Positions 1 through 61,529 of a stretch of DNA of 61,529 nucleotides are shown here, piece by piece. The translations under genes and the position numbers were made by a program. The stretch is taken from positions 1 to 61,529 of IMG/VR virus record IMGVR_UViG_3300030098_003632; one strand, written 5' to 3'. The notes beneath the pieces are model-generated. The model was not told the origin of the DNA and ran no database searches. It was given only the letters and a program-made list of their open reading frames with translations. The stretch's first letter is position 1. Every line of letters starts with the position of its first letter. Source of the DNA: a virus.

Positions 1-3
1 TCA

Positions 4-897
4 ATGTCAATTTTACCAGGAACAGGCTTTGGGAGTGGCCGAGGTTGGTGGAATCCACCAATAAATGGACGAAGAAACCCCGGAACAATTATTCCTACTA
101 CTGGTTCGGAAACGCCAACGACAACTCAGCCGACGGAAGAAATACCAACGGCAGAGACTCCCGAGCCAGCTGAGCCAGCTGAGGTTGTTCCACCTCCTGT
201 ATTTTCCGTGTCAACAACCTGGAAGCCTGAGCATAGAAATTATTTTCCAGAAGGCGAGTCCCAGATGCAGAAGAACTGGGCTGTTGCCGAAGCCGCAAGC
301 AACGCAGGTAACCCTGCGATGAACGTGGCTAACATGAACCGTGCTGGTATGAGCTTGGCAAGTCCTAGATATGCCTACGAAAGAGACGCTCAATCAGCTG
401 CTAGAGATTATGGCATGGCTGATGCTATGGTTCAGACAGACTATGCAAACCAACAAGCGGAAAGAGCATACGAGCTTCAAGCAAGGCTAGCTCAAGCTGA
501 AGAGTTTAGTAGAATAGACGACTGGATGCGAGGAAGATACCAGCAGCAAAACCTATACGACTTGGGAATGAAGGGGGTTTATGCAAACTACCTTAACGAT
601 CAAGTCACTAACTACCTTGCTCGTCAGGGAATGCTTCAGAATCTTTTAGGTAGCTTGATGGGCATGGGGACTAATATGATGGGTAGTATGATGCCGAGTA
701 TGGGCGGTATGGGTATGCCTTCATTCCCTGATTTTGGCGGCATGTTTGGTGGCGGTGGCGGATTAGGCGGCGGCCTAGGCGGCGGACTTGGCGGTGGGTG
801 GATGGCACAGAGCAACCAAGGAACTAGGGCTTTAGGTGGAAATCCAGGAACTGGTGTGTTTTCTCAAGTAGACCCTAACAGGTTTTATGATTGGTAA
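4..897 (+). CDS. Glycine-rich virion-type protein (copy 1)
   Basis: I do not recognise a family. The 297-residue protein has a Thr/Pro/Glu-rich N-terminal third (tandem PAE units near residues 54-60), an Ala/Gln/Arg-rich helical middle (about 90-200) and a Met/Gly-rich C-terminal part ending in GGGLGG repeats (about 215-265). It lies between the 1151-residue and 2682-residue virion-type genes if the molecule is circular, so a structural or assembly role is inferred. A second, slightly diverged and truncated copy sits at the other end of the window. The copy at 60728 is preceded by AAAGGTGA, a good ribosome site, which supports this start. Confidence 0.7.
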   Translation: MSILPGTGFGSGRGWWNPPINGRRNPGTIIPTTGSETPTTTQPTEEIPTAETPEPAEPAEVVPPPVFSVSTTWKPEHRNYFPEGESQMQKNWAVAEAASNAGNPAMNVANMNRAGMSLASPRYAYERDAQSAARDYGMADAMVQTDYANQQAERAYELQARLAQAEEFSRIDDWMRGRYQQQNLYDLGMKGVYANYLNDQVTNYLARQGMLQNLLGSLMGMGTNMMGSMMPSMGGMGMPSFPDFGGMFGGGGGLGGGLGGGLGGGWMAQSNQGTRALGGNPGTGVFSQVDPNRFYDW

Positions 898-901
898 TTA
901 G

Positions 902-3900
902 ATGAGTGACGATTTAACAGCAAGAAGGCTACAGGCTGAGGCAAAGTTAGACTCAGCTAGAATGAAGGCTCTGTATGTAGGTCAGATAATGATCTACGAA
1001 GAAATGCTGCGCATGAACACGGCTTTTGCGCTGAGTGAATCTACTGCAGAAGGATTGAAGCCTAATAGCCCTGAGAATGCTAAGCGACTGCTGAATTTAA
1101 TTAGTCCAGAATTCCCTCCAGAAAGAAATGTTGGAGGCGCTAAGGTAAGAATAGGCAAAACTGATGACTTACCTATCTACGACACAAGAAACGTAGATGC
1201 AAAGGTCGATGGCAGGCTCACTAGGCTAAGGTCTAAGGCGGGTGTGCCTGGCGATCAGAGCGCATATTATCTAGCCACAGAAGATAGCCTCAAACGGTAT
1301 GTAGAATCTCTTGAGGAAACTCTTTCTCAAGTAGATGTTTCAGGGGCACAACAAACAACCCGCAAGGGTCGCCGCGTCACAAATCGCTATGCCACGCCTG
1401 CTAATCTACCGGCTGAAGTAATCTATCAGGCAATCCTTGACCCGCGTGTTGGCTTGGATATGGTCAGGGAAGGGAAGAACCTTGCAGCACAAGCCACTCG
1501 TGTTAGAAAGCAAGGCAATCTTGCCCAAGCGAATGAACTGGAATCTTCATCACAGTCACTGATAGACCTTGGAACTCAGATACTCGACTTGCGTGGCTAT
1601 GCAAGCCTAGCAGAAGGTGCGCCAGCACAGATAGGGACTGAAGAGTTTGAAGGCCTAGGGGTTGGAACAGAAAGAGATATTGAACTTGGTCTGTTTGTAG
1701 AGAAAGACATTGAAAAGGACATAGATGGCAATTATTACAAAGCAGGAGAAACGAGCAATCCTCAGGGAGCTGGCCGAGCAAGGCGAGTAATAAAGCCTAA
1801 CAATTACGAGTTCCAAGGATTCTTTAATGGGATAAATTCCCTAACAGACTACGAAACATTTAATTTTGACACGGCAGAATCCCAAGGGGCTCTAGAAGGG
1901 GTCGATCCTTTAGCAGCAGGGGATGCACAGTTTGCCCTGAATACTGCTGTGAATAATTATTTTGGTACTGACATTGCGACTGCAGTCGAGATGGCAAACC
2001 AGATGAGATATTGGGAGCTTAAGGAAGAAGGCAGAATCTCTAAAGATATGACCTTCCAGCAATGGATTAATCTTCCTAATGACGTTCCTTTTGATATTCA
2101 GCCATTCAGCACAAGTATGCAGGGTGTGAAGCAGATGTTGCTGAATGACGAAAGTTTCGTTCAGGAATATGATACGTTTGAAAACTTCTTAGAGCAGCAG
2201 GGCGTTACTGCAGATTTTGAAGCCCAAAAAGATATTACACCAGAGACTATTGAGCGAATTGCAATCGAGCGAATTCGACAGTCTTTAAGTCGTGGTAATA
2301 TCCAGCGAATGATTCAAAACGCCTCAGTCAGCATGAAAAATCCAACTGGGGAGTACGCCACTCTAAAGGCAGTCAAGAGGGCAGGGCCAGTAGACCCAAT
2401 GGGGAATCAGACGGAAGTTGAGATAGGCACCTTCCGGGATGTAATCAACGCAGCAAGGAGAAAGTATTTTGTTGACGAGGGAAGTCAGCTCGATGTCACA
2501 GATTCTGAAGTTACTGATGCAGCAAACCGCCTTAAAGAACTCGGCGTATTTGATGTAGGGCTTGGGGAGTCAACGGTTACACGCAGGCAGGTTAGCCCAC
2601 TTAGCAAGGACGGGACAGAGCTTCTTAAGACTATATATCGCCAAAAAAGAATAAATAAAATTGAGACCAGGGATGATGTCAGCAAGTTACTTACTGCTGT
2701 AGAAGCCGAGCTCTCAGGGCCACAACGTAAAGCCTTAAAGGCAGAATTAAAAAACTTCTCCCAGGAAGTGATAAATGCTCTCAGGGTAATTGTTTCTGCC
2801 TATCGAACAGACAAATCGTCTAAAGGCCTGAAAGCCTCCAGTCTTTCAGGGAAGGAAAAGACCGCCTTAAGTAGGATTGCTGGACAGTATAAGCATGAGA
2901 ATCAGGTTAGCATCCGCAGTACCACGGCTTCTGAGCAAGTCACAAAGAACCTAAAGAGAATTGAAAAGGGAGTCGCCAAGGAAGAAAGCAAGGCAAGGTA
3001 TAAGCCAACTCGACCCCAACTTCCACCCACTACTACTGCAGAGGCGCAGACTTTATTCGATTCCTTAAGGCGATTACAAAGCCAAGAGCAAGAAATCATT
3101 AACAGGCTAAACGCTCTTGAAGATACCCCTGAAACAAAGAAAGAAAGAAAGGCTTTAGTTGACCAAAAGAGACTGCTATCAAAGCAGATAAAGTCTCGGG
3201 CAGGAGAAATCAAAAAAACGGCAACAGGGATAGCTCAGAGGACTGGTGCCGGAGTCCTCCCCACCCCTAAAGCAGCTACCGGAGTAGAGCCTACTAGAGA
3301 CCCAACAAAATTGCGCACTCCAGGGCAGTCAGTCGCAAGGCAGAGAGACCAGACTGGAGAAAGAGCTGAAGTCATTGACGGAAGACTTGCTATCGTGCAA
3401 GATGTTGAGGCTGCGCAGGCAAGAGGACAGGAACCTATAATAGCAGAAGGGCATGACCTTCAAATGCTTGAGGTAACGGCTGCCGAAAAAGCCCGGAAAA
3501 CACAAGAGTGGAGAAAGGAAATTGGCAAGCGCACCACTCAGGAACAGTCCATTAGAAATATTCTTGATACGACTGACCTTGACAGTTGGGACGTTGCTTT
3601 AGAAGAACGTGAAGCACAAGAAGCACTTAAAGAAGTTGAAAGAGGACAAGTTGGCAGCAGGACTCCTAGCTGGGATCCAGAAATAGCTCCCAATGAACCT
3701 CTACGGATTGTAGATGGCAAAGTGGTTCCTTTCGACCGCATAGTAGAAATAAGGGGAAGCAGAACTTCTCCTTACGAAGGCTTGTCTGTGATTATTAGTT
3801 CTGAAGCAGGCTTTGGAATTAACCAAGCGAAGATGGCTGGCTTTACTGAGCCAGGAGTAGACACTGGAGGTTTCAGTGGCGGCGATCAGTTAGCAGGATT

Positions 3901-6900
3901 CTACGGTGCAAGTCAAATTACAACAGAGACTAGGAATGAATTCCTAGAGGCAAATCCTTCACGCAGAAATGCCTCTGATAGAGACATAGCACAATGGTCA
4001 AACGCTGGAATTGCAGAAGCCACTCTTTCTTTAGGCGGGGGTAATCCAACTGCAATCGCAAACGCCAGTAATCATGTACCTAACAATAGTCCTGAGCAGG
4101 CAGCTCAGTATATTATCGACCACAATATTAAAGTCCTTAATATTGATGAAGCAAGAGACATATCTGAAGGCATTAGCAATAAAGGGGAGCAAGCCGAGCT
4201 ATTCCTCAGTGAAATGTTTGGCATACTTGAGCAACGAGGCGCATTAAATCCTCTCACTAGACAGGGCGGGGACGCATGGACAGATGCAACTAAACAGAGA
4301 ACGATCGGTCGTCCTGTTCACAGGCTCGGCACAGTCGAAGTCAACATAGATGGCGTAGAGCAAAATGAATTTAAGGCGTTAAGTCCAAATGCCAAGTCAA
4401 GCATCGAAGTTGCTGTAGTATTTAGGCCTGCTGGAAAAGAACTTAAGCAAAAGAGTGTTCGGTTTACGAGCATGGCTAAAGCATTGACTTGGCTGACAGA
4501 GCAAGAGGCAACCACCAATGCTGACGGATTTGAAATTGATAACGAGCAGGCATTCGACCGCCTTGTTGATGGGTCTATTGCAGGTACCACTAACCCAGTC
4601 CCTGAAAACTTCAGTCAGGATGTATTAAATAATCTTATTAGAATCCAGGTCAGCAATGACACTGATTACCAAGGCGCCCTAAATGCAGCTGGCGACAGAC
4701 TAATTGTCTTTACTCACGACAAACGAGAACCTTCTTTCGGTGAAGTTGGATTTGCAAGCCCAAATAAATTCGCAACGGCGTTGGATCAGGCCGTTGAAGA
4801 AGGTAGGACATATGGCCAAGAGTTGGAAATACTAGAAGCACCGTCATCTGCGGGAACTGTATTTGAGACACAGCTAGAGGTTCCAGAGATTCCAATCCCG
4901 GCTGTGCAAGGGCCAGAGCAGAGGAAAAACCTCGACTCCATACGAAGAGGTAACATCGCAGCGCGTTTCTCCATAGACAGAAAAACAGTACCGAATTTAG
5001 TTCCCGGTATGGTGTTTAGGTTTGAAGGGACAGGAAGAGACTCAATCCTTGTCGTTGAAAATGTTAGTGCTGAGACAGGCAGCGTCGTAATAAGACCAGC
5101 TACTTCCGAAGAAAAAGTAAACATACAACGTGCACGAAGAACACTAAAGCCAATATCAGAACAGAATCTACACAGTGGCCCAGAACAAAGAGCTCTAAAG
5201 CGTGCTGCTGAACTTGAAGCAGATCCTAATGTTGAAGTCATCAGCCAAACTAAAGTCTCCCAAGAACAGAAAACCTTGTGGCAGCTGGTTAAAGAGAATG
5301 CAAAGAAAGGTAATGTTGGAGAGGCTTTCAGAAGAATTAAGTCAGCCTTAAGTTCTACTAAGTACACGCCAGAGCAGCAGGCAGCCTTCAGAAAATATAA
5401 TATCGACCAGCTTACAATCCCAGAACTCCAGACAGCACTGGCAGCTTATAGGGATAACGTGGAGATGACTCCAGAAAACAGAGAAGTCGTCGATTCTATT
5501 ATCAACCAGCCCACTATAACGCAAAGAGCCTCGACTAATGCAAAGGCTCTGCTTGCAAGTCTAGATGATTTCACCGAAGGAAGCACAAAAGAAAAAATTA
5601 TTGATGCCCTGGAGACATTCCGCAAAGCTAGTGCGGAAGGCTCTCAAAAATTCTTAGGGCTCTTTGGTCGTGCCCAGAATATTGACGATGAAGTATCTAG
5701 CCTTAGTGAAAGTCAGTGGAATGTTGTTGCCAAGTATGCACAAAATGCCGACCTTAATGCAAAGCAACGCCAAGGATTAAGGCAAGTCGCTGACTGGCTA
5801 GGTGGAAGAACTAGTAAGCCAAAGCCGCAAGTGCTAAGAAGCGTTCTTGATATTCCATATAACGATATTCCAGGCAACAGAAAGACAGCCTTCCTTAACG
5901 ACATGGAGAACGCCGTCCATGTTACTCCGCAGAAGGTAATAGCCATTCCTATTAGGCCAGGAATTGGTTCAACCACATACAAAGTCAAAGGAGTTGGACA
6001 ACCTCCTCGTACTGTTGACATTCCTAAGGGCAGGTCTGCTCAAGCACAGACTTATTTACAGTCCCTGTTTCCTGACGATGATATTTATTTCACGCAGCCT
6101 GTCGGTAGTGAGCGAGAAGCTAACGATCAGATGCAGACTATCACTCAGATGCAAGCTCAGGCAGTTGCACCTGCAGGTACAGACCCAGTGTCTCCGGGTA
6201 GCGCAGAGCCAGTAGCTCCTCAACCAACTAGCCCAATAGCTAAGAGTCAAACACGGTCAGTAGCACCTGCGCCTACACAGACTGTAGGACAGCCAGCGGC
6301 TACTCCCCAAGCTACAGTTATTAAGTCTGCTCAAGGCGAAATTCCAGTAGGTGGAACTCCAACAGAAAATGTTATCCGAAACCTAATGGGCGGACAAGAA
6401 ATTGAACCAGGTAGTCCTATACAAACTATCCGAGATCAACTGAATACTGTTAACAGAGATGGAGAATATAGTCCTGAACAGGTGGAAGAAGCGTTTCAGG
6501 CTGCTCGATACGCACAAAACACCGGACAGGAACACGATGCGGTTGTAGATGCCTTCTGGCAAACCATCGACGAAAGTGCTCCTGATGTAGAGCTAGTGGA
6601 AACAGAGACAGGAGCATCTGTGCCACGGAATACTGGAAGAGGGCCCTTTGGCCAGGGCAGGGATTATGTCAAACCACTCCGCCGCCCTGAAGACATGACT
6701 GGTCAAACTGAGCCTGATCCACAAGATACTACACAAACAACCACCGATACCACTGCCGCTAAAACCTACCCAATTCCAGGGTCAGGATCAGCGACAGGGG
6801 CAGAGATGTTTGTTGACGATGAATTCCAGCCAAACACAAATGTATATGAAGATGATAAAGTCTTCTTCCCAACAGGTGGCATACCGCAGGCATCCGCTGG

Positions 6901-8950
6901 TGGATATCCAGCAACTGGCATGGACGAGGAAGGAACTGTTGACCAGCAAGCAGAGAAAGCAAAAGAGCTGGAAAAAGCTGGTGGCAAACGCGGCATAATA
7001 AGAACTGCCGCTGGCATTTATAAGCAGGCAGTTCCCGGAGTTGGTCTTGGTGATGCGGGCGCTCTTTATACTGGCGGTTATATCGAACGATGGAATAAGC
7101 TATTTCCTGATTGGGCTGAGGGCAAGAGAGATATTAATTTAGCTGACATTCAGCCAGATGATGGTAGTAGACCTGAATTCTCAGATGTCGTTGGCGTTCT
7201 TCGTATGGGTAATCATATCGACGATGAGCAGGCTGGATGGCTAGTTAAAATGGAAGGCCTTATTAAGAGAGATCTAGAACTAGGAAAATTCCCTGCTGCT
7301 AAACAGCATCCATATTGGGGTCATATTCGTGCGAAGTTACACGACTGGTCAGCACCAGAAGTTGAAGATGGCCCACGAAAATTCTATCTTTGGGAAGATC
7401 TTGATCTTAACGATGCTAATGTTCGGGAAGGTGCAATAGCACAGGCTCGAACCTTAGATGTTACCGGAAGAACTTTAGGAAGAAAGTACGATCCAGCTTC
7501 CTATCTTGAAGGAAAGCATTTATGGATGGTTCCGGGCTGGACAGATTTCACTAAGCACGCTGTAAGCGGTGAGAGATTTTACGATTCACTCCAATCCTCC
7601 CTGCTGTATGCAACAAAAGGAGGAGCGATTAGGAAGGGAACACAGTTATTTAGAAAGTTAAGAGGAGTTGCAAAGGCAGCTAAAGGGCTTAAGGGCTTTG
7701 GTGGAAAAGTGGTTGGTGGCACCGGATCAGCTCTCGGTACGATTATGCAAGGTGCTCACCAGTTATCGTACTGGATGGAGGATGCTGCACTAGCATTCGA
7801 TGGAGCCGCAGGATCTCAAACATTCAGAGAGGCTGCTGGAGTTCGTCCTCTTAAGATTGAGAATAAAGCAGTTGAATTCAGGCAAAGGCCAGAAGCCTAT
7901 ATACAGGCAAAGCAGTTTATTGAAAACAACACAGACACAAACGGTAATTTTTCAAGCGAAGAACGTGCAACTCAGTTCCAAAACCTTCTTTATGATGGGG
8001 TTCCATACTCTGATGTCATGGTCTGGGATCTCCACCACACACACAGAGACGGAGAGAATGAGGGAACTCCTCTGCCTCAGCAAGACAAGTTTATCCAGAA
8101 TAGGTTCACGGGAACAAGAATACCTTTGTCTCGAATAGAGCAAATGTATATCCATAACTATGAAGATAAGTGGCTCAATTTCTCAGCTCAATTAACTGGC
8201 CTTCGTTCGATTAAAGCTCTCCAGAAAGTAGATAGAAGAGGAGAAGAAACCGGAGAACAGATATTAACAAATGCAGAACTATCTGAAGCTGAAGCTGCAC
8301 TAAGATCCCTGCCTTCATTTACCCAAGATGAGTTAGAAGGCTGGAGTATAGGCACACCTAGAAGAACTGCTTGGACAAGTCCTCCTGTTAGCCGCCCCGT
8401 CACGCCACCAGCCGGCAGCTGGGGTTCAGCAACTGAGTTCGTTCAGAACTGGCAGGAAGAAATGGTTGGCGGTGGTATTAGAGATGCCTTTGGGAACCTG
8501 CTTGGCGACTGGGACTTCATGGGAGACTGGGGAACTGGCGCCAAAGAAGGGATTGATCGAGGCCAGCTTGGTGATGGGTTAGGCGGGGAATTAACTTCAA
8601 GATCAATTACATACTATCCACGACATAAGAACCAAAGATCCAGAGCTTCCTTGGCTCCAGCCGCAAATGTTGGAGAGCAGCTTGGGGGAGCAGTATCTAC
8701 CGTAGTCAATCCTATAGCTAGGGAATTAGGTTTCTCTGGTTTTGGGTACCACTCAGCAGAAGATATGTCTCATGTGGATATTAAACAAAACATAGCGGAG
8801 CTACCTGAAAGTCCTTCGTTTCTCTATCCTGACTATTCTAGGGAAGAAGCCGAGCAAAGATCTTGGATGTACAGGAATTCAGGTGGTTTAATACAATCAA
8901 ACTATATGCTTCCAAGTCAGTTAGCACCTCCTCCAGAATGGGGACAATAA
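902..8950 (+). CDS. Giant virion-type protein, 2682 aa
   Basis: This is the largest gene in the window. I recognise no enzymatic domain with confidence. The first half is mainly charged and helix-rich with long Lys/Glu/Arg/Gln stretches. Residues about 1740-1960 are a Pro/Thr/Gln/Ala-rich, probably disordered linker. The last third contains a Gly/Ala/Lys-rich stretch (about 2235-2290) that could contact membrane. Such proteins in podovirus-like genomes are usually internal ejection proteins or polyvalent proteins delivered with the DNA; that role is inferred from size and position only. It starts five bases after the 297-residue gene and is followed at three bases by the next gene, so it is in the same operon. 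A region near residues 960-1050 might hide a lysozyme-like fold, but I see no diagnostic motif. Confidence 0.85.
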   Translation: MSDDLTARRLQAEAKLDSARMKALYVGQIMIYEEMLRMNTAFALSESTAEGLKPNSPENAKRLLNLISPEFPPERNVGGAKVRIGKTDDLPIYDTRNVDAKVDGRLTRLRSKAGVPGDQSAYYLATEDSLKRYVESLEETLSQVDVSGAQQTTRKGRRVTNRYATPANLPAEVIYQAILDPRVGLDMVREGKNLAAQATRVRKQGNLAQANELESSSQSLIDLGTQILDLRGYASLAEGAPAQIGTEEFEGLGVGTERDIELGLFVEKDIEKDIDGNYYKAGETSNPQGAGRARRVIKPNNYEFQGFFNGINSLTDYETFNFDTAESQGALEGVDPLAAGDAQFALNTAVNNYFGTDIATAVEMANQMRYWELKEEGRISKDMTFQQWINLPNDVPFDIQPFSTSMQGVKQMLLNDESFVQEYDTFENFLEQQGVTADFEAQKDITPETIERIAIERIRQSLSRGNIQRMIQNASVSMKNPTGEYATLKAVKRAGPVDPMGNQTEVEIGTFRDVINAARRKYFVDEGSQLDVTDSEVTDAANRLKELGVFDVGLGESTVTRRQVSPLSKDGTELLKTIYRQKRINKIETRDDVSKLLTAVEAELSGPQRKALKAELKNFSQEVINALRVIVSAYRTDKSSKGLKASSLSGKEKTALSRIAGQYKHENQVSIRSTTASEQVTKNLKRIEKGVAKEESKARYKPTRPQLPPTTTAEAQTLFDSLRRLQSQEQEIINRLNALEDTPETKKERKALVDQKRLLSKQIKSRAGEIKKTATGIAQRTGAGVLPTPKAATGVEPTRDPTKLRTPGQSVARQRDQTGERAEVIDGRLAIVQDVEAAQARGQEPIIAEGHDLQMLEVTAAEKARKTQEWRKEIGKRTTQEQSIRNILDTTDLDSWDVALEEREAQEALKEVERGQVGSRTPSWDPEIAPNEPLRIVDGKVVPFDRIVEIRGSRTSPYEGLSVIISSEAGFGINQAKMAGFTEPGVDTGGFSGGDQLAGFYGASQITTETRNEFLEANPSRRNASDRDIAQWSNAGIAEATLSLGGGNPTAIANASNHVPNNSPEQAAQYIIDHNIKVLNIDEARDISEGISNKGEQAELFLSEMFGILEQRGALNPLTRQGGDAWTDATKQRTIGRPVHRLGTVEVNIDGVEQNEFKALSPNAKSSIEVAVVFRPAGKELKQKSVRFTSMAKALTWLTEQEATTNADGFEIDNEQAFDRLVDGSIAGTTNPVPENFSQDVLNNLIRIQVSNDTDYQGALNAAGDRLIVFTHDKREPSFGEVGFASPNKFATALDQAVEEGRTYGQELEILEAPSSAGTVFETQLEVPEIPIPAVQGPEQRKNLDSIRRGNIAARFSIDRKTVPNLVPGMVFRFEGTGRDSILVVENVSAETGSVVIRPATSEEKVNIQRARRTLKPISEQNLHSGPEQRALKRAAELEADPNVEVISQTKVSQEQKTLWQLVKENAKKGNVGEAFRRIKSALSSTKYTPEQQAAFRKYNIDQLTIPELQTALAAYRDNVEMTPENREVVDSIINQPTITQRASTNAKALLASLDDFTEGSTKEKIIDALETFRKASAEGSQKFLGLFGRAQNIDDEVSSLSESQWNVVAKYAQNADLNAKQRQGLRQVADWLGGRTSKPKPQVLRSVLDIPYNDIPGNRKTAFLNDMENAVHVTPQKVIAIPIRPGIGSTTYKVKGVGQPPRTVDIPKGRSAQAQTYLQSLFPDDDIYFTQPVGSEREANDQMQTITQMQAQAVAPAGTDPVSPGSAEPVAPQPTSPIAKSQTRSVAPAPTQTVGQPAATPQATVIKSAQGEIPVGGTPTENVIRNLMGGQEIEPGSPIQTIRDQLNTVNRDGEYSPEQVEEAFQAARYAQNTGQEHDAVVDAFWQTIDESAPDVELVETETGASVPRNTGRGPFGQGRDYVKPLRRPEDMTGQTEPDPQDTTQTTTDTTAAKTYPIPGSGSATGAEMFVDDEFQPNTNVYEDDKVFFPTGGIPQASAGGYPATGMDEEGTVDQQAEKAKELEKAGGKRGIIRTAAGIYKQAVPGVGLGDAGALYTGGYIERWNKLFPDWAEGKRDINLADIQPDDGSRPEFSDVVGVLRMGNHIDDEQAGWLVKMEGLIKRDLELGKFPAAKQHPYWGHIRAKLHDWSAPEVEDGPRKFYLWEDLDLNDANVREGAIAQARTLDVTGRTLGRKYDPASYLEGKHLWMVPGWTDFTKHAVSGERFYDSLQSSLLYATKGGAIRKGTQLFRKLRGVAKAAKGLKGFGGKVVGGTGSALGTIMQGAHQLSYWMEDAALAFDGAAGSQTFREAAGVRPLKIENKAVEFRQRPEAYIQAKQFIENNTDTNGNFSSEERATQFQNLLYDGVPYSDVMVWDLHHTHRDGENEGTPLPQQDKFIQNRFTGTRIPLSRIEQMYIHNYEDKWLNFSAQLTGLRSIKALQKVDRRGEETGEQILTNAELSEAEAALRSLPSFTQDELEGWSIGTPRRTAWTSPPVSRPVTPPAGSWGSATEFVQNWQEEMVGGGIRDAFGNLLGDWDFMGDWGTGAKEGIDRGQLGDGLGGELTSRSITYYPRHKNQRSRASLAPAANVGEQLGGAVSTVVNPIARELGFSGFGYHSAEDMSHVDIKQNIAELPESPSFLYPDYSREEAEQRSWMYRNSGGLIQSNYMLPSQLAPPPEWGQ

Positions 8951-8953
8951 AAA

Positions 8954-10198
8954 ATGCCAATAGAATTTCCACAAATCCCAATGATGGGTACTCATGGCCA
9001 AATGTCACCTACTCCCGGTGAGCAGCTAGTTCAGCAGATGGAAGAGCCGGAAGAAGATAAACCGACACCTCCTCCTGAATATAAACCTGTTACCGGAGCA
9101 GGGACTATAGGGCAGGGAGTTCCTATACCGGCTAGGGGTGCTGCACGTCCAGAGACATCGGACGGCTCTCTTAAAATAAATGTCCACCCTAGGCATGTAC
9201 CTAAGCAAGTTCTGCCAGGCACAACAAATAGGGCGCCAAAGACGCAGGCTGAAGTGGCTATGGCATTGTCAATGTCCGCCAACGACGGCTCAGGAATTCC
9301 TCAAGATTTAATTTATTACGCATTCCAAAACAAAGGACTAAATCCTCAAGCTGCAGCAAACATGGTTAAGAGGATCTCTAAAAACTTCACCCCGGATCAA
9401 TGGGGGAACCTTGCCGCGCAATGGGGATACTCGGCTCAACAGCTGGGCGGCGAATCCAGAATGGATTTAGATAAGGTTAATTCCTGGGCAGATAAAATAT
9501 TAAAAAGTAAAAAAGTAATTAAACAGGGCCCATGGAAAGGCTGGACACAAGCAGATGTGTACCAGATGAATCAAACTAGAAAGCCTCCCCAAGACTGGGC
9601 TCCTGCTGCAAGAGAACAGGTGCAATCTAATTGGAGAACACAGGCATTCGTTCCTTTGCAGAATGCAATCCAAAGTGGCGACAACCCTAGAGTTCAGGCT
9701 GAGCTTAATAGGTTAAGAATTATGGGCTTTGGAAATCCTACCCAGATTCTTAACAACGAAATCTTAATTAAGAATCTAACTTCTAAAGCCGATACCAGTA
9801 AAGAAGATTTTACTATGGCTCAGAATAAGATTAAATTATTTGCCGAGAACTACGCAACGCAAAACCCAGCGGCTAAAATACTTAGTCAGTTACAGTTTGA
9901 TCCGAACTCAAAAACCGGGAATAACTATTATATTTGGGATGGGCCAAGAGATCAGCAAGGAAATGTCATCCCAGAAACAGCTAAACAAATCTACATCCCC
10001 GAACAGGAACGCTTACGATTACTTGCAGAAGGCGATAAAGCCCTTAAGCACTTCATGGAAAGCGATCCATATTTACAGAAGTTCTTTACAAGGTATCCAA
10101 ACTACAGGGAATACTTCGAGCGACCGCCCGCTTATCAAAGCAATGTATTAGATGATATAGGGCCGGGCGATGACATTGCTCCACCAGCAGGGCGGTAA
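8954..10198 (+). CDS. Virion-type protein with Pro-rich N terminus, 414 aa
   Basis: The family is not recognised. The N-terminal 60 residues are Pro/Glu-rich and carry the motif MGTHGQMSPT, closely matched by MGTHGPISPT in the gene at 33059. The remainder is a mixed, mostly helical soluble protein without signal peptide or membrane segment. It sits between two very large virion-type genes with three- and five-base gaps, so it is cotranscribed with them. A structural or assembly role is inferred from context. The start codon follows the previous stop directly, without a strong ribosome site, which suggests translational coupling. Confidence 0.75.
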   Translation: MPIEFPQIPMMGTHGQMSPTPGEQLVQQMEEPEEDKPTPPPEYKPVTGAGTIGQGVPIPARGAARPETSDGSLKINVHPRHVPKQVLPGTTNRAPKTQAEVAMALSMSANDGSGIPQDLIYYAFQNKGLNPQAAANMVKRISKNFTPDQWGNLAAQWGYSAQQLGGESRMDLDKVNSWADKILKSKKVIKQGPWKGWTQADVYQMNQTRKPPQDWAPAAREQVQSNWRTQAFVPLQNAIQSGDNPRVQAELNRLRIMGFGNPTQILNNEILIKNLTSKADTSKEDFTMAQNKIKLFAENYATQNPAAKILSQLQFDPNSKTGNNYYIWDGPRDQQGNVIPETAKQIYIPEQERLRLLAEGDKALKHFMESDPYLQKFFTRYPNYREYFERPPAYQSNVLDDIGPGDDIAPPAGR

Positions 10199-10203
10199 TA
10201 CTT

Positions 10204-13200
10204 ATGTCGATCTATATGTCGGACTATTACTCCCAGCCACAAACTGGAGGGTATCCACCATACGATGTTAGTCAGCAAGAGAAAGAAGATTTTCTTGCTA
10301 GAGAGCCTGGTTTCTTTGAGCAATTAACAGGCGCATTAGATAAGCCGGGGAGATCCGCAAGGCAAATTGCAGCCGAAGTTCGCTCATGGTTTACAGGTGA
10401 AGAGCATGACTTCAAGCCTCGTGAATTAATGGCTTGGGTACCCTACTCAGACAAGATGGGGCTAACGGATGTCGAGCAAGCAGCCAGTGGTCGAGATGTT
10501 CTTGGATTTCATGATGAAGATAATTTTCTCCAAGGCGTAGCCGGGTTTGCTGCCGAAGTTGTTACCGACCCACTGAACCTCGTAACATTTGGCGGGGCTT
10601 CAGCTCTTTCTAAGGGCGGCAAGATCTTTAATAAGATGGGAATTCTGGATGAGGTAATAGAAGAATCCGCTAAAGCCGCAGGTAGGCGTGCGGAAACAGG
10701 GTTCCTTCCTAAGCTCACAAAGATGGACACCACTGTAAGAGATGGGCTGAGTGCTTACAAAGAAAAAGTTATTCGCACTAGCACTCCAGGGGAAGTGCCC
10801 GGAATCCTGAAGGGCATTGATGACGAGTTCCTTTCGACCGCCCAGCAAATGGGACTTGGTAGTACAAAGATAAAAAATATTCTTGACGAGAATATTGGCG
10901 GGATGTTTGGTAGAGCATCCGCTAATCCTATCCCTGGATTCGGAAGATCTATGTGGGGAGACACTGTTGGGATCATGGGGCAGGGAGAAACTGCCAAGAA
11001 AATTGCTGAGGTGACTGGCAAAGGAATGCACAGTTTCAAGCACGCCCCCGGAATAACACAGTTGAGGGCGGCGTTTGACCATACGCTAGCGAAAGCCGTA
11101 TCGCCTATGGGGCAAGCGATGGCACAGAATGCCACGCGAGCAATAAAAAAATCTATCGAGCAATCCAGGATGCAGGCTAGTGCAGCAATAGAGCTGAAGC
11201 ATACGCTCCCAGAATACTTTAAGGTCGGCCATGTCGGAGCTAATGGGCAGGCCTTAACACAGCACCAGGTGTCAAGAAATAATATTCTTTTAACCAGGTT
11301 CCTAGAAAACCCTACGATGCAGGTGCCTAAAGAACTCCAGCCTCTAGTGCAAGCTGGACGAGATCTTCAGGCTAACATGCGATCAATGATGGAAGTAGCT
11401 AAGAGTAAAGGTATGCACATTGAGTTGCTCGAAGACTTGGAGTTAACTCCTGATGGGTTTATGCCTAGGCAGCTAAGGAGATTCTTTGGCGACGGTAAAA
11501 ACATAGCAGATAAAGATCCAAGCAGAATATTACAAACAACCCACAGGACACAGTTCGAGCGTACTCCGTTAACTAAAGATATACCCGAGGGTATCTCCGG
11601 TATCCAACAGCTTTCAATGGATCACAACATAAGCGGTCTGCTGCATAGAGGCGGCAAGTGGAAGGTGGATAAGCGGCCCACCGATTTTGATACTGCAGTT
11701 CAAGGGTTTGAAGAGACTGAGTTCGGAGGACATCGCCCGTGGAGAACAAAAGAATTCCTTCGGCACTACATAAAGACGGCGGAAACAATACCCACCGGGA
11801 CGACAAGGAAAATAAATTTTAACATCCCTGGGGCATCAGGAGATGTGAGGGTTTCCCTAGATGTTGCGGGGATAGATCCAGTACAGAAGAAGTGGACTCG
11901 GATCAAGAACAATGATGGGACATTTACCAAGAGGGCTGCTACTGAACAGGAAAAGGATGCCCACCTTGACGAGGTAATTGATTTCCTTGGGCAGCTCGAC
12001 TCAAGACACGCAGAGCTTGGATTACCTGCCTATATATCAGACCCAATACAGAACTACATCTCTTATGCCGAGGTAATGCACAGAGCAATCAATGCTCACG
12101 ATCAAGTAGGCGAAGCGTTCGGTCGTGAAGTTATGAAGATGAACGATCCCAGGTATCTACCAGAAAAATATATTACGTTAGGTAAGGCCCTGGAGAATTT
12201 AGAGATCGTCGATAAAAAAAGAAGGACTGTCCGAGCAGTAATCGACGGGAAGGATGCAGTAAGAGAGGTTGAGTTCGGTGACCCTAGCCTGCGGATGGTT
12301 AGAAATATAATTAAAGACAGGCCAGAAATGGCGGATATAAGCGTTCTTAATGATGAGGATTTATTAAAGTTAATCCAGAACGATTACTCCCCTAATACTC
12401 TAGTAGTCCCCGCATCACTTGTTAAAGATGCAGGCCGAATGTACTCTGTCTATGTAACTCCGTCTTCGATGGAAGACATCAAGCCTTTCTTGGATCACTT
12501 CGATAGGATTAGTAATGCTTGGCGTGCTGGTGTAACAATCCTATTTCCAAAGTTCCATATAAGAAACTTTGCGGGTGGCCAGTTTAACAACTGGGTTATT
12601 GATGCGTGGTCTCCTAGTTCTTTGATAGACGCACAGAATACAATGCTCGGCAATGTAGTCAGAGGTGCAGGCCAAGTTAACTGGAGACTTGACGGGCTGC
12701 CACCAGTAATTAAAAAACAAATCCAGGAACAGATAGAAGCTAACAACGGAAAGATTAGCGATGAGCTTGGTACCCGCATAGGGTTGGCACATATATTCTC
12801 ACAAAGATTGTGGGTTCCTGATATGCCAGCACCAACAATGGAGCTGATCGAAAACGTAGGTAAGGGTGATGTTGTCGATGAAATGATTCGACTTTCAGAA
12901 ACACCCAAGTCTACACCCGAAGCAATATCGGGATACCTAGGTAACCTAATGGCTAAGGATGAAACTGGCCGATGGTCTTGGACAATAGCCGATGCGATTG
13001 GTAACCTAAATTTAATTTTTCCTGTTTCCCCGGGGGCGATAATGGGGAAAGGTGCCTACGGTGGTGAAAGAGGTGTATCAAAACTACAGGCAATGGGGCA
13101 TAAAGCAGCCGCACAGATAGAAGGATACAACCGTATCGCACCGTTCTGGAAATTATTAAAGGATGGCTGGACACCACAAGCAGCTGCACGACAAGTAAAG

Positions 13201-14022
13201 AAAGCTCAGGTAGATTATTCCCACCTGTCTGAGTTTGAACGAAAGGTTATGAGGAGGACGTTTAGTTTCTATACCTTCTCAAGGGGAATGATTCCATTTG
13301 TATTAGAGAAAATGGTACAGCGTCCTAGTGGCCGCATGATGAGAACTGCAAGGACGATAGGGTGGGCACAGCAAGAGGATGAGTTTGGAGATTGGCTGCC
13401 TGAATACTTAAAGTCTAAAGGCTCATTCAGGGTTCCATTCACAGATGATACTGATGCTGAAGGCAAAAGAAATACAACTTACATTCAGTCTCTAGGGCTC
13501 CCGTTTGAGGATACCTTTGCTATGACTGGCTTAGGCTCTCAAGAAGGAATGGTCACTGGCTTCTTTGATGAAGTGCTTGCTAAGTCCCATCCATTAGGGC
13601 AGCTAATGTACCAACAGGTGTCAGGGCAGGATCCATTCTATAAGAAAGACTACAAGACAATCGGCTATGGAACTAAGCAGATTGGTGACGCAACTGTACC
13701 AATACAGAACCACATTATGAACATGCCTGCCCTTGACCTGATCCCTGGTTTCGCCAGAGGTGCTAAGTATAAGCCCGGAGATACTTGGGCTGGCTGGAGA
13801 AGGGCAATGACAAATCAACTGCTTCCATTCTCGCCTCAACAAATAAAAGACATGGACAGACAGAAGCGATCTACTATGCGTGATGTATTACATAGCAAAC
13901 TACGCGGAGCTTCACCATACTACAAGCACACAAGATATGAGCCTAAACCTGGCGTTGAGTTTGAGCCTGGGTCAGATGAATGGCGCAGAGAAATGGTTCG
14001 CCAATGGTACTCTAAACAGTAA
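10204..14022 (+). CDS. Large internal virion / polyvalent-type protein, 1272 aa
   Basis: A large soluble protein with several features seen in big phage proteins thought to be ejected with DNA. Around residues 770-800 there is a helix-rich block with a LFPKFHIRNFAGG motif. Near residues 1000-1030 a conserved-looking block reads VDYSHLSEFERKVMRR followed by FSFYTFSRG, which resembles the C-terminal region of large polyvalent phage proteins (recalled from the family, not searched). The N-terminal 40 residues are rich in Gln/Pro/Tyr. It closes the rightward late operon, and its last 11 bases overlap the end of the convergent gene on the other strand. No terminator hairpin separates the convergent genes. 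Confidence 0.8.
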   Translation: MSIYMSDYYSQPQTGGYPPYDVSQQEKEDFLAREPGFFEQLTGALDKPGRSARQIAAEVRSWFTGEEHDFKPRELMAWVPYSDKMGLTDVEQAASGRDVLGFHDEDNFLQGVAGFAAEVVTDPLNLVTFGGASALSKGGKIFNKMGILDEVIEESAKAAGRRAETGFLPKLTKMDTTVRDGLSAYKEKVIRTSTPGEVPGILKGIDDEFLSTAQQMGLGSTKIKNILDENIGGMFGRASANPIPGFGRSMWGDTVGIMGQGETAKKIAEVTGKGMHSFKHAPGITQLRAAFDHTLAKAVSPMGQAMAQNATRAIKKSIEQSRMQASAAIELKHTLPEYFKVGHVGANGQALTQHQVSRNNILLTRFLENPTMQVPKELQPLVQAGRDLQANMRSMMEVAKSKGMHIELLEDLELTPDGFMPRQLRRFFGDGKNIADKDPSRILQTTHRTQFERTPLTKDIPEGISGIQQLSMDHNISGLLHRGGKWKVDKRPTDFDTAVQGFEETEFGGHRPWRTKEFLRHYIKTAETIPTGTTRKINFNIPGASGDVRVSLDVAGIDPVQKKWTRIKNNDGTFTKRAATEQEKDAHLDEVIDFLGQLDSRHAELGLPAYISDPIQNYISYAEVMHRAINAHDQVGEAFGREVMKMNDPRYLPEKYITLGKALENLEIVDKKRRTVRAVIDGKDAVREVEFGDPSLRMVRNIIKDRPEMADISVLNDEDLLKLIQNDYSPNTLVVPASLVKDAGRMYSVYVTPSSMEDIKPFLDHFDRISNAWRAGVTILFPKFHIRNFAGGQFNNWVIDAWSPSSLIDAQNTMLGNVVRGAGQVNWRLDGLPPVIKKQIQEQIEANNGKISDELGTRIGLAHIFSQRLWVPDMPAPTMELIENVGKGDVVDEMIRLSETPKSTPEAISGYLGNLMAKDETGRWSWTIADAIGNLNLIFPVSPGAIMGKGAYGGERGVSKLQAMGHKAAAQIEGYNRIAPFWKLLKDGWTPQAAARQVKKAQVDYSHLSEFERKVMRRTFSFYTFSRGMIPFVLEKMVQRPSGRMMRTARTIGWAQQEDEFGDWLPEYLKSKGSFRVPFTDDTDAEGKRNTTYIQSLGLPFEDTFAMTGLGSQEGMVTGFFDEVLAKSHPLGQLMYQQVSGQDPFYKKDYKTIGYGTKQIGDATVPIQNHIMNMPALDLIPGFARGAKYKPGDTWAGWRRAMTNQLLPFSPQQIKDMDRQKRSTMRDVLHSKLRGASPYYKHTRYEPKPGVEFEPGSDEWRREMVRQWYSKQ

Positions 14023-15634
14023 AGTCTTTCTTCGCTAAGATATTTCCATCCTCATCTTCAATCATTACAAGATACTCACGCATTAATTCAAATGCATTCA
14101 AGGTTACATAAGCATTTGCTAATACAGTGACTGGAGAAGTCTTGTTGTATCCCGTTGAGAATTTAATATTGCCTAAGCTATCCTGGAATACTGTTACACC
14201 CTTTAGATTTAAGTTGTAGTGATTAACAGCAAGAATATCTGGGCCTGTGATGTAGCTTAAGCCACCGAATGCTTCTGTATCTAGAGCAGCTATGGCTGGC
14301 TTAAATGGTTCCCATCGGTAAGAGTATCCAATGGTGTCAGAGGGTTTTATTTTTGCAATAGCCACAGCTGGTGTAAATGCAAAGCTGCTATTGATGACAG
14401 CACCTACTGCACCAGTCGATTTTATACCTGCCAATGGCGGTGTATGTAATCTGTAGTTGAGATGGGCTGTTATATTTGCCTCTGCCGCAGATGCGCTGAA
14501 TGTCTCTTTAATATTTCCAATAGACAATCCAGTCTTTATTCCTGCTGGATCAGGCCAAAGTATATTGAATGCAGCATCTACCTTGAGAGCCGCTGAGAGG
14601 CCTGAGTAGGCCTCGCCTTTCTTTGTCAGCCCAGCTTTAGCGGTAGCTGCTGAAGGCGTTACAAGCTCAGTCTGAGGCACCATGACAGCTTCTGTAGAAG
14701 CACTGGCTGCAGGGGCAGATATTGTGAGAGTAAGAGTGAAGCTGCAGCTTGACTGAATGGAGGCTGGACTAGGGCTCACTTTATCGAGGAGGGTTGGAGC
14801 CCCAGTCCCAGCTTCCGCTTGAGCTGGGCTAGGTGTCAAGGAGACTTTGATATCACCTAGGACAGCTGCTGACTTGATCGAACTTAGGGTTGGCGTGAAA
14901 GTTTCGATCAAGTTACCTAGGCTGCTAGCAATGGACGAAGCTGCTGCCGTAGGTATAAGTGTAATTTTAATTGTAGGGCCAGTGCTGTCAATGTCAGCAC
15001 CGGCAGCAGGAGGTGTAAATTGTTCCCCATTAAAATATGTTATTACTAACTTAGGAGTATATGTAGTACCACTATAATTCTTACTGCGGAATTGAAGAAG
15101 CCAGTTGTTGCTGTTGTTATATGTAAGATCTTCAAAGAAGAACTGCATGTCGTTATCAGCAGACCACCCAGCTCTACTAACTATTTCTTGAACAATAGTC
15201 TTTATGTCTGGCGTATCATAGAAAGTGCCTGCGCTCATGCCGCTTGAGAAAGACCAGTCTACACTGGCTGTAGTTCTCGTTGCACTTCCAAATGCACTGC
15301 AGCTACTAGCTGCTGAGGAGGCATCATCGGTGGCTTCCCCTCGTATAGTTACAGTATTTCCAACTGCATTTCCATTGTCTGAGTGATAGGCTAGCTGTAT
15401 CTTGGCTTGGGTTATTGTTGCTCCTTGCGGGATGTCTATAGTCTGGAATCTTAGGTAAGGCCTCCACTCCTCCCAGTGCTGATATTTATCGCCATAGTCT
15501 GATAGACCCCTAAATCTAATTCTTTGATGGCTGCTGTCTACATTATTACAGCTAGCACCACCGCTATAGTATTCTTCGTATTCAGCAACTCCATCGTCAC
15601 TATTTGACACTATAACTTCATTGACAGTAGGCAT
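14012..15634 (-). CDS. Appendage-like protein with spike module and tandem repeats
   Basis: A probable virion appendage or receptor-contact protein of 540 residues. The N-terminal 190 residues form a beta-rich module with the signature PDIKTIVQEIVSRAGWS, which is shared with the 233-residue product at 22314. Residues about 200-420 consist of degenerate repeats of roughly 30 residues, each built on an A-x-A-x-A core with Gly and Ile/Val positions. The last 80 residues form a separate beta-like domain. I chose the start at 15634 because GGAG lies seven bases upstream of that ATG; the longer reading from 15667 would run through a terminator hairpin. The gene faces the large virion genes and overlaps the end of one by 11 bases. 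Confidence 0.8.
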   Translation of the reverse strand: MPTVNEVIVSNSDDGVAEYEEYYSGGASCNNVDSSHQRIRFRGLSDYGDKYQHWEEWRPYLRFQTIDIPQGATITQAKIQLAYHSDNGNAVGNTVTIRGEATDDASSAASSCSAFGSATRTTASVDWSFSSGMSAGTFYDTPDIKTIVQEIVSRAGWSADNDMQFFFEDLTYNNSNNWLLQFRSKNYSGTTYTPKLVITYFNGEQFTPPAAGADIDSTGPTIKITLIPTAAASSIASSLGNLIETFTPTLSSIKSAAVLGDIKVSLTPSPAQAEAGTGAPTLLDKVSPSPASIQSSCSFTLTLTISAPAASASTEAVMVPQTELVTPSAATAKAGLTKKGEAYSGLSAALKVDAAFNILWPDPAGIKTGLSIGNIKETFSASAAEANITAHLNYRLHTPPLAGIKSTGAVGAVINSSFAFTPAVAIAKIKPSDTIGYSYRWEPFKPAIAALDTEAFGGLSYITGPDILAVNHYNLNLKGVTVFQDSLGNIKFSTGYNKTSPVTVLANAYVTLNAFELMREYLVMIEDEDGNILAKKDFTV

Positions 15635-15645
15635 GTAGTTGCTCC

Positions 15646-15677
15646 AAAAAAAAGGCGGAGAGCGCAAGCCCTCCGCC
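15646..15677 (-). terminator. Rho-independent terminator before the appendage gene
   Basis: On the minus strand a 7-bp stem GGCGGAG/CTCCGCC with a 10-base loop is followed directly by eight T residues. It follows the 143-residue gene and ends within a few bases of the ribosome site of the appendage gene, so transcription from the recombination operon should largely stop here. The appendage gene would then need read-through or its own promoter. Confidence 0.85.
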
Positions 15678-15701
15678 CTTAAGCTAAATACTTAAACGAA
15701 A

Positions 15702-16133
15702 TTAAGCGTCGGTTAGATTTATTTCTAGATCCTGCAGTGTCAGGGTTTGCCCTGCACTAACACTTTTGTTTTCGCCAAAGTCCCATACAGCATACACAAC
15801 TCGGTCGTTAGCGGTACTGTTTGCATCTGTCAGGATTGCATAGCGAGCGTTTGTTAAAGCTCCTGCAAAGTCTACATCCTTGACTTGGATAAGAGCCTTG
15901 TCGTTGCTGTCATCTTCAGTTGCAACATTAAATCCTGAAGCATCTCGTGTAACAGCTGCGGCAGTTCCGATTACGCCACCAGATACATCGTTTTGTGTAT
16001 TAGTGTCTTCATCTGGACTGACAGAGTTGTTGAGGAGAGTTACCTTAAAGGCACTCCCATCTGGCGGATTTGTATTGCGGAAAGCCATCGTTAATATATG
16101 CAGTTTCCCACGGTTTGTTACTACACTTGCCAT
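15702..16133 (-). CDS. Small virion-type protein, 143 aa
   Basis: A beta-rich, Asp/Asn/Thr/Val-rich protein that starts MASVVTNRGK, a beginning I associate with small podovirus structural proteins of unknown exact role. There are no cysteines, membrane segments or signal peptide. AAGGAA lies a few bases upstream of the ATG. It sits downstream of the RusA gene with a 48-base gap and upstream of a terminator, so it may be the last gene of the recombination operon or have its own promoter. A capsid or tail accessory role is inferred. Confidence 0.7.
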   Translation of the reverse strand: MASVVTNRGKLHILTMAFRNTNPPDGSAFKVTLLNNSVSPDEDTNTQNDVSGGVIGTAAAVTRDASGFNVATEDDSNDKALIQVKDVDFAGALTNARYAILTDANSTANDRVVYAVWDFGENKSVSAGQTLTLQDLEINLTDA

Positions 16134-16181
16134 TCTATATTCCTTATGTATTTAGCTGGGGTAGGTATGTTTTTATTATAA

Positions 16182-16547
16182 CTACTCGATCTCTGTTATT
16201 TCCACCTCAAGACACCCCGGCTTCATGACATCGGATCGGATGACCCTAAGATCATCTATCTGTTCATCATCCCCGTAGATTCCAGCATATCCCATCGCAT
16301 CTAAGGCGGCTTTGTTTATATTGTCTATATCTCTTCGCCTCCTGTCAGGCATCGTAGCTTTAATGACTACCTTAAGTCTGCCCAGTAGAGGCCTTGGGTC
16401 TTCTACTTCTTCACCCTCAAATGCTGATGCGACTGCTACACTAACCGCATCTCGGTACTCCCTTCCCTTCTTTGAAAGTATCACTCTCCCTTTGACTGCT
16501 CGCCAATAGGTGTTTACGCTTGGTGGGTACGGCAATATTATTTCCAT
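16182..16547 (-). CDS. rusA: RusA-family Holliday junction resolvase
   Basis: The protein resolves four-way DNA junctions formed by recombination or replication. At 121 residues it has the usual RusA length. The catalytic set is visible with the right spacing: D73, D75, K79 and D94 match E. coli D70, D72, K76 and D91 with a constant shift of three. The N terminus has the typical PPSVNTYWR motif. It overlaps the upstream HNH gene by ten bases at the end of the recombination operon, consistent with processing branched replication intermediates before packaging. Confidence 0.92.
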   Translation of the reverse strand: MEIILPYPPSVNTYWRAVKGRVILSKKGREYRDAVSVAVASAFEGEEVEDPRPLLGRLKVVIKATMPDRRRRDIDNINKAALDAMGYAGIYGDDEQIDDLRVIRSDVMKPGCLEVEITEIE

Positions 16548-16936
16548 CGGGGATGTCCTTCCGACTTTAGTTCTTTGAAATGAGGTAATATGTCTCCGAC
16601 TGTCACTCTTCTCGGTGCCCTCAGCTCGGGGTCTTTAAGTTTCAACCATCCTTCTATCTCGAAGTTGTTAGTGTCGTAGATTATTTTATATGCTAGTTGC
16701 CTGGCATGTGGCATGGCAGCTAGGTCATCCATATGGCATTTCTTGCACGCGCAGAAATAATTATTTAGGTTTGCCCAGGCGTGATGCGGTGCTTGGCTTT
16801 TGCGTTCCATCTCATGAGTCTCTAGCGGAAACCCTGCATGATGCTTTGCTCCGCACACCCAGCAGAATTTTTTATCTTTAGCCCACTCTTTCCTGGCTGC
16901 CATTAAAGAATTAATTTCCCTTGCAGTCTTCTTCAT
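16538..16936 (-). CDS. HNH-type / zinc-binding nuclease-like protein
   Basis: A 132-residue protein with a CWVCG pair near residues 25-29, a His-containing core (LETHEMERKS, about 38-47), and a second CACKKCH cluster near 61-69. The order Cys pair, His/Glu core, Asn, Cys pair plus His is that of zinc-supported HNH nucleases found in phage recombination clusters. The exact catalytic His is probably in the THEME region. The start overlaps the helicase stop as ATGA and the end overlaps RusA, so translation is coupled. It could act with the neighbouring helicase in DNA processing; this is inference. Confidence 0.7.
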   Translation of the reverse strand: MKKTAREINSLMAARKEWAKDKKFCWVCGAKHHAGFPLETHEMERKSQAPHHAWANLNNYFCACKKCHMDDLAAMPHARQLAYKIIYDTNNFEIEGWLKLKDPELRAPRRVTVGDILPHFKELKSEGHPRWK

Positions 16937-18567
16937 CTTCGCTTCCTCTCTTTCCGTATGGCATTTAGTAACCAGCTTGCTGCTATATATGGCTTCCCTT
17001 TAAGGCAGGTGTCTAAATACCAAGTAGGCAGATCCTCTACTAGCTTACCTTTGAACTTCCCAAAGATCATCCTTGCTCCTCTCTTCTTCTTGTGAACTCC
17101 CCCTTGAGCAGCACCTCTGAATGGATCAATATTTAATTTCTTGTACCTGGCTTCCGCCTCGATTAAAATTCTGCGTTGCCTTTCAGCCTCCTCGCGTGCT
17201 TCTCTTACTGCGCGCTTAGCTTCCTCAACTGCTTCGTCTAGCTCGACAGCTTCCTGGCTTTCAAGAATTAATTCTTTTGCTTTCTCAATCTCTTCAATCC
17301 CTATTGTCCCACTCATTACATCAGGAGATGTAACTATTTTATGAGCTAAGGAAGAATCGACCAAGTCTATCATTCTAAAGTAAGGCTTGTCGCTGAAAGC
17401 TATCGAAGCCTGCCTAGATTCAGCAGTGCTATTATCGAAGTCAACCACGCCACGCAAAGGCCTAGTACCACGCCCAAAGATTTGAGTGTATAAGGCACGG
17501 CTTTTGGTGGGTCTAGCCATGACAATGTTTCGTAGGTCAGGAAAGTCCCACCCAGTAGTAAGAATACCCACATTGCAGACGTGAGTAAGACCGTCAGGAT
17601 CTTCTTGAAAAGATCGCATAACCTCTCGTCTACGCTGGGGTGTACACTTTGATGTATCACTGGCGATCCAGTCTGCTGGGATTCCGTATGAATCAACGAG
17701 TCGTTCTGCGACGAGCTTTGCTTCTTGAACAGAGGAGCAGTAGACCACGGTCTTTTCTCCTCGGGTTTCTCTGGCTGTGACATCTGCTATCTCCATGATT
17801 GTTTCTGAATCTTCGAGCAAAGAATTTAATTCTTTCTGGTTAAAGTCTTTGCCCATTACTGTATTAGTTGTGCTTACATCTTTTAGGTCTAGTGATTCAA
17901 GCTGTACGCAATGAGTCTTAGCGGGTACTAACCATCCTCCTTTAACAGCATCCGCTATTCCATATTGATAGACACACTTATCGTATATATTTAACATCGC
18001 TTTCTGGTCATGGCGTTTAGCCGTTGCTGTTACACCTAGCACCTTAGCCCCATCGTTACGATAGAAGTCCAACATCTCTTTCCACTTGGGCGTTATGGAT
18101 AAGTGAGCTTCGTCTACTACGACTAAGCCTACGTCCCTAATCCTTTCGTACCTTGGTGGAGTTCTAGATGTCAGACTATCTTTAGAAGCAACTACATACT
18201 TGCTCCTCCCCCAAGGGGTTTCGATACTCCAGTTCTTTGCTTGCTCTATTCCTGGCTGCTCTCCTGTTCTTAAAAATATTTTCTTTGCTGCCTGGCTAAT
18301 CAACTCGACATAGGGGGCGATGACTAAGCATCGCCCGTTCTCCCATGTCTTAAGTAGCTGAGTAAATATTTCTGTCTTCCCTAGCCCAGTGGCTAACTCC
18401 ACTAAGACAGATTCCTTGTCTACGAAAGCATCTTCAATAGCCTCCCTTGCTTCCGCTTGATAAGGTCGTTCCTTAAAATAATTTATGTGCCCCGAGATTC
18501 CTTGGCTGCGCGGCTGAGGAACCCTGTCCCATAGCAGTGGTTGCATCCGGTCTTGTTTCCTAGGCAT
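16933..18567 (-). CDS. Superfamily 2 DEAD/DEAH-box helicase
   Basis: An ATP-dependent nucleic-acid helicase of 544 residues. Motif I is ATGLGKT (59-65), motif II is DEAH (152-155), motif III is TAT in GVTATAKR, and motif VI is represented by the GRGTRP segment in the second RecA-like half. The C-terminal part (about 420-480) is a charged coiled coil rich in Glu/Ala/Arg, followed by a basic tail. The start is well supported by GGAGGAG eight bases upstream, although this places 85 bases of its N-terminal coding region inside the preceding ParB-like gene in another frame. It is the only obvious helicase in the window, so it may serve replication, recombination or both. Confidence 0.93.
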   Translation of the reverse strand: MPRKQDRMQPLLWDRVPQPRSQGISGHINYFKERPYQAEAREAIEDAFVDKESVLVELATGLGKTEIFTQLLKTWENGRCLVIAPYVELISQAAKKIFLRTGEQPGIEQAKNWSIETPWGRSKYVVASKDSLTSRTPPRYERIRDVGLVVVDEAHLSITPKWKEMLDFYRNDGAKVLGVTATAKRHDQKAMLNIYDKCVYQYGIADAVKGGWLVPAKTHCVQLESLDLKDVSTTNTVMGKDFNQKELNSLLEDSETIMEIADVTARETRGEKTVVYCSSVQEAKLVAERLVDSYGIPADWIASDTSKCTPQRRREVMRSFQEDPDGLTHVCNVGILTTGWDFPDLRNIVMARPTKSRALYTQIFGRGTRPLRGVVDFDNSTAESRQASIAFSDKPYFRMIDLVDSSLAHKIVTSPDVMSGTIGIEEIEKAKELILESQEAVELDEAVEEAKRAVREAREEAERQRRILIEAEARYKKLNIDPFRGAAQGGVHKKKRGARMIFGKFKGKLVEDLPTWYLDTCLKGKPYIAASWLLNAIRKERKRR

Positions 18568-19298
18568 TTGTCACACTCCTCCACAGGTTCGCATTGCCTT
18601 ATTGCATCAGCAGCTTCGCTAAGATTATTTTTAATTCGAGTCATCTTTGTTGCTATGTATTGGCCTATAGCTTTATCATCAGAGATGTCATCAAATTCCT
18701 TGATTATTCTGTGCAGTTCCCTGCTGGCTCTCCTATAGGGAGAACCAAGAGTGGCAACCCAGTGAGTCTCAGCAGCTGCTGTACTAGAAATAATTTCTTT
18801 GCGTGGTATCTTTCCAGCAAGAGCTTCCTTCCTTTTGTCGTCAGGCAAGTTGTCTACTGCTTCAGCAAACTTCCCGTCGTTCCTAATGGTTCGTTGGGTT
18901 ACGCCTTGCTTTTCAGAGAAGTCTTTCATGTCTTGGTCTAAGCCAGTCCATTTCTTCCCGTTAGCAATAGCCTTTGCTTTGTTGTAGTATTTACCTCTAA
19001 GGTAAGCCAGCTTTGCTGGAGTTAGATTACGTCTTGCACTTTGATTGTCTAGCATCCATTCGTAAACTTCAGCTTCGTTATTAAATGACATCCATTCTAT
19101 TTGGTAGGGGAGATTATACTCATTACATATGGCATACCTGTGGTGTCCATCAATGATAGTATTCTTTTCTCGCCATACACAGATTGGATCTCTTGCCTTG
19201 CCTTCTGCTGTAATGCTTTCTTCTAAGGCTACATGCTCTGCTTCTGACAGTTCAGGGAGAACCTGTTGTATCTTGGGGTCAATCCTTAAAATGGTCAT
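18483..19298 (-). CDS. ParB-like nuclease-domain protein with C-terminal zinc motif
   Basis: The N-terminal 100 residues match the ParB/Srx-type fold, with the DGHHRY signature at 50-55 preceded by VWREKNTIID. A helical middle part follows, and the last 40 residues carry CDKCLGN...GCNHCYGTGF, a DnaJ-like CxxCxG zinc motif. ParB-domain proteins in phages bind DNA or cut it; which applies here cannot be told. I chose ATG at 19298 because GGAGG lies seven bases upstream; the longer reading from 19337 has no such support. The 3' end overlaps the helicase start by 85 bases. Confidence 0.82.
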   Translation of the reverse strand: MTILRIDPKIQQVLPELSEAEHVALEESITAEGKARDPICVWREKNTIIDGHHRYAICNEYNLPYQIEWMSFNNEAEVYEWMLDNQSARRNLTPAKLAYLRGKYYNKAKAIANGKKWTGLDQDMKDFSEKQGVTQRTIRNDGKFAEAVDNLPDDKRKEALAGKIPRKEIISSTAAAETHWVATLGSPYRRASRELHRIIKEFDDISDDKAIGQYIATKMTRIKNNLSEAADAIRQCEPVEECDKCLGNKTGCNHCYGTGFLSRAAKESRGT

Positions 19299-19494
19299 CG
19301 CTTCCTCCGTTGTCGTATAAGACTTTCTGGCGAACAAAATAAAGTTTCCTAGCCAGGTCTAATGTTTCTGAGTTCATGTTCATTGTTTTGAATCCTTTAC
19401 CATACTCTTGAAGAGCATCCAAGTCACGAGCCTCCAGTAAGGAGGCCGTGATAACATGGATGTGGTGAAGGTTGATTCTAGGTTCATCCTTCAT
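19279..19494 (-). CDS. Small unknown protein, 71 aa
   Basis: Unrecognised 71-residue protein between the ERF gene and the ParB-like gene, overlapping both (11 and 20 bases). The N-terminal half has alternating hydrophobic and charged residues (HHIHVITASLLEARDLDALQEY) compatible with a small helical protein. No cysteines or membrane segment. The chain of overlaps makes it a real, translationally coupled member of the recombination operon. Its function is unknown; a small partner of ERF or of the ParB-like protein is possible. Confidence 0.65.
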   Translation of the reverse strand: MKDEPRINLHHIHVITASLLEARDLDALQEYGKGFKTMNMNSETLDLARKLYFVRQKVLYDNGGSDDHFKD

Positions 19495-20101
19495 TTAGTA
19501 GTTCGTCCCTTCGTTTGATGGTGACATCATTGATCTTCATCAAGTCGTCGTCAGACCAATTAGCTTCTTTGTAGGTAATAACTTTTTCGTGGTTGGCATC
19601 AAGGTCTTCTAAAGTAGAGCTTTTTATAGACATGATTGCTCTAGTTAGTATTGCCTCGCTGCTTCCACGCTTATTAACTTCAGCATCAGGATCATCGCCT
19701 GTCTCTATCAAGAAGAACTCACGCAGTGCATACTTCTTAGCTAAAGTCATAGCCTTTGATGCACGCTTGTCCCCTTGGTCAGAAGCCTCAGCAAAAGTCT
19801 CAACAAACGCTTGGTCACCAGATTCAACATGTTCAAAACAGAACCTCCTCTTACCTAAGAACAACGACATTCGGTGTCCCTTACTAGTTGTATAGTCTTC
19901 AGTCTTAACTACTTCGCATACGTCTGGATACATAACGATCCCGTGCTTGACCATTGCTGGCCGTAGCTGTGCGATTAGTTCCTTCTCTCCGGCATAGGTG
20001 TATCCGTAGTTACCCGAACCTACCTTGCCTTTCTTCTGCACATAACCTATCTCTTTCATGACAGCTATTTGTGCAGCCCTAAGTGATTCGTGCTTAGCCA
20101 T
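19484..20101 (-). CDS. erf: ERF-family single-strand annealing protein
   Basis: A recombinase mediator that anneals complementary single strands, as in P22 Erf. The N-terminal half has the ERF signature: YTYAGEKELIAQLRPAMVKHGI near residues 29-51, and GDKRASKAMTLAKKYALRE near 110-129, followed by the usual GDDPD. At 205 residues it has a normal length. The start has GGGAGG upstream and overlaps the preceding gene (ATGGCTAA). Together with the RecE-like exonuclease two genes upstream it forms an exonuclease/annealase pair like RecE/RecT or Red, likely used for end joining, circularisation or recombination-dependent replication. Confidence 0.93.
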   Translation of the reverse strand: MAKHESLRAAQIAVMKEIGYVQKKGKVGSGNYGYTYAGEKELIAQLRPAMVKHGIVMYPDVCEVVKTEDYTTSKGHRMSLFLGKRRFCFEHVESGDQAFVETFAEASDQGDKRASKAMTLAKKYALREFFLIETGDDPDAEVNKRGSSEAILTRAIMSIKSSTLEDLDANHEKVITYKEANWSDDDLMKINDVTIKRRDELLNEG

Positions 20102-20339
20102 TGGTCATCTCCTCCCGTATCTTTTTATTTTCTTCTAGTAATGGAGAGCCTTCCATGATAATGACTTCGGGATTCTGGTCGATGTCATATCGAGGGGTGT
20201 AGTTTTTATGCTCACCCGGCTGGCTCTTAATATATATGTGGCAATAACCCTGTTCGTTAATAATAATCCCGAACTCAACGCCAAGTTTATCTGTGCCTGG
20301 CTGCTTGGTTTTAACAATAATTTCTTTTCTAGTTATCAT
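20094..20339 (-). CDS. Small unknown protein between exonuclease and ERF, 81 aa
   Basis: An 81-residue, mixed-charge protein not recognised from sequence. I set the start at ATG 20339 (MITRKEIIVKTK) because GGAGG lies 12 bases upstream and because the longer reading would be buried in the exonuclease gene. It overlaps the exonuclease stop by 11 bases and the ERF start by eight. The GGAGG sits in the loop of a short perfect hairpin (20347-20361) that resembles a CsrA site, so its translation may be regulated. It may be an accessory factor of the exonuclease/annealase pair. Confidence 0.6.
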   Translation of the reverse strand: MITRKEIIVKTKQPGTDKLGVEFGIIINEQGYCHIYIKSQPGEHKNYTPRYDIDQNPEVIIMEGSPLLEENKKIREEMTNG

Positions 20340-21165
20340 TTTCGACAACATCCTCCATGTTAATGATTTGACCCCAGCCATCCGAGTGCCACTGATCCAT
20401 GTCATGACACCACTTAATTCTGTCGATGGTCTGGTAGTTAATTAGTCTCGCCTGTCCTATGAATGTCTCAGGTATTTCAAATACCATTGATTCAAAAGGC
20501 GGGAAGTTTCTTATAGCTACAATTAAAAATCTCTTACATTCAAACACATCGCAGTAGTGTGCAGCTTGGTATTGATAGCCGAACTTCCACAGTGCGTCTT
20601 TAATAAATTCACTTCCTAAATGCTGGCGTGTTGTCTTGAAGTCTATGATTATGTCTTCGTCTGAAAAGTCAGCGTCACACATAGCCTTACACTTCATGCC
20701 ATTTACTAGATTTGTAGCAACAACCTCGGATCTTTTTTTGGTTAGCCTTTCCATCCATGGTTTAATTGCTGGGTTGTCCCTGACGGAATCTCTCATTTGT
20801 ATGACAGCTTCCATCTCGTTAGGGCTTAGATGTATTTTGTTTTCATTTAGCTCTTGCCATCCGAGGATAAATTCTCTATGAGCCTTAAGCCTTCTGTTTA
20901 GTTTCTCTGGCTGGTGTCCACCTAGATCTATATACTCTGGCATAACTGCGATGACATCCTCGATTAGTACATCAGGGCATACAATAGCATGTAGTGCTGA
21001 GCCTATACGCATTGCATCGCTTGCTTTGGGTGGCTCTAGTTCTTTAGCTACATACTGGTGATAGTATGTCCATGCACCCTTGCTTGAGAAATCTTTTATG
21101 GCTGTCCTAGATAAGAACGGTAGCTTGAAGTAGTTGTCTTGAGATATGTCCAGTATCTTTTTCAT
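20329..21165 (-). CDS. RecE-like PD-(D/E)XK exonuclease
   Basis: A 278-residue nuclease of the RecE/Cas4-like PD-(D/E)XK fold, expected to resect double-stranded ends and feed single strands to ERF. Visible motifs are RIGSALHA (53-60, with the conserved His), DAD (164-166), the IIDFKTT core (173-179; D175, K177) and the YQYQAAHY motif (197-204). The order and spacing fit exonuclease VIII-type enzymes. It lies downstream of the alpha-CTD-like gene and two genes upstream of ERF. A stand-alone repair nuclease is the alternative, but the pairing makes the recombination role likely. Confidence 0.88.
   Translation of the reverse strand: MKKILDISQDNYFKLPFLSRTAIKDFSSKGAWTYYHQYVAKELEPPKASDAMRIGSALHAIVCPDVLIEDVIAVMPEYIDLGGHQPEKLNRRLKAHREFILGWQELNENKIHLSPNEMEAVIQMRDSVRDNPAIKPWMERLTKKRSEVVATNLVNGMKCKAMCDADFSDEDIIIDFKTTRQHLGSEFIKDALWKFGYQYQAAHYCDVFECKRFLIVAIRNFPPFESMVFEIPETFIGQARLINYQTIDRIKWCHDMDQWHSDGWGQIINMEDVVENDN
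20347..20361 (-). promoter_or_regulatory. Candidate CsrA-binding hairpin over a ribosome site
   Basis: On the minus strand AACAT-GGAGG-ATGTT forms a perfect 5-bp stem with the GGA-containing ribosome site exposed in the loop. Known CsrA targets have a GGA in a hairpin loop, often ACA-GGA-(x)GU over the Shine-Dalgarno. It precedes the 81-residue gene within an operon that also encodes CsrA. It also lies in exonuclease coding sequence, so chance is possible. Confidence 0.4.
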
Positions 21166-21175
21166 GTATGTCTCC

Positions 21176-21541
21176 TTAAAGTTTACGGTGCTTTATTATC
21201 TCCTTTATCAAAGCACCTTTGATTAACTCTATGCTCTTCTCTCCGCACATAGATACGTTTTCTTTTAGATAGTCTTCGCCTATACCTATCAAGTCGCCAA
21301 CAACTTGATAGCCTGCTTTGTCTAGCATGTTTACGATACGATCGTTCAGATCCAGCTGAGCTATAGGAGTTGTATTTAATGCAGCATTAGGCTTGTCTTG
21401 AATGCTCACTTCAGCTTCATCAATTACCTTCCTGGCGGATGGAAATCTTCCCTGAATAAGCAGGACATAAACTCTTTCTGCAAATTTCCTTGCCTCAGTC
21501 TCGTTGAGCGACAGGTTTGTTTGTTTCCTGCTCCTCGTCAT
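21176..21541 (-). CDS. RNA polymerase alpha-CTD-like helix-hairpin-helix protein
   Basis: A 121-residue protein with a helical N-terminal half (about 10-50), a short linker and a C-terminal domain (about 58-115) that reads like the C-terminal domain of bacterial RNA polymerase alpha. The residues corresponding to the E. coli DNA-contact set R265, N268, G296, K298 and S299 are present as R68, N71, G100, K102 and S103, and the GDL motif is kept; C269 is Met and E302 is not kept. No alpha N-terminal assembly domain is present. It may bind UP-element DNA or compete with host alpha-CTD. The start is ATG 21541, with AGAGG five bases upstream. It overlaps csrA by 47 bases. Confidence 0.82.
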   Translation of the reverse strand: MTRSRKQTNLSLNETEARKFAERVYVLLIQGRFPSARKVIDEAEVSIQDKPNAALNTTPIAQLDLNDRIVNMLDKAGYQVVGDLIGIGEDYLKENVSMCGEKSIELIKGALIKEIIKHRKL

Positions 21542-21677
21542 GTTCACCTCTTGAGATTATCATGTCATCTGGAGCCTCGATACCCAGCTTTACACGGCCA
21601 TTCACTCCTAATATACGGACTACTACATCCTCGCCGATCTTTATAGATTGTTCTTGGCTTCTAGTTAGAACTAACAT
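21495..21677 (-). CDS. csrA: CsrA/RsmA translational regulator
   Basis: CsrA homodimers bind GGA motifs in mRNA leaders and block or stabilise translation. The 60-residue product has the family layout from the first residue: MLVLTR, IGEDVVVRILGV (14-25), VKLGIEAP (29-36) and R43, which corresponds to the RNA-contacting R44 of E. coli. L4 and R6 are kept, but R7 is Ser. The C-terminal tail (QETNKPVAQRD) is disordered-looking. AAGGAGG lies five bases upstream, and the start overlaps the stop of the HTH gene (TAATG). A phage copy could redirect host translation or regulate phage genes. Confidence 0.93.
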   Translation of the reverse strand: MLVLTRSQEQSIKIGEDVVVRILGVNGRVKLGIEAPDDMIISRGEHDEEQETNKPVAQRD

Positions 21678-21880
21678 TATTCCCTCCTTGGTCTTCCTGC
21701 TGGTCTTGGTTGGTTTGCAAACTTTTCAAAGCTACTACTGTCAACGAGCCATATACTCCCATCCATTTTCATAGCTTCTATTCGTCCATCTCTTATTAGC
21801 TGTCGAATTCTTGAAGTAGATACGCCAAGTATCTTGGCTGCTCTTTTGGTAGTTATTAGTGTGTTTATTTGCTCTTTCAT
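21677..21880 (-). CDS. HTH DNA-binding protein (MerR/excisionase-like)
   Basis: A 67-residue protein with one clear helix-turn-helix: LITTKRAAKILGVSTSRIRQ (8-27) followed by RDGRIEAMKMDGSIWLVDSS, the wing typical of excisionase/MerR-type small regulators. The tail is basic (RPAGRPRRE). It is the first gene of the recombination operon, directly behind a strong sigma70-like promoter whose predicted start point nearly coincides with the ATG. It probably autoregulates the operon or acts as an excisionase-like accessory factor; the serine recombinase at 23674 lies nearby. Confidence 0.82.
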   Translation of the reverse strand: MKEQINTLITTKRAAKILGVSTSRIRQLIRDGRIEAMKMDGSIWLVDSSSFEKFANQPRPAGRPRRE

Positions 21881-21888
21881 AGTGTATA

Positions 21889-21916
21889 ATTATGACGTAA
21901 ACGGAACATTTGTCAA
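21889..21916 (-). promoter_or_regulatory. Sigma70-type promoter of the recombination operon
   Basis: On the minus strand a perfect -35 TTGACA (21911-21916) is followed after 16 bases by CATAAT (21889-21894), five of six matches to the -10 consensus. Expected transcription starts near 21881-21883, so the HTH start codon at 21880 would be at the extreme 5' end of the mRNA. The 54-base divergent region also contains TATAAT on the plus strand (21885-21890). Confidence 0.75.
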
Positions 21917-21934
21917 CTAAAAAGGCTGCATAAT

Positions 21935-22129
21935 ATGCCATTAGGTAAGAGAAAGAATGACAAGACTACTAGCAGTAGACTTGCTGACCGTAGAGACTAT
22001 AAAATAAATAAGATACAGGCTTCTACTGAGAAGGCCAAAGCTGTAGCCTCTAAAAGAAAATGGTTGGTGATATTGTTAGTCGTTGGTTTAGCGGTATTTA
22101 TATTCGTCAAATCGAAAGGAATCTTCTAA
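21935..22129 (+). CDS. Small single-span membrane protein, 64 aa
   Basis: A 64-residue protein with a basic N-terminal 42 residues and one hydrophobic segment (WLVILLVVGLAVFIFV, about 43-59) ending in a short basic tail. It is the first gene of a short rightward operon divergent from the recombination operon and overlaps the next small membrane gene by one base (TAATG). The pairing of two small membrane proteins suggests a holin/antiholin or other lysis-timing function, but there is no decisive motif. The ribosome site is weak (AAAAGG about eleven bases upstream). Confidence 0.65.
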   Translation: MPLGKRKNDKTTSSRLADRRDYKINKIQASTEKAKAVASKRKWLVILLVVGLAVFIFVKSKGIF

Positions 22130-22314
22130 TGAAGAAGTGGTATCAAAGTAAAACTATCTGGTTTAACGTAGGCACAATGGCTGTGTCTGGGCTTACTGCC
22201 CTGGCTGGCAGTGCTTACATAGAAGAAAACCCTATAGCTGCAGCATTGGTTACATGTGCTATTGCTATAGTCAATGTTTATCTTCGCAAGATTACTGAAG
22301 AAGGTATTGAGTAG
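22129..22314 (+). CDS. Holin-like two-span membrane protein, 61 aa
   Basis: I set the start at ATG 22129, six bases after AAAGGA; a longer reading would overlap the previous gene fully. The product begins MKKWYQSKTIWFN, then has two hydrophobic segments (about 13-30 and 36-52) and a charged tail, a layout common in small class II-like phage holins that begin with the same KSKT-W pattern. It is coupled to both neighbours by one-base or three-base overlaps. The role is probable release of lysis enzymes through the inner membrane. No endolysin gene is seen next to it. Confidence 0.65.
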   Translation: MKKWYQSKTIWFNVGTMAVSGLTALAGSAYIEENPIAAALVTCAIAIVNVYLRKITEEGIE

Positions 22315-23015
22315 TGGTAATAAAAAAAATATGTTCCTCTATTGCAGAGCCAGTGTCTTCTCCGATTGATGGGGTTGTTGCTGCAGCCGGCGGTGGTGGT
22401 GGTTCTACACTAACAATCGACCTTGCTACCAGCGATGCAAGCCCAAGCGCCAATTATGACACTGGTCAATTCACAAAGTTGTACACTTACAGTTCTTCTA
22501 TTCCAACAACCTTCGATAGTTACATTCAAAGGGGTTATGATAACCGTTCGATTGGAATTACGGTTTACTCACAGAATAGTTTCTATCATCCGTATTTTCG
22601 ATTCGTGAATGTGGGAGTCCCGCAAGGGTCAACTATAAGCAGTGCATATTTGATACTTGAAGTCCCTGCATCTCCTGCTGGTTACCCAGCATCAGACGGA
22701 GACACCTTCAGAATTGCTGGTTATGCTTCAGATGATGTATCACAGCCATCGACAGGTTCGGATGGTGCGATGAGTTTACACACATCAGCTAATGTAGATG
22801 GCTGGCAACTTCCCTCAGATGAGGGTATTACAACTTCTCCAGACATTAAAACGATTATTCAGGAAATCGTAGACCGTGCTGGTTGGTCTTCGGGGAACGA
22901 TATGATGTTTATGGTTTGGCAACCAACAGCACAATCATCCACTTATAAACGTTATTACAACACTGGAAAAGATTCAGATGACACAGCGCCACAGTTGCAA
23001 ATAACATACTCGTAA
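22314..23015 (+). CDS. Appendage-like protein sharing the spike module, 233 aa
   Basis: The protein starts with GTG overlapping the previous stop (TAGTG). After about 35 residues containing a GGGGG linker it consists of one beta-rich domain whose end, PDIKTIIQEIVDRAGWS, is nearly the same as in the appendage protein at 14012-15634; both also share a PQGSTIS/PQGATIT strand upstream. This module occurs in secreted or surface proteins and may bind carbohydrate, which is inference. A receptor-binding or capsid-decoration role is plausible. It is adjacent to holin-like and small virion-type genes. Confidence 0.72.
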   Translation: MVIKKICSSIAEPVSSPIDGVVAAAGGGGGSTLTIDLATSDASPSANYDTGQFTKLYTYSSSIPTTFDSYIQRGYDNRSIGITVYSQNSFYHPYFRFVNVGVPQGSTISSAYLILEVPASPAGYPASDGDTFRIAGYASDDVSQPSTGSDGAMSLHTSANVDGWQLPSDEGITTSPDIKTIIQEIVDRAGWSSGNDMMFMVWQPTAQSSTYKRYYNTGKDSDDTAPQLQITYS

Positions 23016-23028
23016 AAGGAATAAAAAC

Positions 23029-23355
23029 ATGGCGACGTTTAATAAAATTTTTACAAACCAAACGGCTAACGCTAGCACGGCAGCTCAAGACTGGGACGGT
23101 CGTAAGGGTCAGGTAGTAGCTAATGGTACATGGGATACATCTAACCTCCAGTTGGAAATGTCACCCGATGATGGAACAACTTGGATTTCTGTTGGAGATG
23201 AGGGGAAGCTAACTGATAGTGGTGCATTCACCTTCGATTTGAATCCGTGCAAGGTTCGTCTTACATTGGCAAGTGTTGGTAGTAGTACATCAATCAACGC
23301 TTGGATTAGTCAGGCTAATATAGGCTCTAATTATGACGGTCAAAGAAAAAGATAG
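23029..23355 (+). CDS. Small beta-rich virion-type protein, 108 aa
   Basis: A 108-residue soluble protein with the pattern LEMSPDDGTTWISV near the middle, a beta-hairpin type seen in small phage head or decoration-like proteins that follow other structural genes. It has one Cys and no membrane segment. AAAGGA precedes the ATG. It follows the 233-residue appendage-like gene by 13 bases. The exact role is unknown. Confidence 0.65.
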   Translation: MATFNKIFTNQTANASTAAQDWDGRKGQVVANGTWDTSNLQLEMSPDDGTTWISVGDEGKLTDSGAFTFDLNPCKVRLTLASVGSSTSINAWISQANIGSNYDGQRKR

Positions 23356-23366
23356 GTTCAGATTAA

Positions 23367-23618
23367 ATGAACTGGTTTACTGATAACGCACTAGGTATAT
23401 TTTCAATGGTAGGTTCAGGCATCGTCACACTATGCGGTATGGTGTGGTGGATGTCTGCTCTCTACTCTAAGGTTAACCAGATACACCAGCGAGTAGATGA
23501 ATTCGTTGGTGACTACAAGGAAGATCGCAAGAGGTTGTGGCAAGCCATTGATAGCATTGATGTTAGGCTAGACGACCACGACAAACGCATATCAATAGTA
23601 GAAACTAAGCTGGATTAG
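23367..23618 (+). CDS. Membrane-anchored coiled-coil protein, 83 aa
   Basis: An N-terminal hydrophobic segment (about 8-30, IFSMVGSGIVTLCGMVWWMSA) is followed by a charged coiled coil (about 33-83). This is the layout of XhlA-like or inner-membrane spanin-like lysis accessory proteins. It is the last gene of the short rightward operon that starts with two other small membrane proteins, which supports a lysis cassette. No Rz1-type lipoprotein is visible. The identification is therefore a structural analogy, not a family match. Confidence 0.6.
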   Translation: MNWFTDNALGIFSMVGSGIVTLCGMVWWMSALYSKVNQIHQRVDEFVGDYKEDRKRLWQAIDSIDVRLDDHDKRISIVETKLD

Positions 23619-23644
23619 AAGGTGAGAAAAAAATTTTATTTGGG

Positions 23645-23661
23645 AGCCCTTGCAAAGGGCT
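23645..23661. terminator. Hairpin between convergent operons
   Basis: A perfect 7-bp inverted repeat AGCCCTT/AAGGGCT with a 3-base loop lies between the end of the rightward lysis-like operon and the end of the leftward serine recombinase gene. In the leftward direction a T-rich stretch follows about ten bases later. It probably acts as a weak or bidirectional terminator. Confidence 0.6.
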
Positions 23662-23673
23662 ACCAGAAGAAAA

Positions 23674-24453
23674 TTATTTATCACCTAATCTCCTTCGCCT
23701 GTTGTCAGTATTAGCTATCTTCTTTGTTTTCTTTTTGGCTTCATCTATTATTGTGAAGCCATCTTTTTGTCCAGCAAATCCAGGGAATCCATCAAGGCCA
23801 GCTTGATATGCTACTCTTGTATTGGTTTGATTCCATCTATGTCCATTATATCGAGTGCCTTTTTTCTGCATTCTTCTGACCGCTTCTGACCAGCTAATAC
23901 CTTCTGCATCTTTCCATTCTATTAATTCCAAAACTAATCTCCTCTCTTTATCATCCGGCACAAAGTGCGATTGCCCTTCTGATCTTATTATTTTGTAGCC
24001 AATGGGTGAGCACCCGTTCTTTGGACGACCATTGGTTACTCTTTCCTTAATGCGTTCAGACTTTATGGCACTGTCGAATTTCACCCATGTCTTGCATGAG
24101 TCGTACATTAGTTCTCCCATCTCACTCTCTAGTTCATAGCCTAGCTCTATCACATTAAAAATTATTTTTCTATCCAGGAGCTCATCAATTAATTCAACGG
24201 CCTGCTGTATACTAATGAATGCACGATCCAATGTTAGAGAAATAATAACATCTCCTGAGGCAGCCATGTCTAGCATGTCAGAACCAAGTGGACGCTCGGA
24301 CATATGCACACTGCCCCAGGGGATGTCGTCTATAAAATATTTATCTACATGTTTTCCATATACTCTTTCACACCAGGCCTCAATGGAATTTTTTTGTTCT
24401 TCCACTGAGTAACCCGGTGTGTTCGAGTCTCTTATGTAACCTAGTATTCTCAT
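23674..24453 (-). CDS. Serine recombinase/resolvase-like protein
   Basis: The N-terminal resolvase domain is clear: GYIRDS with R8 and the candidate nucleophile S10, VEEQ at 17-20, and the LDRA motif at 75-78. Relatives usually have a second Arg three residues after the first (LDRxxR); here this position is Ile80, so one catalytic arginine seems lost. After about residue 140 a recombinase-type region follows (NGCSPIGYKI) and a basic tail. At 259 residues it is short for a large serine integrase and long for a resolvase. It might act in integration, inversion or resolution, or be inactive. It overlaps the upstream 66-residue gene by one base. Confidence 0.8.
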   Translation of the reverse strand: MRILGYIRDSNTPGYSVEEQKNSIEAWCERVYGKHVDKYFIDDIPWGSVHMSERPLGSDMLDMAASGDVIISLTLDRAFISIQQAVELIDELLDRKIIFNVIELGYELESEMGELMYDSCKTWVKFDSAIKSERIKERVTNGRPKNGCSPIGYKIIRSEGQSHFVPDDKERRLVLELIEWKDAEGISWSEAVRRMQKKGTRYNGHRWNQTNTRVAYQAGLDGFPGFAGQKDGFTIIDEAKKKTKKIANTDNRRRRLGDK

Positions 24454-24653
24454 TAGAATGGTAGTTCTTCTGGATCTAGCTCGCTTACAGGCACAGGGAT
24501 TGCCTGTGGTTCTTGAAGGGGTGCCATATATGCATCTGATTTATCAAGAAGATGGTTTGCTAAAAGCCTAGCTCCCTCTTCAGGCATCGGGCCTATGAAA
24601 GTATAGCCGTCAATCGGGTCACCTTGTATGACAATGTATTGAATTTGTTTCAT
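24453..24653 (-). CDS. Small unknown protein, 66 aa
   Basis: A 66-residue acidic protein with the sequence GPMPEEGARLLANHLL in the middle and a Pro/Glu-rich tail ending in LDPEELPF. The tail resembles the acidic PF-ending tip of SSB proteins, but there is no OB-fold part. Coupled to the serine recombinase by TAATG. The family is unknown. Confidence 0.6.
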   Translation of the reverse strand: MKQIQYIVIQGDPIDGYTFIGPMPEEGARLLANHLLDKSDAYMAPLQEPQAIPVPVSELDPEELPF

Positions 24654-24678
24654 TTCTATTTCCTCATCTATAAGGGAA

Positions 24679-24773
24679 CCTGCGGGAGATGCTAAGGCGT
24701 ACCTCCCGCAGGCTTAGGACATTAAAGGCTAGTGTTACACGCCACCGCTAGCTGGGCGACCACGTTATGTGGT
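24679..24773 (-). other. Structured intergenic region below ssb
   Basis: Between ssb and the 66-residue gene there is a run of inverted repeats: CCTGCGGGAG/CTCCCGCAGG (24679-24712, 14-base loop, 10-bp perfect arms), GCTAG/CTAGC (24728-24752) and ACCAC-GTTAT-GTGGT (24759-24773). No T-tract follows the large hairpin in the leftward direction, so a simple terminator is not the full explanation. Alternatives are a processing site, a small RNA, or a recombination or replication site next to ssb and the serine recombinase gene. Confidence 0.55.
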
Positions 24774-24780
24774 TGACATT

Positions 24781-25173
24781 CTAGAAGGGTGCTTCATCCA
24801 GAAGTCCCTGTGGTTCTTCTACCACCGGGCCAGGTGCAGCTTTCTGCATTTCTGCTTGTGCACCTCGACCAAACCCTTGGATAAGATTGCCTATCACCTT
24901 AACTTTAGATCGCTTCTGTCCGTCAGTTTCCCAACGCTCCTGCTTAAGCTCTCCTTCTACAAGGCAAGGACTACCTTTCTGCAGGTAGTCCCGTGCAAAT
25001 TTAGCACTCTGTTCCCATAGTGTTACGTCAATAAAGCTAACTTCATTGTCTTTACCGAAGTTTCTATTGACTGCTAGTACAATATCAGCAACAGTTTTTC
25101 CGGTGGTAGTTTCTCTAACTTCAGGATCTCTACATAGATTTCCTACTAAAGTTACACGATTATATTTAGCCAT
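24781..25173 (-). CDS. ssb: Single-stranded DNA-binding protein
   Basis: An OB-fold SSB of 130 residues. The N terminus reads YNRVTLVGNLCRDPEVR, then VSFIDVTLWEQSA and the LVEGELKQERWE strand, all in the usual order. The C-terminal tip is acidic and ends DEAPF, like the host-protein-recruiting DDDIPF tail. AAGGAG precedes the ATG. It protects single strands during phage replication and recombination and fits with the RecE-like/ERF pair. Confidence 0.96.
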   Translation of the reverse strand: MAKYNRVTLVGNLCRDPEVRETTTGKTVADIVLAVNRNFGKDNEVSFIDVTLWEQSAKFARDYLQKGSPCLVEGELKQERWETDGQKRSKVKVIGNLIQGFGRGAQAEMQKAAPGPVVEEPQGLLDEAPF

Positions 25174-25183
25174 GTTAGTCTCC

Positions 25184-26773
25184 TTATTTTATGACTATAG
25201 TGTGAATCCAATCTGGGACTGGATAGTAATCTCTAAGTTCTCTGGTTAGTACGGCTATTACAGGCATATCCATACTGTCTTCAGGCCAAGGTGTTTCCCC
25301 ATCCGTGAAGGCGAGTATTACATCGGGCTTGGATTGACGTTGTTCAAGTGATTCTGTAATCATTAAGCCAACGTCAGTTCCTCCTCCCCCTTTGACCTCT
25401 ATTTCATTAAAGCTCTTGGAAAGTTTTGTTGAGTGCTTAAACTCAGTATCTCCCATATATAAATCTAATTTTGTCCTTGAGTCGAAGTGATTAAATATAT
25501 TTTTAATCGCCCCTTTACATTTGGCAAAGTCTTCATCATCCATAGAGGCAGATGTATCTAGACATATTAATATGTCTGGCTTATAGCCTTCTCTTGATGG
25601 GAGCTTTATACCTGTAACGTCCGATCTTCTGTTGAATCTCCTGTATGTTCTTCTGTTTCCGTTAGAAGAACGTTCAGCAAATCTTTTGACAACTCTAAGA
25701 ATCTTTTGGTAAGGATCAGTCCTTACCGGCACGATTGTTTCTGCCCAACTAACCATATCTCCCCCGACATTGCTTCGGTTCTTATGGATTTGTTTGGCAA
25801 GATCTTCAATTACATAATCAATCTGATCTTGATTTAAGCCCAGGCCACCCTCGTCTGGGTCGGGTAGCACTGAGCTTAGATCTATTTGTATACTTCCTGC
25901 TCCGGGTTTTCCTGGATTGGGCCCATCCCACCGGAGTTCTCCATATTCATTGATGCTAATTGATTCGTCATCTGAAAGTGCATCTGTCGAAGGTGCTCGT
26001 CCATCGTCCTCATCGCTGCTTCTGTCCCGCTGTTGATCGACATTATCTGCATCGTTATTGTGTCCACTGCTCCCTTCAGTTGGTTCAGTTCCGCTTGAAG
26101 ATTCTGGACTATCTCCGTAGTGTTCATCAAGTTGGTCACTGTTGTCCTCAGTTCCCCCACTTTCTCCGCTAAATCCGATTCCAGATTCTCGAATCGCTCC
26201 CTCGTTGGCTTGTTGATTATTGCTCGTGGCATCGTCATTCTCCTTTAACCTTCTATAGTTTAGTTCTACTGGTAGATTCTTCTCGACTATGTGGATGAAC
26301 TCTTCGTCCCACCACTTCAAGTAGTCTGTAGTTATTACTACGCGACTCTTGTCGCTGTAGCTATATATCCTATCGGGACTTACTACAGGTAGTTCCCTTG
26401 CAAGTATGTCATTAACACATAAGTCTGCAGCTATATTCCATAGGTGCATTTGCTTTCGTGTTACTTCTTTACCTACTTCTTTCTCTAATCTTCTGTGATG
26501 GTTGTTGGTTAGGTGCAATAGCTCATGTAATATCACACCAGCTATCATCTCTTCCTTGTTGTCCTTTACAAACTTAGGATCGTAGGCCAACCTCCAATGC
26601 TTATCAACTCCCATTGTTCCTAAGCCATGTACTGGCACAGGTTTCATGGAAAAGATTGCATTCCTACTAAACTTCCAATGTCGTGCAGCTCTTAGCATTG
26701 CTTTACGCAAACTGTTGTCTTCACGGAATGTTATTCTACTGCCTGGCACTCTGCTTTTCAATGAGTTAGTCAT
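25184..26773 (-). CDS. DUF2201-type metallopeptidase / VWA protein
   Basis: The N-terminal domain carries HELLH (83-87) in the context ILHELLHLTNNHHRR, as in DUF2201 putative zinc metallopeptidases. Residues about 165-300 are a Ser/Asp/Glu/Gly-rich disordered linker. The C-terminal domain is a von Willebrand A-type fold with a complete metal site: DTSAS (406-410), T466 and D491. I chose ATG 26773 over the longer reading because a strong hairpin lies between the two candidate starts and AAGGGA precedes 26773. It follows a MoxR-type ATPase gene, the usual partner of VWA proteins. Its linker region also encodes a second protein in another frame. Confidence 0.88.
   Translation of the reverse strand: MTNSLKSRVPGSRITFREDNSLRKAMLRAARHWKFSRNAIFSMKPVPVHGLGTMGVDKHWRLAYDPKFVKDNKEEMIAGVILHELLHLTNNHHRRLEKEVGKEVTRKQMHLWNIAADLCVNDILARELPVVSPDRIYSYSDKSRVVITTDYLKWWDEEFIHIVEKNLPVELNYRRLKENDDATSNNQQANEGAIRESGIGFSGESGGTEDNSDQLDEHYGDSPESSSGTEPTEGSSGHNNDADNVDQQRDRSSDEDDGRAPSTDALSDDESISINEYGELRWDGPNPGKPGAGSIQIDLSSVLPDPDEGGLGLNQDQIDYVIEDLAKQIHKNRSNVGGDMVSWAETIVPVRTDPYQKILRVVKRFAERSSNGNRRTYRRFNRRSDVTGIKLPSREGYKPDILICLDTSASMDDEDFAKCKGAIKNIFNHFDSRTKLDLYMGDTEFKHSTKLSKSFNEIEVKGGGGTDVGLMITESLEQRQSKPDVILAFTDGETPWPEDSMDMPVIAVLTRELRDYYPVPDWIHTIVIK
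25882..26232 (-). CDS. Nested coiled-coil protein overprinted on the VWA gene
   Basis: A 116-residue reading frame lies wholly inside the metallopeptidase/VWA gene on the same strand in another frame. It begins MPRAIINKPTRERFENLE and has a regular heptad pattern for most of its length (L/V/I positions about 15-80), followed by a Met/Asn/Gln-rich tail. AAAGGAG lies seven bases upstream of ATG 26232; an earlier ATG at 26238 is too close. The region it covers corresponds to residues 181-297 of the VWA protein, exactly its low-complexity linker, which is what one expects if the new frame is under selection. The role is unknown; it could bind the VWA or ATPase partner. Confidence 0.75.
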   Translation of the reverse strand: MPRAIINKPTRERFENLESDLAEKVGELRTTVTNLMNTTEIVQNLQAELNQLKGAVDTITMQIMSINSGTEAAMRTMDEHLRQMHFQMTNQLASMNMENSGGMGPIQENPEQEVYK

Positions 26774-26809
26774 GATAATATCCCTTAAAGTCCCTATTAT
26801 TTCCCTTTC

Positions 26810-26838
26810 GGGGTGCATAGACACACTCCATGCACCCC
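26810..26838 (-). terminator. Strong hairpin between MoxR and VWA genes
   Basis: A perfect 9-bp inverted repeat GGGGTGCAT/ATGCACCCC with an 11-base loop lies between the ATPase stop and the likely VWA start. No T-run follows on the leftward strand, so it may be an mRNA-stability or partial-termination element adjusting the ratio of ATPase to VWA protein rather than a full terminator. Confidence 0.6.
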
Positions 26839-26849
26839 TCAGGGTACCG

Positions 26850-27971
26850 TTAGTCATTCAATCTAGATTCTTCCATCTCCCTAAGCTCTTGGTTAGCTTC
26901 AGGTACATACCCATCTGGCTTCATGTCCCATAGTTTAGCTTCAAGATTCCTTGCTAGGTCTGGGTATGTTCTGTAAACATTCCCCAAGAACTTTCTACCT
27001 GCCTCCCAACGTTCTTCCGTCAGGTTGTCACGCACTCTTCTGAGTACAGACTTGGCATAACTCATAGCTATTGGGAATTCCTCGGGTATTTCTACCTCTT
27101 GGGGATCCTTAAGGAGATCTTCTGGGTCAACAAAGTTCGTAACTTTAAGGAACTCATTGAACTCTGATCCAACATGTTCCCCTACGAATCCTTGTATTAT
27201 TCTAAGGGTAACTTCAGGTGAGGCTCCAACTGAGATTGCACCCCCAAGGGCATAAGATAAGTTAGTCCATGACCTTGGTGTAGGGAATGGATTACCTTTG
27301 GTATCCTCATCGTTCTCCATGCAGGCATACTCCTCCTTGGCGTATGTACTTTTGCCAAAGAGAAAGTCTACTATCTTCTTTGCGAAGAGTGGGGTAGACT
27401 CATGCCAGTCGTCCGGAACAACAGGTACTTCTGGTGCAGGGAAGTCAAACCCTCCTGATTCCATACCCTCTATCCATTTCTTGGTGTCCATCTTCCAGTC
27501 AACAATGCACATCCTATTAATCATAGGTTCTGCCAATGGATTTCCATTAGTGGCTTGATCCATCCTGTTACCTGCTGCAAACACCCAGCAATTTTCAGGT
27601 GGGTTATCCATCCATGTAAGTGCAGCTGCTTGGGTAGCCTCATTTACTGAGGTGAATTCATCAATTAACATGATTGAATTCTGCAGTCTGGCACGCACCA
27701 TTTCCTCCAGCTCAACCATCTTAATGACTTGGTGCACGTTACCTTTGATAACGATGTCCCTTTTGTCAGGATAACCTCCAACGTCTTCTGGTTGTCTGGC
27801 TGGTAAGGGTGTCCTAATCCAACGCCGTTCCCTAGCTTTCGCCAGGGTCTCTAAAGTTTTTGTTTTTCCTACTCCAGCTGGGCCGTATGCCATCGTTGGT
27901 ATGCCTACCTGGGGAGGAATTAAATATTCCCAGTTGATTTGGGATTCTCTTCTGGAATGATGCTTTGTCAT
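26850..27971 (-). CDS. MoxR-type AAA+ ATPase
   Basis: A 373-residue AAA+ protein with Walker A GPAGVGKT (30-37) and Walker B MLIDEF (101-106), followed by TWMDNPPEN and the sensor region VFAAGNRMDQATNG (about 130-143). This layout belongs to the MoxR branch, whose members work with VWA-domain partners to remodel or activate target proteins. Here the VWA-metallopeptidase gene follows directly and the unknown 310-residue gene precedes it by ten bases. TAGGAG precedes the ATG. The target in the infected cell is unknown. Confidence 0.88.
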   Translation of the reverse strand: MTKHHSRRESQINWEYLIPPQVGIPTMAYGPAGVGKTKTLETLAKARERRWIRTPLPARQPEDVGGYPDKRDIVIKGNVHQVIKMVELEEMVRARLQNSIMLIDEFTSVNEATQAAALTWMDNPPENCWVFAAGNRMDQATNGNPLAEPMINRMCIVDWKMDTKKWIEGMESGGFDFPAPEVPVVPDDWHESTPLFAKKIVDFLFGKSTYAKEEYACMENDEDTKGNPFPTPRSWTNLSYALGGAISVGASPEVTLRIIQGFVGEHVGSEFNEFLKVTNFVDPEDLLKDPQEVEIPEEFPIAMSYAKSVLRRVRDNLTEERWEAGRKFLGNVYRTYPDLARNLEAKLWDMKPDGYVPEANQELREMEESRLND

Positions 27972-27981
27972 TTTATTTCTC

Positions 27982-28914
27982 CTATAGTTCTATATCGTCA
28001 AATACGTCACACTCTTCTAGTACCTTATGCTCGTAGTCATAGACGTGAGCAATGCTTTCAGACTTATTAACTATCTGATTAAACTCCTTTAGATCTTCAA
28101 AGATGGGTTTATATATAGCCAAGTCTTTCCTATATTTTTCAGCCAGTGCCTTTACGGTACCGTCCTGAGAACTTTTATTTTCCAGGACATGCTGCATTGT
28201 TTTTATGTCGTTCTTTACCTGACTAAATAATGCTGAGACTCCTTCAGCGTCATGCTTTGGATGGAATACCATAAAGTCTGCCAGCTTAGCAATCTCATGG
28301 TACCCTGAGAACAACTCATCTGGGTCATGTATCCATAGAAGTTTAGGGCCCATCTCAACTGTCTTTTCAAATATCTCACCAAGTATTTCCGGGATGATGT
28401 TATTCATCTGGGCGGCGGAGTATTTATATTCTTCGTCAGGCCATATGTCATAGAAGAATTGCTTAAACATTGAGAGAGTGGTGTCGGTTGTTTGATTACC
28501 ATCCTTCATGTCCTGTGCAGTTAGATGGAAACGTGGCCGAGGCCTTCCATCTTCTGCTGTTGGATCAGATAATTCAACATCCACCCAGGCTAAGTCTTTA
28601 TAAACTTTCCTGCCGTTTATCTCCTTGGTTGCATAACCTATCCGCCACTTATCTCTGAAGACATCCTTGGCATATTTAGTCCATAGCCCTTCGACAAGCA
28701 GTTTATCTGACTTGTCTCCAGACCATTTCTTTAGCTTGGAAAATGCTTTGCTAAATGTATACTCCATATTCTTGAATGGATTTACCTTGGGAATTTCCAT
28801 AAATCTATCAAGGCTATTCTGTTGGAGTGCTTGCTCCACCAGATACTTCTCCGTCCTCTTGGCTTTCCACAGGACTATCGTCCCCATTATGTTGGTGCTT
28901 TTCCGTTCGGTCAT
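27982..28914 (-). CDS. Unknown 310-aa protein of the MoxR/VWA module
   Basis: Not recognised. A mixed alpha/beta, Lys/Asp/Phe-rich soluble protein without cysteine clusters or membrane segments. The C-terminal 90 residues are strongly helical and charged. It starts within the preceding gene (101-base overlap in another frame) with AAGGGA upstream, and is followed by the ATPase gene at ten bases, so it is cotranscribed with the MoxR/VWA pair. It may be a substrate or adaptor of the ATPase; that is inference from position. Confidence 0.78.
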   Translation of the reverse strand: MTERKSTNIMGTIVLWKAKRTEKYLVEQALQQNSLDRFMEIPKVNPFKNMEYTFSKAFSKLKKWSGDKSDKLLVEGLWTKYAKDVFRDKWRIGYATKEINGRKVYKDLAWVDVELSDPTAEDGRPRPRFHLTAQDMKDGNQTTDTTLSMFKQFFYDIWPDEEYKYSAAQMNNIIPEILGEIFEKTVEMGPKLLWIHDPDELFSGYHEIAKLADFMVFHPKHDAEGVSALFSQVKNDIKTMQHVLENKSSQDGTVKALAEKYRKDLAIYKPIFEDLKEFNQIVNKSESIAHVYDYEHKVLEECDVFDDIEL

Positions 28915-29212
28915 TTTGACTATCCCTTTCTAATGCTTCTTGAATTATTTCTGCTTGCTCATTCATCCTCAGGTAGAGCGTGCGTAAATCATTGACATCC
29001 AGAGGTCTGCTTCCAGTGATGTCGTCACCTGGCAGGTAAACTCCCTGCGACATTCCTACTATGTTGTGAAAGCATCCTGCTAACATAGATAGACATGTCA
29101 CTATTTTGTTTTCCTCCAGCTCCTCTGGTCTAAAGAATAATTTTGTTGTGTCTTTCTCTCCGTTCTCGTCCTCAGTTGTTACCCTGAGTACATAGATTGT
29201 TTCTTTATTCAT
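28814..29212 (-). CDS. Unknown 132-aa protein with disordered tail
   Basis: An N-terminal domain of about 90 residues (Leu/Glu/Asp-rich, one MLAGCFHN segment) is followed by a 40-residue disordered tail rich in Asp/Glu/Ser/Gly/His. The tail is the part that overlaps the start of the next gene in another frame. GGAGAG lies eight bases upstream of the ATG. It belongs to the same operon as the MoxR/VWA module. Family unknown. Confidence 0.7.
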   Translation of the reverse strand: MNKETIYVLRVTTEDENGEKDTTKLFFRPEELEENKIVTCLSMLAGCFHNIVGMSQGVYLPGDDITGSRPLDVNDLRTLYLRMNEQAEIIQEALERDSQNDRTEKHQHNGDDSPVESQEDGEVSGGASTPTE

Positions 29213-29369
29213 TAAATTCTCTCCAGTTGATTAATGGTTTAACTTCTGAAAGCATTTGGAATTTCATTTCCATATACTCCTGATCTCTTTCAGCCATCTT
29301 GTCTAGGTAGGCATGGTAGTCATCGACTTCACTTTGCTCTGCCTGGCTCATGATTTGGTCTGCGTCCAT
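29205..29369 (-). CDS. Small helical protein, 54 aa
   Basis: A short gene of 54 codons between the 133-residue and 132-residue genes. The product is acidic and helical (EVDDYHAYLDKMAERDQEY in the middle). The ATG at 29369 has GGAG seven bases upstream, located in the end of the preceding gene, and the stop overlaps the next start by eight bases. This tight packing supports a real gene. Function unknown. Confidence 0.65.
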   Translation of the reverse strand: MDADQIMSQAEQSEVDDYHAYLDKMAERDQEYMEMKFQMLSEVKPLINWREFNE

Positions 29370-29373
29370 TTGG

Positions 29374-29775
29374 TTACTCCAGTCCTGCTAATTCATTTAC
29401 ATGTTTGCGTACAGTTTCAGTTAGCCAGCTCTTATTCATACCGTCTGACATATCCACCTTGAAGTCATTCAAGTATTCCAGCATGTTTTCGGTTGGCATA
29501 TCTTCATCCTTAAAGTTTGCTACCTGTGCATATATCTGAGCTAGGTCTTCACCACAGCACACATCTTCAAACAGTGCATCCTTGCCATCACCCTGCCATT
29601 TCATTCGGTTGCCGGTTGGGTCATAAATCTCTAAGTCCATTGAGTCCCAGCATAGTGCTGGCTCGCCTGTTACCTTCTCGGTAATCTTCTGTTGTTTGTA
29701 TAGCCTGTGTAATACACTCCATCCGTTACTGAACTTTACGATTGAATAGTCGCCATGGATCTGATATTCCAACAT
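29374..29775 (-). CDS. Unknown 133-aa protein
   Basis: A soluble acidic protein that starts MLEYQIHGDYSIVKF. It has two adjacent cysteines (VCCGED) near the middle and a helical C terminus. AAGGAG lies upstream of the ATG. It is the first gene after a pair of terminators and a structured leader, so it probably begins the operon that continues through the MoxR/VWA module. No family recognised. Confidence 0.68.
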   Translation of the reverse strand: MLEYQIHGDYSIVKFSNGWSVLHRLYKQQKITEKVTGEPALCWDSMDLEIYDPTGNRMKWQGDGKDALFEDVCCGEDLAQIYAQVANFKDEDMPTENMLEYLNDFKVDMSDGMNKSWLTETVRKHVNELAGLE

Positions 29776-29797
29776 CTCTATCTCCTTGTGTTATTAA

Positions 29798-29851
29798 ACT
29801 ACGAAAGTGAATCGCGGAGCGAATTCACAAAAGCAAAGCGTCTTTCGTAGT
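29798..29851 (-). other. Structured leader hairpin upstream of the 133-aa gene
   Basis: Perfect 10-bp arms ACTACGAAAG/CTTTCGTAGT enclose a second inverted repeat, TGAAT/ATTCA. The element lies 22 bases upstream of the 133-residue gene on the leftward transcript. There is no T-tract, so it is more likely a leader structure, processing site or operator than a terminator. Confidence 0.5.
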
Positions 29852-29935
29852 GGTGGTTGAATTAATATGCCCCCCTTCGATGGGCGCCAGACGGCCACTG
29901 GATGAATTGTTTTTCGTCTAAGCTACCTCTGGACA

Positions 29936-29949
29936 GCTTGCCCCTCGCT
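29936..29949 (-). repeat. 14-bp inverted copy, left element
   Basis: GCTTGCCCCTCGCT here is the exact reverse complement of the sequence at 32701-32714. The two copies lie about 2.75 kb apart and bracket the block of small genes between 30065 and 32564. Confidence 0.6.
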
Positions 29950-29952
29950 CGC

Positions 29953-29988
29953 TAAATAAAAAAATAAAAATGAACAAGATGTCCTTGT
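29953..29988 (-). terminator. Second of two tandem leftward terminators
   Basis: On the minus strand the hairpin ACAAG-GACAT-CTTGT (29974-29988) is followed by a T-rich tract (29953-29973). It lies directly behind the stronger terminator at 29990-30044 and would catch transcripts that escape it. Confidence 0.6.
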
Positions 29989-29989
29989 C

Positions 29990-30044
29990 AAAATAAAAAA
30001 AATAAGCATGGACAGCCTATCTTGTCAGACAGACCATCCATGCT
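29990..30044 (-). terminator. Rho-independent terminator after the 221-aa gene
   Basis: On the minus strand AGCATGGA (30037-30044) pairs with TCCATGCT (30005-30012) around a further partly paired inner stem, and is followed by TATTTTTTTTATTTT. This ends transcription from the small-gene operon that starts near 32564. Confidence 0.85.
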
Positions 30045-30064
30045 CGGAGGAAAGAACTTGGTGA

Positions 30065-30730
30065 TTAACCGTAGATGTCCTTCAATTCTGAGGACGTTAC
30101 TCCTTCATATGGAGTTCTACCCATGATTCTCAGTGGTGTAGCATGAGTATCAAAGAGGAAGTTCTTGAGACCGACAACAATTCTCTTGTCGGGTGTTTCA
30201 TATGTGTTGTGGCGACCATGCCCTAATACATGCCAACCATGAATAATTGCTGTATACCAATACTCTTTGGGACACATGTTACCATCGAAGGCTTCGTACC
30301 TGAAGCATCCATCTTCTTTGTCTTCAACGAGATCAAGTAATCTAAAGGCAATAGGTATTCCAATGATTGAACCATCTTTCTGTGTATGGGTCACCATTGT
30401 CTTGACGTGCCTAATAAACTCTATACCATTGACGTTTACTTGCTCGATAATCTGGCAATACGGAACCTGATTTGACTGAACCTTAACTGTTTCCAGAAAA
30501 TAGGTTGGCTTTAGCTTACGCTTCTTGCCTGTCTTATCGTCTGTTACTTCCCGTTGATCTGCTAGGTAATGCTTTAAGTTACCTGCTTCATCGTACTTGA
30601 ACGGATCGAACTCACCTAACTCGTTGTGATGTTCTGTTGCGTTCGGCATGTAGACTGCGGTCTCGTTGTACCATTCTTCGATTGAAGCATCGTGATGTGG
30701 TACGTTCATCAATTCTTTGTAAACTGCCAT
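30065..30730 (-). CDS. Unknown 221-aa protein
   Basis: A soluble protein with many His/Tyr/Trp residues, one Cys in PYCQ and one in GNMCPKEYW, and no membrane segment. AGGAG precedes the ATG and a strong terminator follows the stop, so it closes the small-gene operon. Its size and well-formed gene signals suggest an abundant early protein. I recognise no family. Confidence 0.75.
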   Translation of the reverse strand: MAVYKELMNVPHHDASIEEWYNETAVYMPNATEHHNELGEFDPFKYDEAGNLKHYLADQREVTDDKTGKKRKLKPTYFLETVKVQSNQVPYCQIIEQVNVNGIEFIRHVKTMVTHTQKDGSIIGIPIAFRLLDLVEDKEDGCFRYEAFDGNMCPKEYWYTAIIHGWHVLGHGRHNTYETPDKRIVVGLKNFLFDTHATPLRIMGRTPYEGVTSSELKDIYG

Positions 30731-30780
30731 TTTATATCTCCTAAATGACGATTAAAAGTTATGTAAGAACCCAGTTGTCC

Positions 30781-31068
30781 TTACACTTTTCCTACCATTC
30801 TTATCTCTCTTACATATGGCATCTCTATCCCTGTCCTATATGAGACTTCTAGATACCATGTGATTAGTTTGTAGTCGAATATATTTATTTTTCCTTTCTC
30901 TATGAGCTGATTTAGTTCTTTGTCTGCTTTACTTCTGATAAAGTTATTCACATCCTCCTGTGTGATTTCATAGTCTAGTTCTCTATCTGCTCCTGATTCT
31001 GCCTGTGCTATGTGATACTCTTCTTCATACTTGGTATACATTTGGCAGGCTTTTGCGAAATTATCCAT
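30781..31068 (-). CDS. Small unknown protein, 95 aa
   Basis: A 95-residue protein, mostly helical and charged (YTKYEEEYHIAQAESG; DYEITQEDVNNFIRSK). It overlaps the upstream 73-residue gene by eight bases. No cysteine clusters or membrane segments. Part of the leftward small-gene operon. Function unknown. Confidence 0.62.
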   Translation of the reverse strand: MDNFAKACQMYTKYEEEYHIAQAESGADRELDYEITQEDVNNFIRSKADKELNQLIEKGKINIFDYKLITWYLEVSYRTGIEMPYVREIRMVGKV

Positions 31069-31282
31069 TTACTTTCTCCAGTTTTTCTATGAGGTCTTTA
31101 GTCCAGAATGTCACTAGCTTTTCTACTTCTGGCGATCCCTCCTCTTCTATTAACGATTTGATTGCGTATTTGAAACATTTGAACCAGTCGTGGTTGTTTC
31201 TTGCTACTTCTATGTCTGCGTAGTCTGTGGCTACGTTAATGAATAGTGATGCTTGTTTAATTGTTTGTTTGACTGCATCCAT
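31061..31282 (-). CDS. Small unknown protein, 73 aa
   Basis: A 73-residue helical protein (MDAVKQTIKQASLFINVATDY at the start; EVEKLVTFWTKDLIEKLEKV at the end). It overlaps the downstream 95-residue gene and follows the 77-residue gene by ten bases. AAGGAG precedes the ATG. Function unknown. Confidence 0.62.
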   Translation of the reverse strand: MDAVKQTIKQASLFINVATDYADIEVARNNHDWFKCFKYAIKSLIEEEGSPEVEKLVTFWTKDLIEKLEKVNG

Positions 31283-31292
31283 TGCAATCTCC

Positions 31293-31526
31293 TTATATTG
31301 GAAGCCTTTGATCTTCTTGATCGAATTTGGTTGAAAACGGTGGTGTTATTGGACGTATTTCTATGTCCATTCTTTCGTCATCGTCTAAGGTTCTTATTGC
31401 ATAGGCGACATTGATTAGGTCTTCTATGTATCTACCTTCTACTGCTGGTACGCTCATGATTATTTCTTGGCCTACCGGATCGCTGACTGTTACTGTGAAG
31501 CTGATGTATATGTTTCTAGAAATCAT
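31293..31526 (-). CDS. Small unknown protein, 77 aa
   Basis: The start is set at ATG 31526 (MISRNIYISFTVTVSD) because AAGGA lies seven bases upstream; the longer reading lacks this. The product is beta-like at the N terminus with an acidic middle (TLDDDERMDIEIRP). It overlaps the preceding gene by 11 bases. Function unknown. Confidence 0.6.
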   Translation of the reverse strand: MISRNIYISFTVTVSDPVGQEIIMSVPAVEGRYIEDLINVAYAIRTLDDDERMDIEIRPITPPFSTKFDQEDQRLPI

Positions 31527-31866
31527 AGCCACATCCTTCGCAAAATGGGTTGTTCTCTGCATCTACTAAGAGTTGTCCTCCTACAAACTCTTCTCCAAAC
31601 AAACGCTTTGCACATCGTGTACAGTGGTTGTCTACTCTAGGTCTATATGTCTCATTCCACTCTACGTGCATGGGCTCTAATAGTCCTTCATATCCTCTTT
31701 CAAAAGACCATGTTATGATTGGTAGTCCGTCCATTGTCTTAACATATATCACATCTGTCCTTTTGCTTTCTTTGGCGTATCTATATGTTTTGTATAGATC
31801 CCAAATCAATGCTAATCCAAACATGGATGCTGCTATGCTTATCACTGATAATGCTACATATTCCAT
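31516..31866 (-). CDS. Membrane-anchored zinc-ribbon-like protein, 116 aa
   Basis: The N-terminal 25 residues are hydrophobic (VALSVISIAASMFGLALIW), followed by basic residues, which fits one membrane span with the rest in the cytoplasm. The C-terminal part has two Cys pairs, HCTRC near residue 84 and CEGC near residue 112, likely one zinc site. An early phage protein placed at the host membrane is inferred; no family is recognised. Confidence 0.65.
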   Translation of the reverse strand: MEYVALSVISIAASMFGLALIWDLYKTYRYAKESKRTDVIYVKTMDGLPIITWSFERGYEGLLEPMHVEWNETYRPRVDNHCTRCAKRLFGEEFVGGQLLVDAENNPFCEGCGYDF

Positions 31867-31868
31867 TG

Positions 31869-32081
31869 TTAAATCCTCCAGTAGTTATTAGTTTCTAATG
31901 CTATTTCTGCTTCTTCTTTGAATCTGTAGTAACCTGACTCTCGTGAGTATGGGCCACACTGATTACAGAAGAAACCAACGTAGTATCCAGCACCTGAGCT
32001 GCACACCTGTATCTCTAGTCCTGTATTACAACCAGAACATAATGTCTTTGTGTCATTAACACATTCACCCGGCATTACCAT
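31869..32081 (-). CDS. Small zinc-ribbon protein, 70 aa (Lar-like)
   Basis: Two Cys pairs (CSGC near 15-18 and CNQCG near 39-43) flank a short beta segment, and the C-terminal half (YRFKEEAEIALETNNYW) follows the pattern of Lar-type restriction-alleviation zinc ribbons, whose usual end is EEAIEAWN. GAGGAG lies seven bases upstream of the ATG. It overlaps the preceding gene. The Lar resemblance is partial, so an anti-restriction role is only a suggestion. Confidence 0.65.
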   Translation of the reverse strand: MVMPGECVNDTKTLCSGCNTGLEIQVCSSGAGYYVGFFCNQCGPYSRESGYYRFKEEAEIALETNNYWRI

Positions 32082-32295
32082 CTTTAGTCTCCTCTTCCCA
32101 AGGCAGCGATGCCACTACTGCATCAACCACGCCTAGTTGTTCTTTAGTCATTGGCCAATCAATCATCATGTATTTCTTCATCCTCCTGATTGTCCATGTA
32201 TACATCTCGGGTTTTGTTGGCGTATGTATTTGTTCAACGAAATACCTATATGCCTCATCTACAACCCGTGCTTCTCTTTCTGTTAGGGTTACCAT
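32065..32295 (-). CDS. Small unknown protein, 76 aa
   Basis: A helical 76-residue protein starting MVTLTEREARVVDEAYRYF, with a Trp/Arg/Lys-rich middle and an acidic tail. AGGAG precedes the ATG. It overlaps the following zinc-ribbon gene by 17 bases. The family is unknown. Confidence 0.62.
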   Translation of the reverse strand: MVTLTEREARVVDEAYRYFVEQIHTPTKPEMYTWTIRRMKKYMMIDWPMTKEQLGVVDAVVASLPWEEETKDGNAG

Positions 32296-32396
32296 TGTTT
32301 ACTCCTAAATAAAATAGCCAGCCAGCTTTCGACCCCCACGGTCTAGTCTTGCGAGAGATTCAAGACAACTGACTGACTACCCAGTTCTAAATACTA

Positions 32397-32564
32397 TTAC
32401 TTACCGAAGAGCCACGACTCTACTTCTTTGTGCGACATCTCCAACATCTCATTACTACCAACAGCTACTAACTGCACAGTCTTATTGGTTATGTTGATTA
32501 CTGTATAGGTGACACCTTCTGCATCCTCTACCTTTGATCCAACACTCATGATTGCTTCAGCCAT
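32397..32564 (-). CDS. Small unknown protein, 55 aa
   Basis: A short gene of 55 codons: the product starts MAEAIMSVGSKVEDAEG and ends EVESWLFGK. AGGAG lies nine bases upstream of the ATG. It is probably the first gene of the leftward small-gene operon. A short hairpin (GTCTTG/CAAGAC near 32346-32366) lies in the 100-base gap to the next gene. Function unknown. Confidence 0.6.
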   Translation of the reverse strand: MAEAIMSVGSKVEDAEGVTYTVINITNKTVQLVAVGSNEMLEMSHKEVESWLFGK

Positions 32565-32700
32565 CTCTACTTACTCCTAGTACATACTTACTAAATGATC
32601 TAATACTCCTTAGATACTTACACCCTCACTACACACTCTGTATTAATCATCCCCCCACCGTTAACACTTTGTGTTTACTTATTACCCTTGCCTACTGCCT

Positions 32701-32714
32701 AGCGAGGGGCAAGC
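32701..32714 (+). repeat. 14-bp inverted copy, right element
   Basis: AGCGAGGGGCAAGC here is the exact reverse complement of 29936-29949. It lies in the divergent region upstream of the leftward small-gene operon, while its partner lies behind the terminators at the operon's end. Confidence 0.6.
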
Positions 32715-32945
32715 GAGACACTACGACTTGGGTGTGTGTCAATTCTTTTTGTACGTCTGGCCATACGCTCTACTAACTAACTTGCTTGAAGAAAGACCAC
32801 CCCCAACGTCCCCCATTGCGGATTGACATATATAATGTCCCACTCACAGATTTTTTCAGGTTTCTAAGCCAAAAGGCGGCGATCTCCTCCATAAATCCAG
32901 CAAAATGGTCGCTCGCGTTTGTTTTTTACCTGCAATGGCTCAGAC

Positions 32946-32964
32946 TGCGGAAATAATTTCCGCA
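32946..32964. promoter_or_regulatory. GCGGAAA-type palindrome, copy 1
   Basis: TGCGGAAAT-A-ATTTCCGCA, perfect 9-base arms. The same core occurs at 36723-36749 and 60687-60707, each time upstream of a rightward gene group. This copy sits in a divergent region where no transcript needs to end, so an operator or leader role is more likely than termination. Confidence 0.6.
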
Positions 32965-33008
32965 CTTTTAATTTCAGGTTTACCTGTCATAAAGCTGGTT
33001 TATTTCTA

Positions 33009-33014
33009 TATAAT
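33009..33014 (+). promoter_or_regulatory. Possible -10 box for the Pro-rich operon
   Basis: TATAAT lies 45 bases upstream of the ATG at 33059, which has CAGGAG as ribosome site. No good -35 is seen 16-18 bases upstream, so activation or an extended element would be needed. Confidence 0.4.
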
Positions 33015-33058
33015 CGAGCTATACGACGTATAAAACAATTTCTCAGGAGATTTCAACG

Positions 33059-33616
33059 ATGCCAGAAGTAAATGGTGTTAAATACCCTTACACTCCTCAG
33101 GGCATGAAACAGGCCGAAGAAGCGCGAAATAAATTAAATCAGGGGCCTGGATTCGACTTTTTGCCTGGCTGGGAGAATCGAATACCGCCAATGGGCACTC
33201 ATGGGCCTATATCACCTACAGGGCCGTGGTCAAACGCTCCAGATCCGATAGATTCAGGAGCGCCGGAGACATGGAACCCATTGCCGGGATATGACACTAG
33301 TGGGTTGCCGATATTCAATCCTCCGACCCCAAGATACCCAATCACGCCTGCACCAGTTCATGAGGCTCCAATACCTCCACTTGAGGCTGAATTGATGCCT
33401 ATGCCCCCTCAGATTCCTCTCACAACAAAGGATCTGAATATGCCTATCCCAGGCACGGCTAATACGAATCAGGTGCCAACATTCCCTAATTCAATGCCGT
33501 TAGGCAAGATGCCAGCTCCACAACCACCTCAGGAACCTAGATTTCAGATTCCAAAGCAGGACTGGAACAAATCGCCAAGGTATGCAGACCCCAGTAAAAT
33601 CGGAGGAATCCAATAA
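33059..33616 (+). CDS. Proline-rich virion-type protein, 185 aa
   Basis: The product is dominated by Pro, Gly, Asn and Thr after a short N-terminal part (VNGVKYPYTPQGMKQAEEARN) and is predicted disordered. Residues near 45 contain MGTHGPISPT, shared with the virion-type protein at 8954. It is coupled to the next gene (TAATG). Low-complexity composition and the shared motif suggest a virion or assembly-associated protein; no family is recognised. Confidence 0.65.
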   Translation: MPEVNGVKYPYTPQGMKQAEEARNKLNQGPGFDFLPGWENRIPPMGTHGPISPTGPWSNAPDPIDSGAPETWNPLPGYDTSGLPIFNPPTPRYPITPAPVHEAPIPPLEAELMPMPPQIPLTTKDLNMPIPGTANTNQVPTFPNSMPLGKMPAPQPPQEPRFQIPKQDWNKSPRYADPSKIGGIQ

Positions 33617-34239
33617 TGCCGCGATTTCCACAGACAACTAATTTTAAGATAATGACCCCCCAGAGCCAGCCAACAGTGCACGGTAATTGGGTTGAGCCCA
33701 TGGGACACAATAACCCCTTTGTTCCAGACCCAATGGAGGCGATTAATCCGGAATACTACAACCCTCAGTGGGCTGGGCCATATACCCCTGGGCCTAATTT
33801 TTATCACCCAGATTATCCGTATGTAGGGAATGCCAACCCATTGCCAGGCCCATGGCATCCAGGTTATCCAACAGATCGAATCCCAAGGTACGAGCCTAAG
33901 AATCCTGCCCCACCTGAACCATCACCATTCCCAAACCCAGGTGGCCGTGGTGACAAAACACCTATGCCTGCCCCACCTATGCGTGAGCCACTAATGCCCG
34001 GCCTTAGAGAAGATGGCCATGGAGGACAGAGACCACCTGTATTTCCACCAGGTAGAGGAATGGGTGGAGGGCAGGCTCCTGCCCCTGGTAATCCATTTGA
34101 TAAGCCTCCTGCGGAAGATCCATTCGGTAATCCTATTCCGCCACCGCCACTTCAGGGAGCTCTTGATGGGACGAGTGGTTCTTTCAATGTCCCTAGAGGC
34201 GGCGGGTTTCCCACTCGTCCAGGACAGGGAGGTCGATAA
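33616..34239 (+). CDS. Proline/glycine-rich protein, 207 aa
   Basis: A nearly fully disordered protein made of Pro, Gly, Asn and aromatic residues (YTPGPNFYHPDYPYV) with a Gly/Arg-rich C-terminal part. It is coupled by one-base overlaps to genes on both sides, so the cluster is translated together. The coding sequence has normal third-position variation, which argues for a real product. The role is unknown. Confidence 0.62.
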   Translation: MPRFPQTTNFKIMTPQSQPTVHGNWVEPMGHNNPFVPDPMEAINPEYYNPQWAGPYTPGPNFYHPDYPYVGNANPLPGPWHPGYPTDRIPRYEPKNPAPPEPSPFPNPGGRGDKTPMPAPPMREPLMPGLREDGHGGQRPPVFPPGRGMGGGQAPAPGNPFDKPPAEDPFGNPIPPPPLQGALDGTSGSFNVPRGGGFPTRPGQGGR

Positions 34240-34484
34240 TGGCTGGAAATTGGTGGGGTAAGAACCCTTCACGGAATCAGAGACAGAGCCGGCCTCGGAG
34301 AGATTTCTATGGCCAGCACTCTAATGAACGAGACAATAGCCGCTTCAGACGGGATTTCTATGGGCAACACCCATGGGAGATAGATCAGGGTGCGATGGCA
34401 GCACGGAATATGCTGCGTAACCTGTCTCCGTTAGAGAAAGCCTTGATGGATTATCAAAGGCGATGGGAACGATTCTATCGTTAG
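34239..34484 (+). CDS. Small basic Arg-rich protein with repeated motif, 81 aa
   Basis: A very basic 81-residue protein with RRDFYGQH occurring twice about 18 residues apart (about 20-27 and 37-44). The C-terminal half is helical (LSPLEKALMDYQRRWERFYR). Basic charge and position in a virion-type cluster suggest a DNA-associated or packaging-related small protein, but this is inference. Confidence 0.62.
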   Translation: MAGNWWGKNPSRNQRQSRPRRDFYGQHSNERDNSRFRRDFYGQHPWEIDQGAMAARNMLRNLSPLEKALMDYQRRWERFYR

Positions 34485-34541
34485 TAAGTAGACACCAAAA
34501 ATTTTTTTGCGGCCGCGCGAGGCCAAAGTGGAGTAATAGAT

Positions 34542-35342
34542 ATGTTTCCAATTCCAGAACCATCTGATTGGCGCCGTAGAAGATGGATACACCCAGATCC
34601 TCCAGCAGGTCAGAATACATCCGGCCATTCGGCGGGAAGACAGAAATCATGGTTTCCTGTCCTAGGCGGTGTTTCGGTACCTCAAGCTACTTCTGCTCTT
34701 ACATCTGGCCAGCCTAGCTTTGAGCAATGGAAGGCAAGGCAGGGCAGAGGTCGCTCTCAAGGTGCCTTGCCATTTAGCCATGGCAGAAATGTAGGCGCTG
34801 GGCGAACAGCCAATCCGATGGATGATGCTTCAGGGGTGCCTAGCTTCGAGCAATGGCGTCGTAAGCATTCAGCAAATAGCTTCGGTAAATACCAAGCCGC
34901 TGGATTTAGAATGCCTGACGATAACCGACTGCAAAGAGACTTTGGGCATTGGGTTGCCCAGCCCATGCATGGAAAGCGTTCAGCTAGGCCAGGAGGCAGG
35001 GCAGATGACCAAGGGCCGTTCGTAGATCCAGCTACAGTTCCTGGCACGAAGCCATGGTTCTTAGCTCAGGCAAAGAAAAAGAAATGGCCACCTCAGGACA
35101 AAAGGGATGGCCAAAGACGAGGCTTTGGTCAAAGCGGACTGTCTCCTGCAAATAAAGGACGCAACAAACCATTCCCAGCAGGGAAAGATCCGCACGGTGG
35201 CAGGGGTGACGGTGCTGGCCCTGGTTGGGGTCTAGGCGGTGGTCAAGGCAGTGGCATGCAAAGCATGGGCTGGAGGGCTCCTACCGCAGAGCAACTTGCC
35301 CGGCTCGCTGCGTCAGGAGATCCTTGGAAGATATTATGGTAG
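34542..35342 (+). CDS. Gly/Arg/Pro-rich protein with SFEQW repeats, 266 aa
   Basis: A basic, glycine-rich 266-residue protein. The motif SFEQWKARQ (about 66-74) recurs as SFEQWRRKH (about 101-109). The C-terminal third is Gly-rich and ends in a short helical segment (PTAEQLARLAASGDPWKIL). It follows a 57-base gap that holds a T-run and a NotI-type GCGGCCGC sequence. Probably a virion-associated or scaffold-like protein; the family is not recognised. Confidence 0.62.
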   Translation: MFPIPEPSDWRRRRWIHPDPPAGQNTSGHSAGRQKSWFPVLGGVSVPQATSALTSGQPSFEQWKARQGRGRSQGALPFSHGRNVGAGRTANPMDDASGVPSFEQWRRKHSANSFGKYQAAGFRMPDDNRLQRDFGHWVAQPMHGKRSARPGGRADDQGPFVDPATVPGTKPWFLAQAKKKKWPPQDKRDGQRRGFGQSGLSPANKGRNKPFPAGKDPHGGRGDGAGPGWGLGGGQGSGMQSMGWRAPTAEQLARLAASGDPWKILW

Positions 35343-35346
35343 TCAT

Positions 35347-35547
35347 CTAATCTTCAGATAGAATAGAGTCCTCTTCAGCTTGTAGCATGTTGGAGAGGAC
35401 TCTTGCTTTTTGCCCGATGCTTACGCACACGGCATTTAATTCAGCGTTTTCAGATCTGCCTTCTTCTTGTGCGAGAACATTTGCAGCAGCTTCTAATGCG
35501 TTCTTCGCATATCTCATGTTACTCAGAAATAGTCTTGGATCTGCCAT
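35347..35547 (-). CDS. Small helical protein, 66 aa
   Basis: An Ala/Glu-rich helical protein (MRYAKNALEAAANVLAQEEG) of 66 residues. It overlaps the upstream 82-residue gene by 29 bases. Both share a pattern of helices with LSNM/LADSM, so they may be distant paralogues or partners; the similarity is too weak to be sure. It ends five bases from the convergent 266-residue gene. Confidence 0.6.
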   Translation of the reverse strand: MADPRLFLSNMRYAKNALEAAANVLAQEEGRSENAELNAVCVSIGQKARVLSNMLQAEEDSILSED

Positions 35548-35767
35548 AGATGTCGTTTAGCTCCGCAAGTGTTTTGTGCATACTGTCTGCAAGCATGTAT
35601 GCCGATCTTAGATAAAGTGTCTCTCTTTCGTCGGTTTGAGTATACGCATCCAGAACCGAACGCAATGTTGAGACCATTACCTCCGAAGACTGGAGCAGGT
35701 TTGATGCGATCTTTTGTTTAGACCTCCGGTCGATGTTTTTATTTTTTGAACTTTTTCTGGAGCTCAT
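35519..35767 (-). CDS. Small helical protein with basic N terminus, 82 aa
   Basis: The first 20 residues are basic and Ser/Lys-rich (SSRKSSKNKNIDRRSKQK). The rest is helical (VMVSTLRSVLDAYTQ; LRSAYMLADSMHKTLAEL). The start overlaps the end of a small membrane-protein frame. Function unknown; the basic N terminus could bind nucleic acid. Confidence 0.6.
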   Translation of the reverse strand: MSSRKSSKNKNIDRRSKQKIASNLLQSSEVMVSTLRSVLDAYTQTDERETLYLRSAYMLADSMHKTLAELNDIYGRSKTISE

Positions 35768-35855
35768 TGTAAGACCTTACTTGCAGAATAAAAAATATCA
35801 TCGCAGCAGAGAACAAAAAGAATACGGCTGGGGTTTTGATCAGAAAATCAATCAA
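35739..35855 (-). CDS. Possible tiny membrane protein with TTG start, 38 aa
   Basis: A 38-codon frame starts at TTG 35855, six bases after GGAGAG, and overlaps the stop of the DUF3310-like gene and the start of the 82-residue gene. The product has one strongly hydrophobic segment (PAVFFLFSAAMIFFILQV) and a basic tail (KKFKK). The ribosome site and overlaps at both ends support it, but the rare start codon and short length keep it tentative. Confidence 0.42.
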   Translation of the reverse strand: MIDFLIKTPAVFFLFSAAMIFFILQVRSYNELQKKFKK

Positions 35856-36198
35856 TGGAATCTCTCCGAATACATTCCTCTAGGTATGTAATTGCTTTCT
35901 TATAATCCTGCACTGCTGTATTGCCTTCTTTCTTTCCAGCTCTGCATATATACTTCAAGGCATTTCCAGCCCAGAAGTCTAGCTTCCATTCGTCAATAAC
36001 GTCCCATGGTTGTATTTCATGGTCATAGTGTTCAGGTGGTTCTTTGCGCGTCAACTCTTTAGTCCATCCACACTCTAGGCATTGTATATATTTTCTGATA
36101 GGGCTATTGCCGAATGAGCATCCATACCTTCTTAGTCTTTTGCTGTCGCATCTAGGGCATTTAGATGTCTTCCCGTTGCTCATACTGCACGCATCCAT
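35848..36198 (-). CDS. Zinc-ribbon plus DUF3310-like protein, 116 aa
   Basis: Two parts are visible. Residues about 10-50 form a zinc ribbon with CPRC and CLEC pairs. Residues about 55-112 follow the DUF3310 pattern: HYDHEIQPWDVIDEW, then DFWAGNALKYICRAGKKEG and the DYKKAITYLEECI helix, as in phage proteins annotated SaV-like or nucleotide-kinase-like. I chose ATG 36198 because GAGG lies five bases upstream; a GTG at 36204 overlaps that ribosome site. The fusion of ribbon and DUF3310 in one small protein is the noteworthy point. Confidence 0.75.
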   Translation of the reverse strand: MDACSMSNGKTSKCPRCDSKRLRRYGCSFGNSPIRKYIQCLECGWTKELTRKEPPEHYDHEIQPWDVIDEWKLDFWAGNALKYICRAGKKEGNTAVQDYKKAITYLEECIRRDSID

Positions 36199-36409
36199 AA
36201 TCACCTCTGGTATGTAATATTGCCGTTATTGTATCTTTATCGTCCAGCGGAAACCATGCGGGATCTCCATCGCCATCTATTCCGGCAATATATATAACCT
36301 GGGTAGTCAGTGTTTCATGCGCCTCTGGCGAAGTCAGCATACATTCCGACCAATTACTGTCTTCCATCGGCTCTCTCCAGTATAGGCAGGATCTGCAATT
36401 TGCACTCAT
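36161..36409 (-). CDS. Small Cys-containing protein, 82 aa
   Basis: A pair CRSC at the N terminus with CLYW-like neighbours, a further Cys near residue 23 and a final Cys in YGCVQYE could form one zinc site. The middle is acidic. It overlaps the 92-residue gene by four bases (ATGA type) and the DUF3310-like gene by 38. Unknown family; small phage zinc proteins of this kind are common. Confidence 0.62.
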   Translation of the reverse strand: MSANCRSCLYWREPMEDSNWSECMLTSPEAHETLTTQVIYIAGIDGDGDPAWFPLDDKDTITAILHTRGDYGCVQYEQREDI

Positions 36410-36684
36410 ATTCTATTTCTTTTGTACATATTCCAGATCTTCTGGTTTCCTGTTGGGGACTTGTGCTTCTTGTCTGGATCCTCCAGTTCCTTCGCTGGTA
36501 CAAATTCTACCAGATGCTCTTTGGGCACTATGAAGAAAAAACCATCGTAGTCGTATAAATAGCGAACTAAAAGATCAGGCTCGGGTTTGTCGTTACTGTT
36601 CCAGTATTCGCCCTCCCAAACCATGACATCACCCTTTACAGGGCCTAGGTTGTAAGCCTCAACAAGTATGTAGTACCTTTTCAT
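36406..36684 (-). CDS. Unknown 92-aa protein
   Basis: A 92-residue, Tyr/Asp/Glu-rich protein beginning MKRYYILVEAYNLG with a beta-rich first two thirds and a basic tail. It is the first gene of the short leftward group 35347-36684. No family recognised. Confidence 0.62.
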   Translation of the reverse strand: MKRYYILVEAYNLGPVKGDVMVWEGEYWNSNDKPEPDLLVRYLYDYDGFFFIVPKEHLVEFVPAKELEDPDKKHKSPTGNQKIWNMYKRNRI

Positions 36685-36722
36685 ATCTGCGCACCCCGAC
36701 TCAGTTAATTCCTTAAAACGAA

Positions 36723-36749
36723 AGAGTTCGGAAATAATTTCCGCACTCT
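36723..36749. promoter_or_regulatory. GCGGAAA-type palindrome, copy 2
   Basis: Arms AGAGTTCGGAAAT and ATTTCCGCACTCT pair over 13 positions with one T:C mismatch. The core CGGAAATAATTTCCG equals that of copy 1. It lies in a divergent region, 224 bases upstream of the rightward gene at 36973. Confidence 0.58.
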
Positions 36750-36960
36750 ACGGTAACTCGGGCTCCCACCTTTATTGTATTAGAGGCGAGACTGGGGAAC
36801 ACTCCCGTTTGCGAAACAAGGCTCACTCCCAGCAGTTCTTTAGTCGTGTATTGCGCTGGCGAAGTTACGAAACGCGTCTGGGAGACTCCATTCTCCCGAT
36901 GCGCATAGAAAAGGATAGCTTGTCAGGATACAGCGGTGGCGTCAAGATTTCAATAAGCCG
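36750..36960. other. Non-coding stretch with alternative stems
   Basis: No gene is seen between the leftward 92-residue gene and the rightward gene at 36973. The stretch repeats CTCCC/GGGAG segments that can pair in several ways, including ACTCCCAG (36824-36831) with CTGGGAG (36877-36883) and GGGAG/CTCCC around 36879-36895. It is not a tRNA: the enclosed arms do not fit a cloverleaf. A leader RNA or processed RNA is possible. Confidence 0.4.
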
Positions 36961-36966
36961 TATAAT
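36961..36966 (+). promoter_or_regulatory. -10 box directly before the gene at 36973
   Basis: A perfect TATAAT lies six bases before the ATG at 36973, with no Shine-Dalgarno between. Transcription would start at or next to the start codon. No good -35 is present, so a phage or host activator may be involved. Confidence 0.5.
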
Positions 36967-36972
36967 GGATTT

Positions 36973-37254
36973 ATGAAAAAAACCAATGTTTCTATAAACG
37001 GCACTAATTACACTGTACGTTATACACTCCTGCGAAAGAGCAGAGGATCTTGCGATCATCCTGGAAAAAAGACTCCAGAGATACTTATAGATAAACGACT
37101 TAAGGGCGTGGAGGAACTGGAGGTTTCTATACATGAAATGCTTCACGCTTTGGCTTTCAAGATGTTCGATGAAGAATGGGTGTTCGATAGTGCGATTGAC
37201 CTAGCAAAGGCTTTATACGAATTGGGATGGAGAAAAGGAGAAGAGAATGGCTAA
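36973..37254 (+). CDS. Small metallopeptidase-like protein with HExxH
   Basis: A 93-residue protein with HEMLHAL (54-60), the zinc-binding HExxH of small gluzincin or SprT-like peptidases. The N-terminal half is beta-like and basic and the C-terminal part is helical. No third zinc ligand is obvious; His/Glu/Asp candidates are few, so the site may be incomplete. The gene is preceded by a TATAAT box only six bases upstream and seems leaderless. It overlaps the metallophosphoesterase gene by eight bases. Confidence 0.68.
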   Translation: MKKTNVSINGTNYTVRYTLLRKSRGSCDHPGKKTPEILIDKRLKGVEELEVSIHEMLHALAFKMFDEEWVFDSAIDLAKALYELGWRKGEENG

Positions 37255-37921
37255 TGTGCTTGTGATAGGTGACACGCATGCGCCAGCAATGCTGGATGGA
37301 TACACAGACTTCCTTAGAGAGATACAGAAGTCTTGGGACTGCAAGGAAGTAGTTCACATAGGCGATGTAGTTGATTGGTCTGCAATCTCCTACCACGAAA
37401 AGGATCCTAGCGATCCAAGTGCCTATGATGAATATGAAAAGGCTAAGAAGCAGGTCTCTGAACTATACAAGCTATTTCCTAAAGCTGTAGTAATGACAGG
37501 CAATCACGACTCCCTTCCCAGAAGGAAGGCGACCACAATAGGGATACCAGAACAGCTCATAAGAAAGTATGCTGATATATGGGAAACTCCTAAATGGGAC
37601 TGGAAGCCAAGATTCTCATTGCACGTTATTGATAACGTCATCTACGCACATGGCGATAGGGGAAAGGCCGGAATAGGTGCTGCCCTGAAGAACGCCAAAG
37701 AACATTTCAAGTCGTGGGTGCAAGGCCATCTACACAGTCAAGCGGGAGTTTCATATTATGCAAATGAGCATCGAATCATATTTGGCATGAATGTCGGATG
37801 TGGTGTTGATGCCGATAGCGCGTCTATGAAATATGGTAAGAAGTTCAACCAAAAACCTTTGGTTGGATGCGGTGTTGTTCTAGGAGGAACACACGCTATT
37901 TTCGAGCCAATGAAACTTTAG
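37247..37921 (+). CDS. Calcineurin-like metallophosphoesterase
   Basis: All five motifs of the family are in order in 224 residues: GDTH (8-11), GDVVDW (about 44-49), GNHD (about 84-87), HGD (about 130-132) and GHLHS (about 155-159). These bind two metal ions and hydrolyse phosphodiesters or phosphomonoesters; phage members act on nucleotides, RNA ends or proteins. AAAAGGAGAAG precedes the ATG. The substrate cannot be read from sequence. It is cotranscribed with the small HExxH protein and the M19 dipeptidase. Confidence 0.92.
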   Translation: MANVLVIGDTHAPAMLDGYTDFLREIQKSWDCKEVVHIGDVVDWSAISYHEKDPSDPSAYDEYEKAKKQVSELYKLFPKAVVMTGNHDSLPRRKATTIGIPEQLIRKYADIWETPKWDWKPRFSLHVIDNVIYAHGDRGKAGIGAALKNAKEHFKSWVQGHLHSQAGVSYYANEHRIIFGMNVGCGVDADSASMKYGKKFNQKPLVGCGVVLGGTHAIFEPMKL

Positions 37922-37935
37922 GAAGGATTGTATAG

Positions 37936-38109
37936 ATGAAGGATAGTAAATTAGCTAAGATATTCCTATTAACAGGTTCTGCGTGTTTTACCTCAGTTAC
38001 TGTTTACATGGGCATCTTAATGTGGAAGAGTTATGTATGGGCTCAGTGGCTCCATAGGTTACAAGATTCGTTGAATAGGTATGAGAGTGGCGCAGGCCCT
38101 TTAATATGA
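37936..38109 (+). CDS. Small membrane protein, 57 aa
   Basis: A short gene of 57 codons: a Lys/Asp start (MKDSKLAK), one hydrophobic segment (about 9-32, FLLTGSACFTSVTVYMGILMW) and an amphipathic Trp/Arg-rich tail. GGAAGGA lies upstream and the stop overlaps the dipeptidase start (ATGA), so translation is coupled. Coupling to a peptidoglycan-type dipeptidase suggests an envelope role, such as holin-like or anchoring protein; this is inference. Confidence 0.62.
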   Translation: MKDSKLAKIFLLTGSACFTSVTVYMGILMWKSYVWAQWLHRLQDSLNRYESGAGPLI

Positions 38110-39362
38110 GAAGAGATCTTGATAAAATCAAATCTTACACAACGGTAGACTGGCATACACATCTTTCGTTGAAGTCGGCTCTGTTCCATAGAGACCTCTG
38201 CAAACATCATAGCAGGAGGATCTTTAGTCGTGGATTCTCCCCTCTAACAAGCAGAGCTGACTTCCCGAAGATGATACAGGGGGGATTGGATGTTTCCCTC
38301 TCTGTAGCTTACATCCCTGAAGTGGAATGGCAGGATGACATTCCACCCATCCGCTGGCTTAGGTGGCTAGCTCCTCGTGCATGGAAGCGAATTTTTGGCG
38401 CAGATTCGTATTACGAAGCAACCATTACTGCAATCCAAGATGTAGAGGAGCAGGCCGCTAAGCATAACATTGAAAACAGGGATCAGGATTGGTATCGACG
38501 CGTTGCTATCTGTAGATGTTACAGCGACGTAAAACAGGCAATCAGGGAAAAAGCCTTGGCTATCGTTCATGCTGTAGAAGGTGGCCATTCACTGCAGGGT
38601 GAGGTTTGCGGCAAAGAAGAAGATGATTTTAAGCATGCTCCCTACGAAGATGCCAAAAAAGAGGTGATGGCAAATCTATTAGACTTCAAGCAGAGAGGTG
38701 TGGCATACCTGACTCTTGCCCACTTCTACCCTAACATTGTAAGTAACCCTGTATTTCCTTACCCCGAATATACTTCTAAGTTTGCTAAGTGGCATCCGAT
38801 GCTTGGCAGATGGGACACCACTCAGGGCCTCACTCGCATCGGCATGGATGTTGTTGAAAGATGTTTTGATCTCGGTATTATCGTAGATTTGGCTCACTCG
38901 ACCCCAATGGCACGATCACAAGTATATGCTTTAGCTGAAGCGAACGATGCCGAGTGTCAGGTCATTGCTTCCCATACAGGTGCTTATGAAATTAAAAATG
39001 ATATGTACAACCTGGAAGATTGGGAGATTAAGTGGATAGCAGACAATGGCGGTGTAATCTCTACCATTTTGATGAACTATTGGCTGGTTCCCCACCACAC
39101 CTCCTTAGGTTTAGATCATGTTGCAAAAACAGTAGGCCATGTCAGAAAAGTCGGTGGCATAGAAGCCACAGCTATAGGGACTGATTTTGATGGCTTTACA
39201 GATCCTCCGGATGACGTAGAAGACATGAGTCAAATACAGAGAATTGCTGCTCGATTAGCCAGCGAAATGAAGTCGATTGGAGTCCCTAGATATTCAGACA
39301 AAGACCTTAAAGCGTTCCTTGGAGGAAACTCATTGCGAGTTTTATCTGAGGGATGGAAATAA
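38106..39362 (+). CDS. Membrane dipeptidase homologue (peptidase M19)
   Basis: A 418-residue protein with the M19 motif series: DWHTH (15-19), HAVEG (155-159, metal-bridging Glu158), LAHFYPN (205-211), IVDLAHS (259-265), IASHT (288-292), IGTDFDG (358-363) and GGNSLRV near the end. The family hydrolyses dipeptides, including those with D-amino acids, with two zinc ions. One change stands out: the usual HxD first metal motif is HxH here. There is no signal peptide, so it is cytoplasmic unless released at lysis. Possible roles are use of host dipeptides or murein-peptide turnover. It precedes the scaffold gene. Confidence 0.9.
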   Translation: MRRDLDKIKSYTTVDWHTHLSLKSALFHRDLCKHHSRRIFSRGFSPLTSRADFPKMIQGGLDVSLSVAYIPEVEWQDDIPPIRWLRWLAPRAWKRIFGADSYYEATITAIQDVEEQAAKHNIENRDQDWYRRVAICRCYSDVKQAIREKALAIVHAVEGGHSLQGEVCGKEEDDFKHAPYEDAKKEVMANLLDFKQRGVAYLTLAHFYPNIVSNPVFPYPEYTSKFAKWHPMLGRWDTTQGLTRIGMDVVERCFDLGIIVDLAHSTPMARSQVYALAEANDAECQVIASHTGAYEIKNDMYNLEDWEIKWIADNGGVISTILMNYWLVPHHTSLGLDHVAKTVGHVRKVGGIEATAIGTDFDGFTDPPDDVEDMSQIQRIAARLASEMKSIGVPRYSDKDLKAFLGGNSLRVLSEGWK

Positions 39363-39373
39363 TATGTACCTAA

Positions 39374-39394
39374 AGGGGTTGCAGTTACGCCCCT
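39374..39394 (+). terminator. Weak terminator-like hairpin before scaffold
   Basis: AGGGG (39374-39378) pairs with CCCCT (39390-39394) and is followed by AAAGATTTTAATA. The stem is short, so partial termination between the dipeptidase gene and the capsid cluster is likely. Confidence 0.4.
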
Positions 39395-39446
39395 AAAGAT
39401 TTTAATATGTTAGTAACAAGCCCAAAGACCTTACAGGAGAGTTGTT

Positions 39447-40631
39447 ATGAGTGACGAAATGGAAGCTCAAGTAGAAGAACAAGAAAATTACGCAGCAGAG
39501 GAATCGGTTCAAACTGAACAGTTTGATACTCCGGTTGAATCTACGCCTACGGAGGGCGATAGCTCGCTAGATTTTTCAGACGTTTGGGACGAATCCCCAC
39601 AGCAGAATAACGAATTTCAGCAACAAGTCTCGGAGCTGGGTTTTGAAGTAGAAAACTCCCAACAAGCCCAAGAAACTCTTCTAGATTCTTATAAGCAGGC
39701 CTACGACTATAATCAGCAATGGCAGAGCTACTACGAAGAGCAAGAGAAGCAAAAGCAGCAGATGCAACAGCAGATGCAGCAACAGGCTTATCAGATGCAG
39801 CAAATGCAGGGAATGGCTCAAGCTCAGCAGCAGTATCTTGCCATGCAACAAATGCAGCAGATGCAGCAGCAGCCAGAGCCGGAACCGCAGTATGAAGAGC
39901 CACAAGGCTGGTGGGCTCCTCCTGAGTTTGATAAAGATGAAGTAAAACGCTGGCGAGTACAACAGAGGAACCCGCAAACAGGACAATGGTTCTGGACTTG
40001 GAAAAATAATACACCAAAAGAACTCATTAGATCCACTGAAGACTATGTTAATTATCGAGATAAGTGGCGAGAGAATGTACTCGATAATCCCCAAGAGATA
40101 CTACCTAAAGTAATAGAGCAGGAGTTTGATAAGCTATTTGCTGACCGATACGGCGCTTTAATGGAACAGCAGCAGTATCAACAGTTTCAAGCTAATCAGT
40201 TCAAACAAGCTGCTGAGATTAACCAAAGAAACGCCGACTGGGTTTATGAGCGAGATGCCGCATCAGGAGAATATCTCCGTGACGGAATGGGGCAACTCGT
40301 GATGACTCCAGAAGGTCAACAGGTAGTAGGACACATCCATTCATTACGCCAGCAAGGAATTACCGATCCAAATCAGCTATGGGAACTATCCTCTCAGCTG
40401 TTGGCCGGTGATCTGGCTCAGAGGCGTTTGGAAACCCAGACCCAACAACTTCATGCAGCGCAAGCCGCCCAGGAGCGCAACATGAGACATCTTCAGCGTG
40501 GAGCTGGATATATCCCTAACCGAGAAGGTAGTGTTGCTCCACCTGAAGCCCCAAGCCCTGTATCGCAAAACCCGAGTCTGTCGCCGGGTGATAAGTTACG
40601 ACAACAAGCGTTGTCGGATGGTTTATTTTAA
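39447..40631 (+). CDS. Probable scaffolding protein, 394 aa
   Basis: An acidic N terminus (DEMEAQVEEQENYAAEE), a Gln-rich coiled-coil stretch (about 95-145, repeats of QMQQ), and a charged helical C-terminal part. It lies directly before the major capsid gene, where podovirus-like phages encode the scaffold. AGGAGAG precedes the ATG. Composition and position are the evidence; there is no family motif. A processed assembly protein or core protein is the alternative. Confidence 0.75.
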   Translation: MSDEMEAQVEEQENYAAEESVQTEQFDTPVESTPTEGDSSLDFSDVWDESPQQNNEFQQQVSELGFEVENSQQAQETLLDSYKQAYDYNQQWQSYYEEQEKQKQQMQQQMQQQAYQMQQMQGMAQAQQQYLAMQQMQQMQQQPEPEPQYEEPQGWWAPPEFDKDEVKRWRVQQRNPQTGQWFWTWKNNTPKELIRSTEDYVNYRDKWRENVLDNPQEILPKVIEQEFDKLFADRYGALMEQQQYQQFQANQFKQAAEINQRNADWVYERDAASGEYLRDGMGQLVMTPEGQQVVGHIHSLRQQGITDPNQLWELSSQLLAGDLAQRRLETQTQQLHAAQAAQERNMRHLQRGAGYIPNREGSVAPPEAPSPVSQNPSLSPGDKLRQQALSDGLF

Positions 40632-40655
40632 TTTCTTTAGAGAAAGGTGAGGATC

Positions 40656-41804
40656 ATGGCCTATAAAGGTTTTAATCCCGTAGCTTTTGCTCGTACTGCT
40701 GCAACCACACTTGCAAAGCACATCCGCGACGTTGAGGAGAACATGCTCCGCAACTATCAGTTGGGTGCATTGCTGGAAGCCGCAGGACGGGTAAACTACA
40801 ACAACTCCGGTGAAGGTTTTGACTGGCCAGTTCAATATCGTCTACACAAAGTAGAAGGTAATACTGGTGAAACAGCTCGTAACTTTTCCCGTAAAAACTT
40901 GTGGAAACACGCAAATATGGAATACCGTGGTTATCAAGCTACGGACTCTATGTACTACCGCGAATTCCGCAGTAACCGTGGCGAAGAAGGAATCATCAAA
41001 GTATTTGATAATTTCGTTCAACGTCTTGAAACTTCTATCGAGCAAGCTCTCGGTGGAGAATACTATGTAAATGGTGAAGAAGCAGGCAACGAGCAAGGGT
41101 GGCATGGTCTTGAATCTATGTTTGCCATTCTCGATACCAACAAAACCGTTGATAAGGATTCTGGTGCCATTGGTGCCTTTGATGGAGCAGACTATGTTGC
41201 AGCTCCTGGTGCTACCTATGCCGGTCTTATCACCAACCTAGGTAACTACGGTGGGGAACAGGAATCTGGAACAGGCTGGCCTAATGGTCTTGCTGACCCA
41301 GAATACGATTTCTGGTCACCGCTTATCGTCAATGTAAACTCTACTAGCTTTAATGATGTCACCGGTGCAGTCCACACTTGGGCTAATCAGGGTCATGAAG
41401 CTATGCGTTTTGCTATCATCCACGCTCAGCGTAATACCAGCCAGAAGGGTCAGATCACTAACATTATGTTAGCTCGAAACTTCTATATGGAATTGCTAAA
41501 CTTACTGGATGACAAAGAACGTATCCAGGTTTCCAGTGAACATCAGTTGCGTGCTCTCGGCTTTAAGAATGTTGTTAACTTTGACGGCATTGAAGTCTCT
41601 TGGGAAGCTGCTGTACCTGATAGCGTTGGTTACGGTATGAACTACGACAACATCGAATTGAAATCTATGGATGAATCTCTCCTTCGATCTGAAGGCCCTG
41701 AGTATGATATTCATAGCCAAGCATTCAATGCTGTTGTTTCAACATTGTCTAACTTGAAGTTCAGTTCACCTCGTAACTTCTTTAAGTTGCAAGAGCTTAG
41801 CTAA
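40656..41804 (+). CDS. Probable major capsid protein, 382 aa
   Basis: The ATG at 40656 is preceded by AAAGGTGAGG at good spacing; an upstream GTG at 40647 lies within this ribosome site. The product has balanced composition, no low complexity, and HK97-like traits: an N-terminal helix-rich arm (RDVEENMLRNYQLGALLEAAG), aromatic/charged beta segments, and a conserved-looking end. Its codons are clean and the site is strong, as for an abundant protein. Position between scaffold and decoration-like genes makes the assignment likely. No diagnostic motif can be cited. Confidence 0.82.
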   Translation: MAYKGFNPVAFARTAATTLAKHIRDVEENMLRNYQLGALLEAAGRVNYNNSGEGFDWPVQYRLHKVEGNTGETARNFSRKNLWKHANMEYRGYQATDSMYYREFRSNRGEEGIIKVFDNFVQRLETSIEQALGGEYYVNGEEAGNEQGWHGLESMFAILDTNKTVDKDSGAIGAFDGADYVAAPGATYAGLITNLGNYGGEQESGTGWPNGLADPEYDFWSPLIVNVNSTSFNDVTGAVHTWANQGHEAMRFAIIHAQRNTSQKGQITNIMLARNFYMELLNLLDDKERIQVSSEHQLRALGFKNVVNFDGIEVSWEAAVPDSVGYGMNYDNIELKSMDESLLRSEGPEYDIHSQAFNAVVSTLSNLKFSSPRNFFKLQELS

Positions 41805-41831
41805 ACCCCTTTTAGGAAAGGAATCATAATT

Positions 41832-42401
41832 ATGATTCATGTAGATCCTCCATTCGATCTTGGTGAAACCCTTCAAGGGACTAAAGATAACGATGGAACG
41901 ACTTTAATTAATGAGCACTGGGAAGGTGCAATCTTTACTTTCCCAGACGTAGACCGAACTCCATCTGTTCGTGGAAATAAAGCACGACGCAGTGGAATTC
42001 CAATTCGGGCTATTTGTGTTCGCAATACCTATGATGGAAAACTGACGGTAGCCAATGCTTTAGGAGGATTCTGTGTAGAATTCGATCATAGCAAGGCAGG
42101 CCGTAAGGTTTTGAGTTCTGTTACAGCCGTAACTAATGGCGAAGATGATTTCGCTGGTGTCGGTGACCCAGAACTTGGTACAACTCAAGTCGAAAAGAAT
42201 GACCTATTCTGGGTTATCATTGGCGGTGTTGTTCCTGTTATCGGTGGTGCAGCCACTACCGCTGGCGGAAGCCTTGTTGCAGCAGCATCAGGAAAAGTCC
42301 TGAATGCTGATGCAGCTAACGTCCGACCTATTGGTATTGGTCTAGATGCTTGCAGTGGTGACGATGCAGCTGTTCTTGTAGCAGTTACAGTACCACTCTA
42401 A
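41832..42401 (+). CDS. Probable capsid decoration or head protein, 189 aa
   Basis: A beta-rich, Gly/Ala/Val/Asp-rich protein directly downstream of the capsid gene, with strong ribosome site (AGGAAAGG) and a triple-hairpin terminator after its stop. The C-terminal half (GGAATTAGGSLVAAASGKVLNADAANVRPIG) has the smooth beta pattern of decoration or head-stabilising proteins. There is one Cys pair far apart and no membrane segment. An alternative is a head-completion protein. Confidence 0.68.
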   Translation: MIHVDPPFDLGETLQGTKDNDGTTLINEHWEGAIFTFPDVDRTPSVRGNKARRSGIPIRAICVRNTYDGKLTVANALGGFCVEFDHSKAGRKVLSSVTAVTNGEDDFAGVGDPELGTTQVEKNDLFWVIIGGVVPVIGGAATTAGGSLVAAASGKVLNADAANVRPIGIGLDACSGDDAAVLVAVTVPL

Positions 42402-42412
42402 TCTTAATACCC

Positions 42413-42452
42413 GGCTGTACAGCCATTAAGTACACCTCCTTCGGGAAGTGTA
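42413..42452 (+). repeat. Two hairpins preceding the capsid terminator
   Basis: GGCTG-TA-CAGCC (42413-42424) is followed by a hairpin TACAC-c-TCC-TTCG-GGA-a-GTGTA (42431-42452) with a TTCG tetraloop. They lie between the decoration-like gene and the terminator at 42470, and may stabilise the 3' end of the capsid transcript. Confidence 0.6.
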
Positions 42453-42469
42453 GGGTCTTGGGTGCGATG

Positions 42470-42503
42470 CCGGGTTCCCTTCGGGGAGCCCGGTTATCGT
42501 GTT
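42470..42503 (+). terminator. Terminator after the capsid cluster
   Basis: CCGGGTTCCC (42470-42479) pairs with GGGAGCCCGG (42484-42493) around a TTCG tetraloop, one of the most stable loop types. It is followed by TTATCGTGTTTT. The weak T-tract suggests partial termination, which would give capsid genes higher mRNA levels than the packaging genes downstream. Confidence 0.72.
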
Positions 42504-42518
42504 TTAGGAGTAAAATAA

Positions 42519-43052
42519 ATGGCACTCAAAAAAGTAAAGCCTTTCAGGGGCGGGAATAACTACAACTGGTCTGAATTCAAAGACGAAGTTGAGGGAGATC
42601 CTAGCAGAAAAGGGTTTGCTGATCTTTGGGGGTTCAAAGGAGACAAAGGGCCAGCCCAGTGGGGATGGGATTACTTCCACGGAAACTGGGGTCGGTGGAA
42701 GCGTAGCCCCAAGAGGTGGCAACGCAATGCTGGATTTAATAGGCAGCAGGATTTCTATAAAGCTGTATGGGACTTGTGGGACACCGATGAGTTTAGACAT
42801 CTGTGGCCAGGAGCAGGGGAAGAAGAAAGTTCTGAGGTGTTTGGGTCACAGGAGTCTCAGGTTGGTAATCTAGAAACATCCCCAACAAGTTTTAGCACAA
42901 ATAAAAATTTCACTGTGGGTCTTAAGACCCCATCTGATATGATAGACTCAGAAGACCAAGCTCACTTTGGGGACGCTGAAGGAGAAGGAAGTGATATACC
43001 TTCGTTCAATCTCCCTGGTCAGCAGACAACAATGCCAGATTTTTGGAGATAA
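42519..43052 (+). CDS. Unknown Trp-rich protein, 177 aa
   Basis: An aromatic-rich protein (many Trp in WGWDYFHGNWGRWKRSPKRW) with a basic N-terminal half and an acidic, Ser/Thr-rich C-terminal half that is likely disordered. TTAGGAG precedes the ATG. It follows the terminator after the capsid cluster and precedes packaging genes. Probably head-related; no family recognised. Confidence 0.65.
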   Translation: MALKKVKPFRGGNNYNWSEFKDEVEGDPSRKGFADLWGFKGDKGPAQWGWDYFHGNWGRWKRSPKRWQRNAGFNRQQDFYKAVWDLWDTDEFRHLWPGAGEEESSEVFGSQESQVGNLETSPTSFSTNKNFTVGLKTPSDMIDSEDQAHFGDAEGEGSDIPSFNLPGQQTTMPDFWR

Positions 43053-43054
43053 GA

Positions 43055-43576
43055 ATGTTTACAGTATATGCTGGGCCAGCTCTGGCTCAAATGAATCCCC
43101 AAGCACCACCAGAGGGAACTCCTTTGGAAAGCGGGGTTCAGCTTGATCCCCAGATGATTGAGCTCGTAGCTCAAGGAATGATTATGGTAGGTCGAGAAGG
43201 CCCACAAGGTGAAGTTACCGAAATGCTAAGTCCACAACAAATCCAACAGGAAATGGGCGGACAGCAAGGTATGCCGCCTGGACAACCTCCGATGCAGGGT
43301 GGGCCACAGGATCTTACTCAAGCTAGTGCTCAACTTCAGCAGGGAATGCAACAAGGGAATATCCGACCAATGCCACCAGGCGGCGCTCCATCTCCGGGGC
43401 CAGCTCAAGGCGGAGCCCCTGATCCAATGCTAAGCCAGATGCCAGAACCTCCACAGTCTGTATCGGCTGGCGGAATGTATCCGGCACCTCCTAACGCACA
43501 ACAGATGCAACCTCCGGGCAGACCTCCTGGCCCACCAATGCCGCCAGGACAACCTCCTATGCCTCCGAGGCGATAA
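43055..43576 (+). CDS. Pro/Gln/Gly-rich protein, 173 aa
   Basis: The start is ATG 43055 with GGAG six bases upstream. After about 55 ordered residues (DPQMIELVAQGMIMVGREG) the rest is Pro/Gln/Gly/Met-rich and disordered (PPGQPPM-type repeats). It overlaps the zinc-finger/terminase-small-like gene by one base (TAATG). A virion or packaging accessory role is suggested only by position. Confidence 0.62.
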   Translation: MFTVYAGPALAQMNPQAPPEGTPLESGVQLDPQMIELVAQGMIMVGREGPQGEVTEMLSPQQIQQEMGGQQGMPPGQPPMQGGPQDLTQASAQLQQGMQQGNIRPMPPGGAPSPGPAQGGAPDPMLSQMPEPPQSVSAGGMYPAPPNAQQMQPPGRPPGPPMPPGQPPMPPRR

Positions 43577-44112
43577 TGGCAAAAAAAGCATGTACAACTT
43601 GTAGAGTAGAGTATCCCGTTACCAAGGAATTCTGGCATCGGGATAATTCTGCTCATGATGGATTTCGTTCCACCTGCAAGATGTGTAGAGCTGAAGAGGT
43701 TGAGAAGAACCGAAGGAAGAAACTGGATGATAGAGTTTCCAAGATAGAAGACGCTGGAATCGACTTGCTTGATAATATGAGCAAAGGCGGTTCCAGTGTT
43801 CCTCATATGGCGGAAACATTCCAGAAAATAATGGAAGCCTTTGGTGGCCCCGGTGGATTTTCACAGCAAGTCATGTCCACATTTTACAAAGCAGCTCCAG
43901 GAAGTTTGCAAAGGCAGAGGATCCTAGAAGCTGTGCTAAGATTAAATATTAAAGTTTCCGAGTCGGGTGCAGCACAGAAGTCACTTGAAGAGCTTACTAA
44001 TGAAGAGCTAGACAAAGAAATACAAGAGTCATTCCAGAGCTTCATAGACCCTGACATTAGCATCCTGCATAAAATAATACCTGCTGATGACAAACCCACA
44101 GAAAGCAAATGA
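43576..44112 (+). CDS. Zinc-finger protein, probable small terminase subunit
   Basis: The first 40 residues hold CTTC and CKMC pairs in a treble-clef-like arrangement that reads like the N-terminal finger of phage HNH or packaging proteins. The remainder is helical and charged, with a central coiled segment and an acidic C terminus (LTNEELDKEIQESF). It overlaps the large terminase gene by 26 bases, the usual place for the small subunit, which recognises phage DNA. The helical body fits, but a small-subunit HTH is not obvious, so the name is tentative. Confidence 0.6.
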   Translation: MAKKACTTCRVEYPVTKEFWHRDNSAHDGFRSTCKMCRAEEVEKNRRKKLDDRVSKIEDAGIDLLDNMSKGGSSVPHMAETFQKIMEAFGGPGGFSQQVMSTFYKAAPGSLQRQRILEAVLRLNIKVSESGAAQKSLEELTNEELDKEIQESFQSFIDPDISILHKIIPADDKPTESK

Positions 44113-45796
44113 TATTCTCAGTTCCATTACGGAACATCAGAAAAAAGAACTCCGCGAACTTTATGCTGAAAAGGTCAAGCGAGAGTCTGAGGCACTTCGT
44201 TTGTATGAACCACTTCCTTTTCAGGATAGGTATCATTCTTCTCACGCCAAAGAAATACTGCTTCAGGCAGGCAACCAAGTTGGCAAATCTTTAGCGGCCT
44301 TTGTTGAAGATGCTAGAGCAGCAACCGGACAAGATCCATACGAAAAGTACCCCAAAGAGAATGGCATTATGGTTTGCCTTGGTATGGACGAAGGACATAT
44401 TGGAAGAACTATCCACAAGTACCTTTTCCGCGAAGGTGCGTTTAAGATCATTCAAGATCACACCACAGGTAAGTGGAGAGCGTGGAAGCCTTGGATTACA
44501 GAGGACTGGGAGCGTAAGGCAGAAGCAAAGCCCGCACCTCCACTGATCCCCGAAAGATTTATAAAACAATTCGCATGGAAGAAACGGGCCCAACATGTCT
44601 TCGAGATTTGCGAACTTCACAATGGCTGGACTATCTATGCCATGGGTTCTAAGGGAGACCCTTCTCAGGGATTCCAGGCCGATTTAGTACATATAGATGA
44701 AGACCTTGAGCGTGCCGAATGGTATGACGAAATGATCGCTCGTCTGTCTATGCGTGATGGAAAGCTGAGATGGTCTGCGTTGCCCCACTCTAAGAATGAT
44801 GCTTTAGTTAATTTAGCCGAGCGAGCCGAAGATGAGATGGGGCAAGACAACCCATCTACTCAGGTTATACGAGCAACGATTTTCGACAACCCTTTTATGC
44901 CGGAACAAGTCAAACAGGAGAATATTAAAAGGTGGAAAGCTAAAGGGGAGGATGAATTTAGAAAAAGAGCTATGGGTGAGTTGGTTACCGATAGTGTTCT
45001 CATGTACCCTAATTTTTCTAAGGATGTTCACAATGCGATTAAATTTGAAGATCCCAGAACGCCTATCCAGAAGTACCTTAGTGAGAATAATGGAGTTCCG
45101 GGCTCTGACTGGACGAGGTACATGGTCGTTGACCCGGGCCACTCTGTTTGCGCTGTTACTTTCTATGCCGTGCCACCAAGCGTGCTTGGCGATCATGTTG
45201 TTGTATATGATGAGCTATATATCAAAAACTGTACAGCGGCGAAGTTTGGTGCTATGGTAAGCCAGAAAACAAGAGAAGATCAGTTTGAGGCCTTTATTAT
45301 CGATGCCCACGGTGGTCGAATTAGAGAAATTGGTACCGGTGTTCTTCCTCGTGTGCAGTATACAAAAGAACTCAAAAAGCATAATGTTAAAAGCAATATC
45401 ACTAACCATGGCTTTCTCAGTGGTTCTGATGATGTTCCTGGCCGAGAAATGAAGTTGCGTACATGGATTAATATACGCCCAAATGGTACAACTAAGCTCC
45501 TTGTCGTTGTTCCTAGATGCCCCAATCTCTGCAGGGAATTTAATAGGTTTAAGAAAAAGACGATAAATGGCTTTGTTACAGACGAAGGTAATCGCCGTGG
45601 AAACTGCCATGCTATAGAAACACTAGAATATGCAGCGGCTCATGGATTAAAATATGTTAAGCCCCGAACAAAGAAAAAAACATCAACCGCTATAAAACAA
45701 ATACTAAACGGACGAAAGAAGCGCAGCGCACAAAGAAGAGCAAGAAAGCGTGGTCTTAGTCCTGACTTTATTAACCTAGGCCCTCAAGGAGAGTAG
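44087..45796 (+). CDS. terL: Terminase large subunit
   Basis: The packaging motor of 569 residues. The ATPase half has Walker A AGNQVGKS (61-68) and Walker B VHIDED (201-206) with a preceding MGSKG/DPSQGFQ segment typical of phage terminases. The nuclease half contains VVDPGH (near residue 345) and IIDAHGG (near 405), which supply metal-binding Asp residues. The tail is very basic (KKRSAQRRARKRG). It starts inside the preceding gene, coupled by overlap. Together with the portal two genes downstream it fills capsids with DNA. Confidence 0.95.
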   Translation: MTNPQKANDILSSITEHQKKELRELYAEKVKRESEALRLYEPLPFQDRYHSSHAKEILLQAGNQVGKSLAAFVEDARAATGQDPYEKYPKENGIMVCLGMDEGHIGRTIHKYLFREGAFKIIQDHTTGKWRAWKPWITEDWERKAEAKPAPPLIPERFIKQFAWKKRAQHVFEICELHNGWTIYAMGSKGDPSQGFQADLVHIDEDLERAEWYDEMIARLSMRDGKLRWSALPHSKNDALVNLAERAEDEMGQDNPSTQVIRATIFDNPFMPEQVKQENIKRWKAKGEDEFRKRAMGELVTDSVLMYPNFSKDVHNAIKFEDPRTPIQKYLSENNGVPGSDWTRYMVVDPGHSVCAVTFYAVPPSVLGDHVVVYDELYIKNCTAAKFGAMVSQKTREDQFEAFIIDAHGGRIREIGTGVLPRVQYTKELKKHNVKSNITNHGFLSGSDDVPGREMKLRTWINIRPNGTTKLLVVVPRCPNLCREFNRFKKKTINGFVTDEGNRRGNCHAIETLEYAAAHGLKYVKPRTKKKTSTAIKQILNGRKKRSAQRRARKRGLSPDFINLGPQGE

Positions 45797-45798
45797 TA

Positions 45799-46188
45799 AT
45801 GAATAATCCCATTACCGAAGAAATGTATAACACATCTTTAGATTTTGATATGCCCAAAGTGTTGGAAGGCACCGCAGTTTTCTTTCACGCAGCCCACAAT
45901 ACTAACGAACCAAGACTAGCTTGGATCGTAAGAGTTTCCAGAACAGGACGTAATGTGATGTTGCGGACTGCAGATGGTAGAGTGTTTGAAGGTGTAAGGC
46001 ATGTCGATGACCCAAAACTTGAATGGAACAATGACCATAGAGAAAACGGGTCATGGGACTTTTCGGATGAATGGAAGCGATTGGAGAAAGAACGCCAAGA
46101 GCTTAAGTCTAGAATCGAAGCTCTTGAACATACGGCAGCTAAGACAGTCAGCCGTAGACGCAAGAAAAGCGAATCCACTACATCCTAA
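45799..46188 (+). CDS. Unknown protein between terminase and portal, 129 aa
   Basis: A 129-residue protein with a beta-like N-terminal domain (VFFHAAHNTNEPRLAWIVRVSR) and a C-terminal coiled coil (about 85-115, WKRLEKERQELKSRIEALEH) ending in a basic tail. GGAGAG lies seven bases upstream. Position between terL and portal suggests a packaging or head accessory protein; the family is not recognised. Confidence 0.65.
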   Translation: MNNPITEEMYNTSLDFDMPKVLEGTAVFFHAAHNTNEPRLAWIVRVSRTGRNVMLRTADGRVFEGVRHVDDPKLEWNNDHRENGSWDFSDEWKRLEKERQELKSRIEALEHTAAKTVSRRRKKSESTTS

Positions 46189-46212
46189 GATATACCCTCC
46201 AAAGGAATAACC

Positions 46213-48540
46213 ATGGAACAGCATAGTGAACAAAACCATCCATTCAGGCCTATAGTGTCTCAATGGATGGAGAAGATAAAGCGTGCTAAAGACCAGAAGC
46301 GTGAGCGTTTCGGGAAATACGCCAAAGAAGCTATGCAGTTCTTTGATGGCTCCCATGATTTCATGTGGAAGGGTGAATACGCAAAAGGTGATGAGGGCTT
46401 TCTTCAGAAGGGAGTCAAAGGAGCTCTCCCCACTTTTCGCATGACAGTCAATAGAGTGTTTGAGGCCGTTGCGTTATTTGGCCCTGTGCTTTATCACCGA
46501 AATCCAACAATCCAAGTTACACCCAAGGTTCTGCCCAAGATAGAACCAGCGATGCTTGGAGTAGATCCTCAAGATCAGCAAAGCGTGCAGCAGGCACAGC
46601 AAGTTATCTATCAGCAGGATCAGCAAGACTTCACTAAGCGTAACTACGCTAAACTTAAAGAGCATTATCTCAACTGGCTTCAGCAGGAAACCGACAAAAA
46701 AGAACAAGCACGAATGGCTATTAACGAGGCCATTATTAAAGGCATGTCTTTCTTGTGGACAGAGATGGTTCAGGCACAAGGTTCTGCAATACGAAAGCCT
46801 AGAAGCGTTTACGTTTCGGTTGATGATGTAGTCATCGACCCAGATGCCCAATACTGGGATGATGTACAGTGGATTGCTAGAAGGGTTGTCCAGCCTTTAT
46901 GGAAAGTAGAGAGGGAGTATGGCCTCGAAGATAGGATTCGCGGAAATAAATCCTCAGCCAACAAGCAAGCTGAGATAAAAGCAAAAAATAGAGAAGACTC
47001 TGAGTCGAAAAGAAAAGGAGAGTCTTACGATCTGATTGAATACTGGCAAGTTTATTCAAAGGGTGGATTTGGGAATCGGCTGCGAAAAGGCGGCATTACT
47101 AAAGACATCGAAGAGAACTTTGATTACGAACAGTTCGGGGATTTTTGTTATATCGCTGTTTGCGATGACTGCCCTTTTCCTTTGAACATGCCTCCCGAAG
47201 TGTTGACAGCAGATCCCGAAGAAATGTTCATGCGATCTCAATGGCCTATTCCATTCTGGACGGATGGTGGTTGGCCATTTAGCAAGCTGCACTTTTACGA
47301 AAAACCAAAAGAGGTCTGGCCTATTTCATTGATTAAACCTGCGATTGGGGAATTGCGGTTTGTGAACTGGTGTATGTCATTCCTTGCTGACAAGGTAGCA
47401 GCTGCTTCTACTACCTATGTAGCTATCGCTAAAGCGGCTGGAGCAGAGATCCAGGATCAGATCAAATCTGGCATGGGGCCATACACAGTAATCGAAATTA
47501 GCGAGATATTTGGACAGCGTGTATCAGATGTAGTTTCTTTTCTCGATGCACCTGCATTTAATGTAGACATCTGGAGAATGGTGTCTGAAGTATTAGACCT
47601 GATAGATAAGCGTACAGGGCTCACAGAACTCCTATACGGCCTTTCAGGAGGTACGCAGATACGTTCTGCCACAGAAGCTGATGTACGCAACCAGAACGTG
47701 TCAGTGCGTCCTGACGACATGGCAAGTAGAGTGGAAGACTGGCTTAGCCACTGTGCCATGAAAGAGATGGAAGCTGCTGAATGGTCATTAAGCGGACAGG
47801 ACGTTCAACCTATTCTTGGTGATGTCGGTGCGTTAATCTGGGAACAGCGAATACAGTCGCAAGAATTTGAGCGCACTGTAATGGATTTTGATTATAGGAT
47901 TGAAGCAGGATCTGCTCGTAAGCCTAACAAAACAAATCGTGTTCGTCAGCTAAATGAATTTGGCCAGATTGTAATGCCAATGCTACAGCAATTCGTCCAG
48001 ATGGGGATTGACCAGCCTTACAACTCATTTGTACGGGATTGGGCTAAGGCTAACGAGCTAGATGCTGAGCCTTACTTAATCAATATGGCTGAAATAAAAC
48101 AGCAGGAAGAACAAGCACAGCAAGGTAAACCTAATCCAGAAGAGCAAGCTCAGCAGATGCAGCAACAAATGCAACAGCAGCAGATGCAAATGGAACAGCA
48201 GAAAATGCAGATGGAGATGCAGGCTAAGCAAGCTGAACTTCAGATTAAACAGCAAGAAATGCAAATGAAGAAGGCTGAGTCTGAAGCAAAGCAAGAAGAA
48301 ATTCGGGCTAAGCAGCGACAGGGCGATGAGTCTGCTCGTATAGCTGCTACTAAATCCCAAATAGAAAGCCAGAAGATTCAGCTCGAACAGCAAATCCATA
48401 TCCAAGAAATGCGACAGGATTCAGAAAAGCACCAGCAGGAGATGGCTCAGGAAAGAGAGCGTCACCAAATGGAGCTTGAATTCATGAAAGCAAAGAGTGA
48501 AGCAGAAAGACGAAAGGCCCAACAGACCAATGACTCATAA
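46213..48540 (+). CDS. Portal protein, 775 aa
   Basis: The dodecameric vertex through which DNA is packaged and ejected. The N-terminal two thirds have the layout of large podovirus portals: helical start with YAKEAMQFFDG, a clip/wing region with YWQVYSKGG, and the long crown helices around IDKRTGLTELLYG (about 455-470). Residues about 635-750 are a Gln/Met/Lys-rich coiled coil (QMQQQMQ repeats), a barrel-like extension or low-complexity tail. AAAGGA precedes the ATG. Position after terL and size support the call. Confidence 0.88.
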   Translation: MEQHSEQNHPFRPIVSQWMEKIKRAKDQKRERFGKYAKEAMQFFDGSHDFMWKGEYAKGDEGFLQKGVKGALPTFRMTVNRVFEAVALFGPVLYHRNPTIQVTPKVLPKIEPAMLGVDPQDQQSVQQAQQVIYQQDQQDFTKRNYAKLKEHYLNWLQQETDKKEQARMAINEAIIKGMSFLWTEMVQAQGSAIRKPRSVYVSVDDVVIDPDAQYWDDVQWIARRVVQPLWKVEREYGLEDRIRGNKSSANKQAEIKAKNREDSESKRKGESYDLIEYWQVYSKGGFGNRLRKGGITKDIEENFDYEQFGDFCYIAVCDDCPFPLNMPPEVLTADPEEMFMRSQWPIPFWTDGGWPFSKLHFYEKPKEVWPISLIKPAIGELRFVNWCMSFLADKVAAASTTYVAIAKAAGAEIQDQIKSGMGPYTVIEISEIFGQRVSDVVSFLDAPAFNVDIWRMVSEVLDLIDKRTGLTELLYGLSGGTQIRSATEADVRNQNVSVRPDDMASRVEDWLSHCAMKEMEAAEWSLSGQDVQPILGDVGALIWEQRIQSQEFERTVMDFDYRIEAGSARKPNKTNRVRQLNEFGQIVMPMLQQFVQMGIDQPYNSFVRDWAKANELDAEPYLINMAEIKQQEEQAQQGKPNPEEQAQQMQQQMQQQQMQMEQQKMQMEMQAKQAELQIKQQEMQMKKAESEAKQEEIRAKQRQGDESARIAATKSQIESQKIQLEQQIHIQEMRQDSEKHQQEMAQERERHQMELEFMKAKSEAERRKAQQTNDS

Positions 48541-49084
48541 AGATTACGAACGGTATCGCAAGCAGTGTGAAGAAGCAGGTAGGGTAGATTTCTACGAACA
48601 TTTAATATCTGAAGGAAATAACCCTGGCTTTGCTGCTATGCTTGCAATGCAACGTCCTGCTGGAGCTAAAGGAACTGAACGAGCTTTCCTTGAAGGCCAG
48701 CAACATTGGGCGGATAGTCTTTCTCATAACTGTGCTGAAGCATTGCACAGAATTGCCAAAGAGTCTGGCATATCAACCCAAGGCAAAAAATACATCGGTG
48801 GACTAGGAAGGCCTAATGACCCAATGGCCTGGGTATCTACTCAAGATGATGTCCGTACAGCACTTAAAGCTAAAGGGCTTAGTGCTACAGGTGGTGTAAA
48901 TTACAAAGCGCCTGAGCGAGAATTTAAGAAGCGAAAACGAATGGCTGATGACCTCGTCCATGAGTACACCGCAAAAGAGCTTAAGAAAGATCCTAGCCTC
49001 GCAGAAGCTGTTAGAAAAAATCCCGAGAAACTAAAAGAGGTTAAAGAAAAAGTCATTAACAAACATACCAAAGGAAAGAAATAA
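48530..49084 (+). CDS. Unknown charged protein after portal, 184 aa
   Basis: I take ATG 48530 (MTHKDYERYRKQ), which overlaps the portal stop; a GTG at 48497 would extend it by 11 residues without a better site. The protein is basic with a Lys/Glu-rich helical C terminus (EAVRKNPEKLKEVKEKVINKH). It is coupled to the next gene by TAATG. Likely head or packaging accessory; family unknown. Confidence 0.65.
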   Translation: MTHKDYERYRKQCEEAGRVDFYEHLISEGNNPGFAAMLAMQRPAGAKGTERAFLEGQQHWADSLSHNCAEALHRIAKESGISTQGKKYIGGLGRPNDPMAWVSTQDDVRTALKAKGLSATGGVNYKAPEREFKKRKRMADDLVHEYTAKELKKDPSLAEAVRKNPEKLKEVKEKVINKHTKGKK

Positions 49085-50847
49085 TGGTTAATCCAATCGG
49101 AATGCCTATCGGTGGCTCCCCTATGGGGCCACACGGAATGCCCCCGCAGCACCCCGCTATGCCCACTATTCCTATGGATGCCTTGCCTCCAGGTATGACT
49201 CCACAGGGAGCAATGCTTGCTCAGCCTTCAGGAATTATACAGCCTACGCCTAACGACATAATGATGGCTAAGATGGCGGCTACTCGTGCAAGACTGGATG
49301 AAATAAGACGACTTCAAGCTGAGGGGCGGGATCAGGCAATAAGGGAAGCAGGCATAGACCCTAATTATAATGAGTGGAATGATCCACGGCTTGCTGTTCC
49401 TAGCGACGCTGCTATAACCCCAGGCGGCTCTATTTATAGACCAAATGATTTCCCAACTGGCAATGTAAATATTGCCTATGGTCATCCCAGTACCACACTG
49501 AAGCCACATGAAAGAGAGTTCCTTGAAGGCAATATTGAAAACTTTGAGAACAATGTACCTGTAAATCCAAATACAGGCAGATTCCTTCCTGAGTACAAAG
49601 GGCCAACTAAAAAGTCCCGCAAAGAAAAAATCAGAAGAGATCAAGATGCCCGAGTGGAGGCTATGAAACAGGAAGAGTTAGAGCTGGGAGGCTTCTACCG
49701 CCCCGACATGATGGATCCTGATGGAACTATTGTTGAAGGAGAACTGGTAACTCAAGAAGTAAGAGACCGCCGAGGTAATGTAGTAGGCACTATTATTCCT
49801 ATAGAAGATAAACAAGGCCGTCCTAGATACATGATTGATGCTCCGGGAAGCGATTATAACGGAGTAACGTATTCACCAGCCACGCATACATGGGACGGAA
49901 CAAAGATTCGTAAGTTAACAGCAAGGGAAAAAAGAGGCGGCAAGGGAGAAGCCGCACTCCAAACAGTCGAAGGCGAAATGGCCTTACATGACGACATACA
50001 GGGTTTCGGAGATAAGCAGCCTCTAGGTCGTCCTCAATCTGGGCAAGGGATTATGGAAGAAGCCTTTGCTGAACAATTTCATGAAGATGTAACTAAGCCT
50101 ATTCTTAATATACCAGCCGCAGCAGGAGGAGTAATCGAGGATCTATTTGGTTCTAATGTGGGTGCTCGCGGATGGATGACACCAGAAGAGCAAGCAGCAA
50201 GGCCTGCAAAGGAAGGTCTTATCAGGAACCTGCTTAATCAAGGCGCTGGTGCACTTACCCACATAACCAATGAATATTTACCGCCATTGCAAGACGCATA
50301 CAATAAAGTCAGAGGGTTCAACGAAGCTCAGCAAGAAAGAGAACGTAAGATTGCTGAAATGCGAGAACTCGAAGCAATTCGCCAAGGTAAGATCAGGGAT
50401 CAAAATAATCCTGTCCGTCAAGCTGAGGAAGAAACCCTTAATCGCCGAAGAGGTCTCTTAGATCAGTTAGAGGCTGCAGCACCGTCTGCACCTCAGTATG
50501 ATCCCACTTCACCTCCTGCTCCCGGTTCTGACATCTTAACCTATGAAGAAGCTGTTAAAAGAAAGGCTGACCAAATAGTTGCAGACCTAGAAGAGAGGCG
50601 CCGAGAAAAAGCAGAGGCAGGTGAGTGGGGGCCTCCACAATTAGATAGTCCTGCCTATGACCCAGAAACCGGCGGTGTTCGTGGCTGGGAAGAACTGCAG
50701 AGTGAAGATCCAAGAAGGTTTGTTGCTATCTTGAAGATGCTAGATGAATATTCTAGAGCGACTGGGAAGAAGATTGATGTTAGATCTATGTCTAGAGATC
50801 AAATCCTGAAGTTAGTAAAAGATATAAATAGACAAAATTGGAGATGA
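49084..50847 (+). CDS. Virion-type protein with Pro/Met-rich start, 587 aa
   Basis: The first 60 residues are Met/Pro/Gly-rich (GMPIGGSPMGPHGMPP). A charged, mostly helical body follows with a central IIPIEDKQGRPRYMI segment, an Ala-rich stretch near 335-345 and a long coiled region (about 395-470). No enzyme motif. It lies between portal-associated and head-tail connector-type genes, so a virion role is likely. The Pro-rich start resembles those of genes at 8954 and 43055. Confidence 0.7.
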   Translation: MVNPIGMPIGGSPMGPHGMPPQHPAMPTIPMDALPPGMTPQGAMLAQPSGIIQPTPNDIMMAKMAATRARLDEIRRLQAEGRDQAIREAGIDPNYNEWNDPRLAVPSDAAITPGGSIYRPNDFPTGNVNIAYGHPSTTLKPHEREFLEGNIENFENNVPVNPNTGRFLPEYKGPTKKSRKEKIRRDQDARVEAMKQEELELGGFYRPDMMDPDGTIVEGELVTQEVRDRRGNVVGTIIPIEDKQGRPRYMIDAPGSDYNGVTYSPATHTWDGTKIRKLTAREKRGGKGEAALQTVEGEMALHDDIQGFGDKQPLGRPQSGQGIMEEAFAEQFHEDVTKPILNIPAAAGGVIEDLFGSNVGARGWMTPEEQAARPAKEGLIRNLLNQGAGALTHITNEYLPPLQDAYNKVRGFNEAQQERERKIAEMRELEAIRQGKIRDQNNPVRQAEEETLNRRRGLLDQLEAAAPSAPQYDPTSPPAPGSDILTYEEAVKRKADQIVADLEERRREKAEAGEWGPPQLDSPAYDPETGGVRGWEELQSEDPRRFVAILKMLDEYSRATGKKIDVRSMSRDQILKLVKDINRQNWR

Positions 50848-50850
50848 TAA

Positions 50851-52014
50851 ATGTCATCAGTATCAGAAACAGTCTTAACCTATGAAGATATACTGCACTA
50901 CATGACATCCCTTTTGGATGGTGGTGCTAGAACAAAAGATCTTCGTATGCACAAAGAAGTCATACAGGGATCTTATCGTGATATTTCCATGGGTAATGAG
51001 TGGCAATACTATATGGATGAAGGCCGTATAGATATGACTACTGGCTACAAGGAAAGCACAGTAACATACAATGCTACCTCTAAGGCACTGACACTAACTG
51101 ATGGAAGCAAGTCGTGGCCTACTTGGGCCAAGTATGGCCGACTCAAGATAGGCGATGACATTTACAATGTGAAAAGCAGGGATAGTAATACTGTCCTGAC
51201 CTTAGGCGACCTAGCACCTACTGGAGATCTATCTGCGACTAGCTATGAGCTGGTTAGGAGCATTTACCAGCTCCCAGATGATCTATGGAGGCTTTATGAT
51301 GTCGCCGTCATGGAAAGCAACTGGCTCACTTATTACATTACCCCTACTGAATGGCAGCAGCGAGAGTCATATCTTAGCGGTTCCGGTCAGCCATGGGCAT
51401 GGACGATCATGAAAGATCCCCATGAGATGAATAGGTGGTCTTTGTGGGTAGACCCAAGCCCTGATACCTCTGAGCCTCTGATGTTTGTGTATAGAAGAAA
51501 GCCTAGAACTCTTCGTTGGGCAGGAACGGAGACAAAAGCAAGAACTTACACAGCATCAGGCTCTAGTGGTAACACTACTCTAACCACCTCAACTGCTCTC
51601 CCGTCTTCCATGGTTGGTTCTGTTATACGGTTGACTTCCGATGGCACTTTAGCCACTGGCCTCTCAGGAAATAACCCTTATACCGAACAGCACGAAATTA
51701 TTGGCCTCTCTGGTACAACTGTCACGCTTTCTGGGGCATTAGTTGATAATCATTCGTCATCAAAAATAATTATCTCTGACCCGATTGATATGTCAGACAC
51801 GATGCTCGAAGCGTTTAAGGCTCAGATTGAGTACCGGATGGCTAGATTCTCCAATGACCAGAGAGGTACTGTTCAGGCTAGAAAGGTTGCAGACTTAGAA
51901 TTGCGTAGAGCCTTGGAATCTGAGTCAAGAATTGGTAGTGCTATAGGCTCTCGGTACTCTCGCTACGACTATTTGTTTACACACCTGGATGGTCATATAA
52001 CAACGAGCAGCTAG
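50851..52014 (+). CDS. Head-tail connector / tail-tube A-like protein, 387 aa
   Basis: A soluble protein whose N-terminal half is helical with YRDISMGNEWQYY and IYQLPDDLWRLYDV, the middle beta-rich (AGTETKARTYTASGSSG), and the end helical (ARKVADLELRRALESES). This resembles podovirus head-completion and tubular proteins that attach to the portal. GGAG lies seven bases upstream. It precedes the 902-residue tail protein by one base. The assignment rests on layout and order, not on a sequence search. Confidence 0.68.
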   Translation: MSSVSETVLTYEDILHYMTSLLDGGARTKDLRMHKEVIQGSYRDISMGNEWQYYMDEGRIDMTTGYKESTVTYNATSKALTLTDGSKSWPTWAKYGRLKIGDDIYNVKSRDSNTVLTLGDLAPTGDLSATSYELVRSIYQLPDDLWRLYDVAVMESNWLTYYITPTEWQQRESYLSGSGQPWAWTIMKDPHEMNRWSLWVDPSPDTSEPLMFVYRRKPRTLRWAGTETKARTYTASGSSGNTTLTTSTALPSSMVGSVIRLTSDGTLATGLSGNNPYTEQHEIIGLSGTTVTLSGALVDNHSSSKIIISDPIDMSDTMLEAFKAQIEYRMARFSNDQRGTVQARKVADLELRRALESESRIGSAIGSRYSRYDYLFTHLDGHITTSS

Positions 52015-52015
52015 A

Positions 52016-54724
52016 ATGGCAAAAATATCTAACTTCAAAGGACTAATAACTGACGCTGACCCTGCAGATGTACCTGCAGGTGCATCTAAAGAGCAGGAGA
52101 ACGTGGTAACGTCAGTCCTTGGGGAGCTAAGCCCTCGCAAGGGGATTCAGCCTGCAACATTCTCAACAACCACTCAAATAAAAACAGGGTATAACACGTT
52201 CCAGAAAATGTGCTTTTGCAAGACTCGCAAAGGTGAGATCATTGGCGTGAACGGTCTTAATAGGGGATTTATTTGGGATGGAGTGTCTAGTACGGCGTTA
52301 GACTTAGGTATTAAACCTCCAACAACTACCCCAACTATCACAAGGGCATCCATTACTCTTATATCGGGAGTAGTTAATAGCGGAAGTAATGAGTACCGTG
52401 TAACCACAGGAACAGCACATGGCTTTACTACTGGAGATTATGTTCTTATTGGGAACATAACTTCTACAGGGGCAATGGCTGGAGACCTGAATGGGAAGAA
52501 ACACAAGGTTACAGTTACCAGTACAACACAATTTGATGTAGATGATTTAACCTTTAACGGTTCTTACGCGGGTGGGGGTGCTTGCTCAAAGGACGGTCTC
52601 GGGACTACTAAAGGCGATTACCTATGTGCCTATCGTTACGTTGATAATCAATCGACTCCGGTTTACAGTAGCTTAACTACTGGAACGAAGGTCGAAGCAT
52701 TAACTTCGGATCAGTTAACGTGGGGTGCGTTAGATACTTCGCCAGAGTCCCGAGTGGATATGATTGAGCTTTGGAGAACTACAGCTGGTGTTACTAATGT
52801 TTATTTTAAGATCGCCACATTTGCTATCAACGGAAACATCACAAGCTCCGCTGACGATGGCGGAAAAATAAAATTCACAGTTCCTGAGGGTCACAATGCT
52901 GTTGTTGGCCAGAAGATGACTGTTACCGGAAGTTCGGTGGCTGCAGACAATGCGACACACGAAGTTACTGCGGTAACGGCAACCACAATAACTACAGCTA
53001 CAAGCTCTACCGGAGGAGGTCACTCAGGATCAGGTGGTTCTTGGGGTTATAACGGATATGTGGACAACGTAGATGATGACACATTAAACCTTTCAGAGGG
53101 AGAGAATATACTCTTAGTTGTCGTCAATCCCCCTATGGACAATACTATCGTAGCTCGTAGGTTTGTTCCTCCGCCAGATGACATGGCTTACTGTGTTATG
53201 TTCCAGGATAGATATTTTTATTTTGGGATCGTCAAATACGACAAAGGCACAATCCATAATGCCGGCTCAGACGGTAAAACACTGACAGGCATTGGTACGG
53301 ATTGGACTGAGGAAATGGTAGGGCGTTATGTAGAGGTAGCCAACACCAACAAAGCAGTTAAAATAACCGCTTTTACCAGTGCCACAAGTATTGATATTGA
53401 AACACCCCTTGGTGCTGCAATAGCGGCAGATGCTGGCAGAACTTATATCATTGCTCCCGAGAAATCCAGGAGGAGAATATTATATTATTCTTACCAGGAC
53501 GAACCTGAGAGTGTTCCCGACAGCAACGCAATCATTGTGCAGGAAAATTCAGGCGATGACGACGACATTATAGGTGCAATGCCCTTCGGCCCATACCTTT
53601 ACCTGTTTTCCCAAAGACACAAGTACGCATTAAGTTATAGCCAAGATCCGATTAAAGATGGTTCTATCCGATACTTGGATGACAGAGGGGCGTGCAACAA
53701 TAATTGTTGGGATTATTATTCAAACGAAGCCTATTTAATGGATGAATCCGGCTGTTACCGCTTTAGTGGTTCGGAATCTACTAGCATTACAGATACGATA
53801 CAAAATCTTTTTAGACCTGGCAGTTCAGGAGATAAGATAGACTTTACTAAATCTTCCAATTTTATAGTTAAATGTGACAGAACTAGAGAAAAGGTCTATT
53901 TCTTCGTATCTTTCGTTGGTGATAGCGGGAGCTTTCCAACAAGAGCTTTGGTTTACAATATTAACCGAGAATCTTTCGATCCAATGAAGTATCCGGTGCA
54001 GATTACAGACGCATCTTCAATCGAAAAGGATGGCCAAACAAGGCTTGTTCTTAGCTCTGAAAATGAAAAGATATACCTCACGGATGAGGGATCTATGGAT
54101 GTTGTTTCTACAGAAATTTCAGGGACTGCTACTTCATCAACGTCAACTACCTTGGTAGATACTTCTAAGACGTTCACTTCCGCTGTAATTGGTGCTTTTG
54201 TGTACATTACAGGGGGTAAAGGTAAAGGGCAGTACAGAACTATAACAAGTGCGTCCTCTAATACCATTGGAGTAGCGGCATGGACTACCAATCCAGACAC
54301 AACAAGCACCTATTCAGTAGGCGCAATCCCTTGGAGACTTAAGACTGGAACATTTACGTTCAATGAGTCCGAAGAAAGGGAGGATAGGGAGCTTATTGTT
54401 AAGTTTGAGCCTCTCGATGGCGAATTGGACATGGACATGAGGTTTTACTACAACAATGACGATTCGCCTAATCAGTTTGAAATCGCCCAACACCTAGGAG
54501 ATGGCATTGAAATCGAATATGACAACAGAGAAGACGTTGTTGTACATATGAATAAAAATAACAGTGCCCTCCAGGAGTCTACTGGCAAGGAAAGATTTAA
54601 TTTTGATGGAATGTCTTCGCTAATGGCATATGCAGACCATCAGGTTGCAGTAGAAATACGAGGACATTCGGCTACATATACCCCAATCATTCAATCTCTC
54701 GAAATTACGGGGGTTGAGGATTAA
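52016..54724 (+). CDS. Tail-tube B-like protein, 902 aa
   Basis: It starts with NFKGLITDADPADVPAGASKEQENVVTSV-like sequence and a PRKGIQP segment, the entry pattern of long podovirus tail-nozzle or tubular proteins (NF-GL, DP, NV, RKG positions). The rest is beta-rich with many Thr/Ser/Gly repeats, consistent with a beta-propeller or nozzle. There is no enzyme motif. It lies between the connector-like gene and the collar-type fibre protein, as in podovirus tails. It is coupled by overlap to the next gene. Confidence 0.78.
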   Translation: MAKISNFKGLITDADPADVPAGASKEQENVVTSVLGELSPRKGIQPATFSTTTQIKTGYNTFQKMCFCKTRKGEIIGVNGLNRGFIWDGVSSTALDLGIKPPTTTPTITRASITLISGVVNSGSNEYRVTTGTAHGFTTGDYVLIGNITSTGAMAGDLNGKKHKVTVTSTTQFDVDDLTFNGSYAGGGACSKDGLGTTKGDYLCAYRYVDNQSTPVYSSLTTGTKVEALTSDQLTWGALDTSPESRVDMIELWRTTAGVTNVYFKIATFAINGNITSSADDGGKIKFTVPEGHNAVVGQKMTVTGSSVAADNATHEVTAVTATTITTATSSTGGGHSGSGGSWGYNGYVDNVDDDTLNLSEGENILLVVVNPPMDNTIVARRFVPPPDDMAYCVMFQDRYFYFGIVKYDKGTIHNAGSDGKTLTGIGTDWTEEMVGRYVEVANTNKAVKITAFTSATSIDIETPLGAAIAADAGRTYIIAPEKSRRRILYYSYQDEPESVPDSNAIIVQENSGDDDDIIGAMPFGPYLYLFSQRHKYALSYSQDPIKDGSIRYLDDRGACNNNCWDYYSNEAYLMDESGCYRFSGSESTSITDTIQNLFRPGSSGDKIDFTKSSNFIVKCDRTREKVYFFVSFVGDSGSFPTRALVYNINRESFDPMKYPVQITDASSIEKDGQTRLVLSSENEKIYLTDEGSMDVVSTEISGTATSSTSTTLVDTSKTFTSAVIGAFVYITGGKGKGQYRTITSASSNTIGVAAWTTNPDTTSTYSVGAIPWRLKTGTFTFNESEEREDRELIVKFEPLDGELDMDMRFYYNNDDSPNQFEIAQHLGDGIEIEYDNREDVVVHMNKNNSALQESTGKERFNFDGMSSLMAYADHQVAVEIRGHSATYTPIIQSLEITGVED

Positions 54725-55584
54725 TGTACAGTAAACACGCCGTACAGTTTGATCGCCTTATCGAAGAAGGGATGCCTATATCTCAAGTACACGTTCTAAA
54801 GAGCATTTTAACTAACCCAGATGTGGATTTAGAGCACAATGGGACAGTTAAAATTACAGGGACTCTAGAGGGAACGCACATAAGGGCAGCTAAGTGGGCA
54901 AAATGCGAGACAAATTGGGAATATGATAGCATTCCTCCCAGCCAAGGCGGTGGAACAGCATATGTTTACGCTAAAGATTGCGATGGCCCCTCTGGAGCTA
55001 ATGTCACCGGGGACTTAAAGAAAATATTTTTACCTGTAGCACCTTCCCAGGATCCAAATGTTGTAGCAGGAGATGTTATTACTTACAGCCCTGCCGACGG
55101 CGACCATTACATCGCTTCTGGGTACGGTGATTTCATGATAGGAACCGTCATTAATAGCACTCGAATAGAGAACGCCCTTTCAGGCTGGGGTCTTGTCAAC
55201 GGAACTGATAATACAGTTGCAAAAGGCGGCTCTGGTATAGACGGAAGAGACAAGTTTTTGCGACAATGGAATTCAAGCAGTGATGCCGGAAATTCTGGTG
55301 GTTCAGCCTCCAGCAACCTAACAATAGAAGGCACAATCACAGCTAATGGCATTGGAAATCACAGCCACACTTTAAGTGAAACAACCATTGGTACAGGCAG
55401 CGAAAGTACAGTTACTGTTATTACCGGAACTCCAACAGGAGATTCGGGTGTAGATTTAGGAACGATTAGCGTGAACTTTACAGGCGCTTCTGGAAGTGGA
55501 AGTCCTTCAGCGGCTACAGTTCCTCCCTATGTTTATGTAGCCACATACGAAAGACTAGATAACTCAAAGAATAAGGTAGGTTAG
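54724..55584 (+). CDS. Tail collar-type / receptor-contact protein, 286 aa
   Basis: The C-terminal half has the signature of phage tail-collar domains: GWGLVNGTDNTVAK, GRDKFLRQW, a Gly/Ser-rich run, GNHSHTLSE and a final PPYVYVATYERL. The N-terminal 100 residues would bind the tail. Such proteins form the tip or side fibres and contact the host surface, often carrying the host-range differences. It overlaps the tail-tube B-like gene by one base. Confidence 0.82.
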   Translation: MYSKHAVQFDRLIEEGMPISQVHVLKSILTNPDVDLEHNGTVKITGTLEGTHIRAAKWAKCETNWEYDSIPPSQGGGTAYVYAKDCDGPSGANVTGDLKKIFLPVAPSQDPNVVAGDVITYSPADGDHYIASGYGDFMIGTVINSTRIENALSGWGLVNGTDNTVAKGGSGIDGRDKFLRQWNSSSDAGNSGGSASSNLTIEGTITANGIGNHSHTLSETTIGTGSESTVTVITGTPTGDSGVDLGTISVNFTGASGSGSPSAATVPPYVYVATYERLDNSKNKVG

Positions 55585-55585
55585 T

Positions 55586-56575
55586 ATGTCAATCAATCCT
55601 CAGCAAGTAGACCAAATGCGACAAGAGGCGGCTATGTTTGGCATGACGCTGGAAGAGTACCAGCAGTTCATGGCAAATCAGCTAAACATGCAAAATGCCC
55701 AGCAGCAGCAAAACGATCGCTGGATCCAAGGTGGGCCCGGCGGTGGCGGCATGAACTACTGGGACTACATGCGGTATTTGCAGCAACTTCAGGGAATGAA
55801 TCCATTTGGCAATCTTTACGCCGACTGGATGTGGCAAGGCTTCAATAAAATGGGCGGCCTTGCGGATTGGGTGATGGCACGGATGCGCCAGAACTACGAC
55901 GATAACTGGAACCGAATGCGTTACAATGATGAATTCAACCGGCAAAGCGCCTGGATGGATCGTTGGTTTGATATTTACGACAATAGACGGAAAGACTGGA
56001 AAGAGGTCATGGGTCAAATGATGGGCCCCGATGGCATGTTCGGCCAGATGGCTGATGTCTTTGGAGGCGCAATGGGTGGCCTAGGGCAAGCCTTGGGAGG
56101 ACTGATACCAAAAGTGCAGAATGTAGATGGCACACAGTCAACTCAAGATATAAGCGATGTGGCTGCTCTTCAAACGGGAGTAGGCAATTTCCGTCCAATT
56201 CGAGATCCGCACATTAACCGAGTGTTGGCCAATCGAGTTAACCAAGCAGGAGCAGGTGGAGATATTGGCAATGCCCTTGTTCAAAGAGGCAGGTCTCAAT
56301 GGACTCCTCAAGGAACCAAGTTAGGGAACGAACTTCTGCAACGACATACTGCAGGTCAGGCTAACGCATTAAATACTCAGCGAGATACGCTGCTCAAGTC
56401 TTACGGAGATCGCTTTAACAATGTTGTCAAAGATGCCGATATTAATCGCAGAATTAAGAACGCTGAGGATAGATTAAGAAATAACGCAGTAGGTATATAC
56501 TCTTCTATTGGTTCGCAACTCATGGACAATTTAGGTGGTCTATTCCCTGAAATGCCCTCAATGCCAAACATATAA
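55586..56575 (+). CDS. Met/Gln/Asp-rich virion-type protein, 329 aa
   Basis: A soluble helical protein with a Gln/Met-rich start (QMRQEAAMFGMTLEEYQQ), a Trp/Asp/Arg-rich middle (NYDDNWNRMRYNDEF) and a helical C terminus with NAEDRLRNNAVG. Its composition (Met, Gly, Gln) is like that of the 297-residue gene 5 kb further on in the cluster. It follows the fibre gene by one base. Tail-associated or ejection-related protein is inferred. Confidence 0.66.
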   Translation: MSINPQQVDQMRQEAAMFGMTLEEYQQFMANQLNMQNAQQQQNDRWIQGGPGGGGMNYWDYMRYLQQLQGMNPFGNLYADWMWQGFNKMGGLADWVMARMRQNYDDNWNRMRYNDEFNRQSAWMDRWFDIYDNRRKDWKEVMGQMMGPDGMFGQMADVFGGAMGGLGQALGGLIPKVQNVDGTQSTQDISDVAALQTGVGNFRPIRDPHINRVLANRVNQAGAGGDIGNALVQRGRSQWTPQGTKLGNELLQRHTAGQANALNTQRDTLLKSYGDRFNNVVKDADINRRIKNAEDRLRNNAVGIYSSIGSQLMDNLGGLFPEMPSMPNI

Positions 56576-56585
56576 GGAATAAGAA

Positions 56586-57191
56586 ATGGGACTTTCTGGA
56601 TTTGGTAACACCACTACTACTGCACCCACTAGCGCTATAGATCCTAATGATCCTTGGTGGGAGTGGTATTATGGTCAAATGTGGGACGAAGGCGAAGGTG
56701 ATGATGTAGATGATACACCAACTGGCGATCCTCCAGTGTATCCGGATCCGCCCCTACCTGGTGGCGGTGATCCACCCATAGGCCCCACAGGCCCCACAGG
56801 GCCAGGCCCCACAGGCCCCACAGGGCCAGGCCCCACAGGCCCCACAGGCCCTCATACACCAACGAGCCAGCCTCCGATATTTGGCGAACCTCCGTTAGGA
56901 GGAGGGAATTACCATCAACCTTTCCCGCCCATTTTCCCGGCCCCCATTCCCCCTCTTCCCCCCATCAATTTCCCTCCTTTGCTATCACCAGTTCCCGAGT
57001 TGCCGGGATTGAGCGATTTTGAATTTGAACCGCCTCCAACAATCGAGCATCCACCTTTCGGATTCTACGACATGGAAGGTGGCGGAGCTGCTGGTTGGAG
57101 TGAGGAAGTTCCAATGGGAACTCAACTAGATGAATTTGTATCAGGACAAGTAGGTGGGCCTTTATTCAGAGCTTTAGCACCTAACAGATAA
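56586..57191 (+). CDS. Pro-rich protein with collagen-like repeats, 201 aa
   Basis: Residues about 65-90 consist of Gly-Pro-Thr triplets (GPTGPTGPGPTGPTGPG), a short collagen-like helix; these are encoded by a tandem DNA repeat at 56780-56850. The N terminus is acidic and Trp-rich, and the C-terminal half is Pro/Phe-rich. Collagen-like segments occur in phage fibres, where they can help trimerise. AGGAAT-type site upstream is weak. A fibre-attached or accessory role is inferred. Confidence 0.7.
   Translation: MGLSGFGNTTTTAPTSAIDPNDPWWEWYYGQMWDEGEGDDVDDTPTGDPPVYPDPPLPGGGDPPIGPTGPTGPGPTGPTGPGPTGPTGPHTPTSQPPIFGEPPLGGGNYHQPFPPIFPAPIPPLPPINFPPLLSPVPELPGLSDFEFEPPPTIEHPPFGFYDMEGGGAAGWSEEVPMGTQLDEFVSGQVGGPLFRALAPNR
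56780..56850 (+). repeat. Tandem GGCCCCACA repeat (collagen-like)
   Basis: The unit GGCCCCACA recurs with GGGCCA interruptions, giving three copies of a roughly 24-base period that encode Gly-Pro-Thr triplets. Such repeats can change length by slippage. Confidence 0.75.
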
Positions 57192-57207
57192 AACACGGAG
57201 TCTATCA

Positions 57208-60200
57208 ATGGCAAGTAAAACATGGGGTGGACTCACCGATGAAAGACTCGGGAAGTTATTTGATCGAATTAACCAAGGTGCTGCCCTCCAAGAGGGCCAA
57301 GACGATCAGTTCTCAGCCCAAGATATTAGCATGGGGATGGTTACTCAGGATTTCCTGAATAGCCTTCAACGTAAAAAACAAACCTTCGGCGGTGATCTTG
57401 ATACACGAGACAAAGAAGATCCACAGAAGATGGGATTCTCTGTGCGATCCGGTCAGACTGGTGTTGGTGCAGATTCTTTTAAGAATACGGAAAAGCAGAC
57501 CAAGGGAATCTTGGAAGAGGCTTTCCAAAAAGCAAGGGATATGGATACTGGCCTACAACTAGGCCAAACTCTTACTGCCGACGGTTCTTATACTAAGTTT
57601 ACCGATTACGTTGACGCTGCTGCAGAAGCTGTTGAGACTGGAGTTGCGACTCCCCAGGGTAAACTGGCAAACATTTACAAGATGCTTCAGGACGGTGGCG
57701 AAGGGAATGCAATTCCTGCTGCTCAGGCTCCTGCGTTAGATATTAATGGCGATGGTTTTATAACTCCTGCCGATGCACTGTATCTTCAGAATGAAGGCGT
57801 TGGACAAGAAGGACAAGCTAGCTGGCTTAGCTACCTATATGGAGACAATCCTCTAGATCAAGAGTATTTAATAGCTCGGGAAGAAGGCGAACAGCCCGCT
57901 TATGATGAATTCATAAGAGACCAATATCCCGAACTAGCGGCCAAAGAGGTACCTGAAGATCTTCGCAAGTATTTTGGTGGGCCAACAAGTGATGAGCAGC
58001 GAGAGCTGACTTTTGGTGCTGCTGCTGGCGGTAGGTTTGGTACTAGCTTTGATTCTAATCGCCTAATGTTTACCGCAATGCCTAGCTTTCCTGGAATGCT
58101 AGATATGAATATGGGGATAGTTTCCCAGCAAATCCAGCAACAAGCCGCCGCTGCAATAGAAGCGTTTAAGAGCCCAGAGATGTTGTCAGTCTTTGATGAC
58201 ATGCAGCGGTTTGGTTTGACACCAGAGCATATTCAAGCCATAACCTCCTTAAGCCCTGAAGACATTGGTCTGACAATGACTGCTCAGGACTCCAATACTT
58301 TAATGACATATATCAAAAGTATTGAAGATATATATGGAGAAGGTTATTGGGGTACGCTAGATGCTTCCGAACTTCTGCGAGATATATCTCCTAAGTTTTC
58401 AGCGTCCTTCAGGATCCCAGAAGTAACACTACAATTCCTAGAGCTAGTCGAAGGCGGCAATCCATCTAATCAAGCCGACTGGAGAAGGCGTAGTTTTTCA
58501 ACAAGCGTAATAACCTTACCGTTGATTGATGCGCAGACTCAAGTAACAAATAATCTCACTAGCCCTGAAAATACTCAGCAGTTTGTCGATTGGTTTAAGA
58601 AGGTTTATGGCGGCGGGGATATAGCTGCTAGGTCTGGAGAAATTCAGCAGCCATCACCAGAGCAATTCACAACTACAACTAGCTTTTCACCTACAGGTGA
58701 AGGCGTAACCGATCCAGTAACAGACCCCGTGGAAGGCGGAGGCGTTGATACTATCCAGCCTTGGACAGGATATAACTCAGGTATATTTGCGGGATACAAT
58801 GAGCATGACCAGCCCATAAATAGCTTAGGCATCATGCTTTTCGATTTATCCGAAAACAATACCTGGGATGGAACTCCTTGGGATGGCGAGTGGACTGCAG
58901 GGCGAAGCGATGCTGACCAATGGGCTAGCCCTGGGCCTAACGATATGACTACTCAGGCTATTGTGGAATGGGTAAACCCTGAAACCGGAGAAATGACAAG
59001 CAACAGCACTGGCGGCTGGGCACCTCCCCCTAATAGCGGTTGGATGAAAAGGCACGCCTATGAAATGTACACTGGCACACAACTGCCAAGCTCTATCGAG
59101 CTGCACTTCCCCGACGGTGTACCGGACAGAGAAGACGGAGCCGATGTTATAACTGATTTCCTTGACCAATACTTTCCAGACTATGACTATAGTGGAAGTC
59201 CATTTATTGACGAGGACGGTCTAGAGTATAAGCAATGGCCTACTCAGGCACATATATATTCTGGACAACCTGTGTTTGATCCATTGAACATGCACGGGTA
59301 TAACGCCTACACCGATCCACTAATGAATCATTCGTTGTATATGAATACGGCGAACCCATTTGATTCGACATTCAATGCCAACTACGACATGATGCAAGAC
59401 GACTTCATGGTAGATGCGTTAAATAGTTTTCTAGATAGAAGGATAAACACTGGAAACATATTCAGAACGATTCCTGGGTGGGAACAAGGTGACGACTGGA
59501 TCCGTCCTCGCCACATGATTGGGTTCGAGGAACAAGATTGGCAAAACATGCTTCCAGGTGTAGTTGATTATGGCTTGGCTCACAACCAAAACATATACAA
59601 CAACATGCAAACAAATTTCATGGGATACCAAAAGGATGCCTATGGAAGAGATATTCCAATATATAAACATAAAGCATGGAATCCGGCCAATATGGATGTG
59701 CTGGGCAATCTCGAAAGATCTATCCGAATGGGAACGGGCTTAGATCAAATGCCGATTGACAAGGCAGCTTATGAAGAAGAAAAGACCCCGCGATTTATGG
59801 AAGGCGGTTCACAAGGTGCCAGTGCGTATCCAGATAGCCACGCTCCCGATGAAGAAAATCCACGACCTAACTGGATTTCTGATGATGAGTGGGAGTATGC
59901 AAGATACTTGATCGACACCGGCCAGCTGCAAGACGAAGGAATGTTCTTATATGAACCAGAATTCTCCAAATGGAGACAGAGTACAAATCCCAATCGAGAT
60001 CAAAGAATAGTACAGACTCAGACACCACATGTCTGGCATTGGCGAGGAGGAAACGAGTTCCAGAAGGTATTTTTGCGTTTGGGGAATGGCTTTGAGAAGG
60101 ATGAATGGGACGACTTCCTGAAAGATCGAAACATACAGAGTGGTGTGGTAACAAGGCAAAACAACACGACTGTACTGCCAGACGGAAAGGATTTAAGTGG

Positions 60201-60663
60201 AAAATCCCCTGAACAAAGAGATTGGTCAGAGGTTGTGAACTACGAACACTATCTCGGAACTAACTACACACAAGATCCGCTACATAAGTACCTAGAAGAA
60301 AACCCACGAATTAATGTCAATGATATAAATGCCCAGCAGATGAGGCTGTCTTCAATCGGCCCAAGAATCAAAGAGCTAAGAGAGTATATACACGCAATTA
60401 ATCAAGCAATGCAATTTGGCGGTGATCCGAACTGGACTACTGCCCAGCAGGCTGAGTTTAATAGGAAACTTTGGCAAGAACTGCAGCCATTCAAGTATGA
60501 GTACAACAAGCTAATTAATGAGCAAGCCCTCTTATCTCCAGCAGGTCGTGGGCAGTTAGTAGAAGGTTGGTACGGGCCTGGGCTTTGGGATGAGTCTCTA
60601 ACACCAGTTCATACGGCAATACAAGATTACTACGCCGGAGACTCTGTTTGGCTTCCTAGGTAA
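57208..60663 (+). CDS. Large virion-type protein with EF-hand/dockerin-like loop, 1151 aa
   Basis: An acidic 1151-residue soluble protein, likely virion-internal or tail-associated. Residues 178-189 read D-I-N-G-D-G-F-I-T-P-A-D, a calcium-binding loop of the EF-hand/dockerin type with Asp/Asn/Asp at positions 1, 3 and 5, followed by ALYL, the helix typical of dockerins. Elsewhere there are no clear domains; Pro/Gly and Trp/Tyr/Asn-rich segments alternate. It is followed by a promoter-like TATAAT, a palindrome and the start of the 297-residue gene. Confidence 0.8.
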   Translation: MASKTWGGLTDERLGKLFDRINQGAALQEGQDDQFSAQDISMGMVTQDFLNSLQRKKQTFGGDLDTRDKEDPQKMGFSVRSGQTGVGADSFKNTEKQTKGILEEAFQKARDMDTGLQLGQTLTADGSYTKFTDYVDAAAEAVETGVATPQGKLANIYKMLQDGGEGNAIPAAQAPALDINGDGFITPADALYLQNEGVGQEGQASWLSYLYGDNPLDQEYLIAREEGEQPAYDEFIRDQYPELAAKEVPEDLRKYFGGPTSDEQRELTFGAAAGGRFGTSFDSNRLMFTAMPSFPGMLDMNMGIVSQQIQQQAAAAIEAFKSPEMLSVFDDMQRFGLTPEHIQAITSLSPEDIGLTMTAQDSNTLMTYIKSIEDIYGEGYWGTLDASELLRDISPKFSASFRIPEVTLQFLELVEGGNPSNQADWRRRSFSTSVITLPLIDAQTQVTNNLTSPENTQQFVDWFKKVYGGGDIAARSGEIQQPSPEQFTTTTSFSPTGEGVTDPVTDPVEGGGVDTIQPWTGYNSGIFAGYNEHDQPINSLGIMLFDLSENNTWDGTPWDGEWTAGRSDADQWASPGPNDMTTQAIVEWVNPETGEMTSNSTGGWAPPPNSGWMKRHAYEMYTGTQLPSSIELHFPDGVPDREDGADVITDFLDQYFPDYDYSGSPFIDEDGLEYKQWPTQAHIYSGQPVFDPLNMHGYNAYTDPLMNHSLYMNTANPFDSTFNANYDMMQDDFMVDALNSFLDRRINTGNIFRTIPGWEQGDDWIRPRHMIGFEEQDWQNMLPGVVDYGLAHNQNIYNNMQTNFMGYQKDAYGRDIPIYKHKAWNPANMDVLGNLERSIRMGTGLDQMPIDKAAYEEEKTPRFMEGGSQGASAYPDSHAPDEENPRPNWISDDEWEYARYLIDTGQLQDEGMFLYEPEFSKWRQSTNPNRDQRIVQTQTPHVWHWRGGNEFQKVFLRLGNGFEKDEWDDFLKDRNIQSGVVTRQNNTTVLPDGKDLSGKSPEQRDWSEVVNYEHYLGTNYTQDPLHKYLEENPRINVNDINAQQMRLSSIGPRIKELREYIHAINQAMQFGGDPNWTTAQQAEFNRKLWQELQPFKYEYNKLINEQALLSPAGRGQLVEGWYGPGLWDESLTPVHTAIQDYYAGDSVWLPR

Positions 60664-60678
60664 TAGATAAGTTATAAT
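60649..60678 (+). promoter_or_regulatory. Promoter candidate before gene copy 2
   Basis: TTGGCT (60649-60654, four of six -35 matches), 18-base spacer and a perfect TATAAT (60673-60678). The start point would be near 60685, so the palindrome at 60687 would form the 5' end of the transcript that runs into the virion genes. Confidence 0.55.
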
Positions 60679-60686
60679 AGTTAAAA

Positions 60687-60707
60687 GTGCGGAAATTTTT
60701 TCCGCAC
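60687..60707 (+). promoter_or_regulatory. GCGGAAA-type palindrome, copy 3
   Basis: GTGCGGAAA-TTT-TTTCCGCAC, perfect 9-base arms with a 3-base loop. It lies between the TATAAT box and the ribosome site (AAAGGTGA) of the 297-residue gene. As the first part of the mRNA it could protect the 5' end; as DNA it could be an operator. Confidence 0.65.
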
Positions 60708-60727
60708 ATAGCAATAAAGGTGAATCA

Positions 60728-61529
60728 ATGTCAATTTTACCAGGAACAGGCTTTGGGAGTGGCCGAGGTTGGTGGAATCCACCAATAAATGGACGAAGAA
60801 ATACAGGAACAATTATTCCTACTACTGGCTCGGAAACCCCAACGACAACTCAGCCGACAGAAGAAGTACCCACAACAGAGACTCCCGAGCCAGCTGAGCC
60901 AGCTGAGCCAGCTGAGGTTGTTCCACCTCCTGTATTTTCGGTAGCAACAACTTGGAAGCCCGAGCATAGAAATTATTTCCCAGAAGGCGAGTCCCAGATG
61001 CAGAAGAACTGGGCTGTTGCTGAAGCCGCAAGCAATGCGGGTAATCCTGCGATGAACGTGGCTAACATGAACCGTGCTGGTATGAGCTTGGCAAGCCCTA
61101 GATATGCTTACGAAAGAGATGCTCAGTCAGCTGCTAGGGATTATGGCATGGCTGATGCTATGGTTCAGACAGACTATGCAAACCAGCAAGCGGAAAGAGC
61201 ATACGAGCTTCAAGCAAGGCTAGCTCAAGCTGAAGAGTTTAGTAGGATAGACGACTGGATGCGAGGAAGGTACCAGCAGCAGAACCTATACGATCTGGGA
61301 ATGAAGGGAGTTTATGCAAACTACCTTAACGATCAAGTAACTAACTACCTTTCTCGTCAGGCAATGCTTCAGAATCTCTTAGGGAGCTTGATGGGCATGG
61401 GGACTAATATGATGGGGAGTATGATGCCGGGTATGGGCGGTATGGGTATGCCTTCATTCCCTGATTTTGGGGGCATGTTTGGTGGCGGTGGCGGATTAGG
61501 CGGCGGCCTAGGCGGCGGACTTGGCGGTG
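60728..61529 (+). CDS. Glycine-rich virion-type protein, copy 2 (cut by window end)
   Basis: The second copy of the gene at 4-897, cut off at the window end. It differs at many third codon positions and a few residues (for example one extra PAE unit, and Gly for Ser near the MMP-MGG segment), and has three instead of two GAGCCAGCT units. The differences are mostly silent, as in a related strain's allele. It may be an assembly overlap between strain variants or a true tandem duplication. The intact upstream region with ribosome site AAAGGTGA is visible only here. Confidence 0.75.
   Translation, partial: MSILPGTGFGSGRGWWNPPINGRRNTGTIIPTTGSETPTTTQPTEEVPTTETPEPAEPAEPAEVVPPPVFSVATTWKPEHRNYFPEGESQMQKNWAVAEAASNAGNPAMNVANMNRAGMSLASPRYAYERDAQSAARDYGMADAMVQTDYANQQAERAYELQARLAQAEEFSRIDDWMRGRYQQQNLYDLGMKGVYANYLNDQVTNYLSRQAMLQNLLGSLMGMGTNMMGSMMPGMGGMGMPSFPDFGGMFGGGGGLGGGLGGGLGG

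Follow-up and report, generated by a model that had tools for sequence, protein, structure and literature searches.

The window (the whole stretch of viral DNA analyzed here, a linear virus record of 61.5 kb, or 61,529 nt) very probably harbors, at positions 25882-26232, a genuine protein-coding gene that is nested within, and was overprinted on, the linker-encoding part of a gene for a metallopeptidase-VWA protein, and whose product belongs to a family without any known relative. This judgment leans on the comparison of related sequences, in which the substitutions across the overlap follow the codon positions of the inner frame. The case would represent a clean example of gene birth in a disordered linker, since selection is clear in two clades, there is an internal start site, the direction of overprinting is clear and one gain is inferred. 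To our knowledge, tailed phages have few long genes nested on the same strand, and genes of this sort tend to be discarded by standard gene finders; the phage MoxR-VWA pair, in turn, is widespread and poorly understood, and the nested gene points to an overlooked component beside it.

The surroundings are those of a minus-strand early/replication module comprising genes for a MoxR-like ATPase, the metallopeptidase-VWA protein (hereafter the host gene and host protein) and an SSB, a small gene and a serine-recombinase-like gene, with the AAA ATPase gene directly adjoining that of the VWA protein. The features referred to throughout are as follows:

24781-25173, minus strand: single-strand DNA-binding protein (SSB; PF00436), the conserved downstream neighbor, gene order kept in relatives
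25184-26857, minus strand: host gene, with a DUF2201_N putative metallopeptidase domain, a disordered linker and a VWA domain (PF13203, PF09967, PF00092)
25544-25558, minus strand: VWA domain of the host protein, metal-site motif DTSAS (residues 434-438)
25882-26232, minus strand: putative nested gene, 116 aa plus stop, ATG start, +1 frame of the VWA gene (from the ORF list and relatives)
25966-26395, minus strand: linker of the host protein (residues 155-296), disordered in the AlphaFold2 model (pLDDT <50)
26240-26246, minus strand: Shine-Dalgarno-like sequence AAAGGAG, 7 nt ahead of the ATG of the nested gene (26232)
26501-26515, minus strand: metallopeptidase domain of the host protein, zinc-binding motif HELLH (residues 115-119)
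26850-27971, minus strand: MoxR-like AAA ATPase (PF00004, phrog_1297), the conserved upstream neighbor, gene order kept in relatives

The host ORF opens at 26857, and its relatives begin at the residue aligned with Met29 (26773), which is likely the true start; as the starts of the relatives align there, the apparent overlap between the VWA and MoxR genes in the window is probably not real. PHROGs and phage records label the VWA-DUF2201 family (phrog_1314) “HNH endonuclease”, while Pfam gives metallopeptidase and VWA domains, and the label is likely a misannotation. As to the phage itself, which belongs to a group of uncultured tailed phages, its portal is similar to the P22 type and its terminase to the T4-type N-terminal domain; a comparison of the portal with phages gave no match, that of the terminase gave one weak match (to an unclassified phage), the N4-like terminase and portal homologues that would mark a member of the Schitoviridae were not found, and a search for an isolated close relative returned none.

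The preliminary description, made from the window alone, had reported a 116-codon same-strand frame with AAAGGAG seven bases before its ATG, and precisely this was recovered at 25882-26232, the ORF being wholly internal to another same-strand ORF of a different frame and covering host residues 209-325; a second in-frame ATG, at 26238, stands just 1 nt from AAAGGAG. The frame was also said to lie exactly over the linker, which holds for the part encoding the predicted helix, whereas the last ~29 codons run over GxLxWxG, a short host motif (residues 306-312) that is conserved in the alignments and that the code for the nested tail overlaps.

A scan with the terminase yielded 26 related loci, and a profile scan supplied additional ones; single-sequence scans of viral contigs with the VWA, MoxR or nested protein returned no relatives. 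The VWA gene was present on four large contigs from the terminase scan, all four of which carry the nested frame (E 1e-11 to 1e-13). Altogether, the clade of the window comprises 11 loci with a VWA linker (the window, L040, L041, L042 and L044-L050; L043 is a duplicate of L042, and L047 and L050 are near-identical), whose host proteins are 29-40% identical to that of the window. Loss of the nested frame or its start in relatives had been named beforehand as an outcome that would speak against the gene; instead, the ORF is kept open in 11/11 of these loci, at the homologous place, in the +1 frame and with an ATG (at host residue 176-208), encoding 116-136 aa, and both frames are conserved as protein. 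Shine-Dalgarno sites (AAAGGA, AAGGAG, AGGAG or GGAG) precede the nested ATG in nearly all relatives and, judged from sequence, are weak only in the L040 group (L040, L041 and L044), so the expectation of a conserved start and ribosome site was borne out. The VWA proteins of L047 (363-1985), L048 (3890-5539) and L050 (4001-5623) have lost the HExxH zinc motif, MREILFLLHRY or MRILVHLFNRH standing where LHELLHLTNNH is found otherwise; the metallopeptidase domain is probably inactive in this branch, in which the nested gene is strongly conserved.

Evidence comes also from the pattern of substitutions. In a +1 overlap, host codon positions 1, 2 and 3 are nested positions 3, 1 and 2, which means that a region in which the host alone codes should change at host position 3, and a merely relaxed linker should change equally at all positions or be rich in position-3 changes. 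What is seen across the overlap is neither: the substitutions concentrate at host position 1, which is the wobble position of the nested frame, and spare host position 3 (nested position 2). For L042/L045, the counts at host positions 1, 2 and 3 are [10,2,0] in the overlap vs. [10,4,36] outside it; for L047/L048, [71,23,18] vs. [145,99,249]; and for the sum of four pairs, [134,53,42] vs. [225,153,436] (chi-square p 2e-22), with host position 1 exceeding position 3 in the overlap at p 2e-12. In a second clade (clade B, described further below), the overlap counts are [11,1,4] for L085/L165 and [13,14,6] for L166/L167, and immediately beyond the downstream end of the nested gene the linker is dominated by position 3 ([7,1,20] and [2,2,15], respectively). 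Over the six pairs of both clades, the overlap total is 158/68/52, set against 178/141/306 in control linkers without a nested gene from nine pairs of relatives (p 1.8e-19); some lineages recur among the control pairs, and the sites of any one gene are non-independent, so that these p-values are guides rather than exact values. Moreover, each pair shows a smaller difference in the nested protein than in the host residues it overlaps (0.305 vs. 0.686 for L047/L048). The codon-level selection test in relatives that the preliminary description had called for thus came out positive, and the comparison of host position 1 with host position 3 could be applied to other disordered linkers as well.

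A constraint on the nucleic acid itself (RNA structure, or a packaging or replication signal) that fixes host position 3 without any second protein might be suspected from the close pairs, in which this position is almost frozen (0-1 changes), but such a constraint would leave host position 1 unfreed, whereas 71 of the 112 changes between L047 and L048 fall there; nor would it preserve, for one and the same frame, an ATG together with a Shine-Dalgarno site and an amphipathic helix, and the effect ends in clade B where the nested frame ends, which renders this explanation scarcely credible.

The possibility that the frame is open by chance deserves a more careful treatment: the linker avoids T at the second codon position, contains few +1 stops, and has a composition that mimics a coiled coil. 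An open +1 frame is not very improbable here, as T is rare (9%) at host codon position 2 in this Ser/Asp/Glu/Gly-rich linker; in shuffles of synonymous host codons, the frame stays open in 0.5% of the trials for the window (P ~0.005) and in 3.5-75% of them for the relatives, with the maximum in L048, and long +1 ORFs that look like chance are seen in many GC-rich relatives. Openness by itself would hence be weak evidence and no proof of a gene, and it is the comparison of relatives that settles the matter: six pairs from two clades show a substitution pattern unlike that of the control linkers, which contradicts a chance frame, the nested residues are better conserved than the host ones, and the conserved ATG and Shine-Dalgarno site count against it too. 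The regular heptad pattern noticed at the outset is real, albeit modest in the window (P 0.010 upon residue shuffling and 0.016 upon host-synonymous shuffling) and far stronger in L047/L048, where 0 of 2000 shuffles were as strong; it is significant, beyond what host-synonymous shuffles give, in the clade of the window, and weak in most of the short nested proteins of clade B. Taken with the substitution data, an origin of the frame by chance alone seems highly improbable.

As for the product, AlphaFold2, supplied with nine nested sequences, predicts a single 92-residue helix (residues 8-99, mean pLDDT 83) followed by a disordered Met/Asn/Gln/Pro-rich tail, and the code for the helix sits mostly over host disorder (host residues 155-296); the description of a coiled-coil gene overprinted on a disordered linker is upheld, and the product may be an oligomeric coiled coil. 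Family searches with the nested protein gave weak sub-threshold coiled-coil matches and none above the cut-off; these matches were rejected as homology. No phage relative of the nested protein was found when one was searched for, nor is any homologue detectable outside the group.

The conservation of the Shine-Dalgarno site and ATG is the reason for proposing an internal start: ribosomes would initiate at these signals within the VWA-metallopeptidase message, independently of the host start, and translate 116 codons of the +1 frame, which would yield a small coiled-coil protein ending in a flexible tail. A programmed frameshift out of the VWA frame would instead produce a metallopeptidase-coil fusion and no free small protein, and a +1 frame immediately after a domain would fit such an event; a conserved ATG with a correctly spaced Shine-Dalgarno site, located right where the conserved frame begins, is, however, what independent initiation needs, and we deem frameshifting very improbable. 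Under the preferred reading of a separately initiated gene, the pre-existing disordered linker would have been overprinted, in what was probably a single event, in the common ancestor of a phage branch, after which purifying selection would keep the nested gene while the linker drifts underneath.

Nested +1 helical genes are seen in two more branches beyond the clade of the window. Clade B (L084/L085, L165, L166 and L167) has a nested +1 gene of 63-67 aa with a Shine-Dalgarno site, and L086, on a 64 kb virus record whose terminase is 33% identical, has a helical nested +1 frame of 122 aa preceded by AGGAG (the selection test covers pairs from the other two groups, L086 having no close relative). 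L165, L166 and L167 lie on contigs of Planctomycetota/Pirellulaceae MAGs; the occurrence of VWA genes of this phage type on such contigs is either a hint at the hosts or a binning artefact. In a tree of the VWA proteins (a quick one with open forks, restricted to columns in which 70% or more of the rows are filled and largely without the linker), the 12 rows carrying the nested gene cluster together (support 86), requiring one change, and the gene is absent from 42 of the 54 rows, absence being judged from ORF listings. The nested proteins of different branches show no detectable similarity (hhalign probability of 0.5% for A3 vs. L084), and the likely single gain is therefore argued from position, frame and tree rather than from the nested-protein sequence. 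The VWA genes of G103 and G269 are without the nested gene, and a genome scan with A1 gave no match. Nested ORFs in Schitoviridae, L058, L087, L091 and many GC-rich relatives were considered as genes and rejected for having other positions, no coil, an arginine-rich product or no suitable start. The idea that a long linker occurs only alongside the nested gene was likewise dropped, as some relatives without the gene have long linkers too.

The preliminary description took the gene for a recently evolved one, and this finds no support: with clade members whose host proteins are just 29-40% identical to that of the window, and a distribution that fits one gain shared with two more distant branches, the nested gene appears to be old. 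The direction of the overprinting seems clear as well. In the one genome scored for codon usage, the host frame in the overlap scores 0.028, among the phage genes (0.002 to 0.097), and the nested frame scores -0.097, among the +1 frames of the phage's genes, i.e., the outer frame has the codon usage of the genome and the inner one is without it; this, along with the relatives whose linkers are disordered and carry no nested gene, indicates that the linker is the older of the two and that the nested gene arose on it by overprinting.

Phage genes nested in another gene of the same strand are already known, as exemplified by E in D of PhiX174 (reviewed in PMC8227390) and Rz1 in Rz of lambda (PMC6139136). 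PhiX174 E shares with the present case a complete internal same-strand overlap whose outer frame is identified as the ancestral one by its codon usage, whereas it is a lysis protein of a small phage, and here the phage is a tailed one of ~60 kb, with a disordered linker as the outer region. The embedded spanin genes, lambda Rz/Rz1 among them (PMC6139136, PMC5295617), likewise have a small shifted-frame gene inside another on the same strand, with the two lambda products acting together; those, however, are envelope lysis proteins, unlike a helical protein encoded in the gene of a MoxR partner within an early/replication module. MoxR-VWA pairs are themselves known from RavA-ViaA (PMC10585395, PMC9489729) and the Rubisco activases with a VWA partner (PMC4660213), and phage 0305phi8-36 has MoxR subunits (PMC2147016); as here, a MoxR gene has a partner gene nearby, the partner being a VWA protein in the bacterial cases. 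The Schitoviridae have the same gene pair with homologous domains (an ATPase and a VWA-like protein; phrog_1297 and phrog_1314), but their VWA-like proteins are 385-409 aa long, with a short linker and without a matching nested gene. In the literature searched, no report of a gene or third protein nested in the VWA partner of a MoxR protein was found.

What the product does can be suggested from its location. Tentatively, and with a probability a little short of even, it may be a helical oligomer that serves as partner or regulator of the MoxR ATPase and the VWA protein, a pair encoded on the same message, and that acts in the early/replication module. A rather unlikely, more specific version makes the coil an obligate third subunit of a phage MoxR-VWA machine, encoded in the linker and made in step with the VWA protein, with the coding need dictating the linker sequence; if true, this would be a chaperone-like system with an adaptor hidden inside the gene of its partner. 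The chances are about even that the gene is real but its product unrelated to VWA/MoxR (e.g., a separate early protein that targets the host or replication), the linker serving as the most permissive site: disordered linkers tolerate a second code, and the nested gene is retained even where the host protein lost HExxH, being better conserved in L047/L048 than the host's own domains. Against such independence stand the message and operon shared with MoxR and VWA in all branches with both, and the precedent of overlapping genes with cooperating products, lambda Rz/Rz1.

Two further observations concern the rest of the window. Early genes 28814-29212 and 27982-28914 overlap by ~100 nt at their ends in different frames, and their counterparts in L040 and L044 overlap as well. 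At ~21998-22410 and 23016-23590, the DNA is 82-93% identical to that of L045 and L046 although the VWA proteins are only about one-third identical, making a recent DNA exchange between these phages likely.
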